From: an uncultured Alistipes sp. | GTDB taxonomy: Bacteria; Bacteroidota; Bacteroidia; Bacteroidales; Rikenellaceae | NCBI GenBank assembly: GCA_944320985.1 | Contig: CALUJN010000025.1 | Location: 1 to 59,897, forward strand | Reading direction: 5' to 3' | DNA length: 59,897 nucleotides | Shown here: positions 1 through 59,897 of the stretch, one piece after another | Layout: every line of letters starts with the position of its first letter | Numbering within the stretch: the first letter of the stretch is position 1 | Made by a program: the position numbers and the translations under genes | Notes under the pieces: generated by a model | Databases searched by the model: none | Seen by the model: only the letters and a program-made list of their open reading frames with translations | What the model was told of the DNA's origin: nothing

Positions 1-26
1 ACCAACAACCTAACACTCTTCGGAAT

Positions 27-2183
27 ATGAAACCCTATTCAGCCCCGGAGATCAAGAACCTCGTACTCATCGGCGCCCCCGGCACCGGTAACAACACCCT
101 TGCCCAAGCGATGCCTCACGAGGGGAAAGTCATCGATCGCAGGGGTAGTATCGAGACCAACAACACGCTCTCGGACAACACGGATATCGAGCACGAATAC
201 AAACGCTCGATCTATTCCACGATCCTCTTCACCGAATTCATGGACCGAAAACTCAATATCATCGACTGTCCGGGTTCCGACGACTTCTGCGGAAATCTCT
301 TCTCGGCATTCAAGGTCGGTGACGTAGGCGTCTTCCTCTTCAATGCACAGAACGGATGGGAGGTCGGAAGCGAAATCCAGGCCCGCTATGCCCGCCTGCT
401 CAAGAAACCCGTCATCGGAGTCATCAACCAGCTCGATGCCGACAAGGCCTCGTTCGAAGCCACGTTCGACTCCATCAAGGCCGCCTCGCGCGTCAAACCC
501 GTCATCGTACAGTATCCCGTCAATCAGGGGCCCTCGTTCAATGCATTCATCGACGTGCTGCTGATGAAGATGTACCGCTTCAAGGACAACGACGGGCACC
601 GCGAAGAGCTCGAAATCCCCGCCGAAGAGATGGATAAGGCTCTGGAGCTGAACAAAGAGCTCGTGGAGATGGCCGCCGAGCACGACGAGGCGCTCATGGA
701 GCTCTATTTCGACAAGGGAACCCTCACGCAGGACGACATCCGCGCCGGACTGAAGATCGGCGTCTCGAAACGCGAGGTGATGCCCATCTTCTGCGCCAGC
801 GGAAAACGGGACATCGGTACGAAACGTCTGATGGAGTTCATCATCAATGTGGCCCCCGGCCCGCTGAAGGCCCCCGCATTCCTCTCCACCGAAGGGGAAG
901 AGATCTCGGCCGACGAGGCGGCTCCCGCCGTGGCATTCGTCTTCAAGAGCCAGATCGAACAGCATATCGGTGAGATCTCCTACTTCCGCGTCATCCGCGG
1001 CAAGATCACCGAAGGCACGGAACTCGTCCACACCCGGACCGGCAACAAGGAAAAACTGTCGCAGATCTTCGCCGTGGCCGGAAAGAACCGCATCAAGGTG
1101 ACGGAACTCTCCGCAGGCGACATCGGATGCACCGTCAAACTCAAGGGTACGCGCACGAACGACACCCTCTCGGCTGCCGCTTCGCCCGTGACGATCGAGC
1201 CCATCGTCTTCCCCGAACCCCGCTACCGCGCCGCCATCAAGTGCAAGGAGCAGAGCGACGAGGAGAAACTCGGCAAACTGCTCAACGACGCCAAATACGA
1301 AGATCCGACCATCCTGGTCGAATACACCAAGGAGCTCAAGCAGACCATCATCCAGGGACAGGGCGAGCACCATCTGAACATTCTCCGGTCGCGTATCGAG
1401 AAGGAGAACAAACTCGCATACGAGTACATCGCGCCGAAGATCCCCTATCGCGAAACCATCACCAAGGTGGCTCAGGCCGACTACCGCCACAAGAAACAGT
1501 CGGGCGGCGCCGGACAGTTCGGAGAGGTGCACATGATCATCGAGCCCTACTACGAGGGAATTCCCGAGCCCAAGAACTACAAGGTCCCCGGAAAGGGTGA
1601 CATGGTGGTCAACGTCAAGACCAAAGAGGAGTACGATCTGCCGTGGGGCGGAAAACTCCAGTTCTATTCGGCTATCGTAGGCGGTGCGATCGACGCTCGC
1701 TTCATGCCCGCCATCCTGAAGGGTATCATGGAGAAGATGGACGAAGGCCCGCTCACGGGATCCTACGCCCGCGACATCCGCGTCATCATCTACGACGGAA
1801 AGATGCACCCGGTGGATTCGAATGAAATCTCCTTCAAACTCGCCGCACGAAACGCCTTCAAGGAGGCCTTCCGAAACGCCGGGCCCAAGATCATGGAGCC
1901 GATCTACAACGTCGAGGTCCTCGTCCCGAGCGAGTACATGGGCGCCGTAATGAGCGACCTGCAGAACCGTCGTGCCATGATCGCCGGCATGGAGTCCGAC
2001 AAGGGTTTCGACCGGCTTAATGCCCTGGTACCCCTGGCCGAACTCTACCGCTACTCGACGACCCTCTCGTCGCTGACGTCCGGTTCGGCCACCTACACCA
2101 TGAAGTTCTCCTCCTATGAGCAGGTGCCCGCCGACGTTCAGGACAAACTGCTCAAGGCATACACCGACACCGACGAGGATTGA
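27..2183 (+). CDS. fusA2: EF-G-like translation factor with degenerate GTPase (EF-G2 type)
   Basis: This 718-residue protein has the full EF-G layout: G domain, domain II (about 300-390), then domains III-V, with the EF-G-like stretch SGGAGQFGEV and a C-terminal EF-G fold. EF-G moves tRNA and mRNA through the ribosome after peptide transfer. The G domain is abnormal. The P-loop is GAPGTGNNT (residues 16-24), so the GK[ST] lysine and following Ser/Thr are both Asn. The DxPGH motif is D80-C-P-G-S84, so the catalytic His is Ser. NKxD is N134-Q-L-D137. I recall that a Bacteroides EF-G paralogue (EF-G2) without GTPase activity supports translation in nutrient-limited gut conditions; this looks like its orthologue, which is inference. 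The normal fusA is not in the window. The start is the first ATG near the window edge, and the promoter is probably outside or cut off. Confidence 0.9.
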   Translation: MKPYSAPEIKNLVLIGAPGTGNNTLAQAMPHEGKVIDRRGSIETNNTLSDNTDIEHEYKRSIYSTILFTEFMDRKLNIIDCPGSDDFCGNLFSAFKVGDVGVFLFNAQNGWEVGSEIQARYARLLKKPVIGVINQLDADKASFEATFDSIKAASRVKPVIVQYPVNQGPSFNAFIDVLLMKMYRFKDNDGHREELEIPAEEMDKALELNKELVEMAAEHDEALMELYFDKGTLTQDDIRAGLKIGVSKREVMPIFCASGKRDIGTKRLMEFIINVAPGPLKAPAFLSTEGEEISADEAAPAVAFVFKSQIEQHIGEISYFRVIRGKITEGTELVHTRTGNKEKLSQIFAVAGKNRIKVTELSAGDIGCTVKLKGTRTNDTLSAAASPVTIEPIVFPEPRYRAAIKCKEQSDEEKLGKLLNDAKYEDPTILVEYTKELKQTIIQGQGEHHLNILRSRIEKENKLAYEYIAPKIPYRETITKVAQADYRHKKQSGGAGQFGEVHMIIEPYYEGIPEPKNYKVPGKGDMVVNVKTKEEYDLPWGGKLQFYSAIVGGAIDARFMPAILKGIMEKMDEGPLTGSYARDIRVIIYDGKMHPVDSNEISFKLAARNAFKEAFRNAGPKIMEPIYNVEVLVPSEYMGAVMSDLQNRRAMIAGMESDKGFDRLNALVPLAELYRYSTTLSSLTSGSATYTMKFSSYEQVPADVQDKLLKAYTDTDED

Positions 2184-2253
2184 GTCCCGAAGGTGTGAGA
2201 CCTCTTACCGGAGGCGGGCAGCTGGCGGCTGCCCGCCTCCGATCGTTAAACGG

Positions 2254-2420
2254 CTGAGGGAGGGGCAGAGAGAGGAAGGGGGGGGGTAGGGAGGACAGGG
2301 AGGACAGGGAGGACAGGGAGAGCAGAGAGGACAGAGAGAGCAGAGAGGGCGGGAAGCCGGGGGGGGGCTAGCGAAGAGGCCGGGAAGGAACAAGCGGGGA
2401 GGCCGGGGGAGGAACAATGA
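2254..2420 (+). repeat. Purine-rich minisatellite in the 490-bp spacer after EF-G2
   Basis: The 490-bp stretch from 2184 to 2673 has no supportable gene. Its first half is almost pure G and A on the plus strand. From 2290 to 2352 there are seven 9-bp units close to ggaggacag (later units drift to agagagcag and agagggcgg), flanked by runs of eight or nine G. The second half (2430-2600) is ordinary and ends in AT-rich DNA with the promoter of the phosphate transporter. No rho-independent terminator is obvious after EF-G2. Confidence 0.8.
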
Positions 2421-2640
2421 GAAAAGGAGGAGGGTCGGAGAAAGCAGAAAGCGGTTCTTCGGGACAAAGGGGACAACACCCCGCCTCATCACAGGATCGG
2501 GTCCGGAACCGGATACGTCCGCAAATACCGACGTTTCCCAAACAAGACAAAAAACGCCCGTTCCAGGCCCCACGGAACATCACCACGTTAAATTAATGTT
2601 AACATTCCGTTTCAAATCCGTTTCATCGCGAAAAATCAAG

Positions 2641-2648
2641 TAAATTTG
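2641..2648 (+). promoter_or_regulatory. Bacteroidota -7 box (TAAATTTG) for the phosphate transporter
   Basis: TAAATTTG matches TAnnTTTG exactly, in AT-rich DNA 26 bases before the transporter ATG. A convincing -33 TTTG is not seen. The predicted transcript would begin near 2655 with a leader of about 20 bases. Confidence 0.6.
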
Positions 2649-2673
2649 TTCACAAATTGTACTGAACTCCAAC

Positions 2674-4899
2674 ATGAGCGAAATCTACACCTTCATTGTC
2701 GGTATTCTGGGTATTCTCGCTGTTTCTGGTCTTTTCGTCGGCGTAACGAACGATGCCGTCAACTTCCTGAACTCCGCCATCGGGTCCAAAGCCGCACCCA
2801 TGAGGATCATCCTCGCCGTAGCTTCGCTCGGCATCATCGTCGGAGTCGTCACCTCGAGCGGCATGATGGAGGTCGCCCGGAGCGGCATGTTCAACCCCGG
2901 ACTCTTCACCTTCCACGAAGTGATGATGCTCTATCTCGGGGTCATGTTCGCAAACGTCATCCTCCTCGACCTGTACAACTCCTGGGGACTCCCCACGTCG
3001 ACAACCGTCTCACTGATTTTCTGTCTGCTGGGGTCCGCCATCGCCGTCTCCATCTACAAGATCTCGAACGACCCCGCACAGGGTATCACCAACCTCGGAC
3101 AGTATATCAACACCTCGCGAGCCATGGGAATCGTCTCGGCGATCCTCCTCTCGGTGGTCATCGCATTCACCTGCGGAACCATCATCATGTATATCTCCCG
3201 GGTGATCTTCTCCTTCCGATACACGGCCATTTTCCACCGATACGGATCGCTCTGGTGCGGGGCCTCCCTCACCGCCATCGTCTACTTCGCCGTATTCAAG
3301 GGGTTGAAATCCATCCTCGCAGGTCATGAATTCATCCAGTGGATCGATTCCCACCTGCTGCTGGCCATCTTCATCTGCTGGGTCATCTGTTCGCTGGTCC
3401 TCTTCTTCATCCAGCGCTTCAAAATTAACATCCTCCGCATCACCATCCTCTCCGGAACATTCGCCCTCGCCCTGGCATTCGCGGGGAACGACCTGGTGAA
3501 CTTCATCGGAGTCCCCGTCGCCGGATTCGATGCCTACTCCATCGCCCGCCACACGGGTGACGCCGGGATGCTCATGGAGGCCCTCAACGAGAATGTCCCG
3601 GCAAATTTCCTCATCCTGCTCGCAGCGGGTGCCATGATGATCCTCACACTCTGGACCTCGAAAAAGGCCATGCACGTCACCGAAACCGAGCTCTCGCTCT
3701 CGGCTCAGGGCGACGAGGGGCAGGAGCAATACGGATCCTCGCTCTTCTCCCGGACGATCGTCCGTGCGGCAATCAACATCAACTCCGGCATCGAAAGAGC
3801 CATCCATCCCAAAATCCGAAAGGCTATCGCCCGACGGTTCGAATACGAGGACGTCGAACACAGCGGAGCCCCCTACGACATGATCCGCGCCACGGTAAAC
3901 CTCACGACTTCCGCCCTGCTTATCGCCATGGCCACGTCGCTGAAACTGCCCCTTTCGACCACCTATGTCTGCTTCATGGTCGCCATGGGTTCGTCGCTCG
4001 CAGACCGTGCCTGGGGCCGCGAAAGCGCCGTTTACCGCATCTCGGGAGTCATGACCGTCGTGGCCGGATGGTTCATCACCGCATTGGGAGGGTTCTTCAT
4101 CGCACTGGTGGTCGGGCTGCTCCTGATCTACGGCGGGACCCCGGCATTCATCGTCATCACGATCCTCTGCGGATGGATGCTCGTCCACAGCAACTTCCTC
4201 AAGAAGGACAAGACCAACGCCACGGAACGACAGCAGGCCAAGACCAACGAAGATATCATCTCCGACCTGCGCGACGAGGTCTGCTCAACGATGGAGTCCG
4301 CAACGAAGATCTACGACCGGACGCTCATCGCCGTATTCAAGGAGAACCGGAAGGTGTTGCGCGACATGGTCAAGGAGGCGAACGACCTCTTCTACCACTC
4401 GCGGGAACGAAAATACTCCCTGCTCCCGACCCTCAAGAAACTGCAGGGAGAGGATGTCAACACGGCCCATTACTACGTACAGGTCGTCGACTACCTCAAC
4501 GAAATGACCAAGGCGCTGATGCACATCACCCGACCGGCCTTCGAACACATCGACAACAACCACGAGGGTATGTCGATGGATCAGACCCGCGACCTGATGT
4601 CGATCAACGACGACGTGGAGTCGATCTACCGCCGTATCAACCAGATGCTGCGCGAGGGTGACTTCTCGGAGATCGAGACCGTCCTCACGATGCGTGACCA
4701 GCTCTTCGAATCGATTGCCGAGGCCATCAAGTCCGAATTGACGCGAATCAACGAGGCCAAATCGAATACCAAGGCATCGATGCTCTATCTGACGATCCTC
4801 ACCGAGACCAAGAACATGGTGCTCCAGTCACGGAACCTGCTCAAGTCGCAACAATATTTTCTCAGACACCTCGCAGGGCCGAAGACCTGGATCAAATAG
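2674..4899 (+). CDS. PiT-family inorganic phosphate transporter with C-terminal PhoU-like domain
   Basis: The 741-residue inner-membrane protein carries the two inverted PiT signature copies: GVTNDAVNF near residue 23 and FAGNDLVNF near residue 268, each in a hydrophobic multi-helix half. PiT proteins import phosphate (or metal-phosphate) with cations. After about residue 505 the protein becomes soluble and helical to the end, with the length and charge pattern of a fused PhoU-like regulatory domain; this larger form is known in Bacteroidota, whereas E. coli PitA has about 500 residues. The start follows a -7 box at 2641. The next gene begins 31 bases downstream and may be co-transcribed. The substrate is inferred from the family. 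Confidence 0.92.
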   Translation: MSEIYTFIVGILGILAVSGLFVGVTNDAVNFLNSAIGSKAAPMRIILAVASLGIIVGVVTSSGMMEVARSGMFNPGLFTFHEVMMLYLGVMFANVILLDLYNSWGLPTSTTVSLIFCLLGSAIAVSIYKISNDPAQGITNLGQYINTSRAMGIVSAILLSVVIAFTCGTIIMYISRVIFSFRYTAIFHRYGSLWCGASLTAIVYFAVFKGLKSILAGHEFIQWIDSHLLLAIFICWVICSLVLFFIQRFKINILRITILSGTFALALAFAGNDLVNFIGVPVAGFDAYSIARHTGDAGMLMEALNENVPANFLILLAAGAMMILTLWTSKKAMHVTETELSLSAQGDEGQEQYGSSLFSRTIVRAAININSGIERAIHPKIRKAIARRFEYEDVEHSGAPYDMIRATVNLTTSALLIAMATSLKLPLSTTYVCFMVAMGSSLADRAWGRESAVYRISGVMTVVAGWFITALGGFFIALVVGLLLIYGGTPAFIVITILCGWMLVHSNFLKKDKTNATERQQAKTNEDIISDLRDEVCSTMESATKIYDRTLIAVFKENRKVLRDMVKEANDLFYHSRERKYSLLPTLKKLQGEDVNTAHYYVQVVDYLNEMTKALMHITRPAFEHIDNNHEGMSMDQTRDLMSINDDVESIYRRINQMLREGDFSEIETVLTMRDQLFESIAEAIKSELTRINEAKSNTKASMLYLTILTETKNMVLQSRNLLKSQQYFLRHLAGPKTWIK

Positions 4900-4930
4900 C
4901 GTGTAGAAAAGGCAGAAAACAACCGACAAG

Positions 4931-5497
4931 ATGGATATTGCCAAAGCCAAACGGCGCGAAAACATCGCCGAATATATTCTCTACCTCTGGCAACTGGAGG
5001 ATCTGTTGCGGGCCCTGCAGTTCAGCCCCGAGGCCATCTACTCCACACTGATCGCCCCCCGCAAGGATATTGCCGAAGAGCAGAAGCATCTCTTCCTGAT
5101 GTGGTATCTCGATCTGGCCAATCTGCTCCAACAGGAGGGCAAGGAGGAAAAGGGGCATCTCGAGCACACGCTCCATCTGATTCAGGATCTGCACGATCTG
5201 CATCTGCAATTACTGAAACTTCCCGTCGGCGAGCATTATCGAAAAACATATGCCCGCCTTGAGGCCGAATTGCCGCGGTTGCGGGCCGTCATCGGAAATC
5301 CCGGGATGAGCGATACCGAACTCTGCTTCCGGGCCCTCTACGCCGCCATGCTCTACCGCATCAAGGGGGAGGGTGACAAAACGGCCGTCACCGACACGCT
5401 GGAGTTCATCTCTCCCGTGATCGCCGAACTGGCTGACATCTACGGAAAGGTCGAACGAGGTGAGATCGACTTGTACAAAAACAACCCCGAAGCATAG
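4931..5497 (+). CDS. DUF4924 family protein
   Basis: This 188-residue soluble, largely helical protein matches my recollection of DUF4924, a family found in Bacteroidota and of unknown function. Leu, Glu and His are abundant, and no signal peptide, membrane helix or catalytic motif is visible. It starts 31 bases after the phosphate transporter and ends in a purine minisatellite followed by a strong terminator, so it probably closes that operon. A role linked to phosphate uptake is possible only on grounds of position. Confidence 0.75.
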   Translation: MDIAKAKRRENIAEYILYLWQLEDLLRALQFSPEAIYSTLIAPRKDIAEEQKHLFLMWYLDLANLLQQEGKEEKGHLEHTLHLIQDLHDLHLQLLKLPVGEHYRKTYARLEAELPRLRAVIGNPGMSDTELCFRALYAAMLYRIKGEGDKTAVTDTLEFISPVIAELADIYGKVERGEIDLYKNNPEA

Positions 5498-5501
5498 CGA
5501 G

Positions 5502-5580
5502 GGGGGGGGTAGGTAGAGGTAGGCAGAGAGAGGCAGAGAGAGGCAGAGAGAGGCAGAGAGAGGCAGAGAGAGGCAGAGGT
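5502..5580 (+). repeat. 10-bp tandem purine repeat (aggcagagag)
   Basis: A run of nine G at about 5501-5509 is followed by seven 10-bp units: aggtagaggt at 5511, five exact copies of aggcagagag from 5521, and aggcagaggt at 5571. The array begins straight after the DUF4924 stop codon and precedes its terminator. Period and purity predict slippage and copy-number variation between strains. Confidence 0.9.
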
Positions 5581-5620
5581 AGTAGAGCCGGCCGAAGAGC
5601 AGGCGAAACGAGAAAAACAA

Positions 5621-5652
5621 AAGCGGAATTGTCGGACAGTTCCGCTTTTTTG
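5621..5652 (+). terminator. Rho-independent terminator after the DUF4924 gene
   Basis: The stem aagcggaa (5621-5628) pairs with ttccgctt (5640-5647) and runs into six T on the plus strand. A-rich DNA before the stem may let it work for the minus strand too. Confidence 0.85.
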
Positions 5653-5695
5653 CATTCCGGATCGGGTGGTGGAAGGCTATTGTCCCGGCTGCCGG

Positions 5696-6736
5696 TTATT
5701 CAAGGTCCAGACCCATGATGTAGTCATTCATGTAGAAGCCCCCGCCGATCGGGAAGTCCCCTTCGCGCAGACAGTGCATGCCCATTCGTTCGTAGAAGTG
5801 CAGCGCCCGGTTGTGGCGGTTGACATTCAGTTCCATCCGGCAGGGTCCCGAACAAGCGTTCCGGACGTGTGCCACGGCCTGCTGGAAGAGTTGTCGGCCG
5901 ATGCCGTATCCCTGGGCTTGCGGCAGAACGTAGATCTTTTGCAGATGGAAAAGGCGTTCGCCCTGCCGCTCCACGGAGACATAACCGCACGGCGTTCCAT
6001 CCAGGCAGGCCAGATAAAAACAATGCCCGCTGCGGAACTGTTCGCGCAGACTCGCCTCCGAATACATCCACTCCATCATGTAGTCGAGTTGGGCGGGTGT
6101 CAGGATCTCGCGGTAGGTAGCCGGGAAAGCCACGTCGGCAACCTGGCGGATCAGCGGAATATCGGTCTCCGTGGCCGGGCGCAGGACAACACGCCGCGCC
6201 TGCAACCAGGCATCACGCGTCAACAGCAGAATATCGCCTGCATGGTGCGAACCGTCCGCACAGCCGGACAGGTCCGAATCGGTACGCACGTAACGGAATC
6301 CGCACTTCTCCATCACGCGCCGCGAGGCGTTGTTCCCGACAAAGCAACTTCCCCAAAGGGCCGTCAGTCCCAACTCCCCGAAGGCATGGCGAATCAACTC
6401 CGCCAGGGCCTCCGGAATCAAACCCCGGCCCCACCAGGGAACTCCGAGCCAATAGCCAACCTCGGCCTCGGAGGTTTCGATCGGAAAATGGCTCGACTCC
6501 GCAAAGAGCAGCCCGACGCAACCCACGGCACGTCCGGTCTCCCGCAGTACCACGGCATAGGTCTCCGGAGCCGAGAAGATCGTCCGAATCACCTCGGCAC
6601 TCTCCGCAACGCTGCGATGGGGCGGCCATCCCGCCGCCGGACCGACACGTGGATCCCGGGCCGCAGCATAGAGATCCTCCGCATCCTCCGCCCGCCACGG
6701 ACGGAGAAGCAATCGCTCTGTAGTGAACTCCTTCAT
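5696..6736 (-). CDS. Tandem GNAT acetyltransferase (two domains in one chain)
   Basis: The 346-residue protein holds two GNAT domains. The first (about 1-175) is RimJ/RimL-like, with TERLLLRPW at the start and GYWLGVPWWGRGL as the acetyl-CoA loop region. The second (about 185-346) begins VVLRPATETDIPLIRQ and carries the loop PQAQGYGIGRQL followed by LNVNRHNRALHFYERMG. Each would transfer acetyl from acetyl-CoA to an amine; substrates are unknown. I chose the ATG at 6736, preceded by an AGAGGGGG-type purine run; an upstream in-frame ATG at 6763 would add nine residues. The gene lies alone between terminators, downstream of rpmH. Confidence 0.85.
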   Translation of the reverse strand: MKEFTTERLLLRPWRAEDAEDLYAAARDPRVGPAAGWPPHRSVAESAEVIRTIFSAPETYAVVLRETGRAVGCVGLLFAESSHFPIETSEAEVGYWLGVPWWGRGLIPEALAELIRHAFGELGLTALWGSCFVGNNASRRVMEKCGFRYVRTDSDLSGCADGSHHAGDILLLTRDAWLQARRVVLRPATETDIPLIRQVADVAFPATYREILTPAQLDYMMEWMYSEASLREQFRSGHCFYLACLDGTPCGYVSVERQGERLFHLQKIYVLPQAQGYGIGRQLFQQAVAHVRNACSGPCRMELNVNRHNRALHFYERMGMHCLREGDFPIGGGFYMNDYIMGLDLE

Positions 6737-6769
6737 CGTTCTGCCCCCTCTTCTTCCATCCAACGAAAG

Positions 6770-6795
6770 AAGGCCGACTCGTAAAAGCCGGCCTT
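6770..6795 (-). terminator. Probable terminator downstream of rpmH
   Basis: The stem aaggccg (6770-6776) pairs with cggcctt (6789-6795). Read on the minus strand it follows the rpmH stop by about 20 bases and ends in a short T-rich tract, so it is plausible but not strong. Confidence 0.55.
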
Positions 6796-6814
6796 ACATC
6801 TCTCCTGCGGAAAC

Positions 6815-6982
6815 CTATGCGTACTTGAACGTCGACTCGTCCGATACGGTCAGCTTCTTGCGTCCTTTTGCACGACGCGCAGCCAGCACCTTGCGTCCGT
6901 TGGCCGTAGCCATACGAGCACGGAATCCATGCTTGTTGATACGCTTGCGACGCGAAGGCTGGTAAGTTCTCTTCATTGCCAT
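6815..6982 (-). CDS. rpmH: 50S ribosomal protein L34
   Basis: The 55-residue product reads [20 protein letters not shown] and continues with [20 protein letters not shown], the unmistakable L34 sequence, with a slightly longer C-terminal tail ending in TFKYA. L34 is a small, very basic protein of the large ribosomal subunit. The ATG at 6982 is preferred; the internal ATG at 6976 would give the shorter canonical MKRTYQPS start. It is transcribed from a near-ideal Bacteroidota promoter at 7024-7053. In many bacteria rpmH adjoins rnpA and yidD; here those lie 19 kb away. Confidence 0.97.
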
Positions 6983-7023
6983 AGCTATCTGGTTTTTATT
7001 GTTTCAGACATTTTTACGGATTG

Positions 7024-7053
7024 CAAAAGTACAACAAAAAAACGATCCGCAAA
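7024..7053 (-). promoter_or_regulatory. rpmH promoter (TTTG-N18-TACTTTTG)
   Basis: On the minus strand TTTG (7050-7053) is followed 18 bases later by TACTTTTG (7024-7031), matching the Bacteroidota -33/-7 pattern. Transcription would begin near 7017, about 35 bases before the start codon. Confidence 0.75.
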
Positions 7054-7105
7054 AATTTTTCTCGAAAATATTTCATTACCTCGGGGAAAAAGGCCCTTTT
7101 TCAAT

Positions 7106-7113
7106 TATCTTTG
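7106..7113 (+). promoter_or_regulatory. Bacteroidota -7 box (TATCTTTG) upstream of murA
   Basis: TATCTTTG matches TAnnTTTG exactly and lies about 90 bases before the murA ATG, in the divergent region shared with rpmH. No good -33 element is seen. The leader would be about 80 bases. Confidence 0.55.
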
Positions 7114-7202
7114 TAGAAAAACAGACCGCACCGAAAGCTCCGGAACGTTCGTTGCAGGAACCTCGGCATCGCGGTTTGCGAACCCGTTAACAAAGATTCG
7201 AA

Positions 7203-8528
7203 ATGGCTATTTTCAAAGTCGAAGGAGGGCATCGCCTCCACGGTGCAATCACCCCGCAGGGCGCAAAAAACGAGGCTCTCCAGATTCTTTGCGCTACACT
7301 GCTCACTCCGGAACGCGTCGTCGTGAGGAACATCCCCCGCATCCTCGACGTGATGCAGCTCATCGAACTCCTGAAACGAATGGGCGTCACCGTCGAACAA
7401 CTTGCAGACGACACCTACGCCTTCCAGGCCCGGGATATCGATTTCGAATACCTCAAAACCGACGATTACCGCCAACGATGCACCCGCCTGCGCGGTTCCG
7501 TCATGCTCATCGGACCCATGCTGGCACGATTCGGCGTCGGATACATCCCCAAACCCGGAGGCGACAAGATCGGACGCCGCCGGCTCGACACCCACTTTCT
7601 CGGGTTCCAGAAACTCGGAGCCAAATTCAATTTCGACATCGCCGACGAATTCTTCATGGTCGAAGGAAAGGAGCTCAAGGGGACCTACATGCTGCTCGAT
7701 GAGGCCTCGGTCACGGGTACGGCCAACATCATCATGGCTGCCGTCCTGGCACACGGGACCACAACCATCTACAACGCCGCCTGCGAGCCCTATGTACAGC
7801 AGCTTTGCCGCATGCTCAACCGCATGGGTGCGCGCATCTCCGGAATCGCATCGAATCTCCTGACCATCGAAGGCGTCGAGGCACTCGGAGGCACGGAGCA
7901 CACGCTCCTGCCCGACATGATCGAGGTGGGCAGCTTTATCGGAATGGCGGCCATGAACCGCTCGGAACTCACCATCCGGAACGTATCCTATGAGAATCTC
8001 GGCATCATACCCGCCCAGTTCGCCCGCATGGGAATCCAGTTCGAGCAGCGAGGCGACGACATATACATCCCCCAGCAGGACCATTACAGTATCGAAACCT
8101 TCCTCGACGGCTCGATCATGACCATCGCCGACGCTCCGTGGCCCGGACTGACGCCCGACCTGCTGTCGATCTTCCTCGTCGTGGCAACCCAGGCCAAAGG
8201 CGCCGTCCTGATCCACCAGAAGATGTTCGAAAGCCGGCTCTTCTTCGTCGACAAGCTCATCGACATGGGGGCGCAGATCATCCTTTGCGACCCCCACCGG
8301 GCAACGGTCATCGGACACGACCACCGGATCTGCCTGCGGGCCACGCGCATGACTTCGCCCGATATCCGCGCCGGAGTCGCCCTGCTCATCGCCGCCATGT
8401 CCGCAGACGGGGTCTCCACGATCCAGAACATTGATCAGATCGACCGCGGATACAAGGATATCGACATTCGGCTCAATGCCCTCGGAGCCCGTATCACGCG
8501 GCTCGACGAGTGCGAAGTCCGGAAATAA
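7203..8528 (+). CDS. murA: UDP-N-acetylglucosamine 1-carboxyvinyltransferase (MurA)
   Basis: This 441-residue protein is a complete MurA, which transfers enolpyruvate from PEP to UDP-GlcNAc in the first committed step of peptidoglycan synthesis in the cytoplasm. The N-terminus has the conserved GAKNEAL-type motif (GAKNEAL, residues 20-26). The active-site loop reads PKPGGDKIG, so the residue that is Cys115 in E. coli is Asp121 here (codon 7563-7565). Asp in this position is known from naturally fosfomycin-resistant MurA enzymes such as that of Mycobacterium tuberculosis. tdk follows 81 bases later and probably shares the transcript. Confidence 0.96.
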   Translation: MAIFKVEGGHRLHGAITPQGAKNEALQILCATLLTPERVVVRNIPRILDVMQLIELLKRMGVTVEQLADDTYAFQARDIDFEYLKTDDYRQRCTRLRGSVMLIGPMLARFGVGYIPKPGGDKIGRRRLDTHFLGFQKLGAKFNFDIADEFFMVEGKELKGTYMLLDEASVTGTANIIMAAVLAHGTTTIYNAACEPYVQQLCRMLNRMGARISGIASNLLTIEGVEALGGTEHTLLPDMIEVGSFIGMAAMNRSELTIRNVSYENLGIIPAQFARMGIQFEQRGDDIYIPQQDHYSIETFLDGSIMTIADAPWPGLTPDLLSIFLVVATQAKGAVLIHQKMFESRLFFVDKLIDMGAQIILCDPHRATVIGHDHRICLRATRMTSPDIRAGVALLIAAMSADGVSTIQNIDQIDRGYKDIDIRLNALGARITRLDECEVRK

Positions 8529-8609
8529 GGAATTTACTGATCATCCTGCCGGTCTTCGGAGGTGCAAATCCGACGACGACCGGGCAAAACGTCTTCAAAA
8601 CAAAAACTC

Positions 8610-9194
8610 ATGTTTCTCGAAAATGCCAGCCGCAAGGGCTGGATCGAAGTGGTCTGCGGATCGATGTTCTCGGGAAAGACCGAAGAGCTGATCCGACGCC
8701 TGAAAAGGGCTCAGTTCGCCCACCAACGGGTCGAAATATTCAAACCCCGGATCGATGTCCGTTACTCGGAGGAGGAGGTCGTATCGCACGATGCCAATGC
8801 CATCCGTTCAACCCCCGTGGAGTCGCCCCAGAACATCCTGCTGATGACCTCCGATGTCGATGTCGTAGGGATTGACGAGGCGCAGTTCTTCGACGACAGC
8901 ATCGTGGATGTTTGCAGGAAACTGGCCGACAGCGGCGTTCGTGTCATCGTCGCCGGACTCGACATGGATTACACCGGAAAACCCTTCGGTCCGATGCCTG
9001 CCCTGATGGCCACGGCCGAATACGTCACCAAGGTCCACGCCATCTGTGTCCGCTGCGGAAACCTTGCACACCACTCCCATCGGTTGATCAGCAACGACAA
9101 GCAGGTCATGCTCGGAGCACAGGACAGCTACGAGCCCATTTGCCGTCACTGCTTCCGGGAGTTGCGTCTTGCCGAAGAGATGGGGCAAGAGTAG
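8610..9194 (+). CDS. tdk: Thymidine kinase (type II)
   Basis: The 194-residue product phosphorylates thymidine with ATP in pyrimidine salvage. The P-loop is [11 protein letters not shown], the Walker B-like DEAQFF follows, and a zinc-binding pair of Cys motifs (CVRC and CRHC) is present near the C-terminus, all typical of the type II family. I chose the ATG at 8610 because the family begins only a few residues before the P-loop; an in-frame ATG at 8562 would add a 16-residue basic tail unlike the family. A strong bidirectional terminator follows. Confidence 0.95.
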
Positions 9195-9275
9195 CGCCCG
9201 GGAAAGAGAGGCGGGGCTTCGAAGAGATCCCGGCAAAGTACCGTTCCGCCACACGAAAAAAGGAAATATCGCCAA

Positions 9276-9309
9276 AAAATCCCGGCCGTCGATGGACGGC
9301 CGGGATTTT
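9276..9309. terminator. Strong bidirectional terminator between tdk and the sulfatase
   Basis: A perfect 15-bp stem (9276-9290 with 9295-9309; core tcccggccgtc/gacggccggga) has a four-base loop, a T-run on the plus side and an A-run on the other, so it serves both convergent genes. Confidence 0.93.
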
Positions 9310-9339
9310 TCATGCCGGAAAGACAAGGAATACCGCAGT

Positions 9340-10884
9340 TTATTTTACGGTCGAGGCCACGGCACCCCGGACCTCTGCAAGCCGGGCCGACAGCCTGGAT
9401 ACCACATCCGGATGTTTGGCTGCCACATTGTGCTGTTCACGCGGATCCTGGCTCAAATCGTAAAGCTGCGGTTCGGGCGAATTGCCCAACTCGGTCTTTG
9501 TCCAGAACTCCAGAGCCGGACCGTCGCTCGGTTCCAGGTATTTCCACGGACCCGAAAGAATCGCCAGCGTATTGTTCAGATTCTGCTGCACGACAAACTC
9601 CCGGTCGTTCTGCGACTCTCCAAGCAGTTCCGGCAGGCGGTTCCGGCTGTCGGGAGCCGCCGTCTCCGGCAGTCCAGCCCCGGTCAGCGCCGCCAGCGAA
9701 CGATAAACGTCGATCTGTGAGAAGAGCGCCGGCTGCTCGCCCGGCTGCACCCGCGCAGGCCACCGCACGATGAACGGAACACGCGTTCCGGCTTCGTAGA
9801 GGCTGTACTTTCCGCCCCGATAGATCCCCATCGGCGTATGTCCGTTGAGCAGTTCGAGCGCCTGATCCTGGTAGCCGTCGTCGATCACGGGACCATTGTC
9901 CGATGTGAAGACCAACAGCGTATTGTCGGTCAGGCCGAGGCTGTCCAGCGTACGCATTACCTCACCGATCGTCCAGTCCAGCTGCAGAATCACATCCCCG
10001 CGGGTGCCCAGGCCGCTCTTGCCCGCAAATCGAGGATGTGGAACGCGCGGAACGTGTACATCCTGCGTCCCCATATAGAGGAAGAAGGGTTCATCCCGGT
10101 GCTGCGCGATGAAACGCGTGGCCTTCGAGGTGATCGTATCCGCAATGTTCTCATCAACCCACAGGGCCGCCCGGCCGCCCGTCATCCAGCCGATACGCGG
10201 AATGCCGTTGATGATCGTATTGTTATGGCCCTGGCTCGGTTTCAGTGTCACCAACTCCGGATTCTCCTCTCCGGTCGGCCAGTCGCCCACCTTGTGGTCA
10301 TAGCTTACCGTGATCGGGTCCGAGGGATCCAGCCCCACGACACGGCCGTTCTCGACAAAGACGCACGGTACGCGGTCGACCGTCGCAGGAATCAGAAACT
10401 CATAATCGAAGCCGATATCCCGGGCACCCGGACGGATCTCCGTATTGAAGTCCGTACCTCCGGCCGGGCCCAGCCCCAGGTGCCACTTCCCGACGGCGCC
10501 CGTCGCATAACCTACTCCATGCAGAGCATCCGCCAGCGTATAGCAGGCCGTGTCGATGATCAGTTCGGAATTTCCCGGGGCTATGCCCGTATTCTGCTGC
10601 CGCCAGGGGTACATGCCCGTCAGCAGGCCGAAACGCGACGGGGTACTCGTCGCCGAGGTTGCATAAGCATTCGTAAAGCGCTGTCCCTGGGAGGCCAGTC
10701 GATCGATATTCGGCGTCGAAATCTTCGTTGCGCCATAACAACTCAGATCGCCGATACCCAGGTCATCAGCATAAATAAAAATTACATTCGGACGGTTCAA
10801 TCGAGTTTGTGCCGCATCGCCACAGCCCTGGAATAGGGTGGCAACCGGCAAAACGGCCAGCAAGCAACAGGGGTTGGTTTTCAT
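9340..10884 (-). CDS. Lipoprotein sulfatase, family S1, Ser type
   Basis: The 514-residue protein begins with a hydrophobic signal and a Cys at residue 21 (LFQGC), so it is probably a lipoprotein. The alkaline-phosphatase-like fold starts with NVIFIYADDLGIGD, which supplies metal ligands. The sulfatase core is S80-TPSR, followed by GLLTGMYPWR; Ser at this site must be oxidised to formylglycine by an anaerobic sulfatase-maturating enzyme. GKWHLG and TSDNGP are also present. Such enzymes remove sulfate from host mucin or glycosaminoglycan sugars, but the substrate cannot be read from sequence. It stands alone, without SusC/SusD or glycosidases, and no maturase gene is in the window. Confidence 0.9.
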   Translation of the reverse strand: MKTNPCCLLAVLPVATLFQGCGDAAQTRLNRPNVIFIYADDLGIGDLSCYGATKISTPNIDRLASQGQRFTNAYATSATSTPSRFGLLTGMYPWRQQNTGIAPGNSELIIDTACYTLADALHGVGYATGAVGKWHLGLGPAGGTDFNTEIRPGARDIGFDYEFLIPATVDRVPCVFVENGRVVGLDPSDPITVSYDHKVGDWPTGEENPELVTLKPSQGHNNTIINGIPRIGWMTGGRAALWVDENIADTITSKATRFIAQHRDEPFFLYMGTQDVHVPRVPHPRFAGKSGLGTRGDVILQLDWTIGEVMRTLDSLGLTDNTLLVFTSDNGPVIDDGYQDQALELLNGHTPMGIYRGGKYSLYEAGTRVPFIVRWPARVQPGEQPALFSQIDVYRSLAALTGAGLPETAAPDSRNRLPELLGESQNDREFVVQQNLNNTLAILSGPWKYLEPSDGPALEFWTKTELGNSPEPQLYDLSQDPREQHNVAAKHPDVVSRLSARLAEVRGAVASTVK

Positions 10885-11129
10885 GGTTGTATTATATCAA
10901 AGGTGTTTATTCCAGCAATCCGGACCTCATCATTCGCTTCCGTAGCCTGCAGCACTTGCAGCCTCCGGTTCCACAACCTCATCAGCGGCGATACCTCTCC
11001 GAACTACCCCTCCCCTCATCACGACTCCACGACCTCTCGGCCACAGGCCAACGGTCGTCTCCGCGTCTTCCTATTCCGTCCCTGCCTCACCTATACGCCG
11101 GCGGCATGTATCCGCCACAGTCATCCGAC

Positions 11130-11822
11130 TCAACGGGCCGCACGCAGCGCCTCGATAAAGACCGGCCACAAGTCCCAGAGATTTTCGGTCTGGAGCCACA
11201 ACTCCCGGGCCTGGGCCGCAGCCGACGGGCGTTCGCTCTCGATATCCTGCAAATAGGCTTCATCGGCCGGGTGTTCCGTCGCCGTAAACTCCGCGAACCA
11301 CGGGGCAAAGTGGGTCCTAAAACGCTTCAACTCCCCTTCGGGCAGCGTCCCGTCCCGCCGATAGGCCGACCACAGCAGCAACAGCTCCCGTGCCGGAGAC
11401 TTGTCCGAAACATCGTTGATCACCTCGTCGAAAAGCTCCTCCTCACCCATGGCCAGGTAGTCGAAAGCCAACAGTTGGCTCCCTTCGAGGTGATCCTCCG
11501 GGTCCAGTTCCAGAAGCAGTTCCAGCAATGCCGCCGACATCTCGAAGTCATTGATCAGAAAATGGTCGATGGCCGAGGCCTGGATCAACTCCAGCGCAGC
11601 ACGCGAATTGCGGTGGTTCCACTCGAGATTCACCTCCTCGTCTTCGGGAATCAACTCCGCGAGACGCTGAAACGCCTGGAACCGCGCATTGCAGGCTTCT
11701 TCGACATTCCCGGCCCGTTCCATCCGACGGGTCTGCGACAACACCTTCTCAAAATCATATGGTCCCTCGCCGATCACCTCAAAGGTCTGATCCGGCGTAG
11801 GCTCAAGAGTTGCCTTCAACAT
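11130..11822 (-). CDS. Acidic helical (TPR-like) protein overlapping cstA
   Basis: The 230-residue protein is strongly acidic and predicted to be helical, with pairs of helices resembling degenerate tetratricopeptide repeats (for example ACNARFQAFQRLAELIPED and SAALLELLLELDPEDH). There is no signal peptide or membrane segment. Its ATG lies 20 bases inside the end of cstA, so translation is probably coupled and the two proteins may work together. I do not recognise a named family. Function unknown; a protein-interaction role is inference. Confidence 0.65.
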   Translation of the reverse strand: MLKATLEPTPDQTFEVIGEGPYDFEKVLSQTRRMERAGNVEEACNARFQAFQRLAELIPEDEEVNLEWNHRNSRAALELIQASAIDHFLINDFEMSAALLELLLELDPEDHLEGSQLLAFDYLAMGEEELFDEVINDVSDKSPARELLLLWSAYRRDGTLPEGELKRFRTHFAPWFAEFTATEHPADEAYLQDIESERPSAAAQARELWLQTENLWDLWPVFIEALRAAR

Positions 11823-13275
11823 GTTCCCGACGCAATTTGAAGATCATTACAAGCAGGATTCCCAATGTAACGGCTCCGCCCAACAGGTAGGCGGCCGTAC
11901 GGTTTGCCATGCCGAACATCAACGGCGAAACAAAAACATAACTTGCACACACGTAGGTCATGACCAACGCAGGGATCAGTCCGACGAGCAGCCCCCGTCC
12001 GCGACGACGCAGGTAGACGACAATCATCCAGAGTGTGACGGCGGCCAACGTCTGGTTCATCCAGGCAAAGTAGCTCCACATGGCCTGGAAGGGAAGCGCA
12101 AAGATAATCAACAGGCCGAGAGCAAACAACGGAATGCAGATATAGATGCGCTTGCGCAACGTATGCTGCTCGAGCCCCATGAAGTCGGCAACGATCAGAC
12201 GGGCCGAGCGGAAGGCCGTATCTCCCGAAGTGATGGCACACGCCACAACACCGAAGATCACAAATCCGGCCAATACCCGTCCCAGGGTTTTGGTGGCAAT
12301 AACGTCGACCAGCACCCCGGCCTGACCCTTATAAGTGGCGATCGCCTCATTGAGCCCCTCGACTCCGCCCCAGAAGGCCATGCCGATCGCCGCCCAGATC
12401 AATGCAATGATCGACTCGGAGATCATTGCACCGTAGAAGACCGAACGGCTCTCGCGTTCGTTGCGCATGCAGCGGGCCATAAGCGGCGACTGCGTGGCAT
12501 GAAAGCCCGAGATGGCTCCGCAGGCAATCGTCGTGAAGAGCATCGGGACGATCGGGAAATCCCGGGGATTGGCGATGCAGTTCCGGAAGGAGGTAAACTC
12601 CGGAATGACGTATTCACGATCGAAAAGCAGTACGAAAAGGATACTCAATGCCATGAACAGCAGGGCAAAGCCGAAAATCGGATAGAAGCGTCCGATGATT
12701 TTATCAACGGGAAGAAGCGTCGCGGCGATATAATAGATCAGGATAACACCCAGGATGATGAGCAACAACCACGAAAAATCGCCGAAGGCCGTAACCTCGA
12801 GAGACGGGGCGTCGATCCTGTTGGCGATCAGTTCTGCCGGCTGCGACAGAAAGACGGCGCCCACGAGGACCATCAGACCGGCGGAAAAAAGCCGCATGCC
12901 GATCTTGACACCATTACCGAGGTGGCTGCCAACGATTTCGGGCAGGCTCGCCCCGTTCTGACGCAACGAAATGACGCCGGAGATAAAATCATGCATCGCT
13001 CCCATGAAAATTCCTCCCAGGGTGATCCACAGGAAGGCGACCGGACCATAGGCGGCACCAAGCACGGCACCGAAAATCGGGCCCAGGCCGGCGATATTGA
13101 GCAGTTGAATCAGGAAAATGCGCCATCGCGGCAGCGGAACATAGTCCACGCCATCGTAGAGGCGGCTGCAAGGCGTCTCGGCTGCTGGATCGATACGAAC
13201 CAGTCGTTCCAAATAGCGCCCGTAGGTAAAATAGGCGCCTATGAGGAGCGCCAGGCAGACCAGAAAAGTGATCAT
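11803..13275 (-). CDS. cstA: CstA-family carbon starvation / peptide transporter
   Basis: This 490-residue inner-membrane protein has some 13-14 hydrophobic segments and the CstA hallmarks: LLNIAGLGPIFGAVLGA near the N-terminus, GGIFMGAMHDF, and SGFHATQSPLMARC near the centre. E. coli CstA (about 700 residues) takes up peptides and pyruvate during carbon starvation; this is the short form seen in many anaerobes. It overlaps the next gene by 20 bases and the two probably form an operon. The promoter is not clear in 13276-13400. The substrate is inferred. Confidence 0.92.
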   Translation of the reverse strand: MITFLVCLALLIGAYFTYGRYLERLVRIDPAAETPCSRLYDGVDYVPLPRWRIFLIQLLNIAGLGPIFGAVLGAAYGPVAFLWITLGGIFMGAMHDFISGVISLRQNGASLPEIVGSHLGNGVKIGMRLFSAGLMVLVGAVFLSQPAELIANRIDAPSLEVTAFGDFSWLLLIILGVILIYYIAATLLPVDKIIGRFYPIFGFALLFMALSILFVLLFDREYVIPEFTSFRNCIANPRDFPIVPMLFTTIACGAISGFHATQSPLMARCMRNERESRSVFYGAMISESIIALIWAAIGMAFWGGVEGLNEAIATYKGQAGVLVDVIATKTLGRVLAGFVIFGVVACAITSGDTAFRSARLIVADFMGLEQHTLRKRIYICIPLFALGLLIIFALPFQAMWSYFAWMNQTLAAVTLWMIVVYLRRRGRGLLVGLIPALVMTYVCASYVFVSPLMFGMANRTAAYLLGGAVTLGILLVMIFKLRREHVEGNS

Positions 13276-13341
13276 GACGTATTAAAATGACTCAGTTTTC
13301 CTGCGAATATAGCAAGAATTGAGAGATTTTTTGCAAAATTG

Positions 13342-13372
13342 TTGCGAGAAAAAAATTTTTTTCAGATATTTG
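13342..13372 (+). promoter_or_regulatory. Probable tRNA-Thr promoter
   Basis: TTG at 13342-13344 lies 20 bases before GATATTTG (13365-13372), one mismatch from TAnnTTTG. Transcription would start about 25 bases before the tRNA. The region is very AT-rich, which favours promoter use but also chance matches. Confidence 0.5.
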
Positions 13373-13405
13373 CAGTCCGAAAGAGAGAGGGAACAAATCT
13401 CGAAG

Positions 13406-13477
13406 GCCGAATTAGCTCAGCGGTAGAGCACTTCACTCGTAATGAAGGGGTCCCGAGTTCAAATCTCGGATTCGGCT
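13406..13477 (+). tRNA. tRNA-Thr (anticodon CGU)
   Basis: All arms fold. The acceptor GCCGAAT pairs with ATTCGGC, followed by discriminator T. The D arm is GCTC-AGCGGTA-GAGC, the anticodon arm CTTCA/TGAAG has loop CTCGTAA, and the T arm is CCGAG-TTCAAAT-CTCGG. The anticodon CGT (13438-13440) reads ACG, threonine. CCA is not encoded. A terminator follows four bases later. Confidence 0.97.
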
Positions 13478-13480
13478 CGA

Positions 13481-13511
13481 AAGGGAGGCAGCGAAGGTGC
13501 CTCCCTTTTTC
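13481..13511 (+). terminator. Terminator of the tRNA-Thr gene
   Basis: The 10-bp stem aagggaggca (13481-13490) / tgcctccctt (13498-13507) leads into a T-run. It starts four bases after the tRNA. Confidence 0.92.
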
Positions 13512-13525
13512 GTTCCATCCCATCA

Positions 13526-13610
13526 GGGGGGGGGCAAGAGGAAGAAACGGGGCAAGAGAGGAAGAAGAGGGAGAAGAGAGGAGGAAAGAAGGGAAAGGCT
13601 GGTTGAAGGA
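13526..13610 (+). repeat. Purine-rich low-complexity tract
   Basis: This spacer between the tRNA terminator and the next gene starts with nine G and continues as imperfect gaagag/gagaag units, nearly free of C and T on the plus strand. It resembles the tracts at 2254 and 5502 but is less regular. No gene is supported here. Confidence 0.7.
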
Positions 13611-13703
13611 ATCGCAGAGACCGGAGCTGGCAATTCCGTTACGGATCGTACTGGCACGATGGACCGACCCCAAAAAGCAAATCATCTCAACAACGGAAAA
13701 AAC

Positions 13704-14102
13704 ATGAGAATCACCCCCGACCACATCGTTACGCTGCAATCCGACGAAATCTTCGTCTTCGGCAGCAATCTGGCCGGAATGCATGCCGGAGGGGCGGCAA
13801 GAATGGCCTGCCAACGATTCGGTGCCGTCTGGGGGCAAGGAGTCGGACTGCAAGGGCAAAGTTACGCCATACCTACCATGCAGGGCGGCATCGAGACCAT
13901 CAGGCCCTACGTCGACCAGTTTATCGAGTTTGCACGACAACATCCCCACCTGAAATTCCTCGTCACCGAAATCGGCTGCGGAATTGCCGGTTTTACCCCC
14001 GAAGAGATCGCCCCACTGTTCGAAGCGGCCCGAACTCTCGAAAACATCGCCCTGCCCCGACGTTTCCGGGAGGTGCTGGATCACCCCTTAACCAGTATAT
14101 AA
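13704..14102 (+). CDS. Small Macro-domain-like protein (A1S_2505 phage non-structural type)
   Basis: The 132-residue protein opens with DEIFVFGSNLAGMHAGGAAR, then GQGVGLQGQSYAIPT and EIGCGIAGFTPEEIAPLF. This pattern is like the ADP-ribose-binding Macro fold (GSN-LxG loop, GxGxxG-like stretch) and matches what I recall as the A1S_2505 phage non-structural family. The catalytic activity is unknown. I chose the ATG at 13704 because upstream in-frame sequence runs through the purine tract and the tRNA terminator. It lies just after a tRNA gene, a common integration site, but no att repeat or other phage gene is visible nearby. Confidence 0.7.
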   Translation: MRITPDHIVTLQSDEIFVFGSNLAGMHAGGAARMACQRFGAVWGQGVGLQGQSYAIPTMQGGIETIRPYVDQFIEFARQHPHLKFLVTEIGCGIAGFTPEEIAPLFEAARTLENIALPRRFREVLDHPLTSI

Positions 14103-14313
14103 AAAGCAGGCTCCGAAATCGCCTCCGGTGCGCTCTTATACTCCAGCGACAAGGCGGTCCAAGGCTCAATTTCGCCGGACAGGGCTCCTCGGCTCGGGGC
14201 TGTTCAACCGGACAAGGAGGCAAAGTAAAAGTCCGTCGCAACGGTCCCAAACGGAAAGAATCCGCTCACGGTTCAGAGAGGCGGGATGACCGCATGACAA
14301 AAACAGGAAATAT

Positions 14314-14344
14314 TTTGAAATATGCCTGCGTTTGACTACTTTTG
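14314..14344 (+). promoter_or_regulatory. lnt promoter (TTTG-N19-TACTTTTG)
   Basis: TTTG (14314-14317) and TACTTTTG (14337-14344) are spaced by 19 bases, the Bacteroidota pattern. The box overlaps an upstream in-frame ATG at 14342, which rules that start out and supports the ATG at 14366. Confidence 0.75.
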
Positions 14345-14365
14345 CGATCACAAAAAACTCCCTCC

Positions 14366-15955
14366 ATGTTGCGCAGATTTGCAGCGGTAATCCTTTCGGC
14401 CATCCTCCTCGCGCCGGGTTGGCTCGGCGTCTCGGGCATGACGCTCTTCGCAGGGTTCGTACCCTTGCTGTGGATCAGCGACTCCCTGGGGGAATCCCGG
14501 CGCGACTGGTGGCGCATGTTCGGATGGGCCACGCTTGCATTCGTACTCTGGAATGCGCTGACCGTCTGGTGGATCTGGTATGCAACGCCCGTCGGCCCCA
14601 TAGCCGCGACGCTCGCCTCCACGACCCTGAATCTGATCGCCTTCATGCTCTTCCATACCGTCTCGAAGAAGGCACACAAGGCCCTGGCATACGTCACGCT
14701 TGTCGCAGCATGGATCTCAACTGAATACTGGTACACCGTCGGCGACTTCTCCTGGCCCTGGCTCATCCTCGGGAACGGATTTTCCCACGACCTATGGGCC
14801 GTACAATGGTATGAGTACACCGGAGTGTTCGGCGGTTCGCTGTGGGTGCTGGTGGTCAATATTCTGCTTTTCGAGGCCTGGAAGAGACGGCGCAACATCC
14901 GCAAATGGGGTGCAGTCGCCGCGGCGCTGATACTGCCCATGGTCCTCTCGCTCCTCATCGGACTCCGCTGGGAACAACCCGATGCCGGATCGGCACGCGT
15001 CTGCATCATCCAACCCAACGTGGATTGTTACGACAAGTTCCACGGGGATGTCGAACGACAGGAACAGAACATCGTGGAGCTGCTCGCGGAGGTCCCCCGT
15101 GACGCACAGTTTATCCTCCTGCCCGAAACGGCCGTGCCGGGCTACTACGCAGAACCCGGCTTGAGCGACTTCCCCTGGGGAAATGAAGAACCCGGCGTTT
15201 TCTGGGCCCGGCTGACCGATTCGCTGCGACAGAGCCATCCCAAGGCCCTGCTCATCACCGGAGCCAATACCATCCGACGCTACCCCGCCGGAGGCCAGAC
15301 CGAAACGGCTCGCCCCGACCGCCTCGGAAACGGATATTACGATGTCTTCAATACGGCCGTGGGGCTCGACTCCGCAGGACGCATGCAGCTGCACCACAAA
15401 GGAAGACTGGTCATCGGCGTGGAGAATACCCCGACGTGGGTGTTCGACGTGCTGCGCTTCCTGGTCATCGATCTCGGAGGAGTCGTCGGACAGATCGGGA
15501 AGGGCCTTCACGGCTCCGCCTTCGAACACGACGGCGTGGCTGTCGGACCGGCCATCTGCTACGAAGGACTCTACGGTGATTTCTACGGTGATTTCATCCG
15601 TCGCGGCGCTCAGTTCATGGCCATCATCTCAAACGACGGATGGTGGGGCGACACCCCCGGATACAAACACCTCTTCTCGATCTCGCGGCTGAGAGCCGTC
15701 GAACACCGACGTGCCATCGCCCGCTCGGCAAACACCGGGAAATCAGGATTCATCTCCCCGTTGGGCGAGGTGGGCGAGACCCTCGGATGGGAGGAGCGAG
15801 GCGTCCTCACCGCACAGGTCCCGCTCAATTCGCAAAAAACATTCTACACCCGCTACGGCGACTACCTGGCCCGAATCGCAGAGTATCTGCTGTTACTCTG
15901 TCTGCTCTATTTCGCAGCCTATCGGGTCAAACGCCGGAACTACCTCGTGAAATAA
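14366..15955 (+). CDS. lnt: Apolipoprotein N-acyltransferase (Lnt)
   Basis: The 529-residue inner-membrane enzyme adds the third acyl chain to the N-terminal Cys of lipoproteins. Hydrophobic helices occupy about residues 1-210, followed by the nitrilase-like domain. The catalytic triad is visible: E254 in LLPETAVPG, K345 in HHKGRL and C398 in AICYEGL, followed by ISNDGWWGD and the conserved RAVEHRRAIARSANTG. The start at 14366 is set by the promoter box at 14337-14344. folC follows 14 bases later. Confidence 0.95.
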   Translation: MLRRFAAVILSAILLAPGWLGVSGMTLFAGFVPLLWISDSLGESRRDWWRMFGWATLAFVLWNALTVWWIWYATPVGPIAATLASTTLNLIAFMLFHTVSKKAHKALAYVTLVAAWISTEYWYTVGDFSWPWLILGNGFSHDLWAVQWYEYTGVFGGSLWVLVVNILLFEAWKRRRNIRKWGAVAAALILPMVLSLLIGLRWEQPDAGSARVCIIQPNVDCYDKFHGDVERQEQNIVELLAEVPRDAQFILLPETAVPGYYAEPGLSDFPWGNEEPGVFWARLTDSLRQSHPKALLITGANTIRRYPAGGQTETARPDRLGNGYYDVFNTAVGLDSAGRMQLHHKGRLVIGVENTPTWVFDVLRFLVIDLGGVVGQIGKGLHGSAFEHDGVAVGPAICYEGLYGDFYGDFIRRGAQFMAIISNDGWWGDTPGYKHLFSISRLRAVEHRRAIARSANTGKSGFISPLGEVGETLGWEERGVLTAQVPLNSQKTFYTRYGDYLARIAEYLLLLCLLYFAAYRVKRRNYLVK

Positions 15956-15969
15956 ATACATTTGCCGTC

Positions 15970-17259
15970 ATGAACTATAACCAGACTCTCGAATTCCTCT
16001 TCCAGTCGCTGCCCGCCTTCGAAACCCAGGGGGCAACGGGGTATAAACCGGGATTGGAGCGGATCTCCGCATTCTGCCGTCTGATCGGAAATCCCCAACG
16101 CAATTTCTTTACGATCCATGTGGCCGGAACCAACGGAAAAGGATCCGTCGCACACATCATCGCCTCCGTTCTCCAGCAGGCCGGATATCGGACCGGGCTC
16201 TTCACATCCCCCCATCTGGTCGATTTCCGCGAACGGATCCGTGTCGACGGCGAGATGATCCCCAAACAGAAGGTCGTCAACTTCGTCGACAAGCACCACG
16301 ACAAGATGGTCGATCTCGGACTCTCGTTCTTCGAAATGACGGCAGCCATGGCCTTCGACTATTTCGCGCAAAGCGATGTCGAGGTCGCCGTCATCGAAAC
16401 AGGACTCGGAGGACGCCTCGATGCCACGAACATCATCGTGCCGATCCTCAGCATTGTCACGAACATCGGACTCGAACACACCGCCCTGCTGGGCGACACG
16501 CTGCAGAAGATCGCCCGCGAAAAGGCCGGGATCATCAAAAAGAGCATTCCGGTCATCGTCGGCGAGGCGGACAGCCGCTACAACGAGGTGTTCGAACAGG
16601 TCGCCGCGGCGAACAAGTCCCGCGTGATCTATGCCGAAAAGGAGTTCGCCTGCGAAGAACACCATATGGAGGAGGGATACCAACATTTCCGGCTCCGCCG
16701 CATGCGCGACGAACAGTCGTTCGAAGTCGAACTGGATCTCCAGGGGGACTACCAGTGCCGCAACATCGTGACAGCCTCCGCCGCCATAGATTTCCTCCAC
16801 GAAGAGACTCCCCTGACGATCTCCCGCCGCGCCTATCTCGAAGGAATGAAAAATGCCGCTGCCAACACCTCACTGATGGGACGTTGGCAAAAGTTGGGCG
16901 AGGAGCCTCTTACGATCTGTGACACGGGACACAACGCCCACGGCATTGCCTGGGTGGCCGAACAGCTCAAAACAACCCCCCACAAGGAGCTCTATTGCAT
17001 CCTCGGATTCGTCCGCGACAAGGATCTGGCACACATTCTGCCCCTCTTGCCGCACGACGCTCACTACATCTTCACACAAGCCCGATCGGAACGGGCGCTC
17101 CCGGCCGTTGATCTGGCCGCCAAAGCCGCCATCTACGGACTCCAGGGCGAGGCCGTGGAGCAGGTGGGCGAAGCGCTCCGCCGCGCCCGCGAGTTGGCCG
17201 CCCCCGAGGACCTGATCTTCGTCGGAGGCAGCACCTACGTCGTGGCCGAGGTATTGTGA
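15970..17259 (+). CDS. folC: Folylpolyglutamate synthase / dihydrofolate synthase
   Basis: The 429-residue Mur-ligase-like enzyme joins glutamate to dihydropteroate or folates using ATP. It shows the ATP loop HVAGTNGKGSVAH, the FTSPHLVDFRERI motif, ETGLGGRLDATN, and the C-terminal CDTGHNAHG. I chose the ATG at 15970, where the family consensus starts; open sequence upstream belongs to lnt in another frame. It follows lnt by 14 bases, so co-transcription is likely, although a TACATTTG box ends six bases before the ATG. A strong terminator follows. Confidence 0.95.
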   Translation: MNYNQTLEFLFQSLPAFETQGATGYKPGLERISAFCRLIGNPQRNFFTIHVAGTNGKGSVAHIIASVLQQAGYRTGLFTSPHLVDFRERIRVDGEMIPKQKVVNFVDKHHDKMVDLGLSFFEMTAAMAFDYFAQSDVEVAVIETGLGGRLDATNIIVPILSIVTNIGLEHTALLGDTLQKIAREKAGIIKKSIPVIVGEADSRYNEVFEQVAAANKSRVIYAEKEFACEEHHMEEGYQHFRLRRMRDEQSFEVELDLQGDYQCRNIVTASAAIDFLHEETPLTISRRAYLEGMKNAAANTSLMGRWQKLGEEPLTICDTGHNAHGIAWVAEQLKTTPHKELYCILGFVRDKDLAHILPLLPHDAHYIFTQARSERALPAVDLAAKAAIYGLQGEAVEQVGEALRRARELAAPEDLIFVGGSTYVVAEVL

Positions 17260-17344
17260 CGCCTCGTCCGCACGAAACGGAGCGAGGGGGAGGCAGCCGA
17301 GATCAAAGAGAAGGAGGGAAGCCAACCCCGTTCCCCGACACGAA

Positions 17345-17377
17345 AAAAGACCGGAACCATGCAGGTTCCGGTCTTTT
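17345..17377. terminator. Bidirectional terminator between folC and the DUF3467 gene
   Basis: The 14-bp stem 17345-17358 / 17364-17377 (core gaccggaacc/ggttccggtc) has a five-base loop, an A-run before and a T-run after. It lies between convergent genes. Confidence 0.92.
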
Positions 17378-17380
17378 GCA

Positions 17381-17686
17381 TCAGGCCTGGCCCATCTTGG
17401 GTCCCGTATCCGGGATCGGCGTCGGAGAGGGAATCTCAATCTTGCCCACATTGCTCTCGTAACGGACTATGTTGTCCTGCAGCGAGCGCAACAGCCGTTT
17501 GGCATGCTCCGGCGTAAGGATGATCCGGCTTTTGACGTGGGCTTTCGGCACTCCGGGCAGCACCGTCGCGAAATCGATGATGAACTCCGAGGTCGAGTGC
17601 GATATGATCGCCAGGTTCGAATAGTGGCCCTGGGCCACCGAATCGTCCAATTCAAGGTCGATACCGAATTGTTTCATCTCTGCCAT
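17381..17686 (-). CDS. DUF3467 family protein
   Basis: The 101-residue soluble protein contains the DUF3467 pattern (YSNLAIISHSTSEFIIDFA, then PKAHVKSRIILTPEHAKRLL). This small family is widespread in Bacteroidota and has no established function. The ATG at 17686 is chosen because the promoter box at 17710-17717 lies inside the longer open frame that begins at 17728. It is a single-gene transcript ending at the shared terminator. Confidence 0.85.
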   Translation of the reverse strand: MAEMKQFGIDLELDDSVAQGHYSNLAIISHSTSEFIIDFATVLPGVPKAHVKSRIILTPEHAKRLLRSLQDNIVRYESNVGKIEIPSPTPIPDTGPKMGQA

Positions 17687-17709
17687 ACCCTTCGGATGAT
17701 TGGTTTTTG

Positions 17710-17742
17710 CAAATTTAACCCCTTTCACCCTTCGATATGCAA
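17710..17742 (-). promoter_or_regulatory. Promoter of the DUF3467 gene (TTG-N22-TAAATTTG)
   Basis: On the minus strand TAAATTTG (17710-17717) is an exact -7 box. TTG at 17740-17742 lies 22 bases upstream, slightly long for the -33 spacing. It supports the ATG at 17686. Confidence 0.6.
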
Positions 17743-17847
17743 TCCCGAAGCCAAAGTTTTCGATATTTTATCAACATATCCGACTTTGCAAGGAACCTTT
17801 CAACCCCTTTTTTTGAGTTTCATGCCGCGGATATGACTCCTTTTTCG

Positions 17848-17855
17848 TATCTTTG
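17848..17855 (+). promoter_or_regulatory. -7 box (TATCTTTG) of the lysE-like/cmk transcript
   Basis: An exact TAnnTTTG match sits 27 bases before the LysE-like ATG; it overlaps a TTG at 17853 that could otherwise be taken as the start. No clear -33 element is seen. Confidence 0.55.
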
Positions 17856-17882
17856 TCGTCTAAAAACCTGCTGGCTGGAAAT

Positions 17883-18560
17883 ATGGCATTCGAGATCGTT
17901 GGAACCCTCTTTCGCGGAATCTGCGTCGGCATTGCGGCCTCCATCACCGTAGGCCCCGTGGCTGTGCTCTGTATTCAGAGGACCCTCTCCAAAAGCAGAA
18001 AATCCGGAATCGTATCCGGAATCGGAGTCGCCTGTGCCGACACCTTCATGGCAATGGCGGCCCTCTTTTTCTATTCGATGCTCCAGACCCAGATCGAGCA
18101 ATACAACACCCTGCTGAGAGTGATCGGCGGCATATTCGTCGTCATCGTCGGAGTATTCATCTTCGCTCAGAACCCCGTCCCGCAGATCCGACGAAACAGA
18201 GCCGGAAAAACATCCCTCTGGCAGGATTTCGTCTCCATATTCGGCCTTACGATCGCCAATTTCATCATGGTGATCCCCTATATCCTCGCCTTCTTCGCCG
18301 TATTCAAGATTTCAAGCGGCGAAATGACCGATCATACCGTCGGGGGATTTTTCCGCGCCCTGTTCGTCATCGCCGGATTCTTCTGCGGGGCCGCCGCATG
18401 GTGGACCCTCCTGGCCTGTGTCATCAACCTGTTCAGGCGTCGGTTCAGGCCCAGGCACATGCTGACAATCAACCATATAGCCGGAATAATCATCGGTATT
18501 CTGGGTATTTACACCATATTATCCACCTTCTTTGACATCTTCCCAAATGTCAGACACTAA
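17883..18560 (+). CDS. LysE-family exporter
   Basis: The 225-residue inner-membrane protein has about six hydrophobic segments and the LysE/RhtB N-terminal signature (GICVGIAASITVGPVAVLCI, with the conserved GP). The family exports amino acids or their analogues; the substrate here is unknown. The ATG at 17883 is set by the promoter box upstream. The end overlaps the cmk start by 14 bases, which suggests coupled translation. Confidence 0.85.
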   Translation: MAFEIVGTLFRGICVGIAASITVGPVAVLCIQRTLSKSRKSGIVSGIGVACADTFMAMAALFFYSMLQTQIEQYNTLLRVIGGIFVVIVGVFIFAQNPVPQIRRNRAGKTSLWQDFVSIFGLTIANFIMVIPYILAFFAVFKISSGEMTDHTVGGFFRALFVIAGFFCGAAAWWTLLACVINLFRRRFRPRHMLTINHIAGIIIGILGIYTILSTFFDIFPNVRH

Positions 18561-19254
18561 AACAAAAAACAAAATCATAATCGCTGTCGACGGTTTCTCC
18601 TCCTGCGGAAAAAGCACCTTTGCAAAGGCCATCGCCGCCCGTTTGGGCTACATATTCATCGACACCGGTGCGATGTATCGCGCCGTGACGCTCTATGCCC
18701 TCGAACACGGGGCCATCCGGTCGGGAATCGTCGACGAAGAGGCCGTCGTCAAACTCCTCAGCGAGATATCGATCTCCTTCCGCTTCAACCCCGAACGCGG
18801 TGCCAGCGACATCTACGTGAACGGGGATCTGGTCGAGGGCAAGATCCGAACGATCGAGGTCTCGAACTGTGTCAGCCGCGTCAGCGCCATCCCCGAAGTG
18901 CGGCACAAACTGGTCGCCATGCAGCAGGAGATGGGCCGTCGCCGGGGTGTGGTCATGGATGGTCGCGACATCGGGACAGTCGTATTCCCCGATGCCGAAT
19001 TGAAACTCTTCATGACGGCAGATCCCCTGGTTCGGGCCGAACGCCGTTACAAGGAGCTCCGGGAGAAGGGAATGGAAGTTTCACTCGAGGAGATCGAACG
19101 AAATGTCCGCGAACGGGACAAGGCCGACATGAGCCGTGCCATTTCGCCCCTCCGGCAAGCCCCGGATGCCGTCGTTCTGGACAACAGCCACATGACCGTC
19201 GAGGAGCAGATGACGTGGTTCCTCGAGCGATTCAACGAGGTGACGGACCGATAG
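18547..19254 (+). CDS. cmk: Cytidylate kinase
   Basis: The 235-residue protein phosphorylates CMP and dCMP with ATP. It has the P-loop GFSSCGKST, the motif FIDTGAMYRAVTLYAL, and VVMDGRDIGTVVFPDAELK, all diagnostic. The ATG at 18547 gives the family's usual N-terminus; an in-frame ATG at 18532 is possible. It overlaps the LysE-like gene and is followed by ispH after 131 bases of purine-rich spacer. The cmk-ispH neighbourhood is common in bacteria. Confidence 0.95.
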   Translation: MSDTKTKNKIIIAVDGFSSCGKSTFAKAIAARLGYIFIDTGAMYRAVTLYALEHGAIRSGIVDEEAVVKLLSEISISFRFNPERGASDIYVNGDLVEGKIRTIEVSNCVSRVSAIPEVRHKLVAMQQEMGRRRGVVMDGRDIGTVVFPDAELKLFMTADPLVRAERRYKELREKGMEVSLEEIERNVRERDKADMSRAISPLRQAPDAVVLDNSHMTVEEQMTWFLERFNEVTDR

Positions 19255-19385
19255 CCGGATCTCAGAAGACGGAGAGGACAAGGACGGGCCGAAAGGGATC
19301 GCGGGCGACCGGGAACGAAGGTTGAGACGGCCGAAAAACGTCGGCAGGTTCCAGTGGGAAGAGGCCGACACAAACAACAAGAATT

Positions 19386-20267
19386 ATGCGCATCGAGATA
19401 GATGATAAATCGGGGTTCTGCTTCGGCGTGGTGCGTGCAATCTCCCAGGCCGAAGAGGCCCTCGCCGAGGGCGGAACGGTCTATTCGCTCGGAGATATCG
19501 TGCACAACCGCATCGAGGTCCAACGGCTCGAAAAATTGGGCCTGCGGACCGTGACCCACGATGAAATGACGGAGATTGCCGGCGGACGGCTTCTGATCCG
19601 CGCCCACGGAGAACCCCCTACGACCTATGCCGAGGCACGGAAGTTGAAGATCCGCGTCATCGACGCCACCTGTCCCGTCGTGGCACGACTCCAGCGACGC
19701 GTAATACAGGCCCATGAGGCAATGCGTCCCGTCAACGGACAGGTCGTCATCCTCGGGAAACGGGGCCATGCCGAGGTTGTGGGACTCACGGGACAGGTCG
19801 AGGAGCCCACCATCGTCATCGAACGCAGCGAAGATCTCCAGGCCATCGACTTCTCACGACCGATCCATTTCCTCTCGCAGACCACACAGAGTATCTCGCT
19901 CTTCGAGGAGCTGGGGGCCGAGATGAAACGACGGGCCAAGGATCCCGAGCAGGTCCGCATCGACGACACGATCTGCCGTCAGGTTGCAAACCGGGAGCAG
20001 TACCTCACACAATTCGCCGCACGGTTCGACGTGGTGATCTTCGTCTGCGGACGAAAATCCTCAAACGGAAAGGTCCTTTCCGAGGTGTGCCGCAGGGCCA
20101 ATCCAAAGACCCACGTCGTCGAGGAGGCGGAAGAGGTCGAGGCCGGCTGGTTCGAAGGTGCCGGAAGCGTCGGCATCTGCGGAGCCACCTCCACCCCCAA
20201 ATGGCTCATGCAACAGGTGGCCGAAGTCATCGAGGAACAGGAGAGCCGGGCATTGCGGAGGGAATAG
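19386..20267 (+). CDS. ispH: 4-hydroxy-3-methylbut-2-enyl diphosphate reductase (IspH)
   Basis: The 293-residue iron-sulfur enzyme makes IPP and DMAPP in the last step of the MEP isoprenoid pathway. The three cluster cysteines are C12 (GFCFGV), C96 (ATCPVV) and C197 (DTICRQVANR). The substrate motif RKSSNGKVL and AHGEPP are also present. The start ATG fits the family, which begins about ten residues before the first Cys. A purine-rich spacer with no gene follows (20268-20473). Confidence 0.95.
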   Translation: MRIEIDDKSGFCFGVVRAISQAEEALAEGGTVYSLGDIVHNRIEVQRLEKLGLRTVTHDEMTEIAGGRLLIRAHGEPPTTYAEARKLKIRVIDATCPVVARLQRRVIQAHEAMRPVNGQVVILGKRGHAEVVGLTGQVEEPTIVIERSEDLQAIDFSRPIHFLSQTTQSISLFEELGAEMKRRAKDPEQVRIDDTICRQVANREQYLTQFAARFDVVIFVCGRKSSNGKVLSEVCRRANPKTHVVEEAEEVEAGWFEGAGSVGICGATSTPKWLMQQVAEVIEEQESRALRRE

Positions 20268-20283
20268 GCGCGGCGGAAGAGGC

Positions 20284-20323
20284 TCGGCAAAAGAGACAAA
20301 ACATCGGCAAAAGAGACAAAACA
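20284..20323 (+). repeat. Perfect 20-bp tandem duplication in the post-ispH spacer
   Basis: The 20-base unit tcggcaaaagagacaaaaca occurs twice back to back (20284-20303 and 20304-20323) within a purine-rich, gene-free spacer. It could vary in copy number; no function is evident. Confidence 0.85.
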
Positions 20324-20473
20324 AAAGAGGCGCGACGGACAAAACCCGAAAGAACCGACCGCAACCGGCAACGACGGGATCCGTCCGCAAGACAAAACAA
20401 ACAGTATGGAAAGAGGGGCCGCAGGAAAGAGCCCGACCCAAACGACAGAAAAGACCGAAAAACACGAATCGCC

Positions 20474-20953
20474 ATGAAATACTTCATTCGCTCGTTAAAA
20501 TATTTCTGCGCCCTGTGCGTTCTCTGTATAGCGATCATGTATCTGAACCGACTCGTCGGAACCGCCCGGCTCACCGTCCCGGAGACCTTCGAGGTGATGT
20601 TCCATACCCCCCGAGGCATGATGCTCCCGGTGGTGATCCTGTTGCTCGCGGCCTTTTATCCCAAGTTCGGATTCGTCGTGCGGCAGGTCGAAGGCGACAT
20701 CGTCGAGAATCGCAAGCAGATCCTCAACGCCTTCCGCTCCGAAGGCTTTTCGCTCCGCAGCGAAGACGAAGAGGGCATGATCTTCCGCGCAGACAACTGG
20801 GGTAAAAAAATCCTCCTGCTCGGAGAGGACGAACTCAAAGTTTCACAATACGGACAATGGATCCGAATCGAGGGAATTCGCCGTGGCGTCGCCCGCGTAC
20901 AGTATCGCCTCGATTCCTACCTGGAGATGATTCACCATGAAAAGAATGAATAG
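20474..20953 (+). CDS. Small inner-membrane protein upstream of the S41 protease
   Basis: The 159-residue protein has an N-terminal hydrophobic segment (FCALCVLCIAIMYL), a second one near residues 50-63 (LPVVILLLAAFY), and a soluble C-terminal part of about 90 residues. I do not recognise the family. The ATG at 20474 is chosen because the open frame upstream runs through low-complexity spacer and overlaps ispH. Its end overlaps the S41 protease gene by 17 bases, so the two are probably translated together and may act together at the membrane. Confidence 0.75.
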   Translation: MKYFIRSLKYFCALCVLCIAIMYLNRLVGTARLTVPETFEVMFHTPRGMMLPVVILLLAAFYPKFGFVVRQVEGDIVENRKQILNAFRSEGFSLRSEDEEGMIFRADNWGKKILLLGEDELKVSQYGQWIRIEGIRRGVARVQYRLDSYLEMIHHEKNE

Positions 20954-22607
20954 AAAATACTGCCCTCTGGCCCTGGCTTCGGGACTCGTTGCCATCGCCG
21001 CCGTCACGATCTTCGCCGCCCGGAACGACTTCGGGCTCGGACGCAACATGGAGATCACCGTCAACATGATGCGGGAACTTGCCCTCAACTATGTCGATCC
21101 GGTCGATCCCGACCGCCTCATGGAGGGTGCCGCCGCAGGAATGGTCAACGACCTGGACCCCTACACGGAGTACATCCCCGAGAAGGGAATGCAGGATTTC
21201 GAACTCCTGACCACCGGCAAATACGGCGGAATCGGAGCCCTTATCCGTCAGAAGGAGGATTACGTCCGCATCGCTCAACCCTACGAGGGCTCCCCCGCCG
21301 ACCGGGCCGGACTCAAGATCGGAGACAAGATCCTCGCCATCGACGGCAAGGATGCCAAGGGTTTTACGACCGAACAGGTCTCGAACCGTCTCAAGGGAGA
21401 GCCCGGCAGCAAGGTCCGCGTCACGGTCGAGCACCTCGACGGCTCCCGTGAAACGCAAACGATCCGACGGCAGCGGATTGCAATCCCCGGAGTCCCCTAT
21501 GCCGGATGGATTGCGGACGGTATCGGATACATCCGTCACAGCGACTTCACAGAAGGGTGTTACGAGGAGATGCGCGCCGCCATCGAACGGCTGCGCAACG
21601 AGGGTGAGCTCAAGGGCCTCGTCCTCGACTACCGATCCAACGGCGGCGGAATCATGCAGGAGGCCGTCAAGATCCTCGGCATGTTCGTCCCGAAAGGCAC
21701 CGAGGTCGTCAGCACAAAGGGACGAACCGAAGAGTCCAGGCAGGTCTTCCCCACCAACACCGAACCGGCCTTCCCGGATCTGCCGCTCGCCGTGCTCATC
21801 AACGGGAGTTCCGCTTCGGCAGCCGAAATCGTCTCCGGAGCCCTGCAGGACCTCGACCGTGCCGTGTTGATCGGTCAGCGGAGCTTCGGCAAGGGCCTCG
21901 TGCAATCCACCAAGCCCCTCGGATACAACACCATGCTCAAGCTGACCACGGCAAAATACTATATCCCCTCGGGACGCTGCATCCAGGCCATCGACTACTC
22001 CCACTCACAAGAGGGTGATATCCGCACGATCCCCGATTCGCTGATCTCCGAATTCGCGACACGCGCCGGGCGCAAAGTCTACGACGGGGGCGGCATCATG
22101 CCCGATATCCGGACCGAACCCGAATATATTTCGCGATTTGCCGTGACGCTCTATGCCATGGGATTCATCGAGGACTTCGGGGACGAATACACCCGGCGCA
22201 ATCCCGGGCAGCAGATCGACATCCGCACCTTCTCGATCTCGGAAAAGGACTACGACGACTTCACCGCCTTCATGAAGGACAAGAAGGTCCCCTATGAGTC
22301 GGATACACGCCGGGCATTGAAGGCTCTGAAAAAAGCCGCGGAAGAGGATCGTTTCGCGGACCTCAAGGAGCGCTTCGAAAAGGTCGAGGCCGAACTGAAG
22401 GACGATACCCAGACCAACCTCGAAACCTACCGCGAACAGATCATCGAGACGATCAACAACGATATCGTGATGCGACACGGCTATCAGGCCGGAGTCATCG
22501 AACACTCCCTGCCCAACGACGTCGAAGTGAAACGGGCCCTCGAGGTGCTCGCAAACCCCGAGGAGTATCACCGTATCCTCGCCGAACAGGATACGCCCCG
22601 CAAATAA
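20937..22607 (+). CDS. S41 family carboxy-terminal processing protease
   Basis: The 556-residue protein has an N-terminal signal or anchor, a helical cap, a PDZ domain (about 95-180; YGGIGALIRQ and SPADRAGLKIGDKILAIDG) and the S41 catalytic domain. The Ser/Lys dyad is visible: S294 in NGSSASAAE and K319 in RSFGKGL, 25 residues apart as in Prc. These enzymes trim or degrade periplasmic proteins from the C-terminus. A helical tail of about 150 residues follows. The ATG at 20937 or 20946 is possible. A histidine kinase gene follows after 26 bases. Confidence 0.93.
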   Translation: MKRMNRKYCPLALASGLVAIAAVTIFAARNDFGLGRNMEITVNMMRELALNYVDPVDPDRLMEGAAAGMVNDLDPYTEYIPEKGMQDFELLTTGKYGGIGALIRQKEDYVRIAQPYEGSPADRAGLKIGDKILAIDGKDAKGFTTEQVSNRLKGEPGSKVRVTVEHLDGSRETQTIRRQRIAIPGVPYAGWIADGIGYIRHSDFTEGCYEEMRAAIERLRNEGELKGLVLDYRSNGGGIMQEAVKILGMFVPKGTEVVSTKGRTEESRQVFPTNTEPAFPDLPLAVLINGSSASAAEIVSGALQDLDRAVLIGQRSFGKGLVQSTKPLGYNTMLKLTTAKYYIPSGRCIQAIDYSHSQEGDIRTIPDSLISEFATRAGRKVYDGGGIMPDIRTEPEYISRFAVTLYAMGFIEDFGDEYTRRNPGQQIDIRTFSISEKDYDDFTAFMKDKKVPYESDTRRALKALKKAAEEDRFADLKERFEKVEAELKDDTQTNLETYREQIIETINNDIVMRHGYQAGVIEHSLPNDVEVKRALEVLANPEEYHRILAEQDTPRK

Positions 22608-22633
22608 ATCCGTAAAAGCAATCCGGACCGGAG

Positions 22634-23809
22634 ATGAAATTCCGCATCAACAAGTTCTCGTTCCGAAACCGCGTCGTCGTCATCGTCGTCGGACTCGCAC
22701 TCGGAGCCCTGTCGCTCCTCTACACCAACGAGATGGCCCGGAAACTCAAGGGAAAGGAACAACACGACGTGGCTCTCTGGGCACACGCCATGGAACGCGT
22801 GAGCCGCGATATCATGGGCACCATCCAGGATCCGCTCATCGCCGACATCATGTCCACGGGAAACAACATCCCGTTCATCATCACCAACGAAAACCTCGAG
22901 GTCGTAAACTCCCACCTCGTTCCGGAAAAGATCATCGACCATCCCGACCGGCTCCGCAAACAACTCGACAAGTTCATGTCCGAGAATCAGCCCATTCCCG
23001 TACGGTTCCGATTCTCCACGGAGCACTACCATCTGATCTTCTACGGAAAATCGGCGCTGCTCAAGTCGCTGTACTACTTCCCGTACATTCAGATTCTCGT
23101 CATCGCGATATTCATCATTCTGGGATTCATCGCCTTCCGTTCGTCAAAACACGACGAACAGAATCGCGTCTGGATCGGACTCGCCAAGGAGACCGCCCAT
23201 CAGTTGGGAACCCCCACCTCCTCGCTGCTCGGGTGGATCGAGTATCTCCGCTCGCAGGATATCGACCAGACGGCCGTCGAGGAGATGAACAAGGACCTCA
23301 CCCACCTGATGAAGATCACGGACCGATTCTCCAAGATCGGATCCGAAACCCCGCTTACTCCGGCAAACATCAACGAAGTGGTCGGAGAATCGGTCATGTA
23401 CTTCCGCAAACGCATCCCTCGAAACGTTACGCTCGATTACAACGGACTGGCCATCGCTCCCGTCCAGGCCAATATCAACGCCGCCCTGTTCGAGTGGGTG
23501 GTCGAGAACCTCATGAAGAATTCGCTCGACGCCCTGCAGGGACACGGAGCCATCGACGTAAGGATCTCCTCGGACGACAAACAGGTGATGATCGACGTCA
23601 AGGATACCGGGAAAGGGATTCCCAAAAGCAACTGGAAGCGCATCTTCGAACCCGGATTCACGACCAAGACCCGAGGTTGGGGACTCGGACTCTCGCTCTC
23701 GCGGCGCATCGTCGAAGAGTACCACCAGGGGAAGATTGCCGTGATCGACTCCGAAATCGGGAAGGGTACCACCATTCGGATCACCCTTAAACGGACCTTT
23801 GCGGGATGA
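22634..23809 (+). CDS. Orphan membrane sensor histidine kinase
   Basis: The 391-residue protein has a membrane helix near residues 14-30, a periplasmic part of about 120 residues, a second helix (about 155-172), then the kinase core. The phosphoacceptor region is KETAHQLGTPTSSL with H189; the usual E after H is Q. The N box (ENLMKNSLDAL) and G boxes (DTGKGI, GWGLGLSL) are intact. No response regulator is encoded nearby, so the partner is unknown. The gene follows the S41 protease by 26 bases and its stop overlaps the next start as ATGA, so it lies inside an operon. Confidence 0.9.
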   Translation: MKFRINKFSFRNRVVVIVVGLALGALSLLYTNEMARKLKGKEQHDVALWAHAMERVSRDIMGTIQDPLIADIMSTGNNIPFIITNENLEVVNSHLVPEKIIDHPDRLRKQLDKFMSENQPIPVRFRFSTEHYHLIFYGKSALLKSLYYFPYIQILVIAIFIILGFIAFRSSKHDEQNRVWIGLAKETAHQLGTPTSSLLGWIEYLRSQDIDQTAVEEMNKDLTHLMKITDRFSKIGSETPLTPANINEVVGESVMYFRKRIPRNVTLDYNGLAIAPVQANINAALFEWVVENLMKNSLDALQGHGAIDVRISSDDKQVMIDVKDTGKGIPKSNWKRIFEPGFTTKTRGWGLGLSLSRRIVEEYHQGKIAVIDSEIGKGTTIRITLKRTFAG

Positions 23810-25017
23810 GGCAGGGACAGGTACATAGCGGAAGCAAGGCCTCGGTTTCCGAAACGGATTCACAGACAATCAAAAAGAGCGATTCCCGGAATACAGTCCG
23901 GGGTTTGCAGGAGCACAAAAGTTCCGTACGGTCCGGAAAAGAGGCGTCGAACACCGGAGAATCGAACATGCTGCATCAGAGCACCGCGATCTCGGACCGT
24001 TCCGAGGCCGATCCGGCAGACGCAGGAGTCTCGGAAGGCACGGCGGTCTCAGATGACACGGCAGTTTCGGAGGGCACAGCAGTTTCGGGGGGTACTGCAG
24101 TTTCGAGAAGCGCGGGAGGCGATTCTCCAGCTCCGGTGAGTGATTCTCTTGCCTTCAGAAGGGACTCCCTGCACGCCACACCGCTCGAATCCTGGCACTT
24201 CTCCCATCTGGACTCCCTGTGTTTCGGATGGTGCGGCAAACGCCACGATGCAACTTCGGAGGTTTGCTGGCGCGACACCTCGGCAACGGCTCTCTTCGGG
24301 CACGAATCCTGTCTCGTACAACCCGAACGGATCGAACGCCCCGCCGGAGCCTCGCTCACGGATAACGCCGTATTTCAGGGCTTCGTGCTGCTGCTTGCGG
24401 CCACCTACGCCACACTCCTCTATCGGAATCTCGGAGACGTCAAGACCCTGCTGAACAGAATATCCCGCGAATCGGCCTCGGGAGAGCGCCTCAGCGAAGA
24501 GCCCGGAGCCAGCGGCTTCTCCCGGTTCCTGAATGTCTCGACGGCAATCGGCATGCTCTTCATGGGGGTCATCGTCGTCAAATACGGCGACACGCTCATG
24601 CCGCCCGAGCTCGGCAAGGCCCTCTCACACGGAGCCGTTCTCGCCCTGAGCCTCCTGGCAACTCTCGCCTGGTTCCTCATCATCCTCTTCCAGTCCTCGG
24701 CCATCCGGATTGCCGGAGCAATCACGCTCTCCCAAGATTTCATCACACAACTCGCCCTGTTGCGCCGAACCTATTTCGCACTCGCCGTCCTCATCACCTC
24801 GCCTCCTTTGCTGCTCTTCGCGCTCTGTCCCCGCGGAACCGGAGGCGTATGGTTCATCTGCGTGGCCGTGGAATTGATCATTACGGCCGTTTTATACCTT
24901 AAGGAATCCCTGAACCTCTTTATTTCTAAAAAAATTTCGATTTTGCATTGGTTTTTGTACCTTTGCACCGTAGAAGTCTTCCCAATCAGCCTTTTATGGC
25001 TCTTGGCGACAAGATGA
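23806..25017 (+). CDS. DUF4271 membrane protein with a repetitive N-terminal tail
   Basis: The C-terminal half (about 185-403) has five to six hydrophobic helices and fits DUF4271, a Bacteroidota family usually located just before hemD, as here. The first 180 residues are hydrophilic, Ser/Glu-rich and of low complexity, with a six-residue repeat (VSxxTA) four times at residues 75-98. I kept the ATG at 23806 because it overlaps the kinase stop as ATGA; a later start at 23968 is possible. Function is unknown. A promoter for hemD lies inside the 3' end. Confidence 0.75.
   Translation: MRQGQVHSGSKASVSETDSQTIKKSDSRNTVRGLQEHKSSVRSGKEASNTGESNMLHQSTAISDRSEADPADAGVSEGTAVSDDTAVSEGTAVSGGTAVSRSAGGDSPAPVSDSLAFRRDSLHATPLESWHFSHLDSLCFGWCGKRHDATSEVCWRDTSATALFGHESCLVQPERIERPAGASLTDNAVFQGFVLLLAATYATLLYRNLGDVKTLLNRISRESASGERLSEEPGASGFSRFLNVSTAIGMLFMGVIVVKYGDTLMPPELGKALSHGAVLALSLLATLAWFLIILFQSSAIRIAGAITLSQDFITQLALLRRTYFALAVLITSPPLLLFALCPRGTGGVWFICVAVELIITAVLYLKESLNLFISKKISILHWFLYLCTVEVFPISLLWLLATR
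24028..24117 (+). repeat. 18-bp coding minisatellite (VSxxTA)n
   Basis: Four 18-bp units (24028-24099) encode VSEGTA, VSDDTA, VSEGTA and VSGGTA, and a fifth (to 24117) is degenerate. Changes in copy number would keep the reading frame. Confidence 0.85.
24958..24965 (+). promoter_or_regulatory. -7 box (TACCTTTG) for hemD inside the DUF4271 gene
   Basis: An exact TAnnTTTG match in an AT-rich stretch near the end of the upstream gene. A TTTG lies only 12 bases before it, too close for the usual -33 spacing. The leader before hemD would be about 75 bases. Confidence 0.5.
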
Positions 25018-25048
25018 AACACGAAGATAAATCTAAACATCCGCAACG

Positions 25049-25915
25049 TTGAAAGTTAAGAGTCTATTGGTTTCGCAACCGAGACCCGCAATCATCGAAA
25101 AGTCTCCGTTCTTCGAATTGGCCCAGAAATACCAGGTCGAAGTGGCATACAAGCCTTTTATACGGGTGGAAGGGGTCTCTCTGAAAGAGTTCCGGGCACA
25201 AAGAATCGAAATCCTCGCCCATACGGCCGTGATCTTCACCTCCCGGACTACCGTCGACAGTTTCTTCCATATCTGCGAGGAGGCGCGTATCACGGTTCCC
25301 GAGACCATGAAGTACATCTGCCAGACCGAGGCCGTCGCCCTCTATCTCCAGAAGTACATCGTATACCGCAAACGCAAGATATCCTTTGCGGACGGTTCCT
25401 TCACCTCGCTCGTTGAACTCATCATCAAACACAAGGAGGAGAAGTTCCTCCTCGCCCTGAGCGAACCCCACAAACCCGAGCTCCCCGAGACCCTCGCCAA
25501 ACTCAAACTCGCCGTCGATCCCGTGATCCTCGCCCGAACGGTTGCCAGCGATCTCGAGGCCATCAAAATGGAGGAGTACGACCTGCTGGCTCTCTATTCT
25601 CCGTCGGATGTCAAGGCTTTGGTCGAAAAATTCGGAACCGAAGAGTTGCCGGCTGTCGCCGTATTCGGAGAAGGAACGCTCAAGGCCGCTCTTGAAGCCG
25701 GCATTCAGGTCCTGGCAAATGCCCCCACCCCCGAGGCTCCCTCGATGGTCAAGGCCATCGATCTGCTCATCCAGAAGATTCAGAAGGGTGACGAAATCGC
25801 CCCCGTGGAACTCGTGACCGATGCACGCAAGGAGGAGTTCATCCGTACGCAGCAGCACAAACTCGCAAAAAAAAGCCGCGTACGTCGTATTCCTGCCGCT
25901 GAAACCAATAAATAA
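25049..25915 (+). CDS. hemD: Uroporphyrinogen-III synthase (HemD)
   Basis: The 288-residue protein fits the divergent HemD family (cyclises hydroxymethylbilane to uroporphyrinogen III on the way to haem, sirohaem or corrin). Visible features are the opening KSLLVSQPRP, AVIFTSRTTVDSF, and YSPSDVKALVEKFG. The start is TTG at 25049: a stop codon lies 13-15 bases before it in frame and no ATG precedes the conserved N-terminus. The C-terminal 40 residues are basic. The DUF4271-hemD-rnpA-yidD order is common in Bacteroidota. The identification rests on family pattern and context. Confidence 0.85.
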   Translation: MKVKSLLVSQPRPAIIEKSPFFELAQKYQVEVAYKPFIRVEGVSLKEFRAQRIEILAHTAVIFTSRTTVDSFFHICEEARITVPETMKYICQTEAVALYLQKYIVYRKRKISFADGSFTSLVELIIKHKEEKFLLALSEPHKPELPETLAKLKLAVDPVILARTVASDLEAIKMEEYDLLALYSPSDVKALVEKFGTEELPAVAVFGEGTLKAALEAGIQVLANAPTPEAPSMVKAIDLLIQKIQKGDEIAPVELVTDARKEEFIRTQQHKLAKKSRVRRIPAAETNK

Positions 25916-25951
25916 GGGATAATCCATCCCAGAATCAAAATTTCAAACCGT

Positions 25952-26320
25952 ATGTCCTCGCACTCGCTTCCCCGCAACGAAAGACTTCGCTCGCTGGGAG
26001 CGGTGCGTCGACTTTTTGAAGCCGGAGAGAGCGGATTCACTTTCCCGTTCCGGTATGTCTGGTTCGCAGAACCCGATACGGAACGAAGCGTCGAGGTGCT
26101 CTTCTCCGTCCCGAAGAAGTTCCACAAAAGGGCCAACAAGCGGAACCTTCTCCGCAGAAGAACCAAGGAGGCATACCGTCTCCAGAAACAGATCCTTACG
26201 GAGGGCCTCCCGCAGAATCTCGATCTCGCACTCATCTACTCCTCGAAAGAGATCCTCTCCGCAAAATCCATCGCTCATGCCGTACACCGGATTCTGGAAT
26301 CGGTTGCTGAGCGTCTGTAA
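25952..26320 (+). CDS. rnpA: Ribonuclease P protein component
   Basis: The 122-residue basic protein assists RNase P RNA in cutting tRNA 5' leaders. The N-terminus [20 protein letters not shown] and the central RNR motif [19 protein letters not shown] are diagnostic. It starts 36 bases after hemD and its 3' end overlaps yidD by 44 bases. In most bacteria rnpA follows rpmH; here rpmH is 19 kb away on the other strand. Confidence 0.95.
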
Positions 26321-26537
26321 GCGGATCTGCGCCCTGCCGCTGATCATTCTGGTCCGCTTCTACCAGCTCTGCATATCCCCCTTCACGCCTCCCGCGTGCC
26401 GGTTTACCCCCACCTGCTCGCAATATGCCCTCGAGGCCCTGCGGAAACACGGGCCCATCAAGGGCCTCTGGCTCACGATACGCCGGCTCGCACGTTGTCA
26501 TCCCTGGGGCGGAAGCGGATACGACCCTGTCCCGTAA
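26277..26537 (+). CDS. yidD: Membrane protein insertion efficiency factor YidD
   Basis: The 86-residue protein has the whole YidD pattern: [17 protein letters not shown], then [36 protein letters not shown] and a final GGSGYDPVP. YidD is a small membrane-bound factor that helps YidC insert membrane proteins. The ATG at 26277 lies 44 bases inside rnpA, in a different frame; this overlap is typical of the pair. yidC is not in the window. Confidence 0.95.
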
Positions 26538-26561
26538 GAGTTGCGAAAGGACGACAAAAAA

Positions 26562-26585
26562 GGCCGGTCTGTCTCCAAACCGGCC
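26562..26585 (-). terminator. Hairpin with T-run, minus-strand terminator
   Basis: The stem ggccggt (26562-26568) pairs with accggcc (26579-26585). The T-run follows only on the minus strand, so it would stop transcripts from the zinc exporter before they enter yidD. Confidence 0.7.
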
Positions 26586-26664
26586 CGAAAAGTTGCGTCA
26601 CTCTCACTGGTCCTGAATTCGTTTTCTTCCGTTCGCAAAGATCGTGCCCGCCAGGCAAATAAAC

Positions 26665-26695
26665 AATCCCGACCCCAACTATTCGGATCGGGATT
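26665..26695 (-). terminator. Second minus-strand hairpin after the zinc exporter
   Basis: The stem aatcccga (26665-26672) pairs with tcgggatt (26688-26695), followed on the minus strand by a T-rich tract. With the hairpin at 26562 it separates the converging transcripts. Confidence 0.65.
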
Positions 26696-26733
26696 GAGAT
26701 AAAAAACGCTTTTTACAGGATCGGAGGCTAAAA

Positions 26734-27645
26734 TCAATCCGAAAAGTCAGAACAACCCTCCTCCGGGGTCTCGAATTCGAGCGTTGCATGGCAAACCCCC
26801 TGCTCGTGAAGCAGCCGCTTCAGGTCGTGCTTGACCTGCTCCTGCTCCCGGAGATCCGGCACCACAACATGTGCCGTCAGTGCATTTTCCGTCGTGCTGA
26901 GCGCCCAGACATGCACGTGATGCACCGCACGCACGCCTTCGACCATCGACATCCGGTGCTTCAGATCCGAAACGTCGATACCCTCCGGCACGCCGTCGAG
27001 CGACAGTCGCAGACTGGCCCGCGTCAACGACCAGACCGACATGACGATCACTCCGGCAACGGCCAGACCCACCACCGGATCGATCCACGTCCATCCCGTC
27101 CACGTGATCACCACTCCCGAAAGAAGCACCCCCACAGAGACCAAAGCATCGGCCGCCATGTGCAGATAGGCCCCCTTGACGTTCAGATCCCGCTCCTTGT
27201 CCTTCACGAACAGCCACGCCGTGAAGCCGTTGACCAGCACGCCTATTCCCGCCGTCCAGGCGATCGCACCACCGACAACCGGCTCGGGATACAACATCCG
27301 GCCGATACTCTCGGCGATGATCACCCCCACGGCAATGAGCAGAATCACCGAATTGAGCAGCGAAATCAACACCGTGCTCTTCTTATAGCCATACGTATAA
27401 CGCGGAGTGGCGTGGGCCTGGGCCAGCCGGAAGGCCAGCATCGCCAACAGCAGGCTCGCCACATCCGACAGGTTGTGCCCGGCATCCGAAAGAAGACCCA
27501 TCGACCCGTACCACAGGCCGACGGCAAATTCCACGACGACGAAGCCCGCATTGAGCGAAATGCCCCACAGAAAGGCCCGGTTCAGCGAGGTCAACGCGTG
27601 GGTATGGGAATGCGTGTGGGAATGAGGTTGGTGGTTATGTATCAT
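26734..27645 (-). CDS. Cation diffusion facilitator (zinc-type) exporter
   Basis: The 303-residue inner-membrane protein has six hydrophobic helices and a soluble C-terminal domain. The N-terminus is His-rich (HNHQPHSHTHSHTH), and the metal-site motifs SDAGHNLSDV and LHMAADALVSVGV lie in helices II and V, as in CzcD/ZitB-type proteins that exchange Zn2+ or similar ions for protons. The gene lies six bases after the hemerythrin-LuxR gene on the same strand, so metal export may be under the same transcription unit. Ion specificity is inferred. Confidence 0.92.
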   Translation of the reverse strand: MIHNHQPHSHTHSHTHALTSLNRAFLWGISLNAGFVVVEFAVGLWYGSMGLLSDAGHNLSDVASLLLAMLAFRLAQAHATPRYTYGYKKSTVLISLLNSVILLIAVGVIIAESIGRMLYPEPVVGGAIAWTAGIGVLVNGFTAWLFVKDKERDLNVKGAYLHMAADALVSVGVLLSGVVITWTGWTWIDPVVGLAVAGVIVMSVWSLTRASLRLSLDGVPEGIDVSDLKHRMSMVEGVRAVHHVHVWALSTTENALTAHVVVPDLREQEQVKHDLKRLLHEQGVCHATLEFETPEEGCSDFSD

Positions 27646-27651
27646 GGCTGC

Positions 27652-28578
27652 TTATGTTTCCGGAATGGTATCCCGGATCTCCGAAAGTTCAACCAGTTTG
27701 TTCACGATGGCGTAGATCGTCAGACCCGCCGCAGAGTGGATCTGCAGCTTCGCGGCGATGTTCCGCCGGTGCGTGATGACCGTGTGGGCCGAAATGCAGA
27801 GCGCTTCGGCGATCTGTTTGTTCGTCATTCCCTTCACCACGCAGACGATGATCTCCTTCTCCCGGGCACTCAGCGCTTCGGATTTCGGGGCCCGGGGACC
27901 CTGCGCCGCAAGACGCTCCACGGCCGGAACAAAGATCTCGTCCTCAACGGCATTGTGCGACGCCAGCTCCTGTTCGCACGTGAAGATGTCGAACAACACG
28001 CCGTTCAGTTCGTTCGTACTCCCCGAAGGGTAGTATTTGATGATGATGTTCTTCAGTTCGCGCAGCTTGGCGTCCACCTGGTCGTGCTGGCGCCGGAAGA
28101 TCTCCATCGAGTAGGCCGTACTCTTCTCCCCCGCAAGCAGCGACTCCACGTAGGGAAAAACCGTCTCCTCCTCATAGGCCATGTGCCGCTGCACCTCCGC
28201 AACATATTCGTCAAAAAAGCGCAGGATCGCAAACGAAACGTCACTCTGCGAGCAATCCACCGCCTCGATCAGCTTGCGCCGGATCGCCGGAAGCCGGAAA
28301 TCCAGAAAATAACCGTGCGAATTGTGCAGGTAGTCCGTCAGGGAACGTACCGAGACCTCGCCGGCCAACTCCTCGCCGATGCCGAAATTCATCAACAGAT
28401 TCACGACGGCCAAAAACGTCGCCGTATCGACCTGATTGTCGCTGCATACCTCCGCGATCGTCTTGTCCCCGAAACCCAGTGCAATGCCGAAACGGCTCAT
28501 CACCTGAAGCACGGGGTAACGGTCGCAAACCAGGTCGCACATGCGGTCTTCACCGCCATATCCTCCGGATTTATACAT
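27652..28578 (-). CDS. RIC/YtfE-like hemerythrin domain fused to LuxR-type HTH
   Basis: The 308-residue protein has three parts. Residues about 25-65 resemble the N-terminal domain of RIC/ScdA proteins (KTIAEVCSDNQVD). Residues 80-225 are a hemerythrin-like helical bundle with candidate di-iron ligands H85/H88, H132, E136, H165, H208 and E212. Residues 236-290 are a LuxR/FixJ DNA-binding domain (LSAREKEIIVCVVKGMTNKQ). RIC proteins repair or donate iron at damaged clusters and react with NO or O2; the fusion suggests a redox- or NO-sensing regulator, which is inference. The ATG at 28578 is chosen; in-frame ATGs at 28629 and 28542 are alternatives. The zinc exporter follows six bases downstream. 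Confidence 0.88.
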   Translation of the reverse strand: MYKSGGYGGEDRMCDLVCDRYPVLQVMSRFGIALGFGDKTIAEVCSDNQVDTATFLAVVNLLMNFGIGEELAGEVSVRSLTDYLHNSHGYFLDFRLPAIRRKLIEAVDCSQSDVSFAILRFFDEYVAEVQRHMAYEEETVFPYVESLLAGEKSTAYSMEIFRRQHDQVDAKLRELKNIIIKYYPSGSTNELNGVLFDIFTCEQELASHNAVEDEIFVPAVERLAAQGPRAPKSEALSAREKEIIVCVVKGMTNKQIAEALCISAHTVITHRRNIAAKLQIHSAAGLTIYAIVNKLVELSEIRDTIPET

Positions 28579-28655
28579 AAAAACAGGTATTTTTTTCTGC
28601 GCCGTAAAGGTAACTCCGGCAAGTGGCATGCCGCAATACCCATTTTACGGTATTT

Positions 28656-30497
28656 TCAGCGACGCCCGATATCCGTATAGGTCGTCTGGAGCATCGTCCG
28701 GCCCACATCCAGCAGTTCGGGATTCGTCGACGTCACCACCTGATCGCCCGTGGCATCCCACACGGCCGTCCCGAGGGAATCGACCACTCCGAAACCGTCG
28801 TTGAAGGTGTAATAGGCGAACTTCCGCGGCGGGGCCGGTGCGAAGAGATCCTTGCTGTAGTCGAAATCGGCATGCGGCAGATTCAGTTGTCCGAGCAGCG
28901 TCGCAGCCAGGTCAATCTGCGAAGCATACGTCTCCACGACACAGGGTTCGGAGACCGCACCACCCGTCCAGATCATCGGAATCCGGTGACGCAGCGGCTC
29001 GTTATAGGTCAGCGTCCGCGGGTAGGGATAGCCATGGTCCGCGACAAGGATCACCAGGAGATTCTCCCAGGCCCCGGAGGCCTTCAGCCGGTCGACCATC
29101 CGTCCCACGCAATCGTCCGAAAAGGCCATCGCATTCAAGACCGGATCCGCAAACTTCGAATAGGGAACGTCAAAGGGCTTGTGGCTGCTCAGCGTCAGCA
29201 GACCCGCAAGGAAGGGTTCTCCCTGCCCAGCGAGCGAGATCACCCGATCGGCGAACCAGTCGCACATCAGCGCATCGTCGTAACCCCAGTCCGACGGAGC
29301 CGTATCGAACGAGAGATCCTTCTGCCAGATCAGCTCCTGCCATCCCGTGGCGTACATGTACGATGCCTGGTTCGTGAAGTTCAGGTCCCCGCCGTAGGAG
29401 AAACTCGTCGCATAACCCGCCCCAGCCATCGATCGGGCAATGGAGGGCAGGTTGTGGCTCTTGGCCGGAAGTTTCATGATCGACATGCGCGTCTGGGCCG
29501 GAAACCCGCTCAGAAGAGCGACTTCCCCACGGTCCGTACGGTACGAATTGGCAAAGAAATTCTCGAACCAGACCCCTTCATGCTTCAGACGCTGCATGTT
29601 CGGCATCACGGGTTCTCCGTCGACCGTCTCGTCCATCACCGTGCGGGCAAAGCTCTCCAGAATCACCAGCACCACATTCGGACGTTCGGTCGTCAGAACC
29701 CGCCGCTCGGGGCCTTCTGCACCGGGGGCGTTTCCCCGCAGCAGCTCAAACCGGGCAGCACGTTCCGACTCCTCGTAGAAAGGGTATTCGGCCGCATAAT
29801 CCACGTTCTGATCCCCCAGGCTTGAAAGAAACGAAAAGACGGGGTTCGTCGCGGCATGATTCAGAAACATCGTAGAGCTGAAGTAGACCTTCGAGACATT
29901 GGCCGTCGAGGCTCCCGTTCCGCCACGGATCGCCAGGAAGTCGAAGCCCGCCAGCAACAGCATCGCCAGACTCCCCACAGCAGCCGCGCGCCATCCCGCA
30001 GGCTCTCCGTCAAAGAGGCGGAGGGCCCGGCGGTAAAGCCCGATCATCAGGGTCGCATAGACCGCGGCCAGCAGCGTCTGACGTACCCCGAGCCAGAAAT
30101 CAACGCTCGCCATCGCCTCCTTCGGATCCGACAGGTAGATCAGAATCGTCGAGTCCAGGCGGAAGCCCCAATGTTCATAAAGCGCAATGTCGACGGCAAA
30201 GATCACCGCCGTCAGGATGGCGACCAGAACGAAATAGGCCGTCAAAAGCCCCCGCCAAAGTCGTTCGGGGAGGCGCACCCACATCGAAACAAGCGTAACG
30301 AGCAACGGCAGCACCGTCACGTAGCCCGCCACGGTCATATCCAGCGAAAGCCCGTGCCACAGCACCTCCAGCCACTCCTTGAGGCCCGCTCCGGAAGCCT
30401 CCACGGCATACCACGCCAGAAAAACCGGCTTCTGAAGTGCCATCACGAAGACCGTAACGACAAAGGTGCACAGGACAAATCCGAATTTCCGTCGCAT
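28656..30497 (-). CDS. LTA synthase-like membrane sulfatase-fold enzyme
   Basis: The 613-residue protein has five membrane helices (about residues 5-185) and a periplasmic alkaline-phosphatase-like domain. The domain opens NVVLVILESFART (metal ligand Glu), has the catalytic Thr in SYRTDRGEVALLSGFP, and VADHGYPYP near the end, as in LtaS and related phosphoglycerol or phosphoethanolamine transferases. Bacteroidota lack classical lipoteichoic acid, so it may decorate another glycolipid or polymer; the product is unknown. The upp gene lies just upstream and ends five bases before its start. Confidence 0.88.
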   Translation of the reverse strand: MRRKFGFVLCTFVVTVFVMALQKPVFLAWYAVEASGAGLKEWLEVLWHGLSLDMTVAGYVTVLPLLVTLVSMWVRLPERLWRGLLTAYFVLVAILTAVIFAVDIALYEHWGFRLDSTILIYLSDPKEAMASVDFWLGVRQTLLAAVYATLMIGLYRRALRLFDGEPAGWRAAAVGSLAMLLLAGFDFLAIRGGTGASTANVSKVYFSSTMFLNHAATNPVFSFLSSLGDQNVDYAAEYPFYEESERAARFELLRGNAPGAEGPERRVLTTERPNVVLVILESFARTVMDETVDGEPVMPNMQRLKHEGVWFENFFANSYRTDRGEVALLSGFPAQTRMSIMKLPAKSHNLPSIARSMAGAGYATSFSYGGDLNFTNQASYMYATGWQELIWQKDLSFDTAPSDWGYDDALMCDWFADRVISLAGQGEPFLAGLLTLSSHKPFDVPYSKFADPVLNAMAFSDDCVGRMVDRLKASGAWENLLVILVADHGYPYPRTLTYNEPLRHRIPMIWTGGAVSEPCVVETYASQIDLAATLLGQLNLPHADFDYSKDLFAPAPPRKFAYYTFNDGFGVVDSLGTAVWDATGDQVVTSTNPELLDVGRTMLQTTYTDIGRR

Positions 30498-30502
30498 CTC
30501 GC

Positions 30503-31159
30503 TCAGATCTTCTCGCCGTAGGCCAGATCCCCCGCGTCGCCGATCCCCGGAACGATATACGACCGCGAGGTCAACTCCTCATCCACAACCGCCGTCCAGA
30601 TCGTCGTGCTCTGGCGAGGCATGTGCTTCATCGCATAGTCAACCCCCTGCTCGCTGGCGATCACCGCCGCAACGTGCGTATGGGCCGGCGTTCCGCCCTT
30701 CTCGCACAACGCATTGTAGGTCAGAACAAGCGACGAGCCCGTTGCCAGCATCGGATCCACAAGCAGCAGCGTCTTCCCCTCCAGACTCCCGCACGAAATA
30801 TACTCTACCTTGACCTTGAACTTCCCGTCCTTCGTACTCTTGCGGTAGGCCGATACGAAGGCGTTCTGCGCATCATCGAAATAGTTCAGAAAACCCTGAT
30901 GGTAGGGAAGACCCGCCCGCAGAATCGTCGCAATGACCAACTCATCGTCGATCACCTGAACCGTAGCCTCGCCAAGCGGCGTCTCAACGACCTGCGGCCG
31001 GTAATGCAGCGCCTTCGAAATCTCGTAGGCCGTGATCTCTCCGATCCGTTCCATATTCCGCCGGAAGCGCATCGAATCCTTCTGGATCTCCCGATCGCGA
31101 ATCTGGGCTATGAACCGATTCAGCACGGTGTTCTGTTCTGAGAGTACGTGAAGTGTCAT
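30503..31159 (-). CDS. upp: Uracil phosphoribosyltransferase
   Basis: The 218-residue enzyme makes UMP from uracil and PRPP in pyrimidine salvage. The PRPP-binding loop is VDPMLATGSSLVL and the uracil-site region is SYIVPGIGDAGDLAYG. The ATG at 31159 gives MTLHVLSEQN; a TTG at 31183 would overlap the hflX stop and is less likely. It is 20 bases downstream of hflX and five bases upstream of the LTA synthase-like gene, so the block is probably one operon. Confidence 0.94.
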   Translation of the reverse strand: MTLHVLSEQNTVLNRFIAQIRDREIQKDSMRFRRNMERIGEITAYEISKALHYRPQVVETPLGEATVQVIDDELVIATILRAGLPYHQGFLNYFDDAQNAFVSAYRKSTKDGKFKVKVEYISCGSLEGKTLLLVDPMLATGSSLVLTYNALCEKGGTPAHTHVAAVIASEQGVDYAMKHMPRQSTTIWTAVVDEELTSRSYIVPGIGDAGDLAYGEKI

Positions 31160-31179
31160 AAAATCAGAGTGTTGGTTAG

Positions 31180-32397
31180 TCAATAGAGAAAGTTGTTGAA
31201 CGGATAACGCCCGGCGTGGATCTCACGCACCATTCCGTACAGGTCCGAACGGAATTTTTCCAGGTTGATCCGTTGCAACGCCGACAGGAAGATACACGGC
31301 GTATTGGCCTGTGCGATCCAGCTCTTTTTCAGATCCTCCAAAGAGCGGTTCTCCCGTGTCGCGGGCGTCAGGTCATCCGCAGCCTTCTCCACCCAGGAGT
31401 AGGCATCCACCTTGTTGAAAACCAGATAGACCGGTTTGTCCCCCGCGCCGATCTCCTGTAGCGTCTGCTTCACCACGGCGATCTGATCCTCGAACTGAGG
31501 GTGCGAAATGTCCACCACGTGCACCAGCAGGTCCGCCTCCCGCACCTCGTCCAGCGTCGACTTGAACGACTCGATCAGTTCGGTCGGCAGTTTGCGGATG
31601 AAACCCACCGTATCCGAAAGCAGGAAGGGCAGATTATCGAAGACCACCTTCCGGACCGTCGTGTCCAGCGTAGCAAAGAGTTTGTTCTCCGCAAAGACAT
31701 CGCTCTTCGAAATCAGGTTCATCAGCGTCGATTTGCCGACGTTCGTATAGCCCACCAGCGCCACACGCACCAGCGCCCCGCGGTTCGATCGCTGGACGGC
31801 CATCTGGCGGTCGATCTTCTTCAGATCCTCCTTCAGTTTGGCGATCCGGTTGCGGATGATGCGCCGGTCGGTCTCGATCTCCCGCTCTCCGGCTCCACCG
31901 CGCGTTCCCGTACCGCCGCGCTGCCGTTCAAGGTGGGTCCAGAGTCCCGAAAGACGGGGCAGCATGTATTCGTAGTTGGCCAGCTGCACCTGCGTCTTCG
32001 CATAGGCTGTCTGCGCCCGCGAAAGAAAGATGTCCAGAATCAGCCGCGTACGGTCCAGCAGGCGGCAGGGTAGCTCCTTCTCGATATTGCGCGTCTGCGA
32101 CGGAGTAAGTTCATCGTCGAAGATCACCACGTCGATCTCCTGCTCCTTGCAGTATTCGACGATCTCGTTCAGTTTTCCCGGGCCCACGTAGATCCGGGCC
32201 GAAGGTTGCGGCAGTCGCTGCGTAAAGCGTTTTACGGCCCGAATATCGGCCGTCTCGGCCAGAAACTCCAACTCGTCAAGGTATTCGTCCGCCTGACGGG
32301 CATCCTGATTGTCACGGACGACGGCCACCAATACGGCTCGTTCCCGCGGATCCGACACCGGATCTTTCGGTTGAGGGGTTTGTCTCTGTTCTTCCAA
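31180..32397 (-). CDS. hflX: Ribosome-associated GTPase HflX
   Basis: The 405-residue protein has the HflX N-terminal domain (IYVGPGKLNEI, then FDDELTPSQTRNIE), the linker with the Gly-rich RGGTGTRGGAGE stretch, and the G domain with the P-loop VGYTNVGKST, DTVGFIRKLP and NKVD. HflX splits stalled ribosomes under stress. All GTPase motifs are intact. No hfq or miaA lies nearby. It leads the hflX-upp cluster. Confidence 0.95.
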   Translation of the reverse strand: MEEQRQTPQPKDPVSDPRERAVLVAVVRDNQDARQADEYLDELEFLAETADIRAVKRFTQRLPQPSARIYVGPGKLNEIVEYCKEQEIDVVIFDDELTPSQTRNIEKELPCRLLDRTRLILDIFLSRAQTAYAKTQVQLANYEYMLPRLSGLWTHLERQRGGTGTRGGAGEREIETDRRIIRNRIAKLKEDLKKIDRQMAVQRSNRGALVRVALVGYTNVGKSTLMNLISKSDVFAENKLFATLDTTVRKVVFDNLPFLLSDTVGFIRKLPTELIESFKSTLDEVREADLLVHVVDISHPQFEDQIAVVKQTLQEIGAGDKPVYLVFNKVDAYSWVEKAADDLTPATRENRSLEDLKKSWIAQANTPCIFLSALQRINLEKFRSDLYGMVREIHAGRYPFNNFLY

Positions 32398-32491
32398 AAT
32401 CCTGTTCTTCTATGATCTCCGCCCGCAGGGAGAAAAAATCTCCGAAAACGGGAGATTTCCCGACCCGGCGGGCAGATCCCATGTTACAAAA

Positions 32492-32520
32492 AGGGTATCC
32501 TCCACGAAGCAGGATACCCT
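32492..32520 (-). terminator. Terminator of tonB
   Basis: The perfect 10-bp stem agggtatcct/aggataccct (32492-32501 and 32511-32520) is followed on the minus strand by a T-run. It lies about 25 bases after the tonB stop. Confidence 0.9.
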
Positions 32521-32546
32521 ATATTCCCATGATCCGAAGATCCGCA

Positions 32547-33230
32547 TCAGTTCTGCACGCGGAAGTCTACCGGCAGCGTATACTTCACACGTACAACCTG
32601 ATTACGCTGTTTGCCCGGCGTCCATTTCGGCGACTTGCTCAGCACGCGGATCGCCTCATCGGAAAGCGAACGGTCCGGAGTCTGCAGCACCTGGATATTG
32701 GTCAGACGTCCGTCCTTCTCGATCACAAACGACAGAACCACACGTCCCTGGATACCGTTCTCGAGGGCAATCTGCGGGAACTTCACATTCTGCTGAACCC
32801 ATGCACGGAACGTATTCAGGTCGCCGCCCTGGAACGAGGGCATCGTCTCGGCGATCAGGAACGGCTGGTCGTCCTCGACAACCTCCTCCTCAACACCGAC
32901 CGTCTGTACGACCTCCACATCCTCGTCAAACTCCGTAAAGTCGACCTCCGTGGTGATCTTCGTATCGTTGGTCACGACCTGAAGCAGGTCGGCGATCACC
33001 TTCACCTCCACCTTTCTGGGAGGCTCGGGCGGTTTCTGATCCTGACGCGTAATCTCTACGATCTGCTCTTCGACGATAGCCGTCTGCAGGTCAATCTTCT
33101 CGACTCGCTTCTCTTTCGGCGTATACGAGAAGGCCACGATCACAAGCAAGAGCGATACGACAAGACCGATCTCAAGCAAAAGGCCCCGTTTGTTCTTCAG
33201 GTCCGCTTTGGGTGATTTTTTGATTTCCAT
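32547..33230 (-). CDS. tonB: Energy transducer TonB
   Basis: The 227-residue protein has a cytoplasmic basic N-terminus, one membrane helix (LLLEIGLVVSLLLVIVAFSY), a periplasmic linker rich in P, E and V, and a C-terminal TonB domain (about 145-227; QGRVVLSFVIEKDGRL and WTPGKQRNQVVRVKYTLPV). TonB passes proton-motive energy from ExbB/ExbD to outer-membrane transporters of SusC or siderophore type; those partners are not in the window. It is a single gene with its own terminator and a probable promoter at 33378. Confidence 0.93.
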   Translation of the reverse strand: MEIKKSPKADLKNKRGLLLEIGLVVSLLLVIVAFSYTPKEKRVEKIDLQTAIVEEQIVEITRQDQKPPEPPRKVEVKVIADLLQVVTNDTKITTEVDFTEFDEDVEVVQTVGVEEEVVEDDQPFLIAETMPSFQGGDLNTFRAWVQQNVKFPQIALENGIQGRVVLSFVIEKDGRLTNIQVLQTPDRSLSDEAIRVLSKSPKWTPGKQRNQVVRVKYTLPVDFRVQN

Positions 33231-33377
33231 ATTTCAAGTTTTAATTGTTCCAACGTGTTTCCGGGTGGTTTCAAACCGCTCCGAAAGGCTTCTCCTCCTC
33301 CCCTTTCCGACCGGTTCATACATGGCGCAGCCGCTCTCCCTCTCCCTCCATTGCACCTGCAGGCGCGCTATGCAGCA

Positions 33378-33385
33378 CAAATATA
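33378..33385 (-). promoter_or_regulatory. -7 box (TATATTTG) for tonB
   Basis: An exact TAnnTTTG match on the minus strand about 150 bases before the tonB start, in the 247-bp divergent region shared with rlmN. The leader would be about 140 bases. No clear -33 element is seen. Confidence 0.5.
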
Positions 33386-33439
33386 GGGATAAAAATTCAA
33401 AATCGAGCACCCACACATAAAAAACTTTACTTTTTTGCC

Positions 33440-33447
33440 TACTTTTG
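33440..33447 (+). promoter_or_regulatory. -7 box (TACTTTTG) for rlmN
   Basis: An exact match 30 bases before the rlmN ATG, overlapping a TTG at 33445 that would otherwise give a longer frame. It supports the start at 33478. Confidence 0.6.
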
Positions 33448-33477
33448 TCTCCGGAAACAAAACCGTCTGATGCAAAA

Positions 33478-34506
33478 ATGACCGCTCCGGAGTCGTTGTA
33501 CGGGAAAAATCCCGAAGAAATCGCCGCCCTCTGCAACGAGTTGGGCATGCCGCGCTTCTCGGCCCGGCAGATCGTCCGCTGGCTCTACGTACGACACGTG
33601 GAGGACCCCCTGCAAATGACCGACCTCTCGGCTGCAAACAGGCAACGCCTGGCCGAACGGTTTACCCCCGTCCTCTCCGCGCCGGAGCGCGAAACCCGCT
33701 CCGCAGACGGAACCAAGAAATACCTCTTCCGCACCCTCGAAGGACACTTCATCGAATCGGCATACATCCCCGACGGAGAGCGCGCCACGCTCTGTGTCTC
33801 CTCGCAGGCCGGATGCCGGATGGGGTGCCGTTTCTGCGCCACGGGGCGTCAGGGTCTCCAACAGTCGCTCTCGGCAGCCGAAATCCTTAACCAGATCGTC
33901 TCCCTGCCCGAACGCGACCGACTCACGAACCTCGTCTTCATGGGAATGGGTGAACCGCTCGACAATCTGGACAATGTGCTGCGGGCCCTTGAAATCCTTA
34001 CGGCCGAGTGGGGATTCGCCTGGTCCCCGACCCGCATCACCCTCTCCACGGCCGGTGTCGTACCCCATTTGCGTCGTTTCCTCGACCTCTCGAAGGTCCA
34101 TCTGGCCGTCAGTCTCCACAACCCCTTTGCGGACGAACGCGCCGAAATCATGCCCGTCGAAAAGGCCTGGCCCATCGCTCAGGTGGTCGATATTCTGCGT
34201 GAATACGATTTCACCCACCAGCGAAGGGTCTCGTTTGAATACATCGTCATGAGCGGGCTGAACGACTCGCCCCGACACATCCGCGAACTCTCGCGCCTGT
34301 TGAACGGAATCAAGTGCAGGATCAATCTGATCCGTTTCCACAAAATACCCGATTCTCCCTATTTCTCACCCGATTCCGAAGCGATGATCCGATTCCGCGA
34401 TGCGTTGACGGCCCGCGGTATTCAAACCACCATCCGTGCCTCCCGCGGCGAGGACATCCAAGCTGCCTGCGGACTGTTAAGCACCCGGCTAAGAGCCGGG
34501 ATTTAG
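33478..34506 (+). CDS. rlmN: 23S rRNA (adenine2503-C2)-methyltransferase RlmN
   Basis: The 342-residue radical SAM enzyme methylates A2503 of 23S rRNA and A37 of some tRNAs. The cluster cysteines are C113, C117 and C120 (CRMGCRFC). The two mechanistic cysteines are C106 and C331 (AACGLLS), spaced as in E. coli. The N-terminal helical domain contains FSARQIVRWLYVR. The last codons (encoding RLRAGI) and the stop TAG at 34504 lie within the first unit of the 65-bp repeat array, so the repeat forms the C-terminal tail. The promoter box at 33440 fixes the ATG at 33478. Confidence 0.94.
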   Translation: MTAPESLYGKNPEEIAALCNELGMPRFSARQIVRWLYVRHVEDPLQMTDLSAANRQRLAERFTPVLSAPERETRSADGTKKYLFRTLEGHFIESAYIPDGERATLCVSSQAGCRMGCRFCATGRQGLQQSLSAAEILNQIVSLPERDRLTNLVFMGMGEPLDNLDNVLRALEILTAEWGFAWSPTRITLSTAGVVPHLRRFLDLSKVHLAVSLHNPFADERAEIMPVEKAWPIAQVVDILREYDFTHQRRVSFEYIVMSGLNDSPRHIRELSRLLNGIKCRINLIRFHKIPDSPYFSPDSEAMIRFRDALTARGIQTTIRASRGEDIQAACGLLSTRLRAGI

Positions 34507-34898
34507 AGGGCAATAGATGCTGCATCGGGATTCCGGACCCCTCACCGCCCCGGCTAAGAGCCGGGCTTTAGAGGGCAATAGATGCTGCACCGGGATTCCG
34601 AACCTCACTCCGCCCCGGCCACGAGCCGGGCTTTAGAGGGCAATAGATACTGTACCGGGATTCCGGACCCCGCTCCGTCCCAGCCACAAGCTGGGCTTTA
34701 GAGGACAATAGATACTGTACCGGGATTCCGGACCTCACTCCGCCCCGGCCACGAGCTGGGCTTTAGAGGACAATAGATACTGTACCGGGATTCCGGACCC
34801 CGCTCCGCCCCGGCTAAGAGTCGGGCTTTAGAGGGCAAAGGTTGCGACATCGGGATTCCGGCACTCATTGCGCTCCGGCCAGAGACCGGACTTTAAAT
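34484..34898 (+). repeat. Tandem 65-bp repeat array with a covarying hairpin in each unit
   Basis: Six full 65-bp units begin at 34484, 34549, 34614, 34679, 34744 and 34809, and a truncated seventh begins at 34874. Each opens with a palindrome such as cccggct-aag-agccggg, then cttTAGAGGGCAATAGAT and a second short palindrome ccgg-gatt-ccgg. Stem changes are paired: unit 4 has cccagc/gctggg, unit 7 has tccgg/ccgga, and units 5 and 6 keep G-U pairs. The period is not a multiple of three and no long frame crosses it, so it is not coding beyond the rlmN tail. There are no unique spacers as in CRISPR. It fills most of the 474-bp gap between rlmN and rsmG; 34899-34980 holds nothing obvious. Confidence 0.95.
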
Positions 34899-34980
34899 TA
34901 GAGGAGAGGAGCAAGTGAAAGCAACCGACAAAAAAGATTGAGTCGGCATATAACCAATACGAAAAACAAGCCGAAGAATC

Positions 34981-35631
34981 CTAAAAGCGGTTTTCCAAAC
35001 CGCTCACCGAGGTATAGACAACTTTCTTTGTCTCGAAGAAGGGATCGTCGAAGAATTCCGAAATCGAATAGAGCCGCCACCGTTTGCCCGTGCGAGCCAG
35101 CTCCTCGGCCAGATCGCCGCCCTTCAGGTAAAGGATGCCGTTGGGCAAAGTGCCTTTCTGTCCCGGCTCGATCTTCTTCCAGATCCACGAGACGAACTCC
35201 GGCATCGCCGTTACAGCCCGCGAAACCACGTAGTCGAAGCGCTCCTGCAGTGTCTCGACCCGCACGCACCGCGGCGTCACGTTCTCCAGACCCAGACTCC
35301 GTGCCACACCCTCGACCACCGTGATCTTCTTGCGGATCGAGTCCGCCGCCGTAAAGTGCGCCTCCGGGAAGAGGATCGCCAGCGGAATCGACGGAAAGCC
35401 GCCTCCGCATCCCACATCGAGAATCCGTGCCCCGGCATCGAACCGGCAAACCTTCGCAATAGCCAGCGAATGAAGCACATGACGCACATAAAGTTGATCG
35501 AAATCCTTGCGCGAAACCACATTGATCTTCGCATTCCACTCGGCATAGAGGTCGTACAATGCGGCAAGACGCTCTCGCTGAAGGGCGTCGAGTTCAGGAA
35601 AGTATTCGTAGATCTTCTCCAGGTCGGTCAT
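34981..35631 (-). CDS. rsmG: 16S rRNA (guanine527-N7)-methyltransferase RsmG
   Basis: The 216-residue Rossmann-fold enzyme uses SAM to methylate G527 of 16S rRNA. The SAM motif is ILDVGCGGGFPSIPLAILFP, preceded by NVVSRKDFDQLYVRHVLHSL, both RsmG hallmarks; YVVSRAVTAMPEF follows. The ATG at 35631 fits the family; an upstream start at 35697 would add a basic tail that overlaps the sigma-factor gene. Its 3' end faces the repeat array. Confidence 0.95.
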   Translation of the reverse strand: MTDLEKIYEYFPELDALQRERLAALYDLYAEWNAKINVVSRKDFDQLYVRHVLHSLAIAKVCRFDAGARILDVGCGGGFPSIPLAILFPEAHFTAADSIRKKITVVEGVARSLGLENVTPRCVRVETLQERFDYVVSRAVTAMPEFVSWIWKKIEPGQKGTLPNGILYLKGGDLAEELARTGKRWRLYSISEFFDDPFFETKKVVYTSVSGLENRF

Positions 35632-35674
35632 CGTCGTTTCTGTTTTTTCGGTTCGGATTCGCCGCCGGGCTCCT

Positions 35675-36238
35675 TCACCGGCTCTCGCCCTCGGCAATCA
35701 GGCGGCACATCTGCTCCCGGGCCCGGTGGATCTGCGTCTTCACAGTCCCCAACGGCAGCGAAAGTTTCGCCGCAATCTCCTCGTAGGAGTATTCGTCAAA
35801 GAAGCGCATCACGATCAGCTGCCGATAGCGGGGGGCCAATCGTTCGAGGTAATGTTCGATCTGCGTCCGCTGCTGCAGGTTGATGACACTCTCCTCCGGA
35901 GTCGGAGCATTCGAGGCCGGAGCCGCAAAACGATCGTCGATCGACAGATCATCCTGCCGACGGCGCACGAAGTCAATGAACGTGTTCCGCGCAATCGTGT
36001 AGACCCATTGTCCGAAGGTATAATCCTTGCTATAGCGATGCAGGTTGATATAGACCTTGATGAAGGTCTCCTGCAACAGATCGTCGGCATCGTTCGTGCC
36101 TCCGAGCCGCTGCACGAAGAGACGGTGAATCGCATCCCGATAGCGGTTGAACAGATACTCGAAGGCCGTATCGTCCCCCTGGAGCGTCCGTACCACCAGA
36201 TCCCGGTCTTCGGCTACGATATAGTCGGCTATCTCCAT
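35675..36238 (-). CDS. ECF-type RNA polymerase sigma factor
   Basis: The 187-residue protein has sigma region 2 (AFEYLFNRYRDAIHRLFVQR, DADDLLQETFIKVY, WVYTIARNTFIDFVRRR) and region 4 (YRQLIVMRFFDEYSYEEIA, LPLGTVKTQIHRAREQM). No anti-sigma factor or SusC/D pair is adjacent, so the stimulus and regulon are unknown. The ATG at 36238 overlaps the end of the upstream glycosyltransferase gene by ten bases, indicating one operon, with rsmG 43 bases downstream. Confidence 0.92.
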   Translation of the reverse strand: MEIADYIVAEDRDLVVRTLQGDDTAFEYLFNRYRDAIHRLFVQRLGGTNDADDLLQETFIKVYINLHRYSKDYTFGQWVYTIARNTFIDFVRRRQDDLSIDDRFAAPASNAPTPEESVINLQQRTQIEHYLERLAPRYRQLIVMRFFDEYSYEEIAAKLSLPLGTVKTQIHRAREQMCRLIAEGESR

Positions 36239-37383
36239 ACCCGATCGTCCCGACGCAACAACATTATGCCCAAAGCCGCCGCCCACAGCGGACTCAACAG
36301 ATCATACAGGAAGTAACGCCCCGCAATCCGCTCCTCACCCAGACGTCGGGCAATGCGGCGAACCTCCCACGCCACGATACCGTAGCGGAGCAGCACCAGA
36401 AACGCCACACCAAGCTTGTACTCCAACGGCATGACCGCCAGACCGCAGATCGCCGTCAGGAAAAAGAGACTCCGCGAGCCCAACTCCCAGCGAACGTAGC
36501 TCTTCACCCCCGACGGGTAGAAGCGGAACGAGGAGCCGTAATAGCGCAACTGGCTCATCCACCACCCCAGGCCGCCCCAGGTCTTCTCACGAAGCGTAGC
36601 TCGCGGCGAAAGAATCACGCTCACATTGTCGCGCGTCATGACACGCTGCATGAAGAGATCATCCTCACCGATATTCATATTCAGGTGGTCGAAGCCGTTG
36701 ACGCCGAAATAGAGACGTTTGGTAAAACCCAGGTTGTGGAGCGTACCCCGATAGGCGCGGTTCCGCACCGCACGCGCAAGCCACTGGGCCGAATGCATCA
36801 TCCGCCACGTCCGCATCAGGTAGTTCGCAAATCCCTTCCGGCGCTCGATCCCGCAGTATCCCACAACGATCTCTCCGCGCATGAAGCCCTTGGCCATCAA
36901 CGTCAGCCAGCGATCCGTCTGCGGGATCGCATCCGTCGAGGTGAAGATCAGATGTTCGTAGTGCGCCGACTTGATCCCCACGTTGAGCGCCATTTTCCGC
37001 GAAATCGGAAAGCGGGGATCCAGGTGGATCTTCGTCGTCGTAATCTGAGGAAACGACTGTTTGAGGCGCGTCAGATCCTCATAAAAGTCCGTATCGTGCC
37101 CCACGTAGACGATCACCACCTCGAAATCGGGGTAGGCCTGCGCCAGAATCAACGGAAGGCGCTCCTCGACAAACGAGTAATCCTCCGAGAACAACGGAAC
37201 CACAACCGACACCGGAGGCTCCCGGTCAAGCGTCACCGCCCGACGGTTGTTCTTGTAGCCGGAGATCCGTCCGTAAACAAAAATATAGTAGTAGAGCTGT
37301 ACGCCGAACATCAAAAGCAGGAACCCTGCAAGCGCAAGCCCCTCCCAGCCATAGCCAGCCAGAATTTGTTCGAAGATCTGCAT
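36229..37383 (-). CDS. Membrane glycosyltransferase, family 2
   Basis: The 384-residue protein has an N-terminal membrane helix (about 15-37), a GT-A domain (PPVSVVVPLFSEDYSFVEER, then FTSTDAIPQTDRW as the metal-binding region and NIGEDDLFMQR as the base region), and two or three C-terminal helices. It probably adds a sugar to a membrane-linked acceptor in cell-surface polymer or lipid synthesis; donor and acceptor are unknown. It shares a 59-bp divergent promoter region with tgt and overlaps the sigma-factor gene downstream. Confidence 0.87.
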   Translation of the reverse strand: MQIFEQILAGYGWEGLALAGFLLLMFGVQLYYYIFVYGRISGYKNNRRAVTLDREPPVSVVVPLFSEDYSFVEERLPLILAQAYPDFEVVIVYVGHDTDFYEDLTRLKQSFPQITTTKIHLDPRFPISRKMALNVGIKSAHYEHLIFTSTDAIPQTDRWLTLMAKGFMRGEIVVGYCGIERRKGFANYLMRTWRMMHSAQWLARAVRNRAYRGTLHNLGFTKRLYFGVNGFDHLNMNIGEDDLFMQRVMTRDNVSVILSPRATLREKTWGGLGWWMSQLRYYGSSFRFYPSGVKSYVRWELGSRSLFFLTAICGLAVMPLEYKLGVAFLVLLRYGIVAWEVRRIARRLGEERIAGRYFLYDLLSPLWAAALGIMLLRRDDRVWR

Positions 37384-37399
37384 ATTGACAAAATATGCG

Positions 37400-37407
37400 C
37401 AAAGATA
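37400..37407 (-). promoter_or_regulatory. -7 box (TATCTTTG) for the glycosyltransferase operon
   Basis: An exact TAnnTTTG match 17 bases from the start codon, so the leader would be only about 10 bases. It faces the tgt box 14 bases away. Confidence 0.5.
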
Positions 37408-37420
37408 CGAATATTTTGTG

Positions 37421-37428
37421 TATTTTTG
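37421..37428 (+). promoter_or_regulatory. -7 box (TATTTTTG) for tgt
   Basis: An exact match ending 15 bases before the tgt ATG; the leader would be about eight bases. The two divergent boxes leave little room for separate -33 elements. Confidence 0.5.
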
Positions 37429-37442
37429 CCGAATAGATACGT

Positions 37443-38573
37443 ATGAAATTTACCCTGCAACATAAAGACCCCGCCTCCCGGGCCCGGGCCGGTGAGATCA
37501 TCACCGACCACGGGAAGATCCTTACGCCGATCTTCATGCCCGTAGGAACCGCTGCGACCGTCAAGGGAATCTTCCACCGAGATGTCCGCAACGAGGCTCA
37601 TGCACAGATCATTCTGGCAAACACCTACCACCTCTATCTGAGACCCGGCATGGAGATCATCGAACGGGCCGGCGGCGTGCACCGCTTCTCGACCTGGGAC
37701 GGTCCGATGCTTACCGACAGCGGAGGATTTCAGGTCTTCTCCCTGGCCGACTGCCGCAAACTCAAGGAGGAAGGGTGTCATTTCCGTTCGCACATCGACG
37801 GATCGAAGCACCTGTTCACCCCCGAAAGCGTCATCGACACCGAACGCACGATCGGTGCCGACATCATGATGGCCTTCGACGAGTGCCCGCCCGGAGACGC
37901 TCCGCGCGAATACGCCGCCAAGTCGCTGGCGCTCACCGAACGCTGGCTCGACCGCTGCTTCAACCGCTATCATCAGACCTCACCCAAATACGGGCACTAC
38001 CAGGCGTTGTTCCCCATCGTCCAGGGATGCACCTATCCCGACCTGCGGGCCCACGCCGCCGAAAACGTCAAGCAATACGACGCCGACGGATATGCCATCG
38101 GCGGACTGGCCGTCGGGGAACCCACCGAGGTGATGTACGAAATGATCGAGGTGGTCAACGCCATCCTCCCCGAAGACCGTCCCCGTTATCTGATGGGGGT
38201 CGGTACGCCGGTCAATATCCTCGAGGGTATCGAACAGGGCGTCGACATGTTCGACTGCGTGATGCCCACACGAAACGGACGGAACGGCCAGCTCTTCACC
38301 GCCGAAGGCATCATCAACATCCGCAACAAAAAGTGGGAGGACGACTTTTCACCCATCGACCCCGACGGAACGGCTTTCGTCGATACGCTCTACTCGAAGG
38401 CCTATCTGCACCACCTGTGCGTCTGCGGAGAGATGCTCGCCGCGCAGATCGCCTCCCTGCACAACATCGCATTCTATCTGCGACTCGTCGGCAAAGCCCG
38501 CAGCCATATCCTCGCCGGCGACTTCCTCCCCTGGAAAAATGCCATGGTCGAAAAACTCACAAGAAGACTCTGA
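37443..38573 (+). CDS. tgt: tRNA-guanine transglycosylase (Tgt)
   Basis: The 376-residue TIM-barrel enzyme swaps guanine 34 for a queuine precursor in tRNAs with GUN anticodons. It shows TDSGGFQVFSL, the GGLAVGEP motif and the MFDCVMPTRNGRNGQ region with the nucleophilic Asp. The usual zinc-binding CxCxxC segment before the AYLHHL motif is replaced by DPDGTAFVDTLYSKAYLHHL (about residues 308-327), with no cysteine triad. I believe this is shared by other Bacteroidota enzymes. It is followed after three bases by an LptF/LptG permease, a conserved arrangement. Confidence 0.94.
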   Translation: MKFTLQHKDPASRARAGEIITDHGKILTPIFMPVGTAATVKGIFHRDVRNEAHAQIILANTYHLYLRPGMEIIERAGGVHRFSTWDGPMLTDSGGFQVFSLADCRKLKEEGCHFRSHIDGSKHLFTPESVIDTERTIGADIMMAFDECPPGDAPREYAAKSLALTERWLDRCFNRYHQTSPKYGHYQALFPIVQGCTYPDLRAHAAENVKQYDADGYAIGGLAVGEPTEVMYEMIEVVNAILPEDRPRYLMGVGTPVNILEGIEQGVDMFDCVMPTRNGRNGQLFTAEGIINIRNKKWEDDFSPIDPDGTAFVDTLYSKAYLHHLCVCGEMLAAQIASLHNIAFYLRLVGKARSHILAGDFLPWKNAMVEKLTRRL

Positions 38574-38576
38574 CCG

Positions 38577-39680
38577 ATGAAAATCCGCTTCCCCGGCTTC
38601 AAGATCCTGGACCGGTACATACTCGGGAAATTCCTCTCCACCTACTTCTTCGCCATCGCGATGATCATCGTCATCGTCGTGATCTTCGACTATGCCGAAA
38701 AAATCGACGACTTCACGGCCACGCACGCCCCGATGAAGGCCATCCTGCTGGAGAATTACCTCAACTTCATCCCCTTCTTCATCAACCAGTTCAGCGGCCT
38801 GTTCACCTTCATCGCCTGCATCTTCTTCACCTCGAAGATGGCCTATCAGACCGAAATCGTCGCCATGTTGTCCGGCGGCATGTCGTTCCGCCGGCTCATG
38901 TGGCCCTACTTCCTCGGTGCTCTGATCATCGCCTCGCTGTCGCTGACCCTCAACCTTTGGGTCATACCCCGTTCGCAACGACGCGTCATCGCCTTCCAAC
39001 AAGAGTACATCCCCAAAAAACAGAACACCCGTTACGACCGGCATATCTACCGGCAGATCGAACCCGGAACCTTCGCCTACATCCGCGGTTACAACGGCAA
39101 CTCCCGCCAGGCCTCGTTTTTCGTCCTGGAACGGTATGAAGATGGCTCGATGGTCCGCTCTCTGGAGGCCGCAGACGCCCGTTTCGACCCCGAAACCAAA
39201 CGATGGACGGCACCACGCTACACCAAACGCGAATTCGGAGCCGACGGCAGCGAATCCTTCGAACAGTTCCGGAATCTCGACACGCTCATCAACCTCGAGG
39301 TCGCCGAACTCGGTGCGATCAATGACCTGATTCAGACCATGAACATCACCGAACTGAACGAGTTCCTCGAGCAGCAAAGGGCCAAAGGATCCGACTCGAT
39401 CAATATCATCGAGGTCGAAAAACATGCCCGATACGCCTATCCCCTCTCGACCTTTATCCTCACACTGATCGGAGTCTCTCTCTCCTCACGCAAGGTCCGG
39501 GGTGGAACCGGACTCCACATCGGAATCGGAACGGGTCTCTGTTTTTCGTACATCCTCTTCAACCGTTTCTTCGAAGAGTTCGCAAAGAGCGGAACCCTCC
39601 CGACGGGACTTGCCGTATGGCTGCCCAACATCATCTATCTCTTCATTGCCGTCTATCTCTATCAGAAAGCGCCGAAATAG
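38577..39680 (+). CDS. LptF/LptG family LPS-transport permease
   Basis: The 367-residue protein has three N-terminal helices (to about residue 130), a periplasmic jellyroll domain (about 135-265) and three C-terminal helices with SSRKVRGGTGLHIGIGTGLC, the YjgP/YjgQ layout. These permeases, with the ATPase LptB, extract LPS from the inner membrane and hand it to the periplasmic bridge. Whether it fills the LptF or LptG position cannot be told. It lies three bases after tgt and ten before the PASTA gene. Confidence 0.92.
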   Translation: MKIRFPGFKILDRYILGKFLSTYFFAIAMIIVIVVIFDYAEKIDDFTATHAPMKAILLENYLNFIPFFINQFSGLFTFIACIFFTSKMAYQTEIVAMLSGGMSFRRLMWPYFLGALIIASLSLTLNLWVIPRSQRRVIAFQQEYIPKKQNTRYDRHIYRQIEPGTFAYIRGYNGNSRQASFFVLERYEDGSMVRSLEAADARFDPETKRWTAPRYTKREFGADGSESFEQFRNLDTLINLEVAELGAINDLIQTMNITELNEFLEQQRAKGSDSINIIEVEKHARYAYPLSTFILTLIGVSLSSRKVRGGTGLHIGIGTGLCFSYILFNRFFEEFAKSGTLPTGLAVWLPNIIYLFIAVYLYQKAPK

Positions 39681-39689
39681 TTCCGAATC

Positions 39690-40658
39690 ATGCAGAAACC
39701 CGCCAGTCTTATCGCACGTCTCAAGGAGCACAGACTCCTGTGGAATCTCCTGCTCATCGCCGCGATCATCCTCGCAATGGCCGTCGCCGCCCATCTGCTC
39801 ATGCAGATCGGAACCCGGCACGGTGCCCGTCGCACGGTCCCCGATTTCTCGGGCATACAGCTCCGCGACGCACAGCAGATCGCCCGCAAATACGACCTCG
39901 AACTGCAGATCAACGATTCGCTGTTCGTCCCCGCATACGAGGGCGGGATCATCCTCGACCAGCTTCCCGAAGGGGGTGTCGAGGTCAAGCCCGGGCGCAA
40001 GGTCTACATCACGATCAACTCCTTCCGGCAGAAGATGGTGCCGGTGCCCTATGTCGCCGGACGATCCCTCCGGCAGGCCAAGAACATGCTCGAAATCGCC
40101 GGACTCGGAATCGACGAACTCATCTACCGTCCCGACATCGCCACAAACTACGTCCTCGAAGAGTACTGCGACGGAAAACCCGTCTCACAGAACTCCCGAC
40201 TGGAGGCCGAAATGGGCTCGGGTGTCACGCTCTACGTCGGGGTCGAGGAGGGATATGCCACAACCGTCGTTCCGCAAGTGGTCGGACAACCGCTCACGCA
40301 GGCTAAAAGCCGGCTCTGGGAACTCGGGCTCAACATCGGGCGCATCGACTTCGACGAGGGGATCAACCTCCTCAACCAAAAGGATGCCCGGGTATACATC
40401 CAGATCCCCGGGGCAGAACACTCCGCAGCGCTCGGATCCCGGGTCGACCTGCGGCTCACGCTCGATGCGGAGAAGGTCTCGAAACATCGCACCGAAGCCG
40501 AAAAGCAAGCCGCAGCCGTCGCCGAAGCCCGGAAGGCCGAAGAGCAGCTGGAAGCGGATTCATTGAGCCGGATCTCACTCGAAGAGGCGTTGAACGAGTC
40601 GGCCGCAAGTGAAAGTCCGGCACAGCCAGACGATAACAACGAAGGATTTTTCGACTGA
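39690..40658 (+). CDS. PASTA-domain membrane protein
   Basis: The 322-residue protein has one membrane helix (LLLIAAIILAMAVAAHLLM), then three PASTA domains (about 48-115, 116-185 and 186-260), each with VPxxxGxxxxxAxxxL spacing (VPDFSGIQLRDAQ, VPYVAGRSLRQAK, VPQVVGQPLTQAK). A charged C-terminal tail follows. PASTA domains bind peptidoglycan or muropeptides; here there is no kinase or transpeptidase, as is usual in Bacteroidota. Its stop overlaps the next start by one base (TGATG). Confidence 0.9.
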   Translation: MQKPASLIARLKEHRLLWNLLLIAAIILAMAVAAHLLMQIGTRHGARRTVPDFSGIQLRDAQQIARKYDLELQINDSLFVPAYEGGIILDQLPEGGVEVKPGRKVYITINSFRQKMVPVPYVAGRSLRQAKNMLEIAGLGIDELIYRPDIATNYVLEEYCDGKPVSQNSRLEAEMGSGVTLYVGVEEGYATTVVPQVVGQPLTQAKSRLWELGLNIGRIDFDEGINLLNQKDARVYIQIPGAEHSAALGSRVDLRLTLDAEKVSKHRTEAEKQAAAVAEARKAEEQLEADSLSRISLEEALNESAASESPAQPDDNNEGFFD

Positions 40659-41767
40659 TGAACGCCGGGCAACATATCGACGACCGACAAATGGAAACAC
40701 TCCCCGTCGAACCCGAAGCGTTCCCGACGGAATCCGAAGACGAGGAGGAGGCGGGGCTCTACGAGCACTTCGCCGTGACGGCCGACAAGGGACAGACTCC
40801 GATGCGGCTGGACAAGTTCCTCACCGTGAGGATGGAGCACTGTTCGCGGAACCGGATCCAGGCCGCCGCCGACAGCGGCAACATCCTGGTCAACGGAAAG
40901 GCCGCCAAGTCAAGCTACAAGGTCAAACCTCTGGACCGCATCCAGATCGTGCTGCCCTATCCGCGGCGTGAAACGGAGCTCGTGGCCGAAAACATCCCGC
41001 TCGACATTCCCTATGAGGACGAACATCTGCTCATTGTCAACAAACCCGCCGGAATGGTCGTCCATCCCGGAGTGGGGAACTCCACCGGAACGCTCGTAAA
41101 TGCCCTGATGTACCACCTCAACGCCCAGGGCATTCCGGCCGAGGAGCAGAACCGGGCCGGACTGGTCCACCGCATCGACAAGAACACATCGGGGCTGTTG
41201 GTGATAGCCAAGGACGAACAGACCCATGCGCGGCTGGCCAAGCAGTTCTTCGACCACACGATCCAGCGGCGTTACGTCGCCCTGGTGTGGGGCAACTTCG
41301 ACGAGGACGAGGGAACCATCACGGGAAACATCGGCCGAAGCCCCAAAGACCGGCAAAAGATGTATGTCTTCGCCGACGGCTCGGACGGGAAACACGCCGT
41401 GACCCATTGGAAGGTGTTACGCAGATACGGGTATGTGACCCTTGTGGAGTGCCGCCTCGAAACGGGCCGCACCCATCAGATCCGGGTCCACATGGCCTGG
41501 ATCGGTCATCCGCTCTTCAACGACGAACGCTACGGCGGCGACCGCATCCTCAAGGGCACGACCTTTGCCAAATACCGGCAGTTCATCGAAAACTGCTTCA
41601 ACGTGATGCCCCGGCATGCACTCCATGCCCGGCTGTTGGGTTTCGAGCACCCGGCCACGCATCAGCAGGTGCTCTTCGACAGCGAACTCCCCGACGACTT
41701 CAAGGCCCTGTTGGCCAAGTGGGATACCTATGTCGCAGGCGGTCGCGGGGCGGAGGAGAACGAATAG
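40658..41767 (+). CDS. RluA-family pseudouridine synthase (RluD-like)
   Basis: The 369-residue protein has an acidic N-terminal tail of about 45 residues, an S4 RNA-binding domain (MRLDKFLTVRMEHCSRNRI), and the catalytic domain with GLVHRIDKNTSGLLVIAK, where Asp is the nucleophile, and ETGRTHQIRVHMAWIGHPLF. RluD makes pseudouridines in 23S rRNA helix 69; RluD-like is the best fit, not proven. It follows the PASTA gene with a one-base overlap. Confidence 0.92.
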   Translation: MNAGQHIDDRQMETLPVEPEAFPTESEDEEEAGLYEHFAVTADKGQTPMRLDKFLTVRMEHCSRNRIQAAADSGNILVNGKAAKSSYKVKPLDRIQIVLPYPRRETELVAENIPLDIPYEDEHLLIVNKPAGMVVHPGVGNSTGTLVNALMYHLNAQGIPAEEQNRAGLVHRIDKNTSGLLVIAKDEQTHARLAKQFFDHTIQRRYVALVWGNFDEDEGTITGNIGRSPKDRQKMYVFADGSDGKHAVTHWKVLRRYGYVTLVECRLETGRTHQIRVHMAWIGHPLFNDERYGGDRILKGTTFAKYRQFIENCFNVMPRHALHARLLGFEHPATHQQVLFDSELPDDFKALLAKWDTYVAGGRGAEENE

Positions 41768-41846
41768 CGTTCCGGACAGCCGATCGAAAAACAAATAACG
41801 ACAAAATCCCCGACATGGGGCTTTGCATAACCTGCACATTGCAAAA

Positions 41847-43679
41847 ATGTTTCTGCCGACAACCAGCAAGGAGGTCCGCGAACGCGGATGGGATCAACTG
41901 GACGTGATCCTCTTCTCGGGAGATGCCTACATCGACCATCCGGCCTTCGGGCCCGCGGTCGTGGGGCGCTTGCTCGAGGCGGAGGGGTATCGCGTCGCAA
42001 TCGTTCCGCAGCCCAACTGGAGAGACGATCTGCGCGACTTTACCAAGCTGGGAGCTCCGCGGCTCTTCTTCGGGGTCACGGCTGGGGCCATGGATTCGAT
42101 GGTCAACCACTACACGGCCAACCTCCGGCTGCGTCACGACGACGCATACACCCCCGGTGGGAAGGCGGGATTCCGACCCGATTACGCCGTAACGGTCTAT
42201 GCGCAGATCCTCAAAAGGCTCTATCCCCACGTACCGGTCGTAATCGGAGGAATCGAGGCCTCGCTCCGGCGTCTGACACACTACGACTACTGGAGCGACC
42301 GGCTGAAACCCTCGGTGCTCGTCGAAAGCGGCGCCGACCTGCTGATCTACGGCATGGGCGAACGTGTCATCCAGCAGGTCGCCCGTGCCATGCGCAACGG
42401 ATACAACGCCAAGCTGTTGCGCAAGATCCGGCAGGTGGCCTTCCTGGCCGACGAGGGGTATGTCGCGCGGCTCGATCCCGAGCGCACGATCCGGCTCCAC
42501 TCGTTCGAAGAGTGTCTGCACGACAAGCGCGCCTTCGGCGAGAACTTCACCGTGATCGAAACCCAGAGCAACCTGATGGAGCCCGAAGCCACGCTGGTCG
42601 AGCCCGTCGGCGGGCAATACGTAGTCGTGACGCCCCCCAACACGGCACTTACGACCGAAGAGCTGGACCATTCGTTCGACCTTCCCTACGAACGGGCGCC
42701 CCATCCGCGCTACAACGGTCGAGGTGAGATCCCCGCCTGGGAGATGATCAAATTCTCGGTGAACATCCATCGCGGATGTTTCGGCGGCTGCGCGTTCTGT
42801 ACCATCTCGGCACACCAGGGCAAATTCGTCCATTCGCGCAGCGAACGCTCGATCCTCGCCGAGGTGGAGCGCATCGTGAAGATGCCCGGATTCAAGGGTT
42901 ATCTCTCCGATGTCGGAGCACCCTCGGCCAACATGTACCGCATGGGAGGCCGCGACCGGTCGCTCTGTGCCCGCTGTCGGAGAGCGTCGTGTCTCCACCC
43001 GAAAATGTGTCCGAATCTTGACAACGACCACCGGCCGCTGCTGGAGCTCTATGCCAAAATCCGAAGCGTGAAAGGGATCAAGAAGGCATTCATCGGCAGC
43101 GGGATCCGTTACGATCTGTTCGATGACTCGCCCTATCTGCGCACGGTGCTCGTCCACCACACCTCCGGGCGTTTGAAGGTCGCGCCCGAACACACCGAAG
43201 AGGGTGTTCTGAAGCTGATGCGCAAACCCTCCTTTGCCCTCTTTGAAAAACTGAATGCCGAATTCCAGCACATTTGCCGCGAGGAGTCGCTGCCCTATCA
43301 GTTGATTCCCTACTTCATCTCCTCACATCCCGGATGTACGGAAATGGATATGAAAGCGCTGGCGGAGAAGGTATTGGGGAGGCTGCATTTCAATCTCGAG
43401 CAGGTGCAGGACCTGACACCCACACCGATGACCCTCTCCTCGGTGATGTTCTACACCGGAGAGAATCCCTACACCCGCGAAAAGGTATACGTCGCCCGGT
43501 CGCAGGAGGAGAAGCGACGTCAGAAGAGTTATTTCTTCAGCCGGCAGCCGAGCCGGCGGGGCGAAGGAACGGAGCGAAAAGCCGCCCGAGAAAGCGGCAG
43601 GCGACCGATTCCCGGGAAATCCCGGATAAAAGACGGGTTCCAAGGTACAGGGAAGGTCCCGGGCAAGAAAAAAGGCTGA
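41847..43679 (+). CDS. YgiQ-family radical SAM protein
   Basis: The 610-residue protein has the YgiQ N-terminal domain (GWDQLDVILFSGDAYIDHPA) and a radical SAM core with C311, C315 and C318 (CFGGCAFC), followed by SERSILAEVERI. A Cys-rich stretch (LCARCRRASCLHPKMC) lies after it. The substrate is unknown for the family. The ATG at 41847 fits the conserved start; a TTG at 41823 is in frame. The C-terminal 50 residues are basic and variable. It probably belongs with rluD, 79 bases upstream. Confidence 0.92.
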   Translation: MFLPTTSKEVRERGWDQLDVILFSGDAYIDHPAFGPAVVGRLLEAEGYRVAIVPQPNWRDDLRDFTKLGAPRLFFGVTAGAMDSMVNHYTANLRLRHDDAYTPGGKAGFRPDYAVTVYAQILKRLYPHVPVVIGGIEASLRRLTHYDYWSDRLKPSVLVESGADLLIYGMGERVIQQVARAMRNGYNAKLLRKIRQVAFLADEGYVARLDPERTIRLHSFEECLHDKRAFGENFTVIETQSNLMEPEATLVEPVGGQYVVVTPPNTALTTEELDHSFDLPYERAPHPRYNGRGEIPAWEMIKFSVNIHRGCFGGCAFCTISAHQGKFVHSRSERSILAEVERIVKMPGFKGYLSDVGAPSANMYRMGGRDRSLCARCRRASCLHPKMCPNLDNDHRPLLELYAKIRSVKGIKKAFIGSGIRYDLFDDSPYLRTVLVHHTSGRLKVAPEHTEEGVLKLMRKPSFALFEKLNAEFQHICREESLPYQLIPYFISSHPGCTEMDMKALAEKVLGRLHFNLEQVQDLTPTPMTLSSVMFYTGENPYTREKVYVARSQEEKRRQKSYFFSRQPSRRGEGTERKAARESGRRPIPGKSRIKDGFQGTGKVPGKKKG

Positions 43680-43705
43680 TCCGACAGGTGCGGATCGGCC
43701 TTTTT
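43671..43705 (+). terminator. Terminator of the YgiQ gene
   Basis: The stem aaaggctgatccg / cggatcggccttt (one G-U pair) overlaps the stop codon and runs into five T on the plus strand. Confidence 0.85.
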
Positions 43706-43770
43706 CCAACTCTGAATTGATAACAGCCGTTAACGGCACAGAAAGCAGCCTCGGCGTCCCAGGACAGCAA

Positions 43771-44187
43771 TCACCGCGTCGGGAACGACAGCGTACGGGC
43801 ATCCAGGTAGGCATTCGGGAAGGGGCTCCAGTTCCAGGCCTGACCGTTCGACAAGGAAAAATGCGGCCCCAGACGCAACGTATTGTTGTCGATCACCGTC
43901 ACCCGCGACGGAAGATTCTCGCGCTGGATCTCAACCACCGACGTCATCGAGACCTTCGGCTTCGTCTTCACGGGCGCCATCGTCCGATAATCCGGCCGCC
44001 ACGGCGACAGATGCGCCAACGAATCCGGAAGGGTAAAACCCGGAGTCGTATGACGGAGCACCGTATCCGGTTTGAACGAAATTCTCGATTCCGGCTCCAG
44101 ACGCGGATCCGACTCCCGATTCTGGGCCTCAGCCGCAAACCCCGTCACCAGTGCTGCGGCCATCAACAGGAAGATATGCCTTTTCAT
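43771..44187 (-). CDS. Small secreted protein of unknown function
   Basis: The 138-residue product starts with a signal peptide (MKRHIFLLMAAALVTGFAAE) cleaved probably after AEA. The mature part has 115 residues, is rich in Pro, Arg, Asn and Thr, and shows no domain I recognise. The start at 44187 is chosen so that the signal peptide is at the N-terminus; ten more residues would be possible from 44217. It lies 33 bases after recO on the same strand. Confidence 0.65.
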   Translation of the reverse strand: MKRHIFLLMAAALVTGFAAEAQNRESDPRLEPESRISFKPDTVLRHTTPGFTLPDSLAHLSPWRPDYRTMAPVKTKPKVSMTSVVEIQRENLPSRVTVIDNNTLRLGPHFSLSNGQAWNWSPFPNAYLDARTLSFPTR

Positions 44188-44220
44188 ACTTTCGACGTTT
44201 GTTTTCCTACTCTTCAAACG

Positions 44221-44946
44221 TCAAAAAACTTCGCGTAGTATGTGCACCGAACGCACCGATCCGATCGCTTCGAGATGATATCCGAAATAGGCCAACATCG
44301 CACTCAAAAAGTTCGACCGCTGCGTCCGATTCAACTCGATCCGTGCCAGCTCGCAAACATCCAGACCCAGCATCCGATCCAGAAGAGCCGCATTCGCCGA
44401 ATCCATCGCTCCGGGATGAAGCGGCGCCGTCGGTGTATAGAGGCCCTCCCGGATATCGAACCACCAGCCCGCGCGGTAGTCATTGCCGGGACGATAACCC
44501 AACAGAAAACTCAGGTTGGCAAGGAACCACAGGTGAAAATTCGAAACGCCCTGCTCCAGCGAGTCCAGGGCCAGCGTCGAATTCCAGACGAACTCGAACA
44601 ACGCTTCGTTCGGCTCACTCTCCCGGATCAACCGGTAGAGCGTCTCGGCCATGAAGAGCGCCATGGTCGATTTGCGCACATCGAACGGCAGACTCTGCAA
44701 CAGAAAGCCCGAACGGACCTCCTTGAAACGGTCCATTTGTTGCCGCGGAGACTCCAACCCCTCGAACTCCACGGGAAACATCGGCTGAAAAAGCGACAGT
44801 TTCGATCCGTGACCGCGGCGGCTCCGTACGCCCTGAACCATGTAATTGCGACGCCCGCCGACATCGGTCAGCAGATAGACCACCAGCGACGAATCTCCGT
44901 ATTTGAGCGTATGCAGCACAATGCCACGCCCCTTATAGCTCTTCAC
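44221..44946 (-). CDS. recO: DNA repair protein RecO
   Basis: The 241-residue protein has the RecO pattern: an N-terminal OB fold (GIVLHTLKYGDSSLVVYLLT) and a helical C-terminal domain (ALFMAETLYRLIRESEPNEALFEF split over about residues 95-120). The zinc-type cysteines of some RecO proteins are absent. RecO helps load RecA at gaps with RecR. It starts 13 bases after the end of prmA, so the two are co-transcribed. Confidence 0.92.
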   Translation of the reverse strand: MKSYKGRGIVLHTLKYGDSSLVVYLLTDVGGRRNYMVQGVRSRRGHGSKLSLFQPMFPVEFEGLESPRQQMDRFKEVRSGFLLQSLPFDVRKSTMALFMAETLYRLIRESEPNEALFEFVWNSTLALDSLEQGVSNFHLWFLANLSFLLGYRPGNDYRAGWWFDIREGLYTPTAPLHPGAMDSANAALLDRMLGLDVCELARIELNRTQRSNFLSAMLAYFGYHLEAIGSVRSVHILREVF

Positions 44947-44959
44947 GCCAAATCGGGGC

Positions 44960-45790
44960 CTATTTCGTCTTGCGGACGTGAACCATCATCCACCCCTCGC
45001 GCTGAGCCGTCCCGACGAGATCCATACCGAGCGCCGCCGCGGCCTCCACAAGGGCCGGAACATCCGCCTCGAGAAAACCGCTCATCACCAGATCGCCTCC
45101 GGCAGCAAGCGTCGCCGCGTACGACGGCATGTCGGCCAGCAGAATATTGCGGTTGATATTGGCCAGAATGAAGTCGTAATGACGTCCGGCGATGCTGCGC
45201 ACGTCTCCCAAAATCGGGGTGATACGATCTTCTACGCCGTTTGCGGCGATATTCTCCCGGCAGTTCGCATCGGCCCAGTCGTCGATATCCACGGCATCCA
45301 TGTGCTCCGCTCCGCACTTCGCCGCAACGATCGACAGAACCCCCGTGCCGCTGCCCATGTCGAGTCCCGAGCGTCCGGCAACTCCCAGGTCGAGAACCGC
45401 CCGAGAAACCAGCCACGTCGTGGCATGATGCCCCGTGCCGAACGACATCTTCGGCATCACCACCACCTCCAGCTCTCCGGCAGGTGCCGCCTCGTGGAAC
45501 GGGGCTCGGATCCGGAGCCGCCCCTCGACATCCACACACGGATAGTTCCGTTCCCAGAGGGCATTCCAGTTCTGGGTTTCGATGGCGATGTAACGTCCCC
45601 GAACCCCGTAGCGATCAAGCAGCGAATCGACCTCCATCTTGCAGTCCGCAAGCCGCTCCTGCGGAATGTAGGCTTTGAGTACGCCGCCCTCCGTCTCGAA
45701 ACTCTCGAACGGATAGTCGGCCAGTTCCGCCGTCAGGATCTCACCCTGACAGGCATCCGTCACCGGAATCTGAAGCGAAATATAGTCCAT
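44960..45790 (-). CDS. prmA: Ribosomal protein L11 methyltransferase
   Basis: The 276-residue enzyme methylates ribosomal protein L11 using SAM. The C-terminal Rossmann domain has GLDMGSGTGVLSIVAAKCGA and VDIDDWADANCRENI, then FILANINRNILL, the NxN-type motif of PrmA. The N-terminal 120 residues form the smaller substrate-recognition part. It is the first gene of the prmA-recO operon; a -7 box lies at 45822. Confidence 0.93.
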   Translation of the reverse strand: MDYISLQIPVTDACQGEILTAELADYPFESFETEGGVLKAYIPQERLADCKMEVDSLLDRYGVRGRYIAIETQNWNALWERNYPCVDVEGRLRIRAPFHEAAPAGELEVVVMPKMSFGTGHHATTWLVSRAVLDLGVAGRSGLDMGSGTGVLSIVAAKCGAEHMDAVDIDDWADANCRENIAANGVEDRITPILGDVRSIAGRHYDFILANINRNILLADMPSYAATLAAGGDLVMSGFLEADVPALVEAAAALGMDLVGTAQREGWMMVHVRKTK

Positions 45791-45821
45791 ATTATGTAAA
45801 ATTTTCGTACCTTCGCATCTG

Positions 45822-45829
45822 CAAAGGTA
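45822..45829 (-). promoter_or_regulatory. -7 box (TACCTTTG) for prmA
   Basis: An exact match on the minus strand 32 bases before the prmA ATG. On the plus strand the same 68-bp region holds TACCTTCG (45808), a one-mismatch candidate for xerD. Confidence 0.6.
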
Positions 45830-45858
45830 CGATATTTCCCCCGTTTACGCCCCGTCGA

Positions 45859-46755
45859 ATGGCAGAAAATACGAAAAAATGGGCCGATACCGGGCGCCGG
45901 TATGCCACCTACATCAAACTCGAGAAACGCCTCGCCGCAAACTCCGTGGAGGCCTATCTGCGCGATCTGAGGCAGTTCGCGCACTTCATCCTCCGACTGT
46001 GGGACGTCCCGCCCCAGAAGGTCGAGACCTCGATGATCGAACGATACATGGCCTGGCTCTACGACAAAGGACGCGAGAAAACCTCACAGGCCCGGGCTCT
46101 GAGCAGCGTGAAGAGTTTCTTCAACTTCCTGATGATCAACGACCGGATCGAATCGTCGCCCGCCGAATTCATCCAGATGCCCAAATTCGGGCGGCAACTC
46201 CCCGACATCCTCTCCACCGACGAAATCGACCGCATCATCGCCACGATCGACACCTCCTCGGTCAAGGGTTTGCGCGACCAGGCCATGCTCGAAGTGCTCT
46301 ACTCCTGCGGATTGCGCGTTTCGGAACTTATCTCGCTCAAAATCCAGGATCTCTTCTTCGGCGAAGGATACATCCGGGTCATCGGTAAAGGAGACAAGCA
46401 ACGACTCGTACCGATCAGTGCCATCGCCCGGGAACGCATTCAGCGCTATCTCGACCAACGGCCCGGAGGACGTTCGAATATCGAAACCGTCTTTCTGAAT
46501 AATCGGGGCTCTCAGCTCACGCGCGTAATGGTCTTCACCATCCTCAAGGAGGCCGCACGACGCGCCGGGATCAACAAACGGATCAGCCCGCACACCTTCC
46601 GCCACTCCTTCGCCACACATCTCCTGGAGGGCGGGGCCTCGATCCGCCAGGTGCAGGAGATGCTCGGGCACGAAAGCATCCTCACCACCGAGATCTATAC
46701 CCATCTCGACAGCAGTCACCTCCGCCAAACCGTCGAAGAACACCTGCCCATCTGA
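45859..46755 (+). CDS. xerD: Tyrosine recombinase XerD
   Basis: The 298-residue protein has an N-terminal SAM-like core-binding domain (about 1-95) and a catalytic domain with R153 (CGLRVSELI), H245 and R248 (HTFRHSFATHLLEGG), H271 (LGHES) and Y280 (EIYTHL), within one residue of E. coli XerD numbering. Length and motifs match a chromosomal dimer-resolving Xer recombinase rather than an integrase. It is a single gene; no dif site was recognised. A 94-bp purine-rich spacer follows. Confidence 0.93.
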   Translation: MAENTKKWADTGRRYATYIKLEKRLAANSVEAYLRDLRQFAHFILRLWDVPPQKVETSMIERYMAWLYDKGREKTSQARALSSVKSFFNFLMINDRIESSPAEFIQMPKFGRQLPDILSTDEIDRIIATIDTSSVKGLRDQAMLEVLYSCGLRVSELISLKIQDLFFGEGYIRVIGKGDKQRLVPISAIARERIQRYLDQRPGGRSNIETVFLNNRGSQLTRVMVFTILKEAARRAGINKRISPHTFRHSFATHLLEGGASIRQVQEMLGHESILTTEIYTHLDSSHLRQTVEEHLPI

Positions 46756-46849
46756 ACGGATCAGCGGGAAAGGAAAGGCCAAAGAGGACCACAGAAAAGA
46801 CAAGGCTTTTTTGGGGAGGGAAAGGGCGGACAAATCCTCTGCGGAACCG

Positions 46850-47206
46850 CTACAACGCCTGGATTCGCGATTGCGGGCCCGGGCGGAGCGTGGCGTAATC
46901 CAGTCCCGAAATCACAACCCAGATTCCGCCCTCGACAACCGTCTGCGGAAGGGTAGCCGTCAAACTTTCTCCCGAGGCCCGGAGGCGTTCGAACGCCCGC
47001 AGGTAATCCGCCGGGAAATCCGCAACCAGAAGCCCCGCATAAAACTCCGTCGCGGCAAGGCGGTCCGGCATCGGGCAGCTCTCCACCAGAAACGTCCCCT
47101 CCGGATCCTCGCAGAACGTGACCAACGGATGGCGGATCACCCCCTGAGGCGTCCAAAGCAGGTTAGAGGCTATCCTGCGGCGAAAGGGCCGAACGGAAGA
47201 ATTCAT
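46850..47206 (-). CDS. Small uncharacterised protein, possibly a remnant amidohydrolase N-domain
   Basis: The 118-residue protein has no signal peptide. Parts such as LLWTPQGVIRHPLVTFCEDP and ATEFYAGLLVADFPADYL resemble the N-terminal beta-domain of amidohydrolases, which in related bacteria I recall seeing next to DUF4296 genes, but the metal-binding HxH and barrel are missing. The ATG at 47206 overlaps the DUF4296 gene by 44 bases. It may be a reduced relative or an independent protein. Low certainty. Confidence 0.5.
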   Translation of the reverse strand: MNSSVRPFRRRIASNLLWTPQGVIRHPLVTFCEDPEGTFLVESCPMPDRLAATEFYAGLLVADFPADYLRAFERLRASGESLTATLPQTVVEGGIWVVISGLDYATLRPGPQSRIQAL

Positions 47207-47984
47207 CGGCAAAGATGCGGATGTCGAGTTGTTTTTCATAGAGCCGCTCAACAGCCGTACGCGTCGGCGGCGTAAAGGTCAGTTTCAGATCCCGGACCGT
47301 GACCGACGGCCGCTGCGCCTTCTCCCCGAAGGTCAGGAAATGGATATGCAGCCGACGGTGCGTCGAATCGGTCGTAAAACTCCGCGTGAAGCGCTCTTCG
47401 CGGTTCCGACGCAACGTCATCGAATAGCTGTTCGTCCGCGTGCTGTCCCGACGCTCCAGCCACAGCTGGGCCTTCAGGCCCCGCGGATTCCGATCCAGCG
47501 AATCGATCTCGTAACGGAGGGAAAAATCATACTCCCCGGGCTCCACGTCCACGGTGAAACTCAGCCGCGAGGTGTCCCGAAGGGCCGAAACCCGGATCAA
47601 CGAATCGGAGAAAAGGGTCTGCGTGAAGGTCCGCCGCGCCACGTTGTCGATCGTATCCAGAATCGCAACCTCCCGGTTGTAGATCTTTCCTTCGGCCTCC
47701 AGCAGATCGATCGCACGCTCGACAACATCGCCCAGACGGGCACTCTTCCGCTTCGAGAAGTTTCCGATCGTATAGTGAACGTCATCGGTCGTATAACCGT
47801 AATGCGCGAAGATCGGCTCATAGAGCCGCAGCGAATCCGTCCGCACGTTCTTCGTATTCAGGTAGGCGTTCGTGAGAAACGCATCGTGGAAGATCAGAGC
47901 CAGTTCATCGTCCGGGATGATCGTATGGCGGGCACACCCCCCAAGGAGCAGCCCGAAAAACACATACAGCAGGTATCGTTTCAT
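47163..47984 (-). CDS. DUF4296 lipoprotein
   Basis: The 273-residue protein has a lipoprotein signal (YVFFGLLLGGC) and an N-terminal DUF4296 domain (PDDELALIFHDAFLTNAYLN) of about 90 residues. The remaining 170 residues look beta-rich, with SFTVDVEPGEYDFSLRYEID. The function is unknown. The ATG at 47984 is chosen; the frame also has a TTG at 47993 that overlaps the LolE-like stop. It lies directly after the lipoprotein-exporter-like permease. Confidence 0.8.
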   Translation of the reverse strand: MKRYLLYVFFGLLLGGCARHTIIPDDELALIFHDAFLTNAYLNTKNVRTDSLRLYEPIFAHYGYTTDDVHYTIGNFSKRKSARLGDVVERAIDLLEAEGKIYNREVAILDTIDNVARRTFTQTLFSDSLIRVSALRDTSRLSFTVDVEPGEYDFSLRYEIDSLDRNPRGLKAQLWLERRDSTRTNSYSMTLRRNREERFTRSFTTDSTHRRLHIHFLTFGEKAQRPSVTVRDLKLTFTPPTRTAVERLYEKQLDIRIFADEFFRSALSPQDSL

Positions 47985-47989
47985 CTTCT

Positions 47990-49198
47990 TCAACGGGTTG
48001 TATTCTTTATCATGCTGCGCACCGTTACGTTCGCAAGCACCGTCGCGACAAGCGAAAAGGAGAGGATCACGGCAAGCAGATCCGTAAATCGCAACTCAAC
48101 CGGGTAGCTCTTTGTCAGGAAACTCTCCGCAGGAATCTCGATCACGCCGAAATATTGCTGGACCAGCGTCAGCATAACCCCAAGGACGAGGCCGATCACA
48201 CCCCCCACTGCACAGATCAAAAGTCCCTCCGTGCGGAAGATCGACCGCAGCAGTCCCGTATCGGCCCCCAGGGCCCGAAGGGTCGACATATCATCCCGTT
48301 TTTCGACGATAAGCATCGACAGGGCCCCCACGACCGAGAACGACGCAATCACCAGCACCAGCAGCGCAATGAAAAAGATGCCCCATTTCTCATAGGTCAT
48401 GATCCGGTAGAACGAGGCACGCAATTCATCGCGGGTCTGCACACGGAACCCCTCTCCCGCCGCACGGCCGATGGCTTGCCGCGTCCGCTCGGGATCGGCT
48501 CCCTCCGAAAGTCGGATCACCAGGGCCGAAGCACGTCCCGGCGACTCGAAAAGCGATTGAGCCAGGCGCAGCGACGTCAGCACGTAGGTCCGTTCCGTAT
48601 CGAGATCCAGCACGTAGACCCCGCCCACGGGCTCCGTGCGGCGCGTATAGTTGTCCATGGGCAGCAACGTCGAGAAACTCCCCCGGCGCACGGCATAGAG
48701 CGTCACGTCGGCATCCGCCAGCGAGCGGATCCCCAGCATCCAGGCCATCGACTGACCCAGGACCAACCTTTCCAGATCCCCCAGCCGGACACGCCACTCA
48801 CCCGTCACGACGGCATCCTGCAGATCGAAAACCGAGCCGTAGGAGTCGTCCACGCCACGCACCGTCGCCGTGGCCTGACGTCCCGCATGCTCCAGCAGCG
48901 CACTCTGTTCCAACGTATAGGACAACGCGCCGACTCCCGGAATCCGACGAAGGGCCGCCGTATCGAGATCCGACTGCGCGAAGGTCTGGCCTCGGCGCGG
49001 CGTAAGCGTCAGATCCGCATCGAAAGCCGAATACATCGACTTCACGAGCGTCTCGAAGCCATTGAAAACCGACAGCAGGATCACCATCGCCGCAACGGGA
49101 ACCGCAACGGCCGCAACACTCAACCGCGAAATCAGATTCACGACCGAACGCGACCGGGGCGAAAAAAGATAACGGCGGGCGAAGATCCGGGCCAACAT
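47990..49198 (-). CDS. LolC/LolE-like ABC permease (FtsX family)
   Basis: The 402-residue protein has one N-terminal helix (AAVAVPVAAMVILLSVFNGFE), a periplasmic domain of about 220 residues, and three C-terminal helices with IVEKRDDMSTLRALGA, the FtsX/LolE hallmark after the second helix. LolCDE moves lipoproteins from the inner membrane to LolA. The ATPase is not adjacent. It follows rbfA by 13 bases, an order I recall as common in Bacteroidota. Confidence 0.88.
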   Translation of the reverse strand: MLARIFARRYLFSPRSRSVVNLISRLSVAAVAVPVAAMVILLSVFNGFETLVKSMYSAFDADLTLTPRRGQTFAQSDLDTAALRRIPGVGALSYTLEQSALLEHAGRQATATVRGVDDSYGSVFDLQDAVVTGEWRVRLGDLERLVLGQSMAWMLGIRSLADADVTLYAVRRGSFSTLLPMDNYTRRTEPVGGVYVLDLDTERTYVLTSLRLAQSLFESPGRASALVIRLSEGADPERTRQAIGRAAGEGFRVQTRDELRASFYRIMTYEKWGIFFIALLVLVIASFSVVGALSMLIVEKRDDMSTLRALGADTGLLRSIFRTEGLLICAVGGVIGLVLGVMLTLVQQYFGVIEIPAESFLTKSYPVELRFTDLLAVILSFSLVATVLANVTVRSMIKNTTR

Positions 49199-49211
49199 GA
49201 TTCGACGGGAT

Positions 49212-49553
49212 TTAGTCCTCCTTCAGGGCCTTCTCGATGTTTTCGATATATTCGAGCGAGTCGTCCAGGAAGAACTGGATCTCCGGAACGTTCTTCAGCT
49301 GGTTGCGGATCCGCTGTCCCAAGGCACGGCGTATGAACCAGTTCTGATGCTCGAACCGCTCCATGAGCATCTTGCTCTGTTCGAACGGAAAGATGCTTAC
49401 GTAGATCTTCGCATAGCTGAAATCCGATGAGACCCGGACCCCCGTCACCGTAACCAATGCGCCCCGTACCAGCGAGGCACCCTCTTTCTGGAAAATATCC
49501 GCCACGTCCTTCTGGATCTGTTTGGCGATTTTCTGTTGTCGTGTTGTCTCCAT
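49212..49553 (-). CDS. rbfA: Ribosome-binding factor A
   Basis: The 113-residue KH-like protein binds the 30S subunit late in maturation and at low temperature. It shows RQQKIAKQIQKDVADIFQKE, TVTGVRVSSDFSYAKIYVSI and the C-terminal IQFFLDDSLEYIENI. It lies 12 bases downstream of the beta-barrel gene and 13 bases before the LolE-like gene, inside the long minus-strand envelope operon. Confidence 0.95.
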   Translation of the reverse strand: METTRQQKIAKQIQKDVADIFQKEGASLVRGALVTVTGVRVSSDFSYAKIYVSIFPFEQSKMLMERFEHQNWFIRRALGQRIRNQLKNVPEIQFFLDDSLEYIENIEKALKED

Positions 49554-49565
49554 AATTTCCTCGTT

Positions 49566-50396
49566 TTACAGTCCGAACTTGAATACTTCCTTGTTCTTCG
49601 TACGTTTCGGCCGAGGCTTCCACGTCTCGAATCCCTCCTTGTTGAAGCGGTAGTTCAACCCTACGGAGATCATCAGATTGTCAAGCGGCGACCGCATCGG
49701 CGTCGTATAGAACGGATTCTCCGATCCGTCATCGCTGTTGTCGTAGTAACGGTTCCGGTTGCGGACAATGTCCGAATAGCCGAAATAGTAACGGGCACGG
49801 AAATTCAGCTCGAAACGCCGGATCAGAAAGGAGATACCCGCGCCTCCCGCCAAGCCATAACCCCAGCGGTTGTCCCGCGGTACCTTGAAGGCATAATCAC
49901 CGCCATAGGTCCCTTTCTCCTTGGTCTCCGTATTGAGGAAATACTCCTGCTCCCACGTCGACGAAAAGTTATAGGAAAAGGTCGCGGCGGCCTCAAGATA
50001 AACCCGGACATGATTCCGCAACAGGTAGACATGCGGCTGCCAGACGACCGGCAGAACCACCGAATTGATCCGACGCGTATAGTAAAGGTAGTTCGCCGTC
50101 TCCTTCTCGTCCACCTGCGAAGCGTTCGTCGCAAAAGAGTAGGCCTGCTGCTGGAACTCCAGATCGACACCGAAGCCGCCGACAAAACGCTGATGTCCAT
50201 AATATCGCCACGTGAGGCCTCCGCTGTAAAGACCCCAGATCGCCCGTGTCTCCTGTTTCGGTTCGAAACGGCCGCTGCCCATCCCGTAACCCGCAATCAC
50301 GCCCAGCGTATGTTGGGCCTCGGCCCCCCGCACGACGAAGAGTAGGCTCCCCGCCAGCAAAAGCCATCTCAGGGTAATATGTGCTCTTCCCGTCAT
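49566..50396 (-). CDS. Outer-membrane beta-barrel protein
   Basis: The 276-residue product has a signal peptide (ITLRWLLLAGSLLFVVRGAEA) and alternating aromatic strands ending in a basic tail. It resembles PorT/OmpX-like eight- to ten-stranded barrels of Bacteroidota. The start at 50396 directly follows the stop of the Ig-like lipoprotein gene. Function unknown; an assembly or structural role in the outer membrane is inference. Confidence 0.8.
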   Translation of the reverse strand: MTGRAHITLRWLLLAGSLLFVVRGAEAQHTLGVIAGYGMGSGRFEPKQETRAIWGLYSGGLTWRYYGHQRFVGGFGVDLEFQQQAYSFATNASQVDEKETANYLYYTRRINSVVLPVVWQPHVYLLRNHVRVYLEAAATFSYNFSSTWEQEYFLNTETKEKGTYGGDYAFKVPRDNRWGYGLAGGAGISFLIRRFELNFRARYYFGYSDIVRNRNRYYDNSDDGSENPFYTTPMRSPLDNLMISVGLNYRFNKEGFETWKPRPKRTKNKEVFKFGL

Positions 50397-50397
50397 C

Positions 50398-52446
50398 TTA
50401 TCTGAAATTGCTGAACATGCTTCCGGCAGAACCGAACGTGCTGGGCGTCGTATTCTGCTGCCGCTCCGGCTGCTTCGGACCCTCCTTGGCCCGTTTCTCC
50501 GCCTCCCGGCGCAGACGCTGCATCTCCTGTTCATCCAGCATCCGCGACAGTGACTGCATCGTCACCGGTGCAAAGATCCGGTCCATGTCCATCGTAAACT
50601 CGATCTCCCAATTGGTCTTCGTGGCGAAGGTATCTTCACCCTCCCCGGTCACATACATCTCGGCGCGTTCCGGCTGCCGGCGCGAAACCAGATTCCCGGA
50701 ATCCCACTTCCCGTTACCGTTCCGGTCCTCGATCACACGGAACTTGATCTCCCCGGCCGGAACGTAGTTGAACTGGATGTCGCCCGCCGTAACGTCCCGC
50801 CGCTCCTGCTTGAGCGAACCGCTCCCGTCGAGCAACTGCACGATATACTTCATCTGCGGATCGCGGCTCGACACGTGCACCTTGACCGTCGCGAACTTCT
50901 CCGGATCGTAAACCGTATATTTCCCTACGATCGAGTCGTTGGCATAACCCGCCACGTCGCGGAAGACACTGTCCGGAATGGTCAGCGTATACTGCCCGCC
51001 CGGGACCCAGTTGGCCCGCAGGTACCACCGCCGCAGGTTCGCCGTATCATGCACCAGGTGCACCGGAATATCCTCGAGCTGGTTGTCGGACAACTGGTGC
51101 GTCAGCAGCAGCCGCGACGAATCGATCGCCACCAGCGGATAGTCGAAATCAATCGTCAGGTGATTCTCCGGATTCAGATCCCCCGAGGTCGGCATGTTGT
51201 AGACAAAGGGATTCTTCTGTTTCGGCTCCACGAACTCCTCGCCCGCAGCCTCCGCCTTCCGCCGGTCCCGTTCGATCTTCTCACGCTCGCGCTCCTGTTC
51301 CTTTGTCTCGATCAGACGCCAGGCGAGTTTCAGCTTCACGGTATCCGGCTGCAGCCGGTTCAACGAGTCGTGTTTCAGGTAGACAAGATCCCCCTTGATC
51401 GTATCCGGAAGCATCGCCGACGGAACGTTGAACCACAGGGCAATCGTATCCTTGCCCACGGTCTGCGGATCGACGATGATCCGATCCGACGGAATGCTGT
51501 CGAAACGCAGCGACCGGATCTCGGGATGCGCCGCCGAAAAGTAGAGCAGCGCCTGATGCTGCTTCGGACGCTGGCTCTCCGAAAGAACCTGTCGCTTGAA
51601 GGCCTGGTCGGTGAACATCCGGAAATAGAGTTGCGGCTCCGCCGAGACATAGCGACGAATCGAGTCGTACCACATCGCGAAATCCGGCATCTCCGCAGGA
51701 TTCCACACCCCGTCGATGAAGCCTATCTGATCCGTACCCGGATCGTACATCTGGTTGTCGTTCTTGTCCTCGACGGCATAGATCCGGTAAGCAATCGGTT
51801 TGAGGTTCTGGGCAATGAAGATTCCGTTGTTCTCCGCACGGCCGATCACCGCCGGGCTGTAGTTGAAGACCGTCGAGTCGTACTCCGCCACATCCTTCAC
51901 CGAATCGGCCGGATAGAACCAGATGAACGACTTCGACACCGAATCCGCCCGGTAGCCGTCCGCCGTATAGCCCGACATGACCATCGAGTCGATCTCCGGG
52001 CCCGTCGAAAAGACGTAGCGCATCGAATAGAGCGGATTGCCCTCGTTGTTGTCCCGGATGGCGCTGCCGAAATTCAGCGCATAGGTCGTGTTCGGGAGCA
52101 GCGTGTCCCGAAGCTGGATCACGATTCCGCGCCCCCGCATCGTGATCGTCGGCTTCTTCTTCATCTGCGGAGAGGTGAAGAACTCCTTCTGCTGGTCCTT
52201 GATCTGCACGAACTCGTCGAATTCGATGTAGATCTTCCCGTGGTTCGTCGTCGGACGGTTCGTCGAAAAGTTGTCCGGAAGCATCGTCACGATCACCGGA
52301 GGCAGCGAGTCCCGGGGCCCGCCCGTCGGCGTCATCATGCTCGCGCAACGGCTCAGAAAGGCCGACGCAAAGAGCAACAGTACCCACAGCCGCAGAAACT
52401 GCACCTTTCCACAAAAGATATGGCGTAATTCGAATCTCATCTTCAT
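50398..52446 (-). CDS. Ig-like domain lipoprotein
   Basis: The 682-residue protein has a signal peptide with a probable lipid-accepting Cys at residue 34 (AFLSRC), then CASMMTPTGGPRDSLPPVI, the opening of a large Bacteroidota family with an N-terminal Ig-like (Big_5) domain. The rest is beta-rich with a long charged helix around residues 385-410. Near the C-terminus is a second motif, RVIEDRNGNGKWDSG. It overlaps the upstream lipoprotein gene as ATGA. Surface or periplasmic role; function unknown. Confidence 0.83.
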   Translation of the reverse strand: MKMRFELRHIFCGKVQFLRLWVLLLFASAFLSRCASMMTPTGGPRDSLPPVIVTMLPDNFSTNRPTTNHGKIYIEFDEFVQIKDQQKEFFTSPQMKKKPTITMRGRGIVIQLRDTLLPNTTYALNFGSAIRDNNEGNPLYSMRYVFSTGPEIDSMVMSGYTADGYRADSVSKSFIWFYPADSVKDVAEYDSTVFNYSPAVIGRAENNGIFIAQNLKPIAYRIYAVEDKNDNQMYDPGTDQIGFIDGVWNPAEMPDFAMWYDSIRRYVSAEPQLYFRMFTDQAFKRQVLSESQRPKQHQALLYFSAAHPEIRSLRFDSIPSDRIIVDPQTVGKDTIALWFNVPSAMLPDTIKGDLVYLKHDSLNRLQPDTVKLKLAWRLIETKEQEREREKIERDRRKAEAAGEEFVEPKQKNPFVYNMPTSGDLNPENHLTIDFDYPLVAIDSSRLLLTHQLSDNQLEDIPVHLVHDTANLRRWYLRANWVPGGQYTLTIPDSVFRDVAGYANDSIVGKYTVYDPEKFATVKVHVSSRDPQMKYIVQLLDGSGSLKQERRDVTAGDIQFNYVPAGEIKFRVIEDRNGNGKWDSGNLVSRRQPERAEMYVTGEGEDTFATKTNWEIEFTMDMDRIFAPVTMQSLSRMLDEQEMQRLRREAEKRAKEGPKQPERQQNTTPSTFGSAGSMFSNFR

Positions 52447-53411
52447 GGTTGATTTTGCGTTTCCTCCGCCGACGGATCATACGTCGGATTGACCACCAGC
52501 CAGCCGTTCGTATCCGTATCGTCGTGCCAGACGCCCCGCCACGGTCGGAAAATCAACGCCGGGAAGGTCAACGGCTCCGTCTCTTCGAGATCCACCGTCT
52601 GCTGCGTGTAGGCATAGAGCCGGTCGCTGCGGTCCGCAACGACCACCATCAGGTTCTCCGAGCTGACCGAAAGCTTGTAGAGCCCCGTTTCGCTGTCGGC
52701 ATAACCCTGAAAACTCGGAATCGTACGCTTGTCCGTCGTATCGGCCTTCGAGGTGATCGTTCCGCTGACCGCATCGTCGTACGAGGCGATGTACCACGAG
52801 GTCGTATCGGCCGCGTAGGCATAAACCTCCATCTTCGAGATCGAGGTCGTCTCACCACCCTCCGTCAACTGAACCTTGGCGTCCACGTAACAGTCCCGAT
52901 AGACCGGAGGCTCGTAGAACTCGTTGTAATAGCTCCAGTTCCCATCCTTGTAGGAGTTGCCCTCCTTCCACGTCTTGAAGGTCAGCACCACGTACAGATT
53001 CGGAAGATTCACCTCCAGCTCCTGCTGCGTGTAGGCATACAAACGATGCTCGGTATCCACGGCAAGGACCATCTGGGTCGGCCGATTCAGCGACATATGG
53101 ACCCAGCCCGTCGCACCCTCCTGTTCGTAAGGTTCCGACGTCGCAACGGGCGTCGAAATCCGGTCCGACGGCGTTCCCTTCCGGCTGATGATGCCGTTGA
53201 GCGCATCCTCGTAGCTCGAAACCGTATAGAGCGTCGTATCCGCATCGAAGGCATAGGCCTTCAGCCCTTCGAACGACTCGTAGGGATCCGTCGACAGCTC
53301 CTGTGACAGCGGTTTGAGAATGTAGTTCGTCCGAATCGAGGTATCCTTGAAACACCCCGCTCCCAGAAGCACCATCACTCCCGCCATCCATATGGTCCGT
53401 ATTCTTTTCAT
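52443..53411 (-). CDS. Lipoprotein with an internal duplication
   Basis: The 322-residue product has a lipoprotein signal (VMVLLGAGC, Cys 19) and two related halves. Residues about 46-152 (GLKAYAFDADTTLYTVSSYE, LYAYTQQELEV, LTFKTWKEG) align with about 195-303 (KMEVYAYAADTTSWYIASYD, LYAYTQQTVDL, LIFRPWRG). I do not recognise the family. Both ends overlap neighbours as ATGA, so it is tightly coupled to folK upstream and the Ig-like gene downstream. Confidence 0.75.
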   Translation of the reverse strand: MKRIRTIWMAGVMVLLGAGCFKDTSIRTNYILKPLSQELSTDPYESFEGLKAYAFDADTTLYTVSSYEDALNGIISRKGTPSDRISTPVATSEPYEQEGATGWVHMSLNRPTQMVLAVDTEHRLYAYTQQELEVNLPNLYVVLTFKTWKEGNSYKDGNWSYYNEFYEPPVYRDCYVDAKVQLTEGGETTSISKMEVYAYAADTTSWYIASYDDAVSGTITSKADTTDKRTIPSFQGYADSETGLYKLSVSSENLMVVVADRSDRLYAYTQQTVDLEETEPLTFPALIFRPWRGVWHDDTDTNGWLVVNPTYDPSAEETQNQP

Positions 53412-53908
53412 GCCTTCTCTTCGTTGCGCAAACGCTCCAGCATCTCCCCGACGGTCAGACCCGTCAACGGATGCCGGCGCTGGCGCATGATCTCGTTCAG
53501 CGGCACCAGCGCAAACTCCCGCTCGGCAAGCCGGGGATGGGGCAGCGTCAGACGTTCGTCCGAAAGGATCAAATCGTCGTAAAAAATCACATCAATATCG
53601 ATCGGCCGCGAGCCGTAGGGCGCTCCCGACGAGGCCTTCTCGATCGCCTCCGCAGCCCGGTTACGGCCCAATTCCCGTTCGATAGCCTGGCAAACGTCCA
53701 GCACTTCGTAAGGCGTCAGATCCGTTGAGATCTCCAACGCCTGGTTTTCAAACCGATCCGCACTCCGGAAGCCCCACGCCTCGCTTTCGTAACGGTGCGA
53801 GCATCGCAGGACAGCCCCCACACGCGAATTGATCAACTGTTGTGCCGTTTGAAGGGTCCGTTTCACATTGCCCTGGTTTCCTCCCAATAACAAAGCCACT
53901 CGTGCCAT
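53408..53908 (-). CDS. folK: 2-amino-4-hydroxy-6-hydroxymethyldihydropteridine pyrophosphokinase
   Basis: The 166-residue enzyme passes pyrophosphate from ATP to the pterin in folate synthesis. It shows ALLLGGNQGNVKRTL, SHRYESEAWGF, and the signature GSRPIDIDVIFYDDLIL followed by LPHPRL. A basic tail of about 25 residues is longer than in E. coli. It lies 12 bases after holB, so it probably shares a transcript with the replication gene and the lipoproteins. Confidence 0.95.
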   Translation of the reverse strand: MARVALLLGGNQGNVKRTLQTAQQLINSRVGAVLRCSHRYESEAWGFRSADRFENQALEISTDLTPYEVLDVCQAIERELGRNRAAEAIEKASSGAPYGSRPIDIDVIFYDDLILSDERLTLPHPRLAEREFALVPLNEIMRQRRHPLTGLTVGEMLERLRNEEKA

Positions 53909-53920
53909 AGCGTCACAAAA

Positions 53921-55066
53921 CTACAAATGTTTTATCATCTTGCTCACCGTGAGCGCAAAATGTGTAAATACGATCGTCGGATTCCCGTTCTGCGCGATCT
54001 GCATCCCCGCCCGTTCGATCTCTGCAATCAGCGGTTCGATGTTCTGCGTCCCGACGAACGGCGCGAACTTCGTACAGAAGGCCAGCTCCTCACCCCACAG
54101 GTAGCCGATCTGCGGAATCCCGGCATGGAGCATGAAACTCTCCCGCAGCAGACGCGCCGCATTGCGCAGAAAGGCCCGCTGCTGCTCGCGAGAAAGCTGC
54201 GCAACCTCTTCGGCCCAACCGATCAGTTCGAGGTGTTTATCGTTGTAGCTCAAGCGCATCAGGCTGCAGAACAGCGCAAAATGCTCCTGCTGCAACGCAT
54301 CGCTCTCCCCGGCGACCAAATGCCCCAGTTCGAGCAGATCTCCGCCGGAAAGACGCGCCATGTTCCGCGCCTGAACCGGATCGCTCACTCCGCGCCGATG
54401 TGCCTCCGACTCCAAAACCTCCGCTGCGATGCGCGGAACGGCAACCTCCTGCGTCCGCGACAGAATCGTCGGAAGCAACCGGTCGGGCTGCTCGCTCACC
54501 AGGATAAACAGCGTCCGATCCCACGGCTCCTCGAGAATCTTCAGAATCTTGTTCGAGGCCTCCTCGTTCATCGTCTCCGGGAGCCACACGAGCATCGTCT
54601 TGTAGTCCGCCTCGAAACTCTTGAACGAAAGCTTGCGGATGATTTCATCCGCCTCACGCGCCGAGATCATCCCCTTGAGCGTCTTGCCCAGATCCAGCCG
54701 GTCGTACCACTCCTGCGGGGAGAAGTAACCTCCGCGTTCGGCGAACAACGTCCGGAACAACGGCAGAAACTCGTCGCTCAGCATCGCCTCGCCCGACTTC
54801 TTGCCCTGCTTGTTCACCGGAAAGACCAGGTGCAGGTCCGGATGGGCCAGCGCCTCGATCTGCCGGCAGTCCGGGCACTCGCCGCACGAATCTCCGTCGT
54901 GGCGGTGACGGCAGCAAAGATACTGCACGTAGGCGACGGCCAAGGCCAGCGAGCCGTAGCCCGAAGCCCCCGTAAAGAGCTGCGCATGGCTTATACGCCC
55001 CGCATCGACCGACTGCACCAGATGCCGTTTCAGCTCCTCCTGTCCGATGATATCCGCAAACCGCAT
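53921..55066 (-). CDS. holB: DNA polymerase III delta-prime subunit
   Basis: The 381-residue AAA+ clamp-loader protein has FADIIGQEELKRHLVQSV, SHAQLFTGASGYGSLALA in the P-loop position (no GK[ST], normal for delta-prime), a four-Cys zinc module (C51, C61, C64, C67 region; DSCGECPDC), and LKILEEPWDRTLFILVSEQ and SRTQEV. It is part of the clamp loader that sets the beta clamp on DNA. The insert of about 60 residues after the zinc module is longer than in E. coli. The flippase gene ends three bases upstream. Confidence 0.9.
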   Translation of the reverse strand: MRFADIIGQEELKRHLVQSVDAGRISHAQLFTGASGYGSLALAVAYVQYLCCRHRHDGDSCGECPDCRQIEALAHPDLHLVFPVNKQGKKSGEAMLSDEFLPLFRTLFAERGGYFSPQEWYDRLDLGKTLKGMISAREADEIIRKLSFKSFEADYKTMLVWLPETMNEEASNKILKILEEPWDRTLFILVSEQPDRLLPTILSRTQEVAVPRIAAEVLESEAHRRGVSDPVQARNMARLSGGDLLELGHLVAGESDALQQEHFALFCSLMRLSYNDKHLELIGWAEEVAQLSREQQRAFLRNAARLLRESFMLHAGIPQIGYLWGEELAFCTKFAPFVGTQNIEPLIAEIERAGMQIAQNGNPTIVFTHFALTVSKMIKHL

Positions 55067-55069
55067 CCG

Positions 55070-56539
55070 TCAACCTCTTTTCAGTACCGCCCGGAGCATG
55101 GCCTTCACATCGATCCGTTCCCGACGGATCAGATAGAGTCCATACATCACAAAGAGCACTATATTAAACGTATAGCCGACAAACATATTGCCCGCAAGGC
55201 GCGTCACCGTCTCGCACAGCGCAAAGACCGCAAGTGCCGCAACGACATACTCCCAGATCCGCAGCCACGGGTAGGGCGTCGGGAAAAACCGCCGGTTGAG
55301 CCACCAGCTGACGGCGACCATCACCGATTCGCTCGCCAGACGCGCCCAGGCCGCTCCGTAGTAACCCCACAACGGAATCAGCCAGAAGCCAAAAACCGTC
55401 ATGGCGACCAGCCCCGAACCCGTCACCACGATTGCCAGCGAGGTCCGCTCCTCGCGTTTGTACCAGAACGAGAGGTTCAGCCACACGCCCGTCAGAACGT
55501 TTGCCCCGAGCACCACCGGAAGGATAAAGATCCCTTCGCGGAAGTCCCGGCCCACGATCAGCGCGAAAAAGTCCCGGAACAGCGCGATACCCAGGAAGAT
55601 CACCATCGAGGCCATCATGTAGTATTTCAGCGCCGCGGCGTTCATCGCCACAAAATCCGACTTCTTGAAATTCGACAGGAAGAAGGGTTCGGCGGCAAGA
55701 CGGTACATCTGGTAGAAGAGCATCATCACCACGGCGATCTTCGTAATGGCACCATAGACGCCCAGTTGCGCCATCGCCCCCTCCGGAACGAGGTATTTGA
55801 TCAGCTGCCGGTCGATGAATTCGTTGGCCGTACCCGCCAGACCGCCCACCAGCAGCGGCAGCGAATAAGCGAAGACCGCCGCAAGCAGCGTCCAGTTGAT
55901 CTTCGGGACCGTGCGGTCCGTCGTTGTGAGGATCGCCAGCCACGTCACCACGCTCGCAGCCAGGTTGGCAACGAAGACCCATCCTACACCAAACTCCGTC
56001 GCGAAAAGGCCCGCGGCACCGAAAGCGAAGGCAAGCGCCACGTTCAGCACCACGTTCAGCGCCTTCAGCCCCACGAAGGTCATCGCGCGGCCCTGTTCAC
56101 GCAGTCGCGAGAAGGGGATGCACCCCCAGACATCGAAAAGGATGATCAGCGCCACCCACACGACATACTCCGGATGGGCCACATAGGCCTCACCCATGAG
56201 CGAGGCAACGCCGTTGCGGAAGAGGGCCAGCAGGAGGAAAAAGAGCGTCGCGGCCAGCGACGTGACACCCCAGGTCGTGGCGAAGAGGCGCCGTTTGGCG
56301 CCCTCGACGTCACCGCCCGTCTCCTCGGCCTTGGCCGAAAAACGGAAGTAGCTCGACTCCATACCCATGGTCAGGAGCGTGAGAGCCAGCGGAATCAGCG
56401 CATAGACATCCGTCACGATTCCATAGGTCTCCTGCCCGAACACCCGCGTATAGTAGGGCGTGAGCAGGTAGCTCAGGAACCGCACCACGATGGTGCTGAT
56501 ACCGTAGACAGCGGTCTGTTTGGCCAGTTTTTCGAGCAT
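55070..56539 (-). CDS. Oligosaccharide flippase (polysaccharide biosynthesis, MOP superfamily)
   Basis: The 489-residue protein has about 12-14 membrane helices and the N-terminal KQTAVYGISTIVVRFLSYLL pattern of Wzx-like flippases, with FMGAGLMTVF-type C-terminal helices. These proteins turn lipid-linked sugars across the inner membrane; the sugar is unknown and no polysaccharide cluster is near. The ATG at 56539 is chosen because the promoter box at 56559-56566 lies just inside the longer frame starting at 56569. Confidence 0.88.
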   Translation of the reverse strand: MLEKLAKQTAVYGISTIVVRFLSYLLTPYYTRVFGQETYGIVTDVYALIPLALTLLTMGMESSYFRFSAKAEETGGDVEGAKRRLFATTWGVTSLAATLFFLLLALFRNGVASLMGEAYVAHPEYVVWVALIILFDVWGCIPFSRLREQGRAMTFVGLKALNVVLNVALAFAFGAAGLFATEFGVGWVFVANLAASVVTWLAILTTTDRTVPKINWTLLAAVFAYSLPLLVGGLAGTANEFIDRQLIKYLVPEGAMAQLGVYGAITKIAVVMMLFYQMYRLAAEPFFLSNFKKSDFVAMNAAALKYYMMASMVIFLGIALFRDFFALIVGRDFREGIFILPVVLGANVLTGVWLNLSFWYKREERTSLAIVVTGSGLVAMTVFGFWLIPLWGYYGAAWARLASESVMVAVSWWLNRRFFPTPYPWLRIWEYVVAALAVFALCETVTRLAGNMFVGYTFNIVLFVMYGLYLIRRERIDVKAMLRAVLKRG

Positions 56540-56558
56540 ACACAGGCTATATAGGCAG

Positions 56559-56566
56559 CAAAGATA
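56559..56566 (-). promoter_or_regulatory. -7 box (TATCTTTG) for the flippase-holB-folK operon
   Basis: An exact match on the minus strand 20 bases before the chosen start; leader about 12 bases. The 248 bases between this gene and corA hold nothing else evident. Confidence 0.6.
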
Positions 56567-56787
56567 CAAATTTTAAACGGATTGCCTGCATCATTCCCGC
56601 TTCTTTCATAGAAAGAAGAGTTCCCGAAGGGGAGAATCCCCCTCTCAAGGGCGAACAGCCCCGGAAAGGCTCCCCCACGTCGAAAACCGCCCGCGGTCCC
56701 GGCTCCGCCGTTCCCGGAGCTAAAACCGGCGAAACGGCAGCAACGAGGCATCCGGCACGGCAAACTCCCCGGATCCGGGCCGGCGGC

Positions 56788-57771
56788 TCAAAGCCACTTC
56801 TTGTAACGGAAAAACCAGATTGTGAGAATCGATGCGATGATCATCAACGCTATGGCAAAGAGATAACCCAGCGGAATGACCCATCCGTTCGAAAGGGTCC
56901 ACGTCCACTCCAGCTCGGGCATCGTCTTGAAGTTCATGCCGTAGATCGACGCTATGAGCGTCGCGGGCATGAAGATCACTGCCGCCACCGAGAAGATCTT
57001 CACAATGCCGTTCTGCTCGATGTTGATCAGACCCAAAGCCGCATCCTGGATATAGTCCAAACGCTGGAAACTGAAGTCCGCATGGTTGATCAACGAGTTC
57101 ACGTCCTTGATCATCAGCTGCAGGCGAGGGTAGATATCGTTCGGGAAACGTTCCGAACGCAGAATCCCCGACAGCACACGCTGCCGGTCGAAAATGTTCT
57201 CGCGAAGAGACATCGTACTCTCCTGCAGGGCGCTGATGCGGTGCAGAACCTCCTTGTCGATCGAATCCTCCGAATTGATATCCTTCGACAGCGCCGCAAC
57301 CTGCTTGGCAATCAACTCCACCAGGTCGGCATCGAAGTCGATGCGGACCTCCAGCAACGAAATGAAGAGGTGGTAGCCCGTCGAGTAGCTGCGGTAGTTC
57401 ATCTGAAGGCGCTTCTCCGTCTCGCGGAAGGTCCGGAACTCGGCGTTGCGCACCGAAACCAGCACGCCTTCGTTCGAGATGATGAACGATACGGGCTCCA
57501 CGATGAACGAATCCCCCGTCGGAATGAAGAAGTTCGCGTTCGAGACAATCGAATTCTCGTTCTCGGAGTATTTCGACGTCGACTCGATCTCCTCGACCTG
57601 CTGCCGGGTCTGCAGGCTGATCTCCATGAAGTTCTCGACGGCCTTCTGCTCCTTGATCGTGGGCGACAACATGTCGATCCACAGAATGTCGTCGTAGCCC
57701 AGCTCGTCGAAGAGCTTCGTGTCGGCATTCCGAATGATCTTGTTGTATTGTTTGAGGTAGATGGTAATCAT
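56788..57771 (-). CDS. corA: CorA-type Mg2+/Co2+ channel
   Basis: The 327-residue protein has a large cytoplasmic domain and two C-terminal helices. The pore signature YGMNFKTMPEL (about residues 278-288) joins them, and the final RYKKWL is typical. CorA lets Mg2+ enter passively as a pentamer and is gated by Mg2+ inside. The gene lies 68 bases downstream of the MqnA-like gene on the same strand and could be co-transcribed. Confidence 0.95.
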   Translation of the reverse strand: MITIYLKQYNKIIRNADTKLFDELGYDDILWIDMLSPTIKEQKAVENFMEISLQTRQQVEEIESTSKYSENENSIVSNANFFIPTGDSFIVEPVSFIISNEGVLVSVRNAEFRTFRETEKRLQMNYRSYSTGYHLFISLLEVRIDFDADLVELIAKQVAALSKDINSEDSIDKEVLHRISALQESTMSLRENIFDRQRVLSGILRSERFPNDIYPRLQLMIKDVNSLINHADFSFQRLDYIQDAALGLINIEQNGIVKIFSVAAVIFMPATLIASIYGMNFKTMPELEWTWTLSNGWVIPLGYLFAIALMIIASILTIWFFRYKKWL

Positions 57772-57839
57772 GTCTGGCTCTCTATGAAGTTCGTGAATCC
57801 GTGGTCAAGAGAGGCGGACCGGCCGGTCCGCTATGGTCT

Positions 57840-58397
57840 TCAGCCGGGATTGGTCCTCGGGGCCACTTTCAGGCCCGAGTCCCAGAACTTCTTGAGTGCC
57901 TTGTCCTTCTGATTATCGAAAATGTAGTCGAAATGGGCCAGCCGTTCGTAGGCGCCCCCCGCATCCTCCGCATAGGGAGACTCGAGGATCGCCTCGTAAC
58001 CGCGTTCCAGCCCGTAGGTCAGCGCATACTCCAGCGCTTCGACCGTCTCGGGTTCCACCTCCGGGTGGGCCACCCACAGCGCAAAGGCACAGGGCAGCTT
58101 GCCGTAGGATTTCCACGCCTCAACCAGCGGATCGTCGCTCTCCAACAGCGCCGAAAGCGACGAGGGGACTCCGCCCACGCAGTACTCCGTCACAAGACGT
58201 GCATTTTTCAGCGTCGGATAATCCCGGGCCGAAATCAGAGCGATGTCGGCCTGTCGATCGATAAAACGTTGGAGGGATTCGGATGGAGTGGACAACAACA
58301 ATTCGGCACGAAGATTACCCTCGTGCTGGATACCATAGATGAATGGCGTCGTGCTGAGGCACGACACAACGGCTATTCGGGGTACTATGACCATCAT
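57840..58397 (-). CDS. Shortened MqnA-like protein (missing middle)
   Basis: The 185-residue protein begins like chorismate dehydratase MqnA (RIAVVSCLSTTPFIYGIQ, DIALISARDYPTL, VTEYCVGG) and ends like it (LVEAWKSYGKLPCAFALWVA, then the helical tail DKALKKFW). From memory the family has about 250 residues; the part between roughly canonical 75 and 145 is absent, bridged here by residues 76-92 (VPSSLSALLESDDP). MqnA makes the first intermediate of the futalosine menaquinone pathway. The frame is open, so it may be a reduced homologue or a decaying gene. ATG 58397 is chosen (58394 also possible). Confidence 0.7.
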   Translation of the reverse strand: MMVIVPRIAVVSCLSTTPFIYGIQHEGNLRAELLLSTPSESLQRFIDRQADIALISARDYPTLKNARLVTEYCVGGVPSSLSALLESDDPLVEAWKSYGKLPCAFALWVAHPEVEPETVEALEYALTYGLERGYEAILESPYAEDAGGAYERLAHFDYIFDNQKDKALKKFWDSGLKVAPRTNPG

Positions 58398-58426
58398 CCA
58401 TAAGGTATAAATGTTGGTTCGGAGAA

Positions 58427-58434
58427 CAAAGGTA
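58427..58434 (-). promoter_or_regulatory. -7 box (TACCTTTG) for the MqnA-like gene
   Basis: An exact match on the minus strand 30 bases before the start codon; the leader would be about 20 bases. Confidence 0.6.
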
Positions 58435-58487
58435 CGATATTTTTCCGGATATTTTTCCATAATTTCTGGAAAAAGTGTCGTTCCCTC

Positions 58488-58519
58488 TTGACAAGGGGGT
58501 ATTCGGGAGTGTATATTTG
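58488..58519 (+). promoter_or_regulatory. Strong promoter (TTG-N21-TATATTTG) with long leader
   Basis: TTG (58488-58490, in ttgacaag) is followed after 21 bases by TATATTTG (58512-58519). Transcription would start near 58526, about 300 bases before the next ATG at 58830. The 432-bp gap 58398-58829 holds this promoter, the divergent box at 58427 and the repeats at 58550-58642; nothing else is clear. Confidence 0.7.
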
Positions 58520-58549
58520 TCCTGCAATTCACAGGCTGCGGCCCTCGAC

Positions 58550-58642
58550 CGACAAGTTATCAACATTCCAAATTCGCGATCTGCGAGCAACTTGTCAAAA
58601 AGAGTTTCCAATTATAAACACCTTATCGACAAGTTATCAACA
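58550..58642 (+). repeat. Direct and inverted gacaagtt repeats in the leader region
   Basis: The 16-base cgacaagttatcaaca occurs exactly at 58550-58565 and 58627-58642. Between them aacttgtc (58589-58596) is the inverted copy of its gacaagtt core, and the same gacaag occurs in the promoter at 58490. TTATCAACA within each copy is one base from the DnaA box TTATCCACA. Confidence 0.75.
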
Positions 58643-58829
58643 ACACGTCGATCCTTGGATTCCAGGCCCCGAACAAAAACCGGGCGCCACCCGCCACACT
58701 CGCTCTGCGGATCTTCCGCCTGCGTTCACCCGAAATCCTCCCGTCCTCTCCTTCGTCGCCCTTCACCGCTTCCCGCTCCAGCCGGAAGGCCCGAGATCCC
58801 CGTTCCCTCCCCCTTCTAAAAAACATACC

Positions 58830-59780
58830 ATGAAATTCATCCAAACCCCCAAACTGTACGCATCGCTCGATCAGGAGGTCCGCTATGTCATCCAGCAGGA
58901 CAATCCCGGGAACATCGACATCCGCATCCGCGATCTGAACACCGAAACCCTCCTGGGCACCAAACGATTCACCGAAACGACCGAAGCCTCGTTCGACCTC
59001 GCCCCCAGACTCCGCAACTTTCTGGAGTTCACCCCCTCGACCGGCAATACCGGATTCAAGACAGCAACCGACCGCACCGTCATCGCCCAGGTCGAGGCCT
59101 ATGAAACAGGAAGCGACCACTCAAGCACCATATCGACCGGCATTACGCTCATCCCCGGAGATCGCCCCGCCATCCCCTCCGAGATCCGGACGTCGATGCC
59201 CCTTGAGCGGATCATCCCCGCAGGAGCCGCCGACGAATTGACCCTGCTGACGAACGGCTCTTGTTCCATCACCGTCACGGGAGCCTCCCGCGACGCCACA
59301 ACGGCCGAAAATTTCCGGATACTGAAGATGGGGCTCCACCTCTTCCGGCTCGACACCCGGGATTTTCCCGAATGCGAGACCATCACGGTCGACGCCGGAA
59401 CGTGCGGGGCGGTCCGCTATACGGTAATCCCCGCCTCGCAGAATGCCGCAAGGGTGGCCTGGAGGTCCCACGCCGGGTCGATCGAACACTACTCCTTCCC
59501 TATCGTCCGATCCACCACTCTCCACATCTCGAAACAACGGGCCGAAGGTGTCGACGGGCATCTGATCACGGGATCCGAAACCGCCCGGGAGACCCTGCTC
59601 GTCTCGGCCTACGAAACGCAGGAGATCCTGGAGGCGCTCGCCGAAATCGTCTCCGCACAACAGGTCTGGCTCGTCGACGGTGAGACATACTCGCCGATCG
59701 ATGTCCTCACGGAGGAGGTCGTCATTCAACGCCTCGGCACCCTCTGCTCGCTCGAACTGCTCATTCGTCCCAAAAAATAG
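58830..59780 (+). CDS. Unrecognised beta-rich protein, possibly phage- or element-derived
   Basis: The 316-residue protein has no signal peptide or membrane helix and is rich in Thr, Ile, Glu and Arg in short alternating strands. The central RVAWRSHAGSIEHYSF resembles the W...G..EYYTF pattern I associate with virion or tail-related proteins of Bacteroidota, which is weak evidence. ATG 58830 follows a short A-rich stretch; the open frame upstream covers the repeat region and is not likely coding. It follows a strong promoter and precedes an AT-rich palindrome. Confidence 0.6.
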   Translation: MKFIQTPKLYASLDQEVRYVIQQDNPGNIDIRIRDLNTETLLGTKRFTETTEASFDLAPRLRNFLEFTPSTGNTGFKTATDRTVIAQVEAYETGSDHSSTISTGITLIPGDRPAIPSEIRTSMPLERIIPAGAADELTLLTNGSCSITVTGASRDATTAENFRILKMGLHLFRLDTRDFPECETITVDAGTCGAVRYTVIPASQNAARVAWRSHAGSIEHYSFPIVRSTTLHISKQRAEGVDGHLITGSETARETLLVSAYETQEILEALAEIVSAQQVWLVDGETYSPIDVLTEEVVIQRLGTLCSLELLIRPKK

Positions 59781-59833
59781 TTCCTATGTTTACGATCCGA
59801 GTAGACCGCACCGATAGCGGATAGAAGAAAAAA

Positions 59834-59894
59834 GCTATCGAGATTTTGGTTAGATTAAAGCAGCCAAACCTTAACTAACTAAAATAGCGATAGC
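59834..59894. repeat. Large imperfect palindrome at the window end
   Basis: Two 20-base arms, 59834-59853 (gctatcgagattttggttag) and 59875-59894, match as inverted repeats at 17 of 20 positions with a 21-base spacer. The DNA from 59800 on is clearly AT-richer than the rest. It has no T-run, so it is not a plain terminator; it may be an element end, a recombination site or a structured leader of a gene beyond the window. Confidence 0.7.
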
Positions 59895-59897
59895 CAT

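Follow-up and report, generated by a model that had tools for sequence, protein, structure and literature searches.

A 65-bp Tandem Array at the 3′ End of rlmN and a REP-Like Family of TAAGA Hairpins in Alistipes

The rlmN–rsmG Region and Its Array

The window, a stretch of 59,897 nucleotides from an uncultured Alistipes sp. (contig CALUJN010000025.1), contains the reading frames of rlmN on the forward strand and of rsmG on the reverse strand, so that the tandem array between them sits in a convergent gap (Table 1). As delimited by Tandem Repeats Finder, this array covers 34484-34895, with a period of 65, 6.3 copies, 85% matches and no indels, which amounts to six complete units (34484-34873) followed by a seventh hairpin starting at 34874, as the original prediction had stated. 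The units are alike over their 65 columns, with a mean column identity of 90%; a CRISPR array, which would have spacers between its repeats, was thus discarded, in agreement with the earlier reading. The palindrome opening every unit, the altered stems of unit 4 (CCCAGC/GCTGGG) and unit 7 (TCCGG/CCGGA) and the single G-U pair in each of units 5 and 6 were likewise found as described. The array had also been called non-coding, which stands except for unit 1, as this holds the end of rlmN up to 34506 and its stop codon: hairpin 1 encodes most of the last residues of RlmN (...RLRAG), and the TAG stop follows directly, in ATTTAG.

Table 1. Coordinates of the array, its units and the flanking genes in the window.
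Feature	Position	Strand	Description
rlmN reading frame	33445..34506	+	ORF; NCBIfam TIGR00048 RlmN, 337 bits (cut-off 290); last six codons (RLRAGI) and TAG stop inside unit 1
Unit 1	34484..34548	+	Hairpin 34484-34500, CCCGGC-TAAGA-GCCGGG, then ATTTAGAGGGC
Second small palindrome, unit 1 (TCGGGATTCCGG)	34525..34536	+	Again every 65 bp in units 2-6
Unit 2	34549..34613	+	Hairpin CCCGGC-TAAGA-GCCGGG; RNA model match, E 8.0e-7
Unit 3	34614..34678	+	Hairpin CCCGGC-CACGA-GCCGGG; loop changed
Unit 4	34679..34743	+	Hairpin CCCAGC-CACAA-GCTGGG; paired change, G-C to A-T
Unit 5	34744..34808	+	Hairpin CCCGGC-CACGA-GCTGGG; one G.T pair
Unit 6	34809..34873	+	Hairpin CCCGGC-TAAGA-GTCGGG; one G.T pair
Truncated unit 7	34874..34898	+	Hairpin TCCGG...CCGGA plus CTTTAAAT
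rsmG (gidB) reading frame	34981..35697	-	ORF; NCBIfam TIGR00138 RsmG, 110 bits (cut-off 99.5)

Regarding its folding, the array as a whole is more stable than 100 of 100 shuffles (z -3.4), and hairpin 1 (17 nt) has a folding energy of -11.9 kcal/mol (z -3.8), while the individual 65-nt units fold weakly better than shuffles or no better (z -1.7 to +0.7). The loop is TAAGA in units 1, 2 and 6 and CACGA or CACAA in units 3-5, the loop-closing T-A having become C-A in three of the six. A single stem pair changed on both sides among the six units, a count equalled by 258 of 500 shuffles, and since pairing and covariation are no better than those of shuffled columns, the array alone is no proof of selection on the fold. 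The second palindrome (CCGGGATTCCGG) does recur in six of six units, as had been noticed, but its outer pair is C-G in only three of them, U-G in two and broken in one, with one-sided changes only.

No Rfam match reaches the gathering score inside the array, and the three sub-threshold matches around it leave none within; a search of eight related loci returned tRNAs only. A match to the DnaX frameshift element at 34916-34979 (19.6 bits, against a gathering score of 35) is probably due to chance. Other short tandem repeats of the window are found at 5521-5578 (AGGCAGAGAG, 5.8 copies), 24023-24105 (an 18-mer, 4.6 copies) and 2288-2348 (a purine-rich 18-mer, 3.4 copies).

A Dispersed Hairpin Family Within One Genus

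When the 415-bp array was used as a query against its own genome (G000) and 100 relatives, matches were obtained in six of the 101 genomes, at six places in G053, two in G032 and two in G012. Within G000 this whole-array DNA search returned only the array itself, the link to other copies being made through the relatives and a covariance model. The loci so matched and 400 kb of G053, when read, contained many hairpins that share the TAAGA loop but differ in their stems. In the 400 kb, TAAGA was the loop of 32 palindromes of this build (stem 6 bp, loop 5 nt), the runner-up loop occurring five times. The family core can be written as N6-TAAGA-N6'-NTTTA(G/T)GGGC, the unit comprising a variable 6-bp stem, the constant TAAGA (an AAG triloop closed by T-A), the NTTTA(G/T)GGGC segment and a tail of about 50 nt. 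A pattern made of loop and tail (TAAGA N7 TTTA(G/T)GGGC) gave 119 matches in 12 of 121 genomes of the genus, seven of them in G000, against five for the reversed pattern used as control.

The covariance model R1, built from 30 copies, gave at E<=1 at least 113 matches in G126, 86 in G053, 72 in G117, 65 in G151, 55 in G128, 47 in G023, 30 in G106 and 29 in the own genome, all of these being lower bounds. Among the 30 genomes tested, 11 have a best E of 1e-5 or lower, each with at least 8 to at least 113 matches at E<=1, and five, G150 among them, have no match at that threshold. The counts at E<=1 include weak matches, as in G125 (at least 26, best E 0.104), G003 (at least 21), G060 (at least 14) and G015 (at least 11), the best E ranging from 0.006 to 0.39. 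The training set of R1 was mostly picked for perfect stems, a bias avoided only in the loop-plus-tail counts. At E<=1e-5, 12 matches were found in G000, three in the array and nine elsewhere.

With stricter filters, the model has no match at E<=1e-5 in any of 197 other genomes of the order. Across 84,980 GTDB species, a scan by a strict pattern (CC..GG ends, TTTTA), which leaves looser forms outside and may omit records very near the genome of the window, returned 54 stretches, 54 of them titled Alistipes; the isolate Alistipes sp. An66 is one carrier of the hairpins. Within the genus, G012, G060 and G007 have weaker relatives in which the core is kept and the flanks differ. The 1.8-Mb genome G012 (L246-L254) has at least 113 model matches at E<=1, and in the stretches read from it CCCCGT/ACGGGG is the most frequent stem and the flanks are entirely unlike the others, as in a separate lineage of the same hairpin core. 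No published account of the TAAGA hairpin family was found in open PMC full texts.

Orthologous Copies at rlmN and thiL

The 3′ ends of rlmN were read by eye in 30 genomes. A hairpin lies at the stop codon in G000 and G106, with the stem CCCGGC/GCCGGG, and in G013 and G126, with CCCGCC/GGCGGG, while in G053 a CCCGCT-TAAAA-AGCGGG hairpin stands somewhat beyond the stop. The hairpin looks decayed in G042 and G032 and cut off in G117, G151 and G023; the other 20 of the 30 genomes have no TAAGA hairpin at the end of rlmN, G020 having a different palindrome with the loop TTAG. As the RlmN tree joins G013 and G106 as sisters (99/95), their stems represent a paired swap (G-C/C-G) between near relatives at one site. 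The rlmN end of G106 also carries an array, of 68 bp and 4.8 copies, one unit of which is broken (CCCGGC/GACGGG).

A second array of the own genome (G000:C7, L043), 80 bp in 2.6 copies, starts from the stop codon of thiL (TIGR01379) and has a counterpart of 78 bp and 2.9 copies in G106, so that two species have tandem arrays at both rlmN and thiL. The TAA within the loop doubles as the thiL stop codon in G000, G042, G053, G117 and G013 (five of the 22 loci parsed), plus G106, which was read from L241 as one of the six of 28 loci left unparsed; two of the 30 genomes have only a distant thiL relative. The thiL stems are GAGGCT, CAGGCT or CCCGGC, fully paired, in five species, and CCTGGC with one T.G pair in the sixth. 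In the thiL array of G000, units 2 and 3 of the three have unmatched stems, against the pairing rule.

The recurrence of the rlmN and thiL arrays in a second species, together with the dispersal of the family and the excess of paired substitutions treated below, indicates that the unit is not confined to this array, as the original prediction required. It also bears on the reading of the array as a plain slippage satellite, i.e., a captured chance hairpin with neither function nor family. The exact period, the absence of indels and the lack of significant covariation in the array alone agree with such an origin, but the dispersed copies, their paired stems and the orthologous arrays refute it as a full account, which is hardly probable at all, slippage being the likely origin of the tandem copies.

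Genomic Context and Relation to REP Sequences

Among 118 copies placed with a home-made gene caller, 23 begin, in sense, no more than 30 nt past a stop codon, one has its tail facing a gene 3′ end that closely and four lie beside gene starts. This sense bias is in part a matter of geometry, since antisense hairpins are kept off gene ends by their own 50-nt tail. There are copies that border directly on a stop codon and others that provide one themselves. Copies are held by 18 of 88 convergent gaps, 30 of 277 same-direction gaps and 10 of 110 divergent gaps, many of the loci having been fetched because they hold copies. The units occur singly, as direct repeats, often of 63-73 bp, and in inverted clusters: the same-strand spacing is 63-73 bp for 6 of 26 neighbours in three genomes and for 10 of 17 in G106, which puts the 65 bp of the array near a common unit length of the family, and the opposite-strand spacing is 125-130 bp for 10 of 29.

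This placement agrees with ordinary RNA-level selection, according to which the hairpins would act as terminator-like or decay-blocking RNA at gene 3′ ends, their stems drifting by stepwise compensation. The 23 sense copies close after a stop codon, the more frequent occupation of convergent gaps and the composition of the stems, C-rich on the 5′ side and G-rich on the 3′ side and then followed by TTTA, are in keeping with it. The T tract, however, is short, and the only terminator-like hairpin of the array is number 7, one site found by the scan against 1.0 expected by chance. An intrinsic terminator (at least five T in eight) was rejected, as 31 of 31 TAAGA-type gene-end hairpins have at most four T in the next 8 nt; among the 467 hairpins picked at gene ends in all, 48 have at least five. 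Gut Bacteroidetes structured-RNA candidates described in PMC8040213 are similarly palindromic and intergenic and belong to the same phylum, most being predicted terminators and some possibly REPs.

By the definition in PMC12306157, REPs are extragenic, palindromic and short, with multiple copies per genome and a highly similar common motif. As for the general properties, 112 of 119 rows of a context table, from which three copies with fewer than five pairs were left out, lie outside called genes (own gene caller, the first hairpin of the array being counted twice), the palindrome measures 17 bp and strongly matching genomes hold at least 8 to at least 113 matches. The GTAG and CGTC REPs, as presented in PMC3733652, are short extragenic palindromes, uneven among species, clustered, in opposite orientations and near gene 3′ ends; the Alistipes hairpins share this layout, and GTAG REP termini also often supply the stop codon and their stems vary within families. 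Thus, the Alistipes hairpins are a REP-like family in layout, with short palindromes, several to more than 100 per genome, mostly intergenic and in tandem and inverted clusters, which supports, as regards layout, the REP/BIME-like nature first proposed.

Unlike those REPs, the Alistipes hairpins carry no tag, having instead the constant TAAGA loop and the 3′ flank NTTTA(G/T)GGGC, are found with no RAYT domain and have few G-T pairs, whose frequency is cited in PMC3733652 as a sign of transcription. Pseudomonas REPINs and tandem REP arrays (PMC3116915) are alike in their inverted pairs, tandem arrays and compensatory changes in a long hairpin, but consist of conserved 16-mers with variable spacers tied to RAYTs, whereas the Alistipes hairpins have a variable short stem and a constant loop. 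A REPIN replicates as an inverted pair; in Alistipes the opposite-strand peak at 125-130 bp stands beside same-strand units at 63-73 bp.

The original prediction had also pointed to a REP-associated tyrosine transposase (RAYT), which would move such a REP/BIME family in trans. The REP-like layout, intergenic and palindromic, with clusters in both orientations and copies at stop codons, and the bunching of opposite-strand spacings at 125-130 bp would fit it. Nevertheless, the Y1_Tnp domain (PF01797) was found in one of the 30 genomes searched, several of which are incomplete and which leave G012 and G007 outside, and not in any of the 11 that match the hairpin strongly, G023 being one of these and 99% complete; moreover, neither a GTAG nor a CGTC tag is present, the 5′ flank holding 0.02-0.36 bit per position. 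This reading is therefore very unlikely, and that part of the prediction is not supported. The sole Y1 transposase domain among the 30 genomes of the genus lies in G116 (G116:C20:13102-13458, L123), which has no match to the hairpin model.

In G053, palindromes of the form TCATTCCCGC..GCGGGAATCCA, resembling the CGTC REPs of PMC3733652, are interleaved with TAAGA hairpins, with varying stems (L026 9551-10450, L027 11251-12600, L014 5751-6400). As the CGTC REPs are described in that paper as having no known transposase, a shared unknown mover is possible.

Pairing of the Stem and Its Mode of Change

Considering 191 distinct copies anchored on loop and tail only (those near a locus edge, with fewer than 46 bases before the loop or fewer than 75 from its start onwards, being skipped), 168 have six of six Watson-Crick pairs, 15 have one non-Watson-Crick pair, four have two, three have three and one has four. 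When the right arms were re-dealt in 500 rounds, perfect stems averaged 19.2, with a maximum of 34, and sliding the arm by 1-3 bases gave none. The loop is TAAGA in 179 copies and TAAAA in 12, as searched for, and the perfect stems are of 21 kinds; loop and tail are therefore conserved, in part through how the copies were found, and the stem is not. In this sense the initial statement that the loop varies freely holds locally, in units 3-5, and is reversed for the family, where TAAGA is the constant part and the stem is free but paired.

Alignment A2, which reduces the 191 copies to 83 different 27-mers whose tails are of fixed length, at least one of them probably a chance match (L052), has 96.2% of its cells paired against 68.7% when shuffled, and a covariation of 0.677 against 0.169, with none of 500 shuffles as high; its six pairs with a double change, equalled in 220 of 500 shuffles, are not informative. 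The array is confirmed, and the claim that paired changes preserve a structure finds its support in the family, not in the array.

Substitutions that come in pairs are commonly regarded as proving selection on RNA. Stepwise compensation through G-U is expected to favour transitions and to leave wobble pairs behind. Among the 1122 pairs of the 191 copies, except for four copies with more than two mismatches, 23 are not Watson-Crick, comprising eight G-T/T-G, four A-C/C-A and 11 others; wobble asymmetry was discarded as proof of RNA selection, the mismatches being too few. Copies whose tails are at least 90% similar but whose upstream flanks are unlike form 44 pairs: in 33 the stems are distinguished by paired changes alone (three pairs in 16 of them), in nine they are identical and in two one side differs. 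In the converse group, similar upstream and dissimilar in the tail, the 157 pairs divide into 93 with paired changes alone, 36 without any change and 28 in which some change is one-sided. When only perfect copies are taken, the like-tail group (41 pairs) has 76 pair changes, of which 44 are C-G/G-C flips, 19 transitions and 13 others, and the like-upstream group has 105 flips, 71 transitions and 38 others. The copy pairs are not independent; when they are grouped into 19 clusters by tail and 25 by upstream flank, 11 clusters of either set contain more than one perfect stem. In addition, a palindromic module ending in TGGCACCTTTTGCCACCAAAAGGTG abuts the 5′ edge of 16 TAAGA copies with five different perfect stems, as if inserting at hairpins.

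Returning to RNA-level selection, it counts in its favour that unit 5 could represent a wobble intermediate and unit 4 the compensated state. The excess of wobbles over A-C/C-A pairs (8 against 4) is small, however, and the flips exceed the transitions 44 to 19, so that, weighed with its points at gene ends, this explanation appears unlikely. With few wobbles and more flips than transitions, a rewriting of the arms at the DNA level or an exchange of whole hairpins may be inferred, the counted pairs being interrelated; the small wobble excess and the predominance of flips argue for the DNA level no less than for RNA, a new repeat RNA or a 3′ stability element, also named at first, being putative only, and the paired stem changes look more like DNA-level rewriting, by template switching or hairpin exchange, than like stepwise RNA compensation, as far as sequence comparison can tell. 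Since the stems differ by several pairs at once, mostly flips, with flanks little changed, the usual inference of RNA selection becomes testable here against a DNA-level mechanism.

Template-switch hairpins, as treated in PMC8794818, are similar in their perfect stems and in multi-base paired changes without wobble intermediates. They differ in that the mechanism has been shown there in RNA genes, by ancestral reconstruction, and is putative in Alistipes, and in that 61.0% of the one-step compensatory changes of rRNA are given there as of the transition type, transitions being fewer in Alistipes (19 of 76).

Proposed Origin, Upkeep and Role of the Array

The explanation preferred here is that the array is a tandem-amplified member of an Alistipes-restricted REP-like family, often at gene 3′ ends; judged jointly with the amplification, stem upkeep and mRNA role proposed for it, this account is reasonably probable. 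As deduced from the DNA sequence, function and mechanism would be as follows. The array would have grown by slippage or unequal crossing-over between units. At replication, DNA hairpins could form in which one arm templates the other (template switching), which would keep the stems perfect; alternatively, whole hairpins may be exchanged between copies and selection may remove the broken ones. In the mRNA of rlmN, hairpin 1, lying over the gene end, could slow terminating ribosomes or block 3′ exonucleases, and the further units would add a structured 3′ end between the two convergent genes. In E. coli, REPs lying no more than 15 nt from a stop codon have been reported to stall ribosomes (an earlier study cited in PMC12306157), and hairpin 1 likewise lies within 15 nt of the rlmN stop; however, the sequences are unrelated, the thiL stop lies inside the loop, and stalling by the Alistipes hairpins is putative.

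Against this account of a tandem-amplified REP-like hairpin count the absence of any mobile intermediate or recombinase among what was found, the two G-U stem pairs of the array, with no A-C, as RNA selection would also give, the broken stems inside arrays and the one-sided stem differences in 28 of the 157 like-upstream pairs. Template switching alone fails to explain the faster turnover of the stem than of the tail. A further reading, tentative and rather doubtful, is that of a hairpin without a known transposase, whose identity would reside in its shape, the TAAGA loop and the short tail and not in the letters of the stem, both arms of the stem being rewritten together, several pairs at once and faster than the flanks on both sides. 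If true, it would be either a natural showcase, in living genomes, of template-switch "instant compensation" or a recombination system that recognises structure and exchanges hairpins at the ends of genes. The TAAGA family is a marker of gene ends, including stop codons, within part of a common gut genus, and rlmN and thiL are ready loci for testing the action of REP-like hairpins without a known RAYT.
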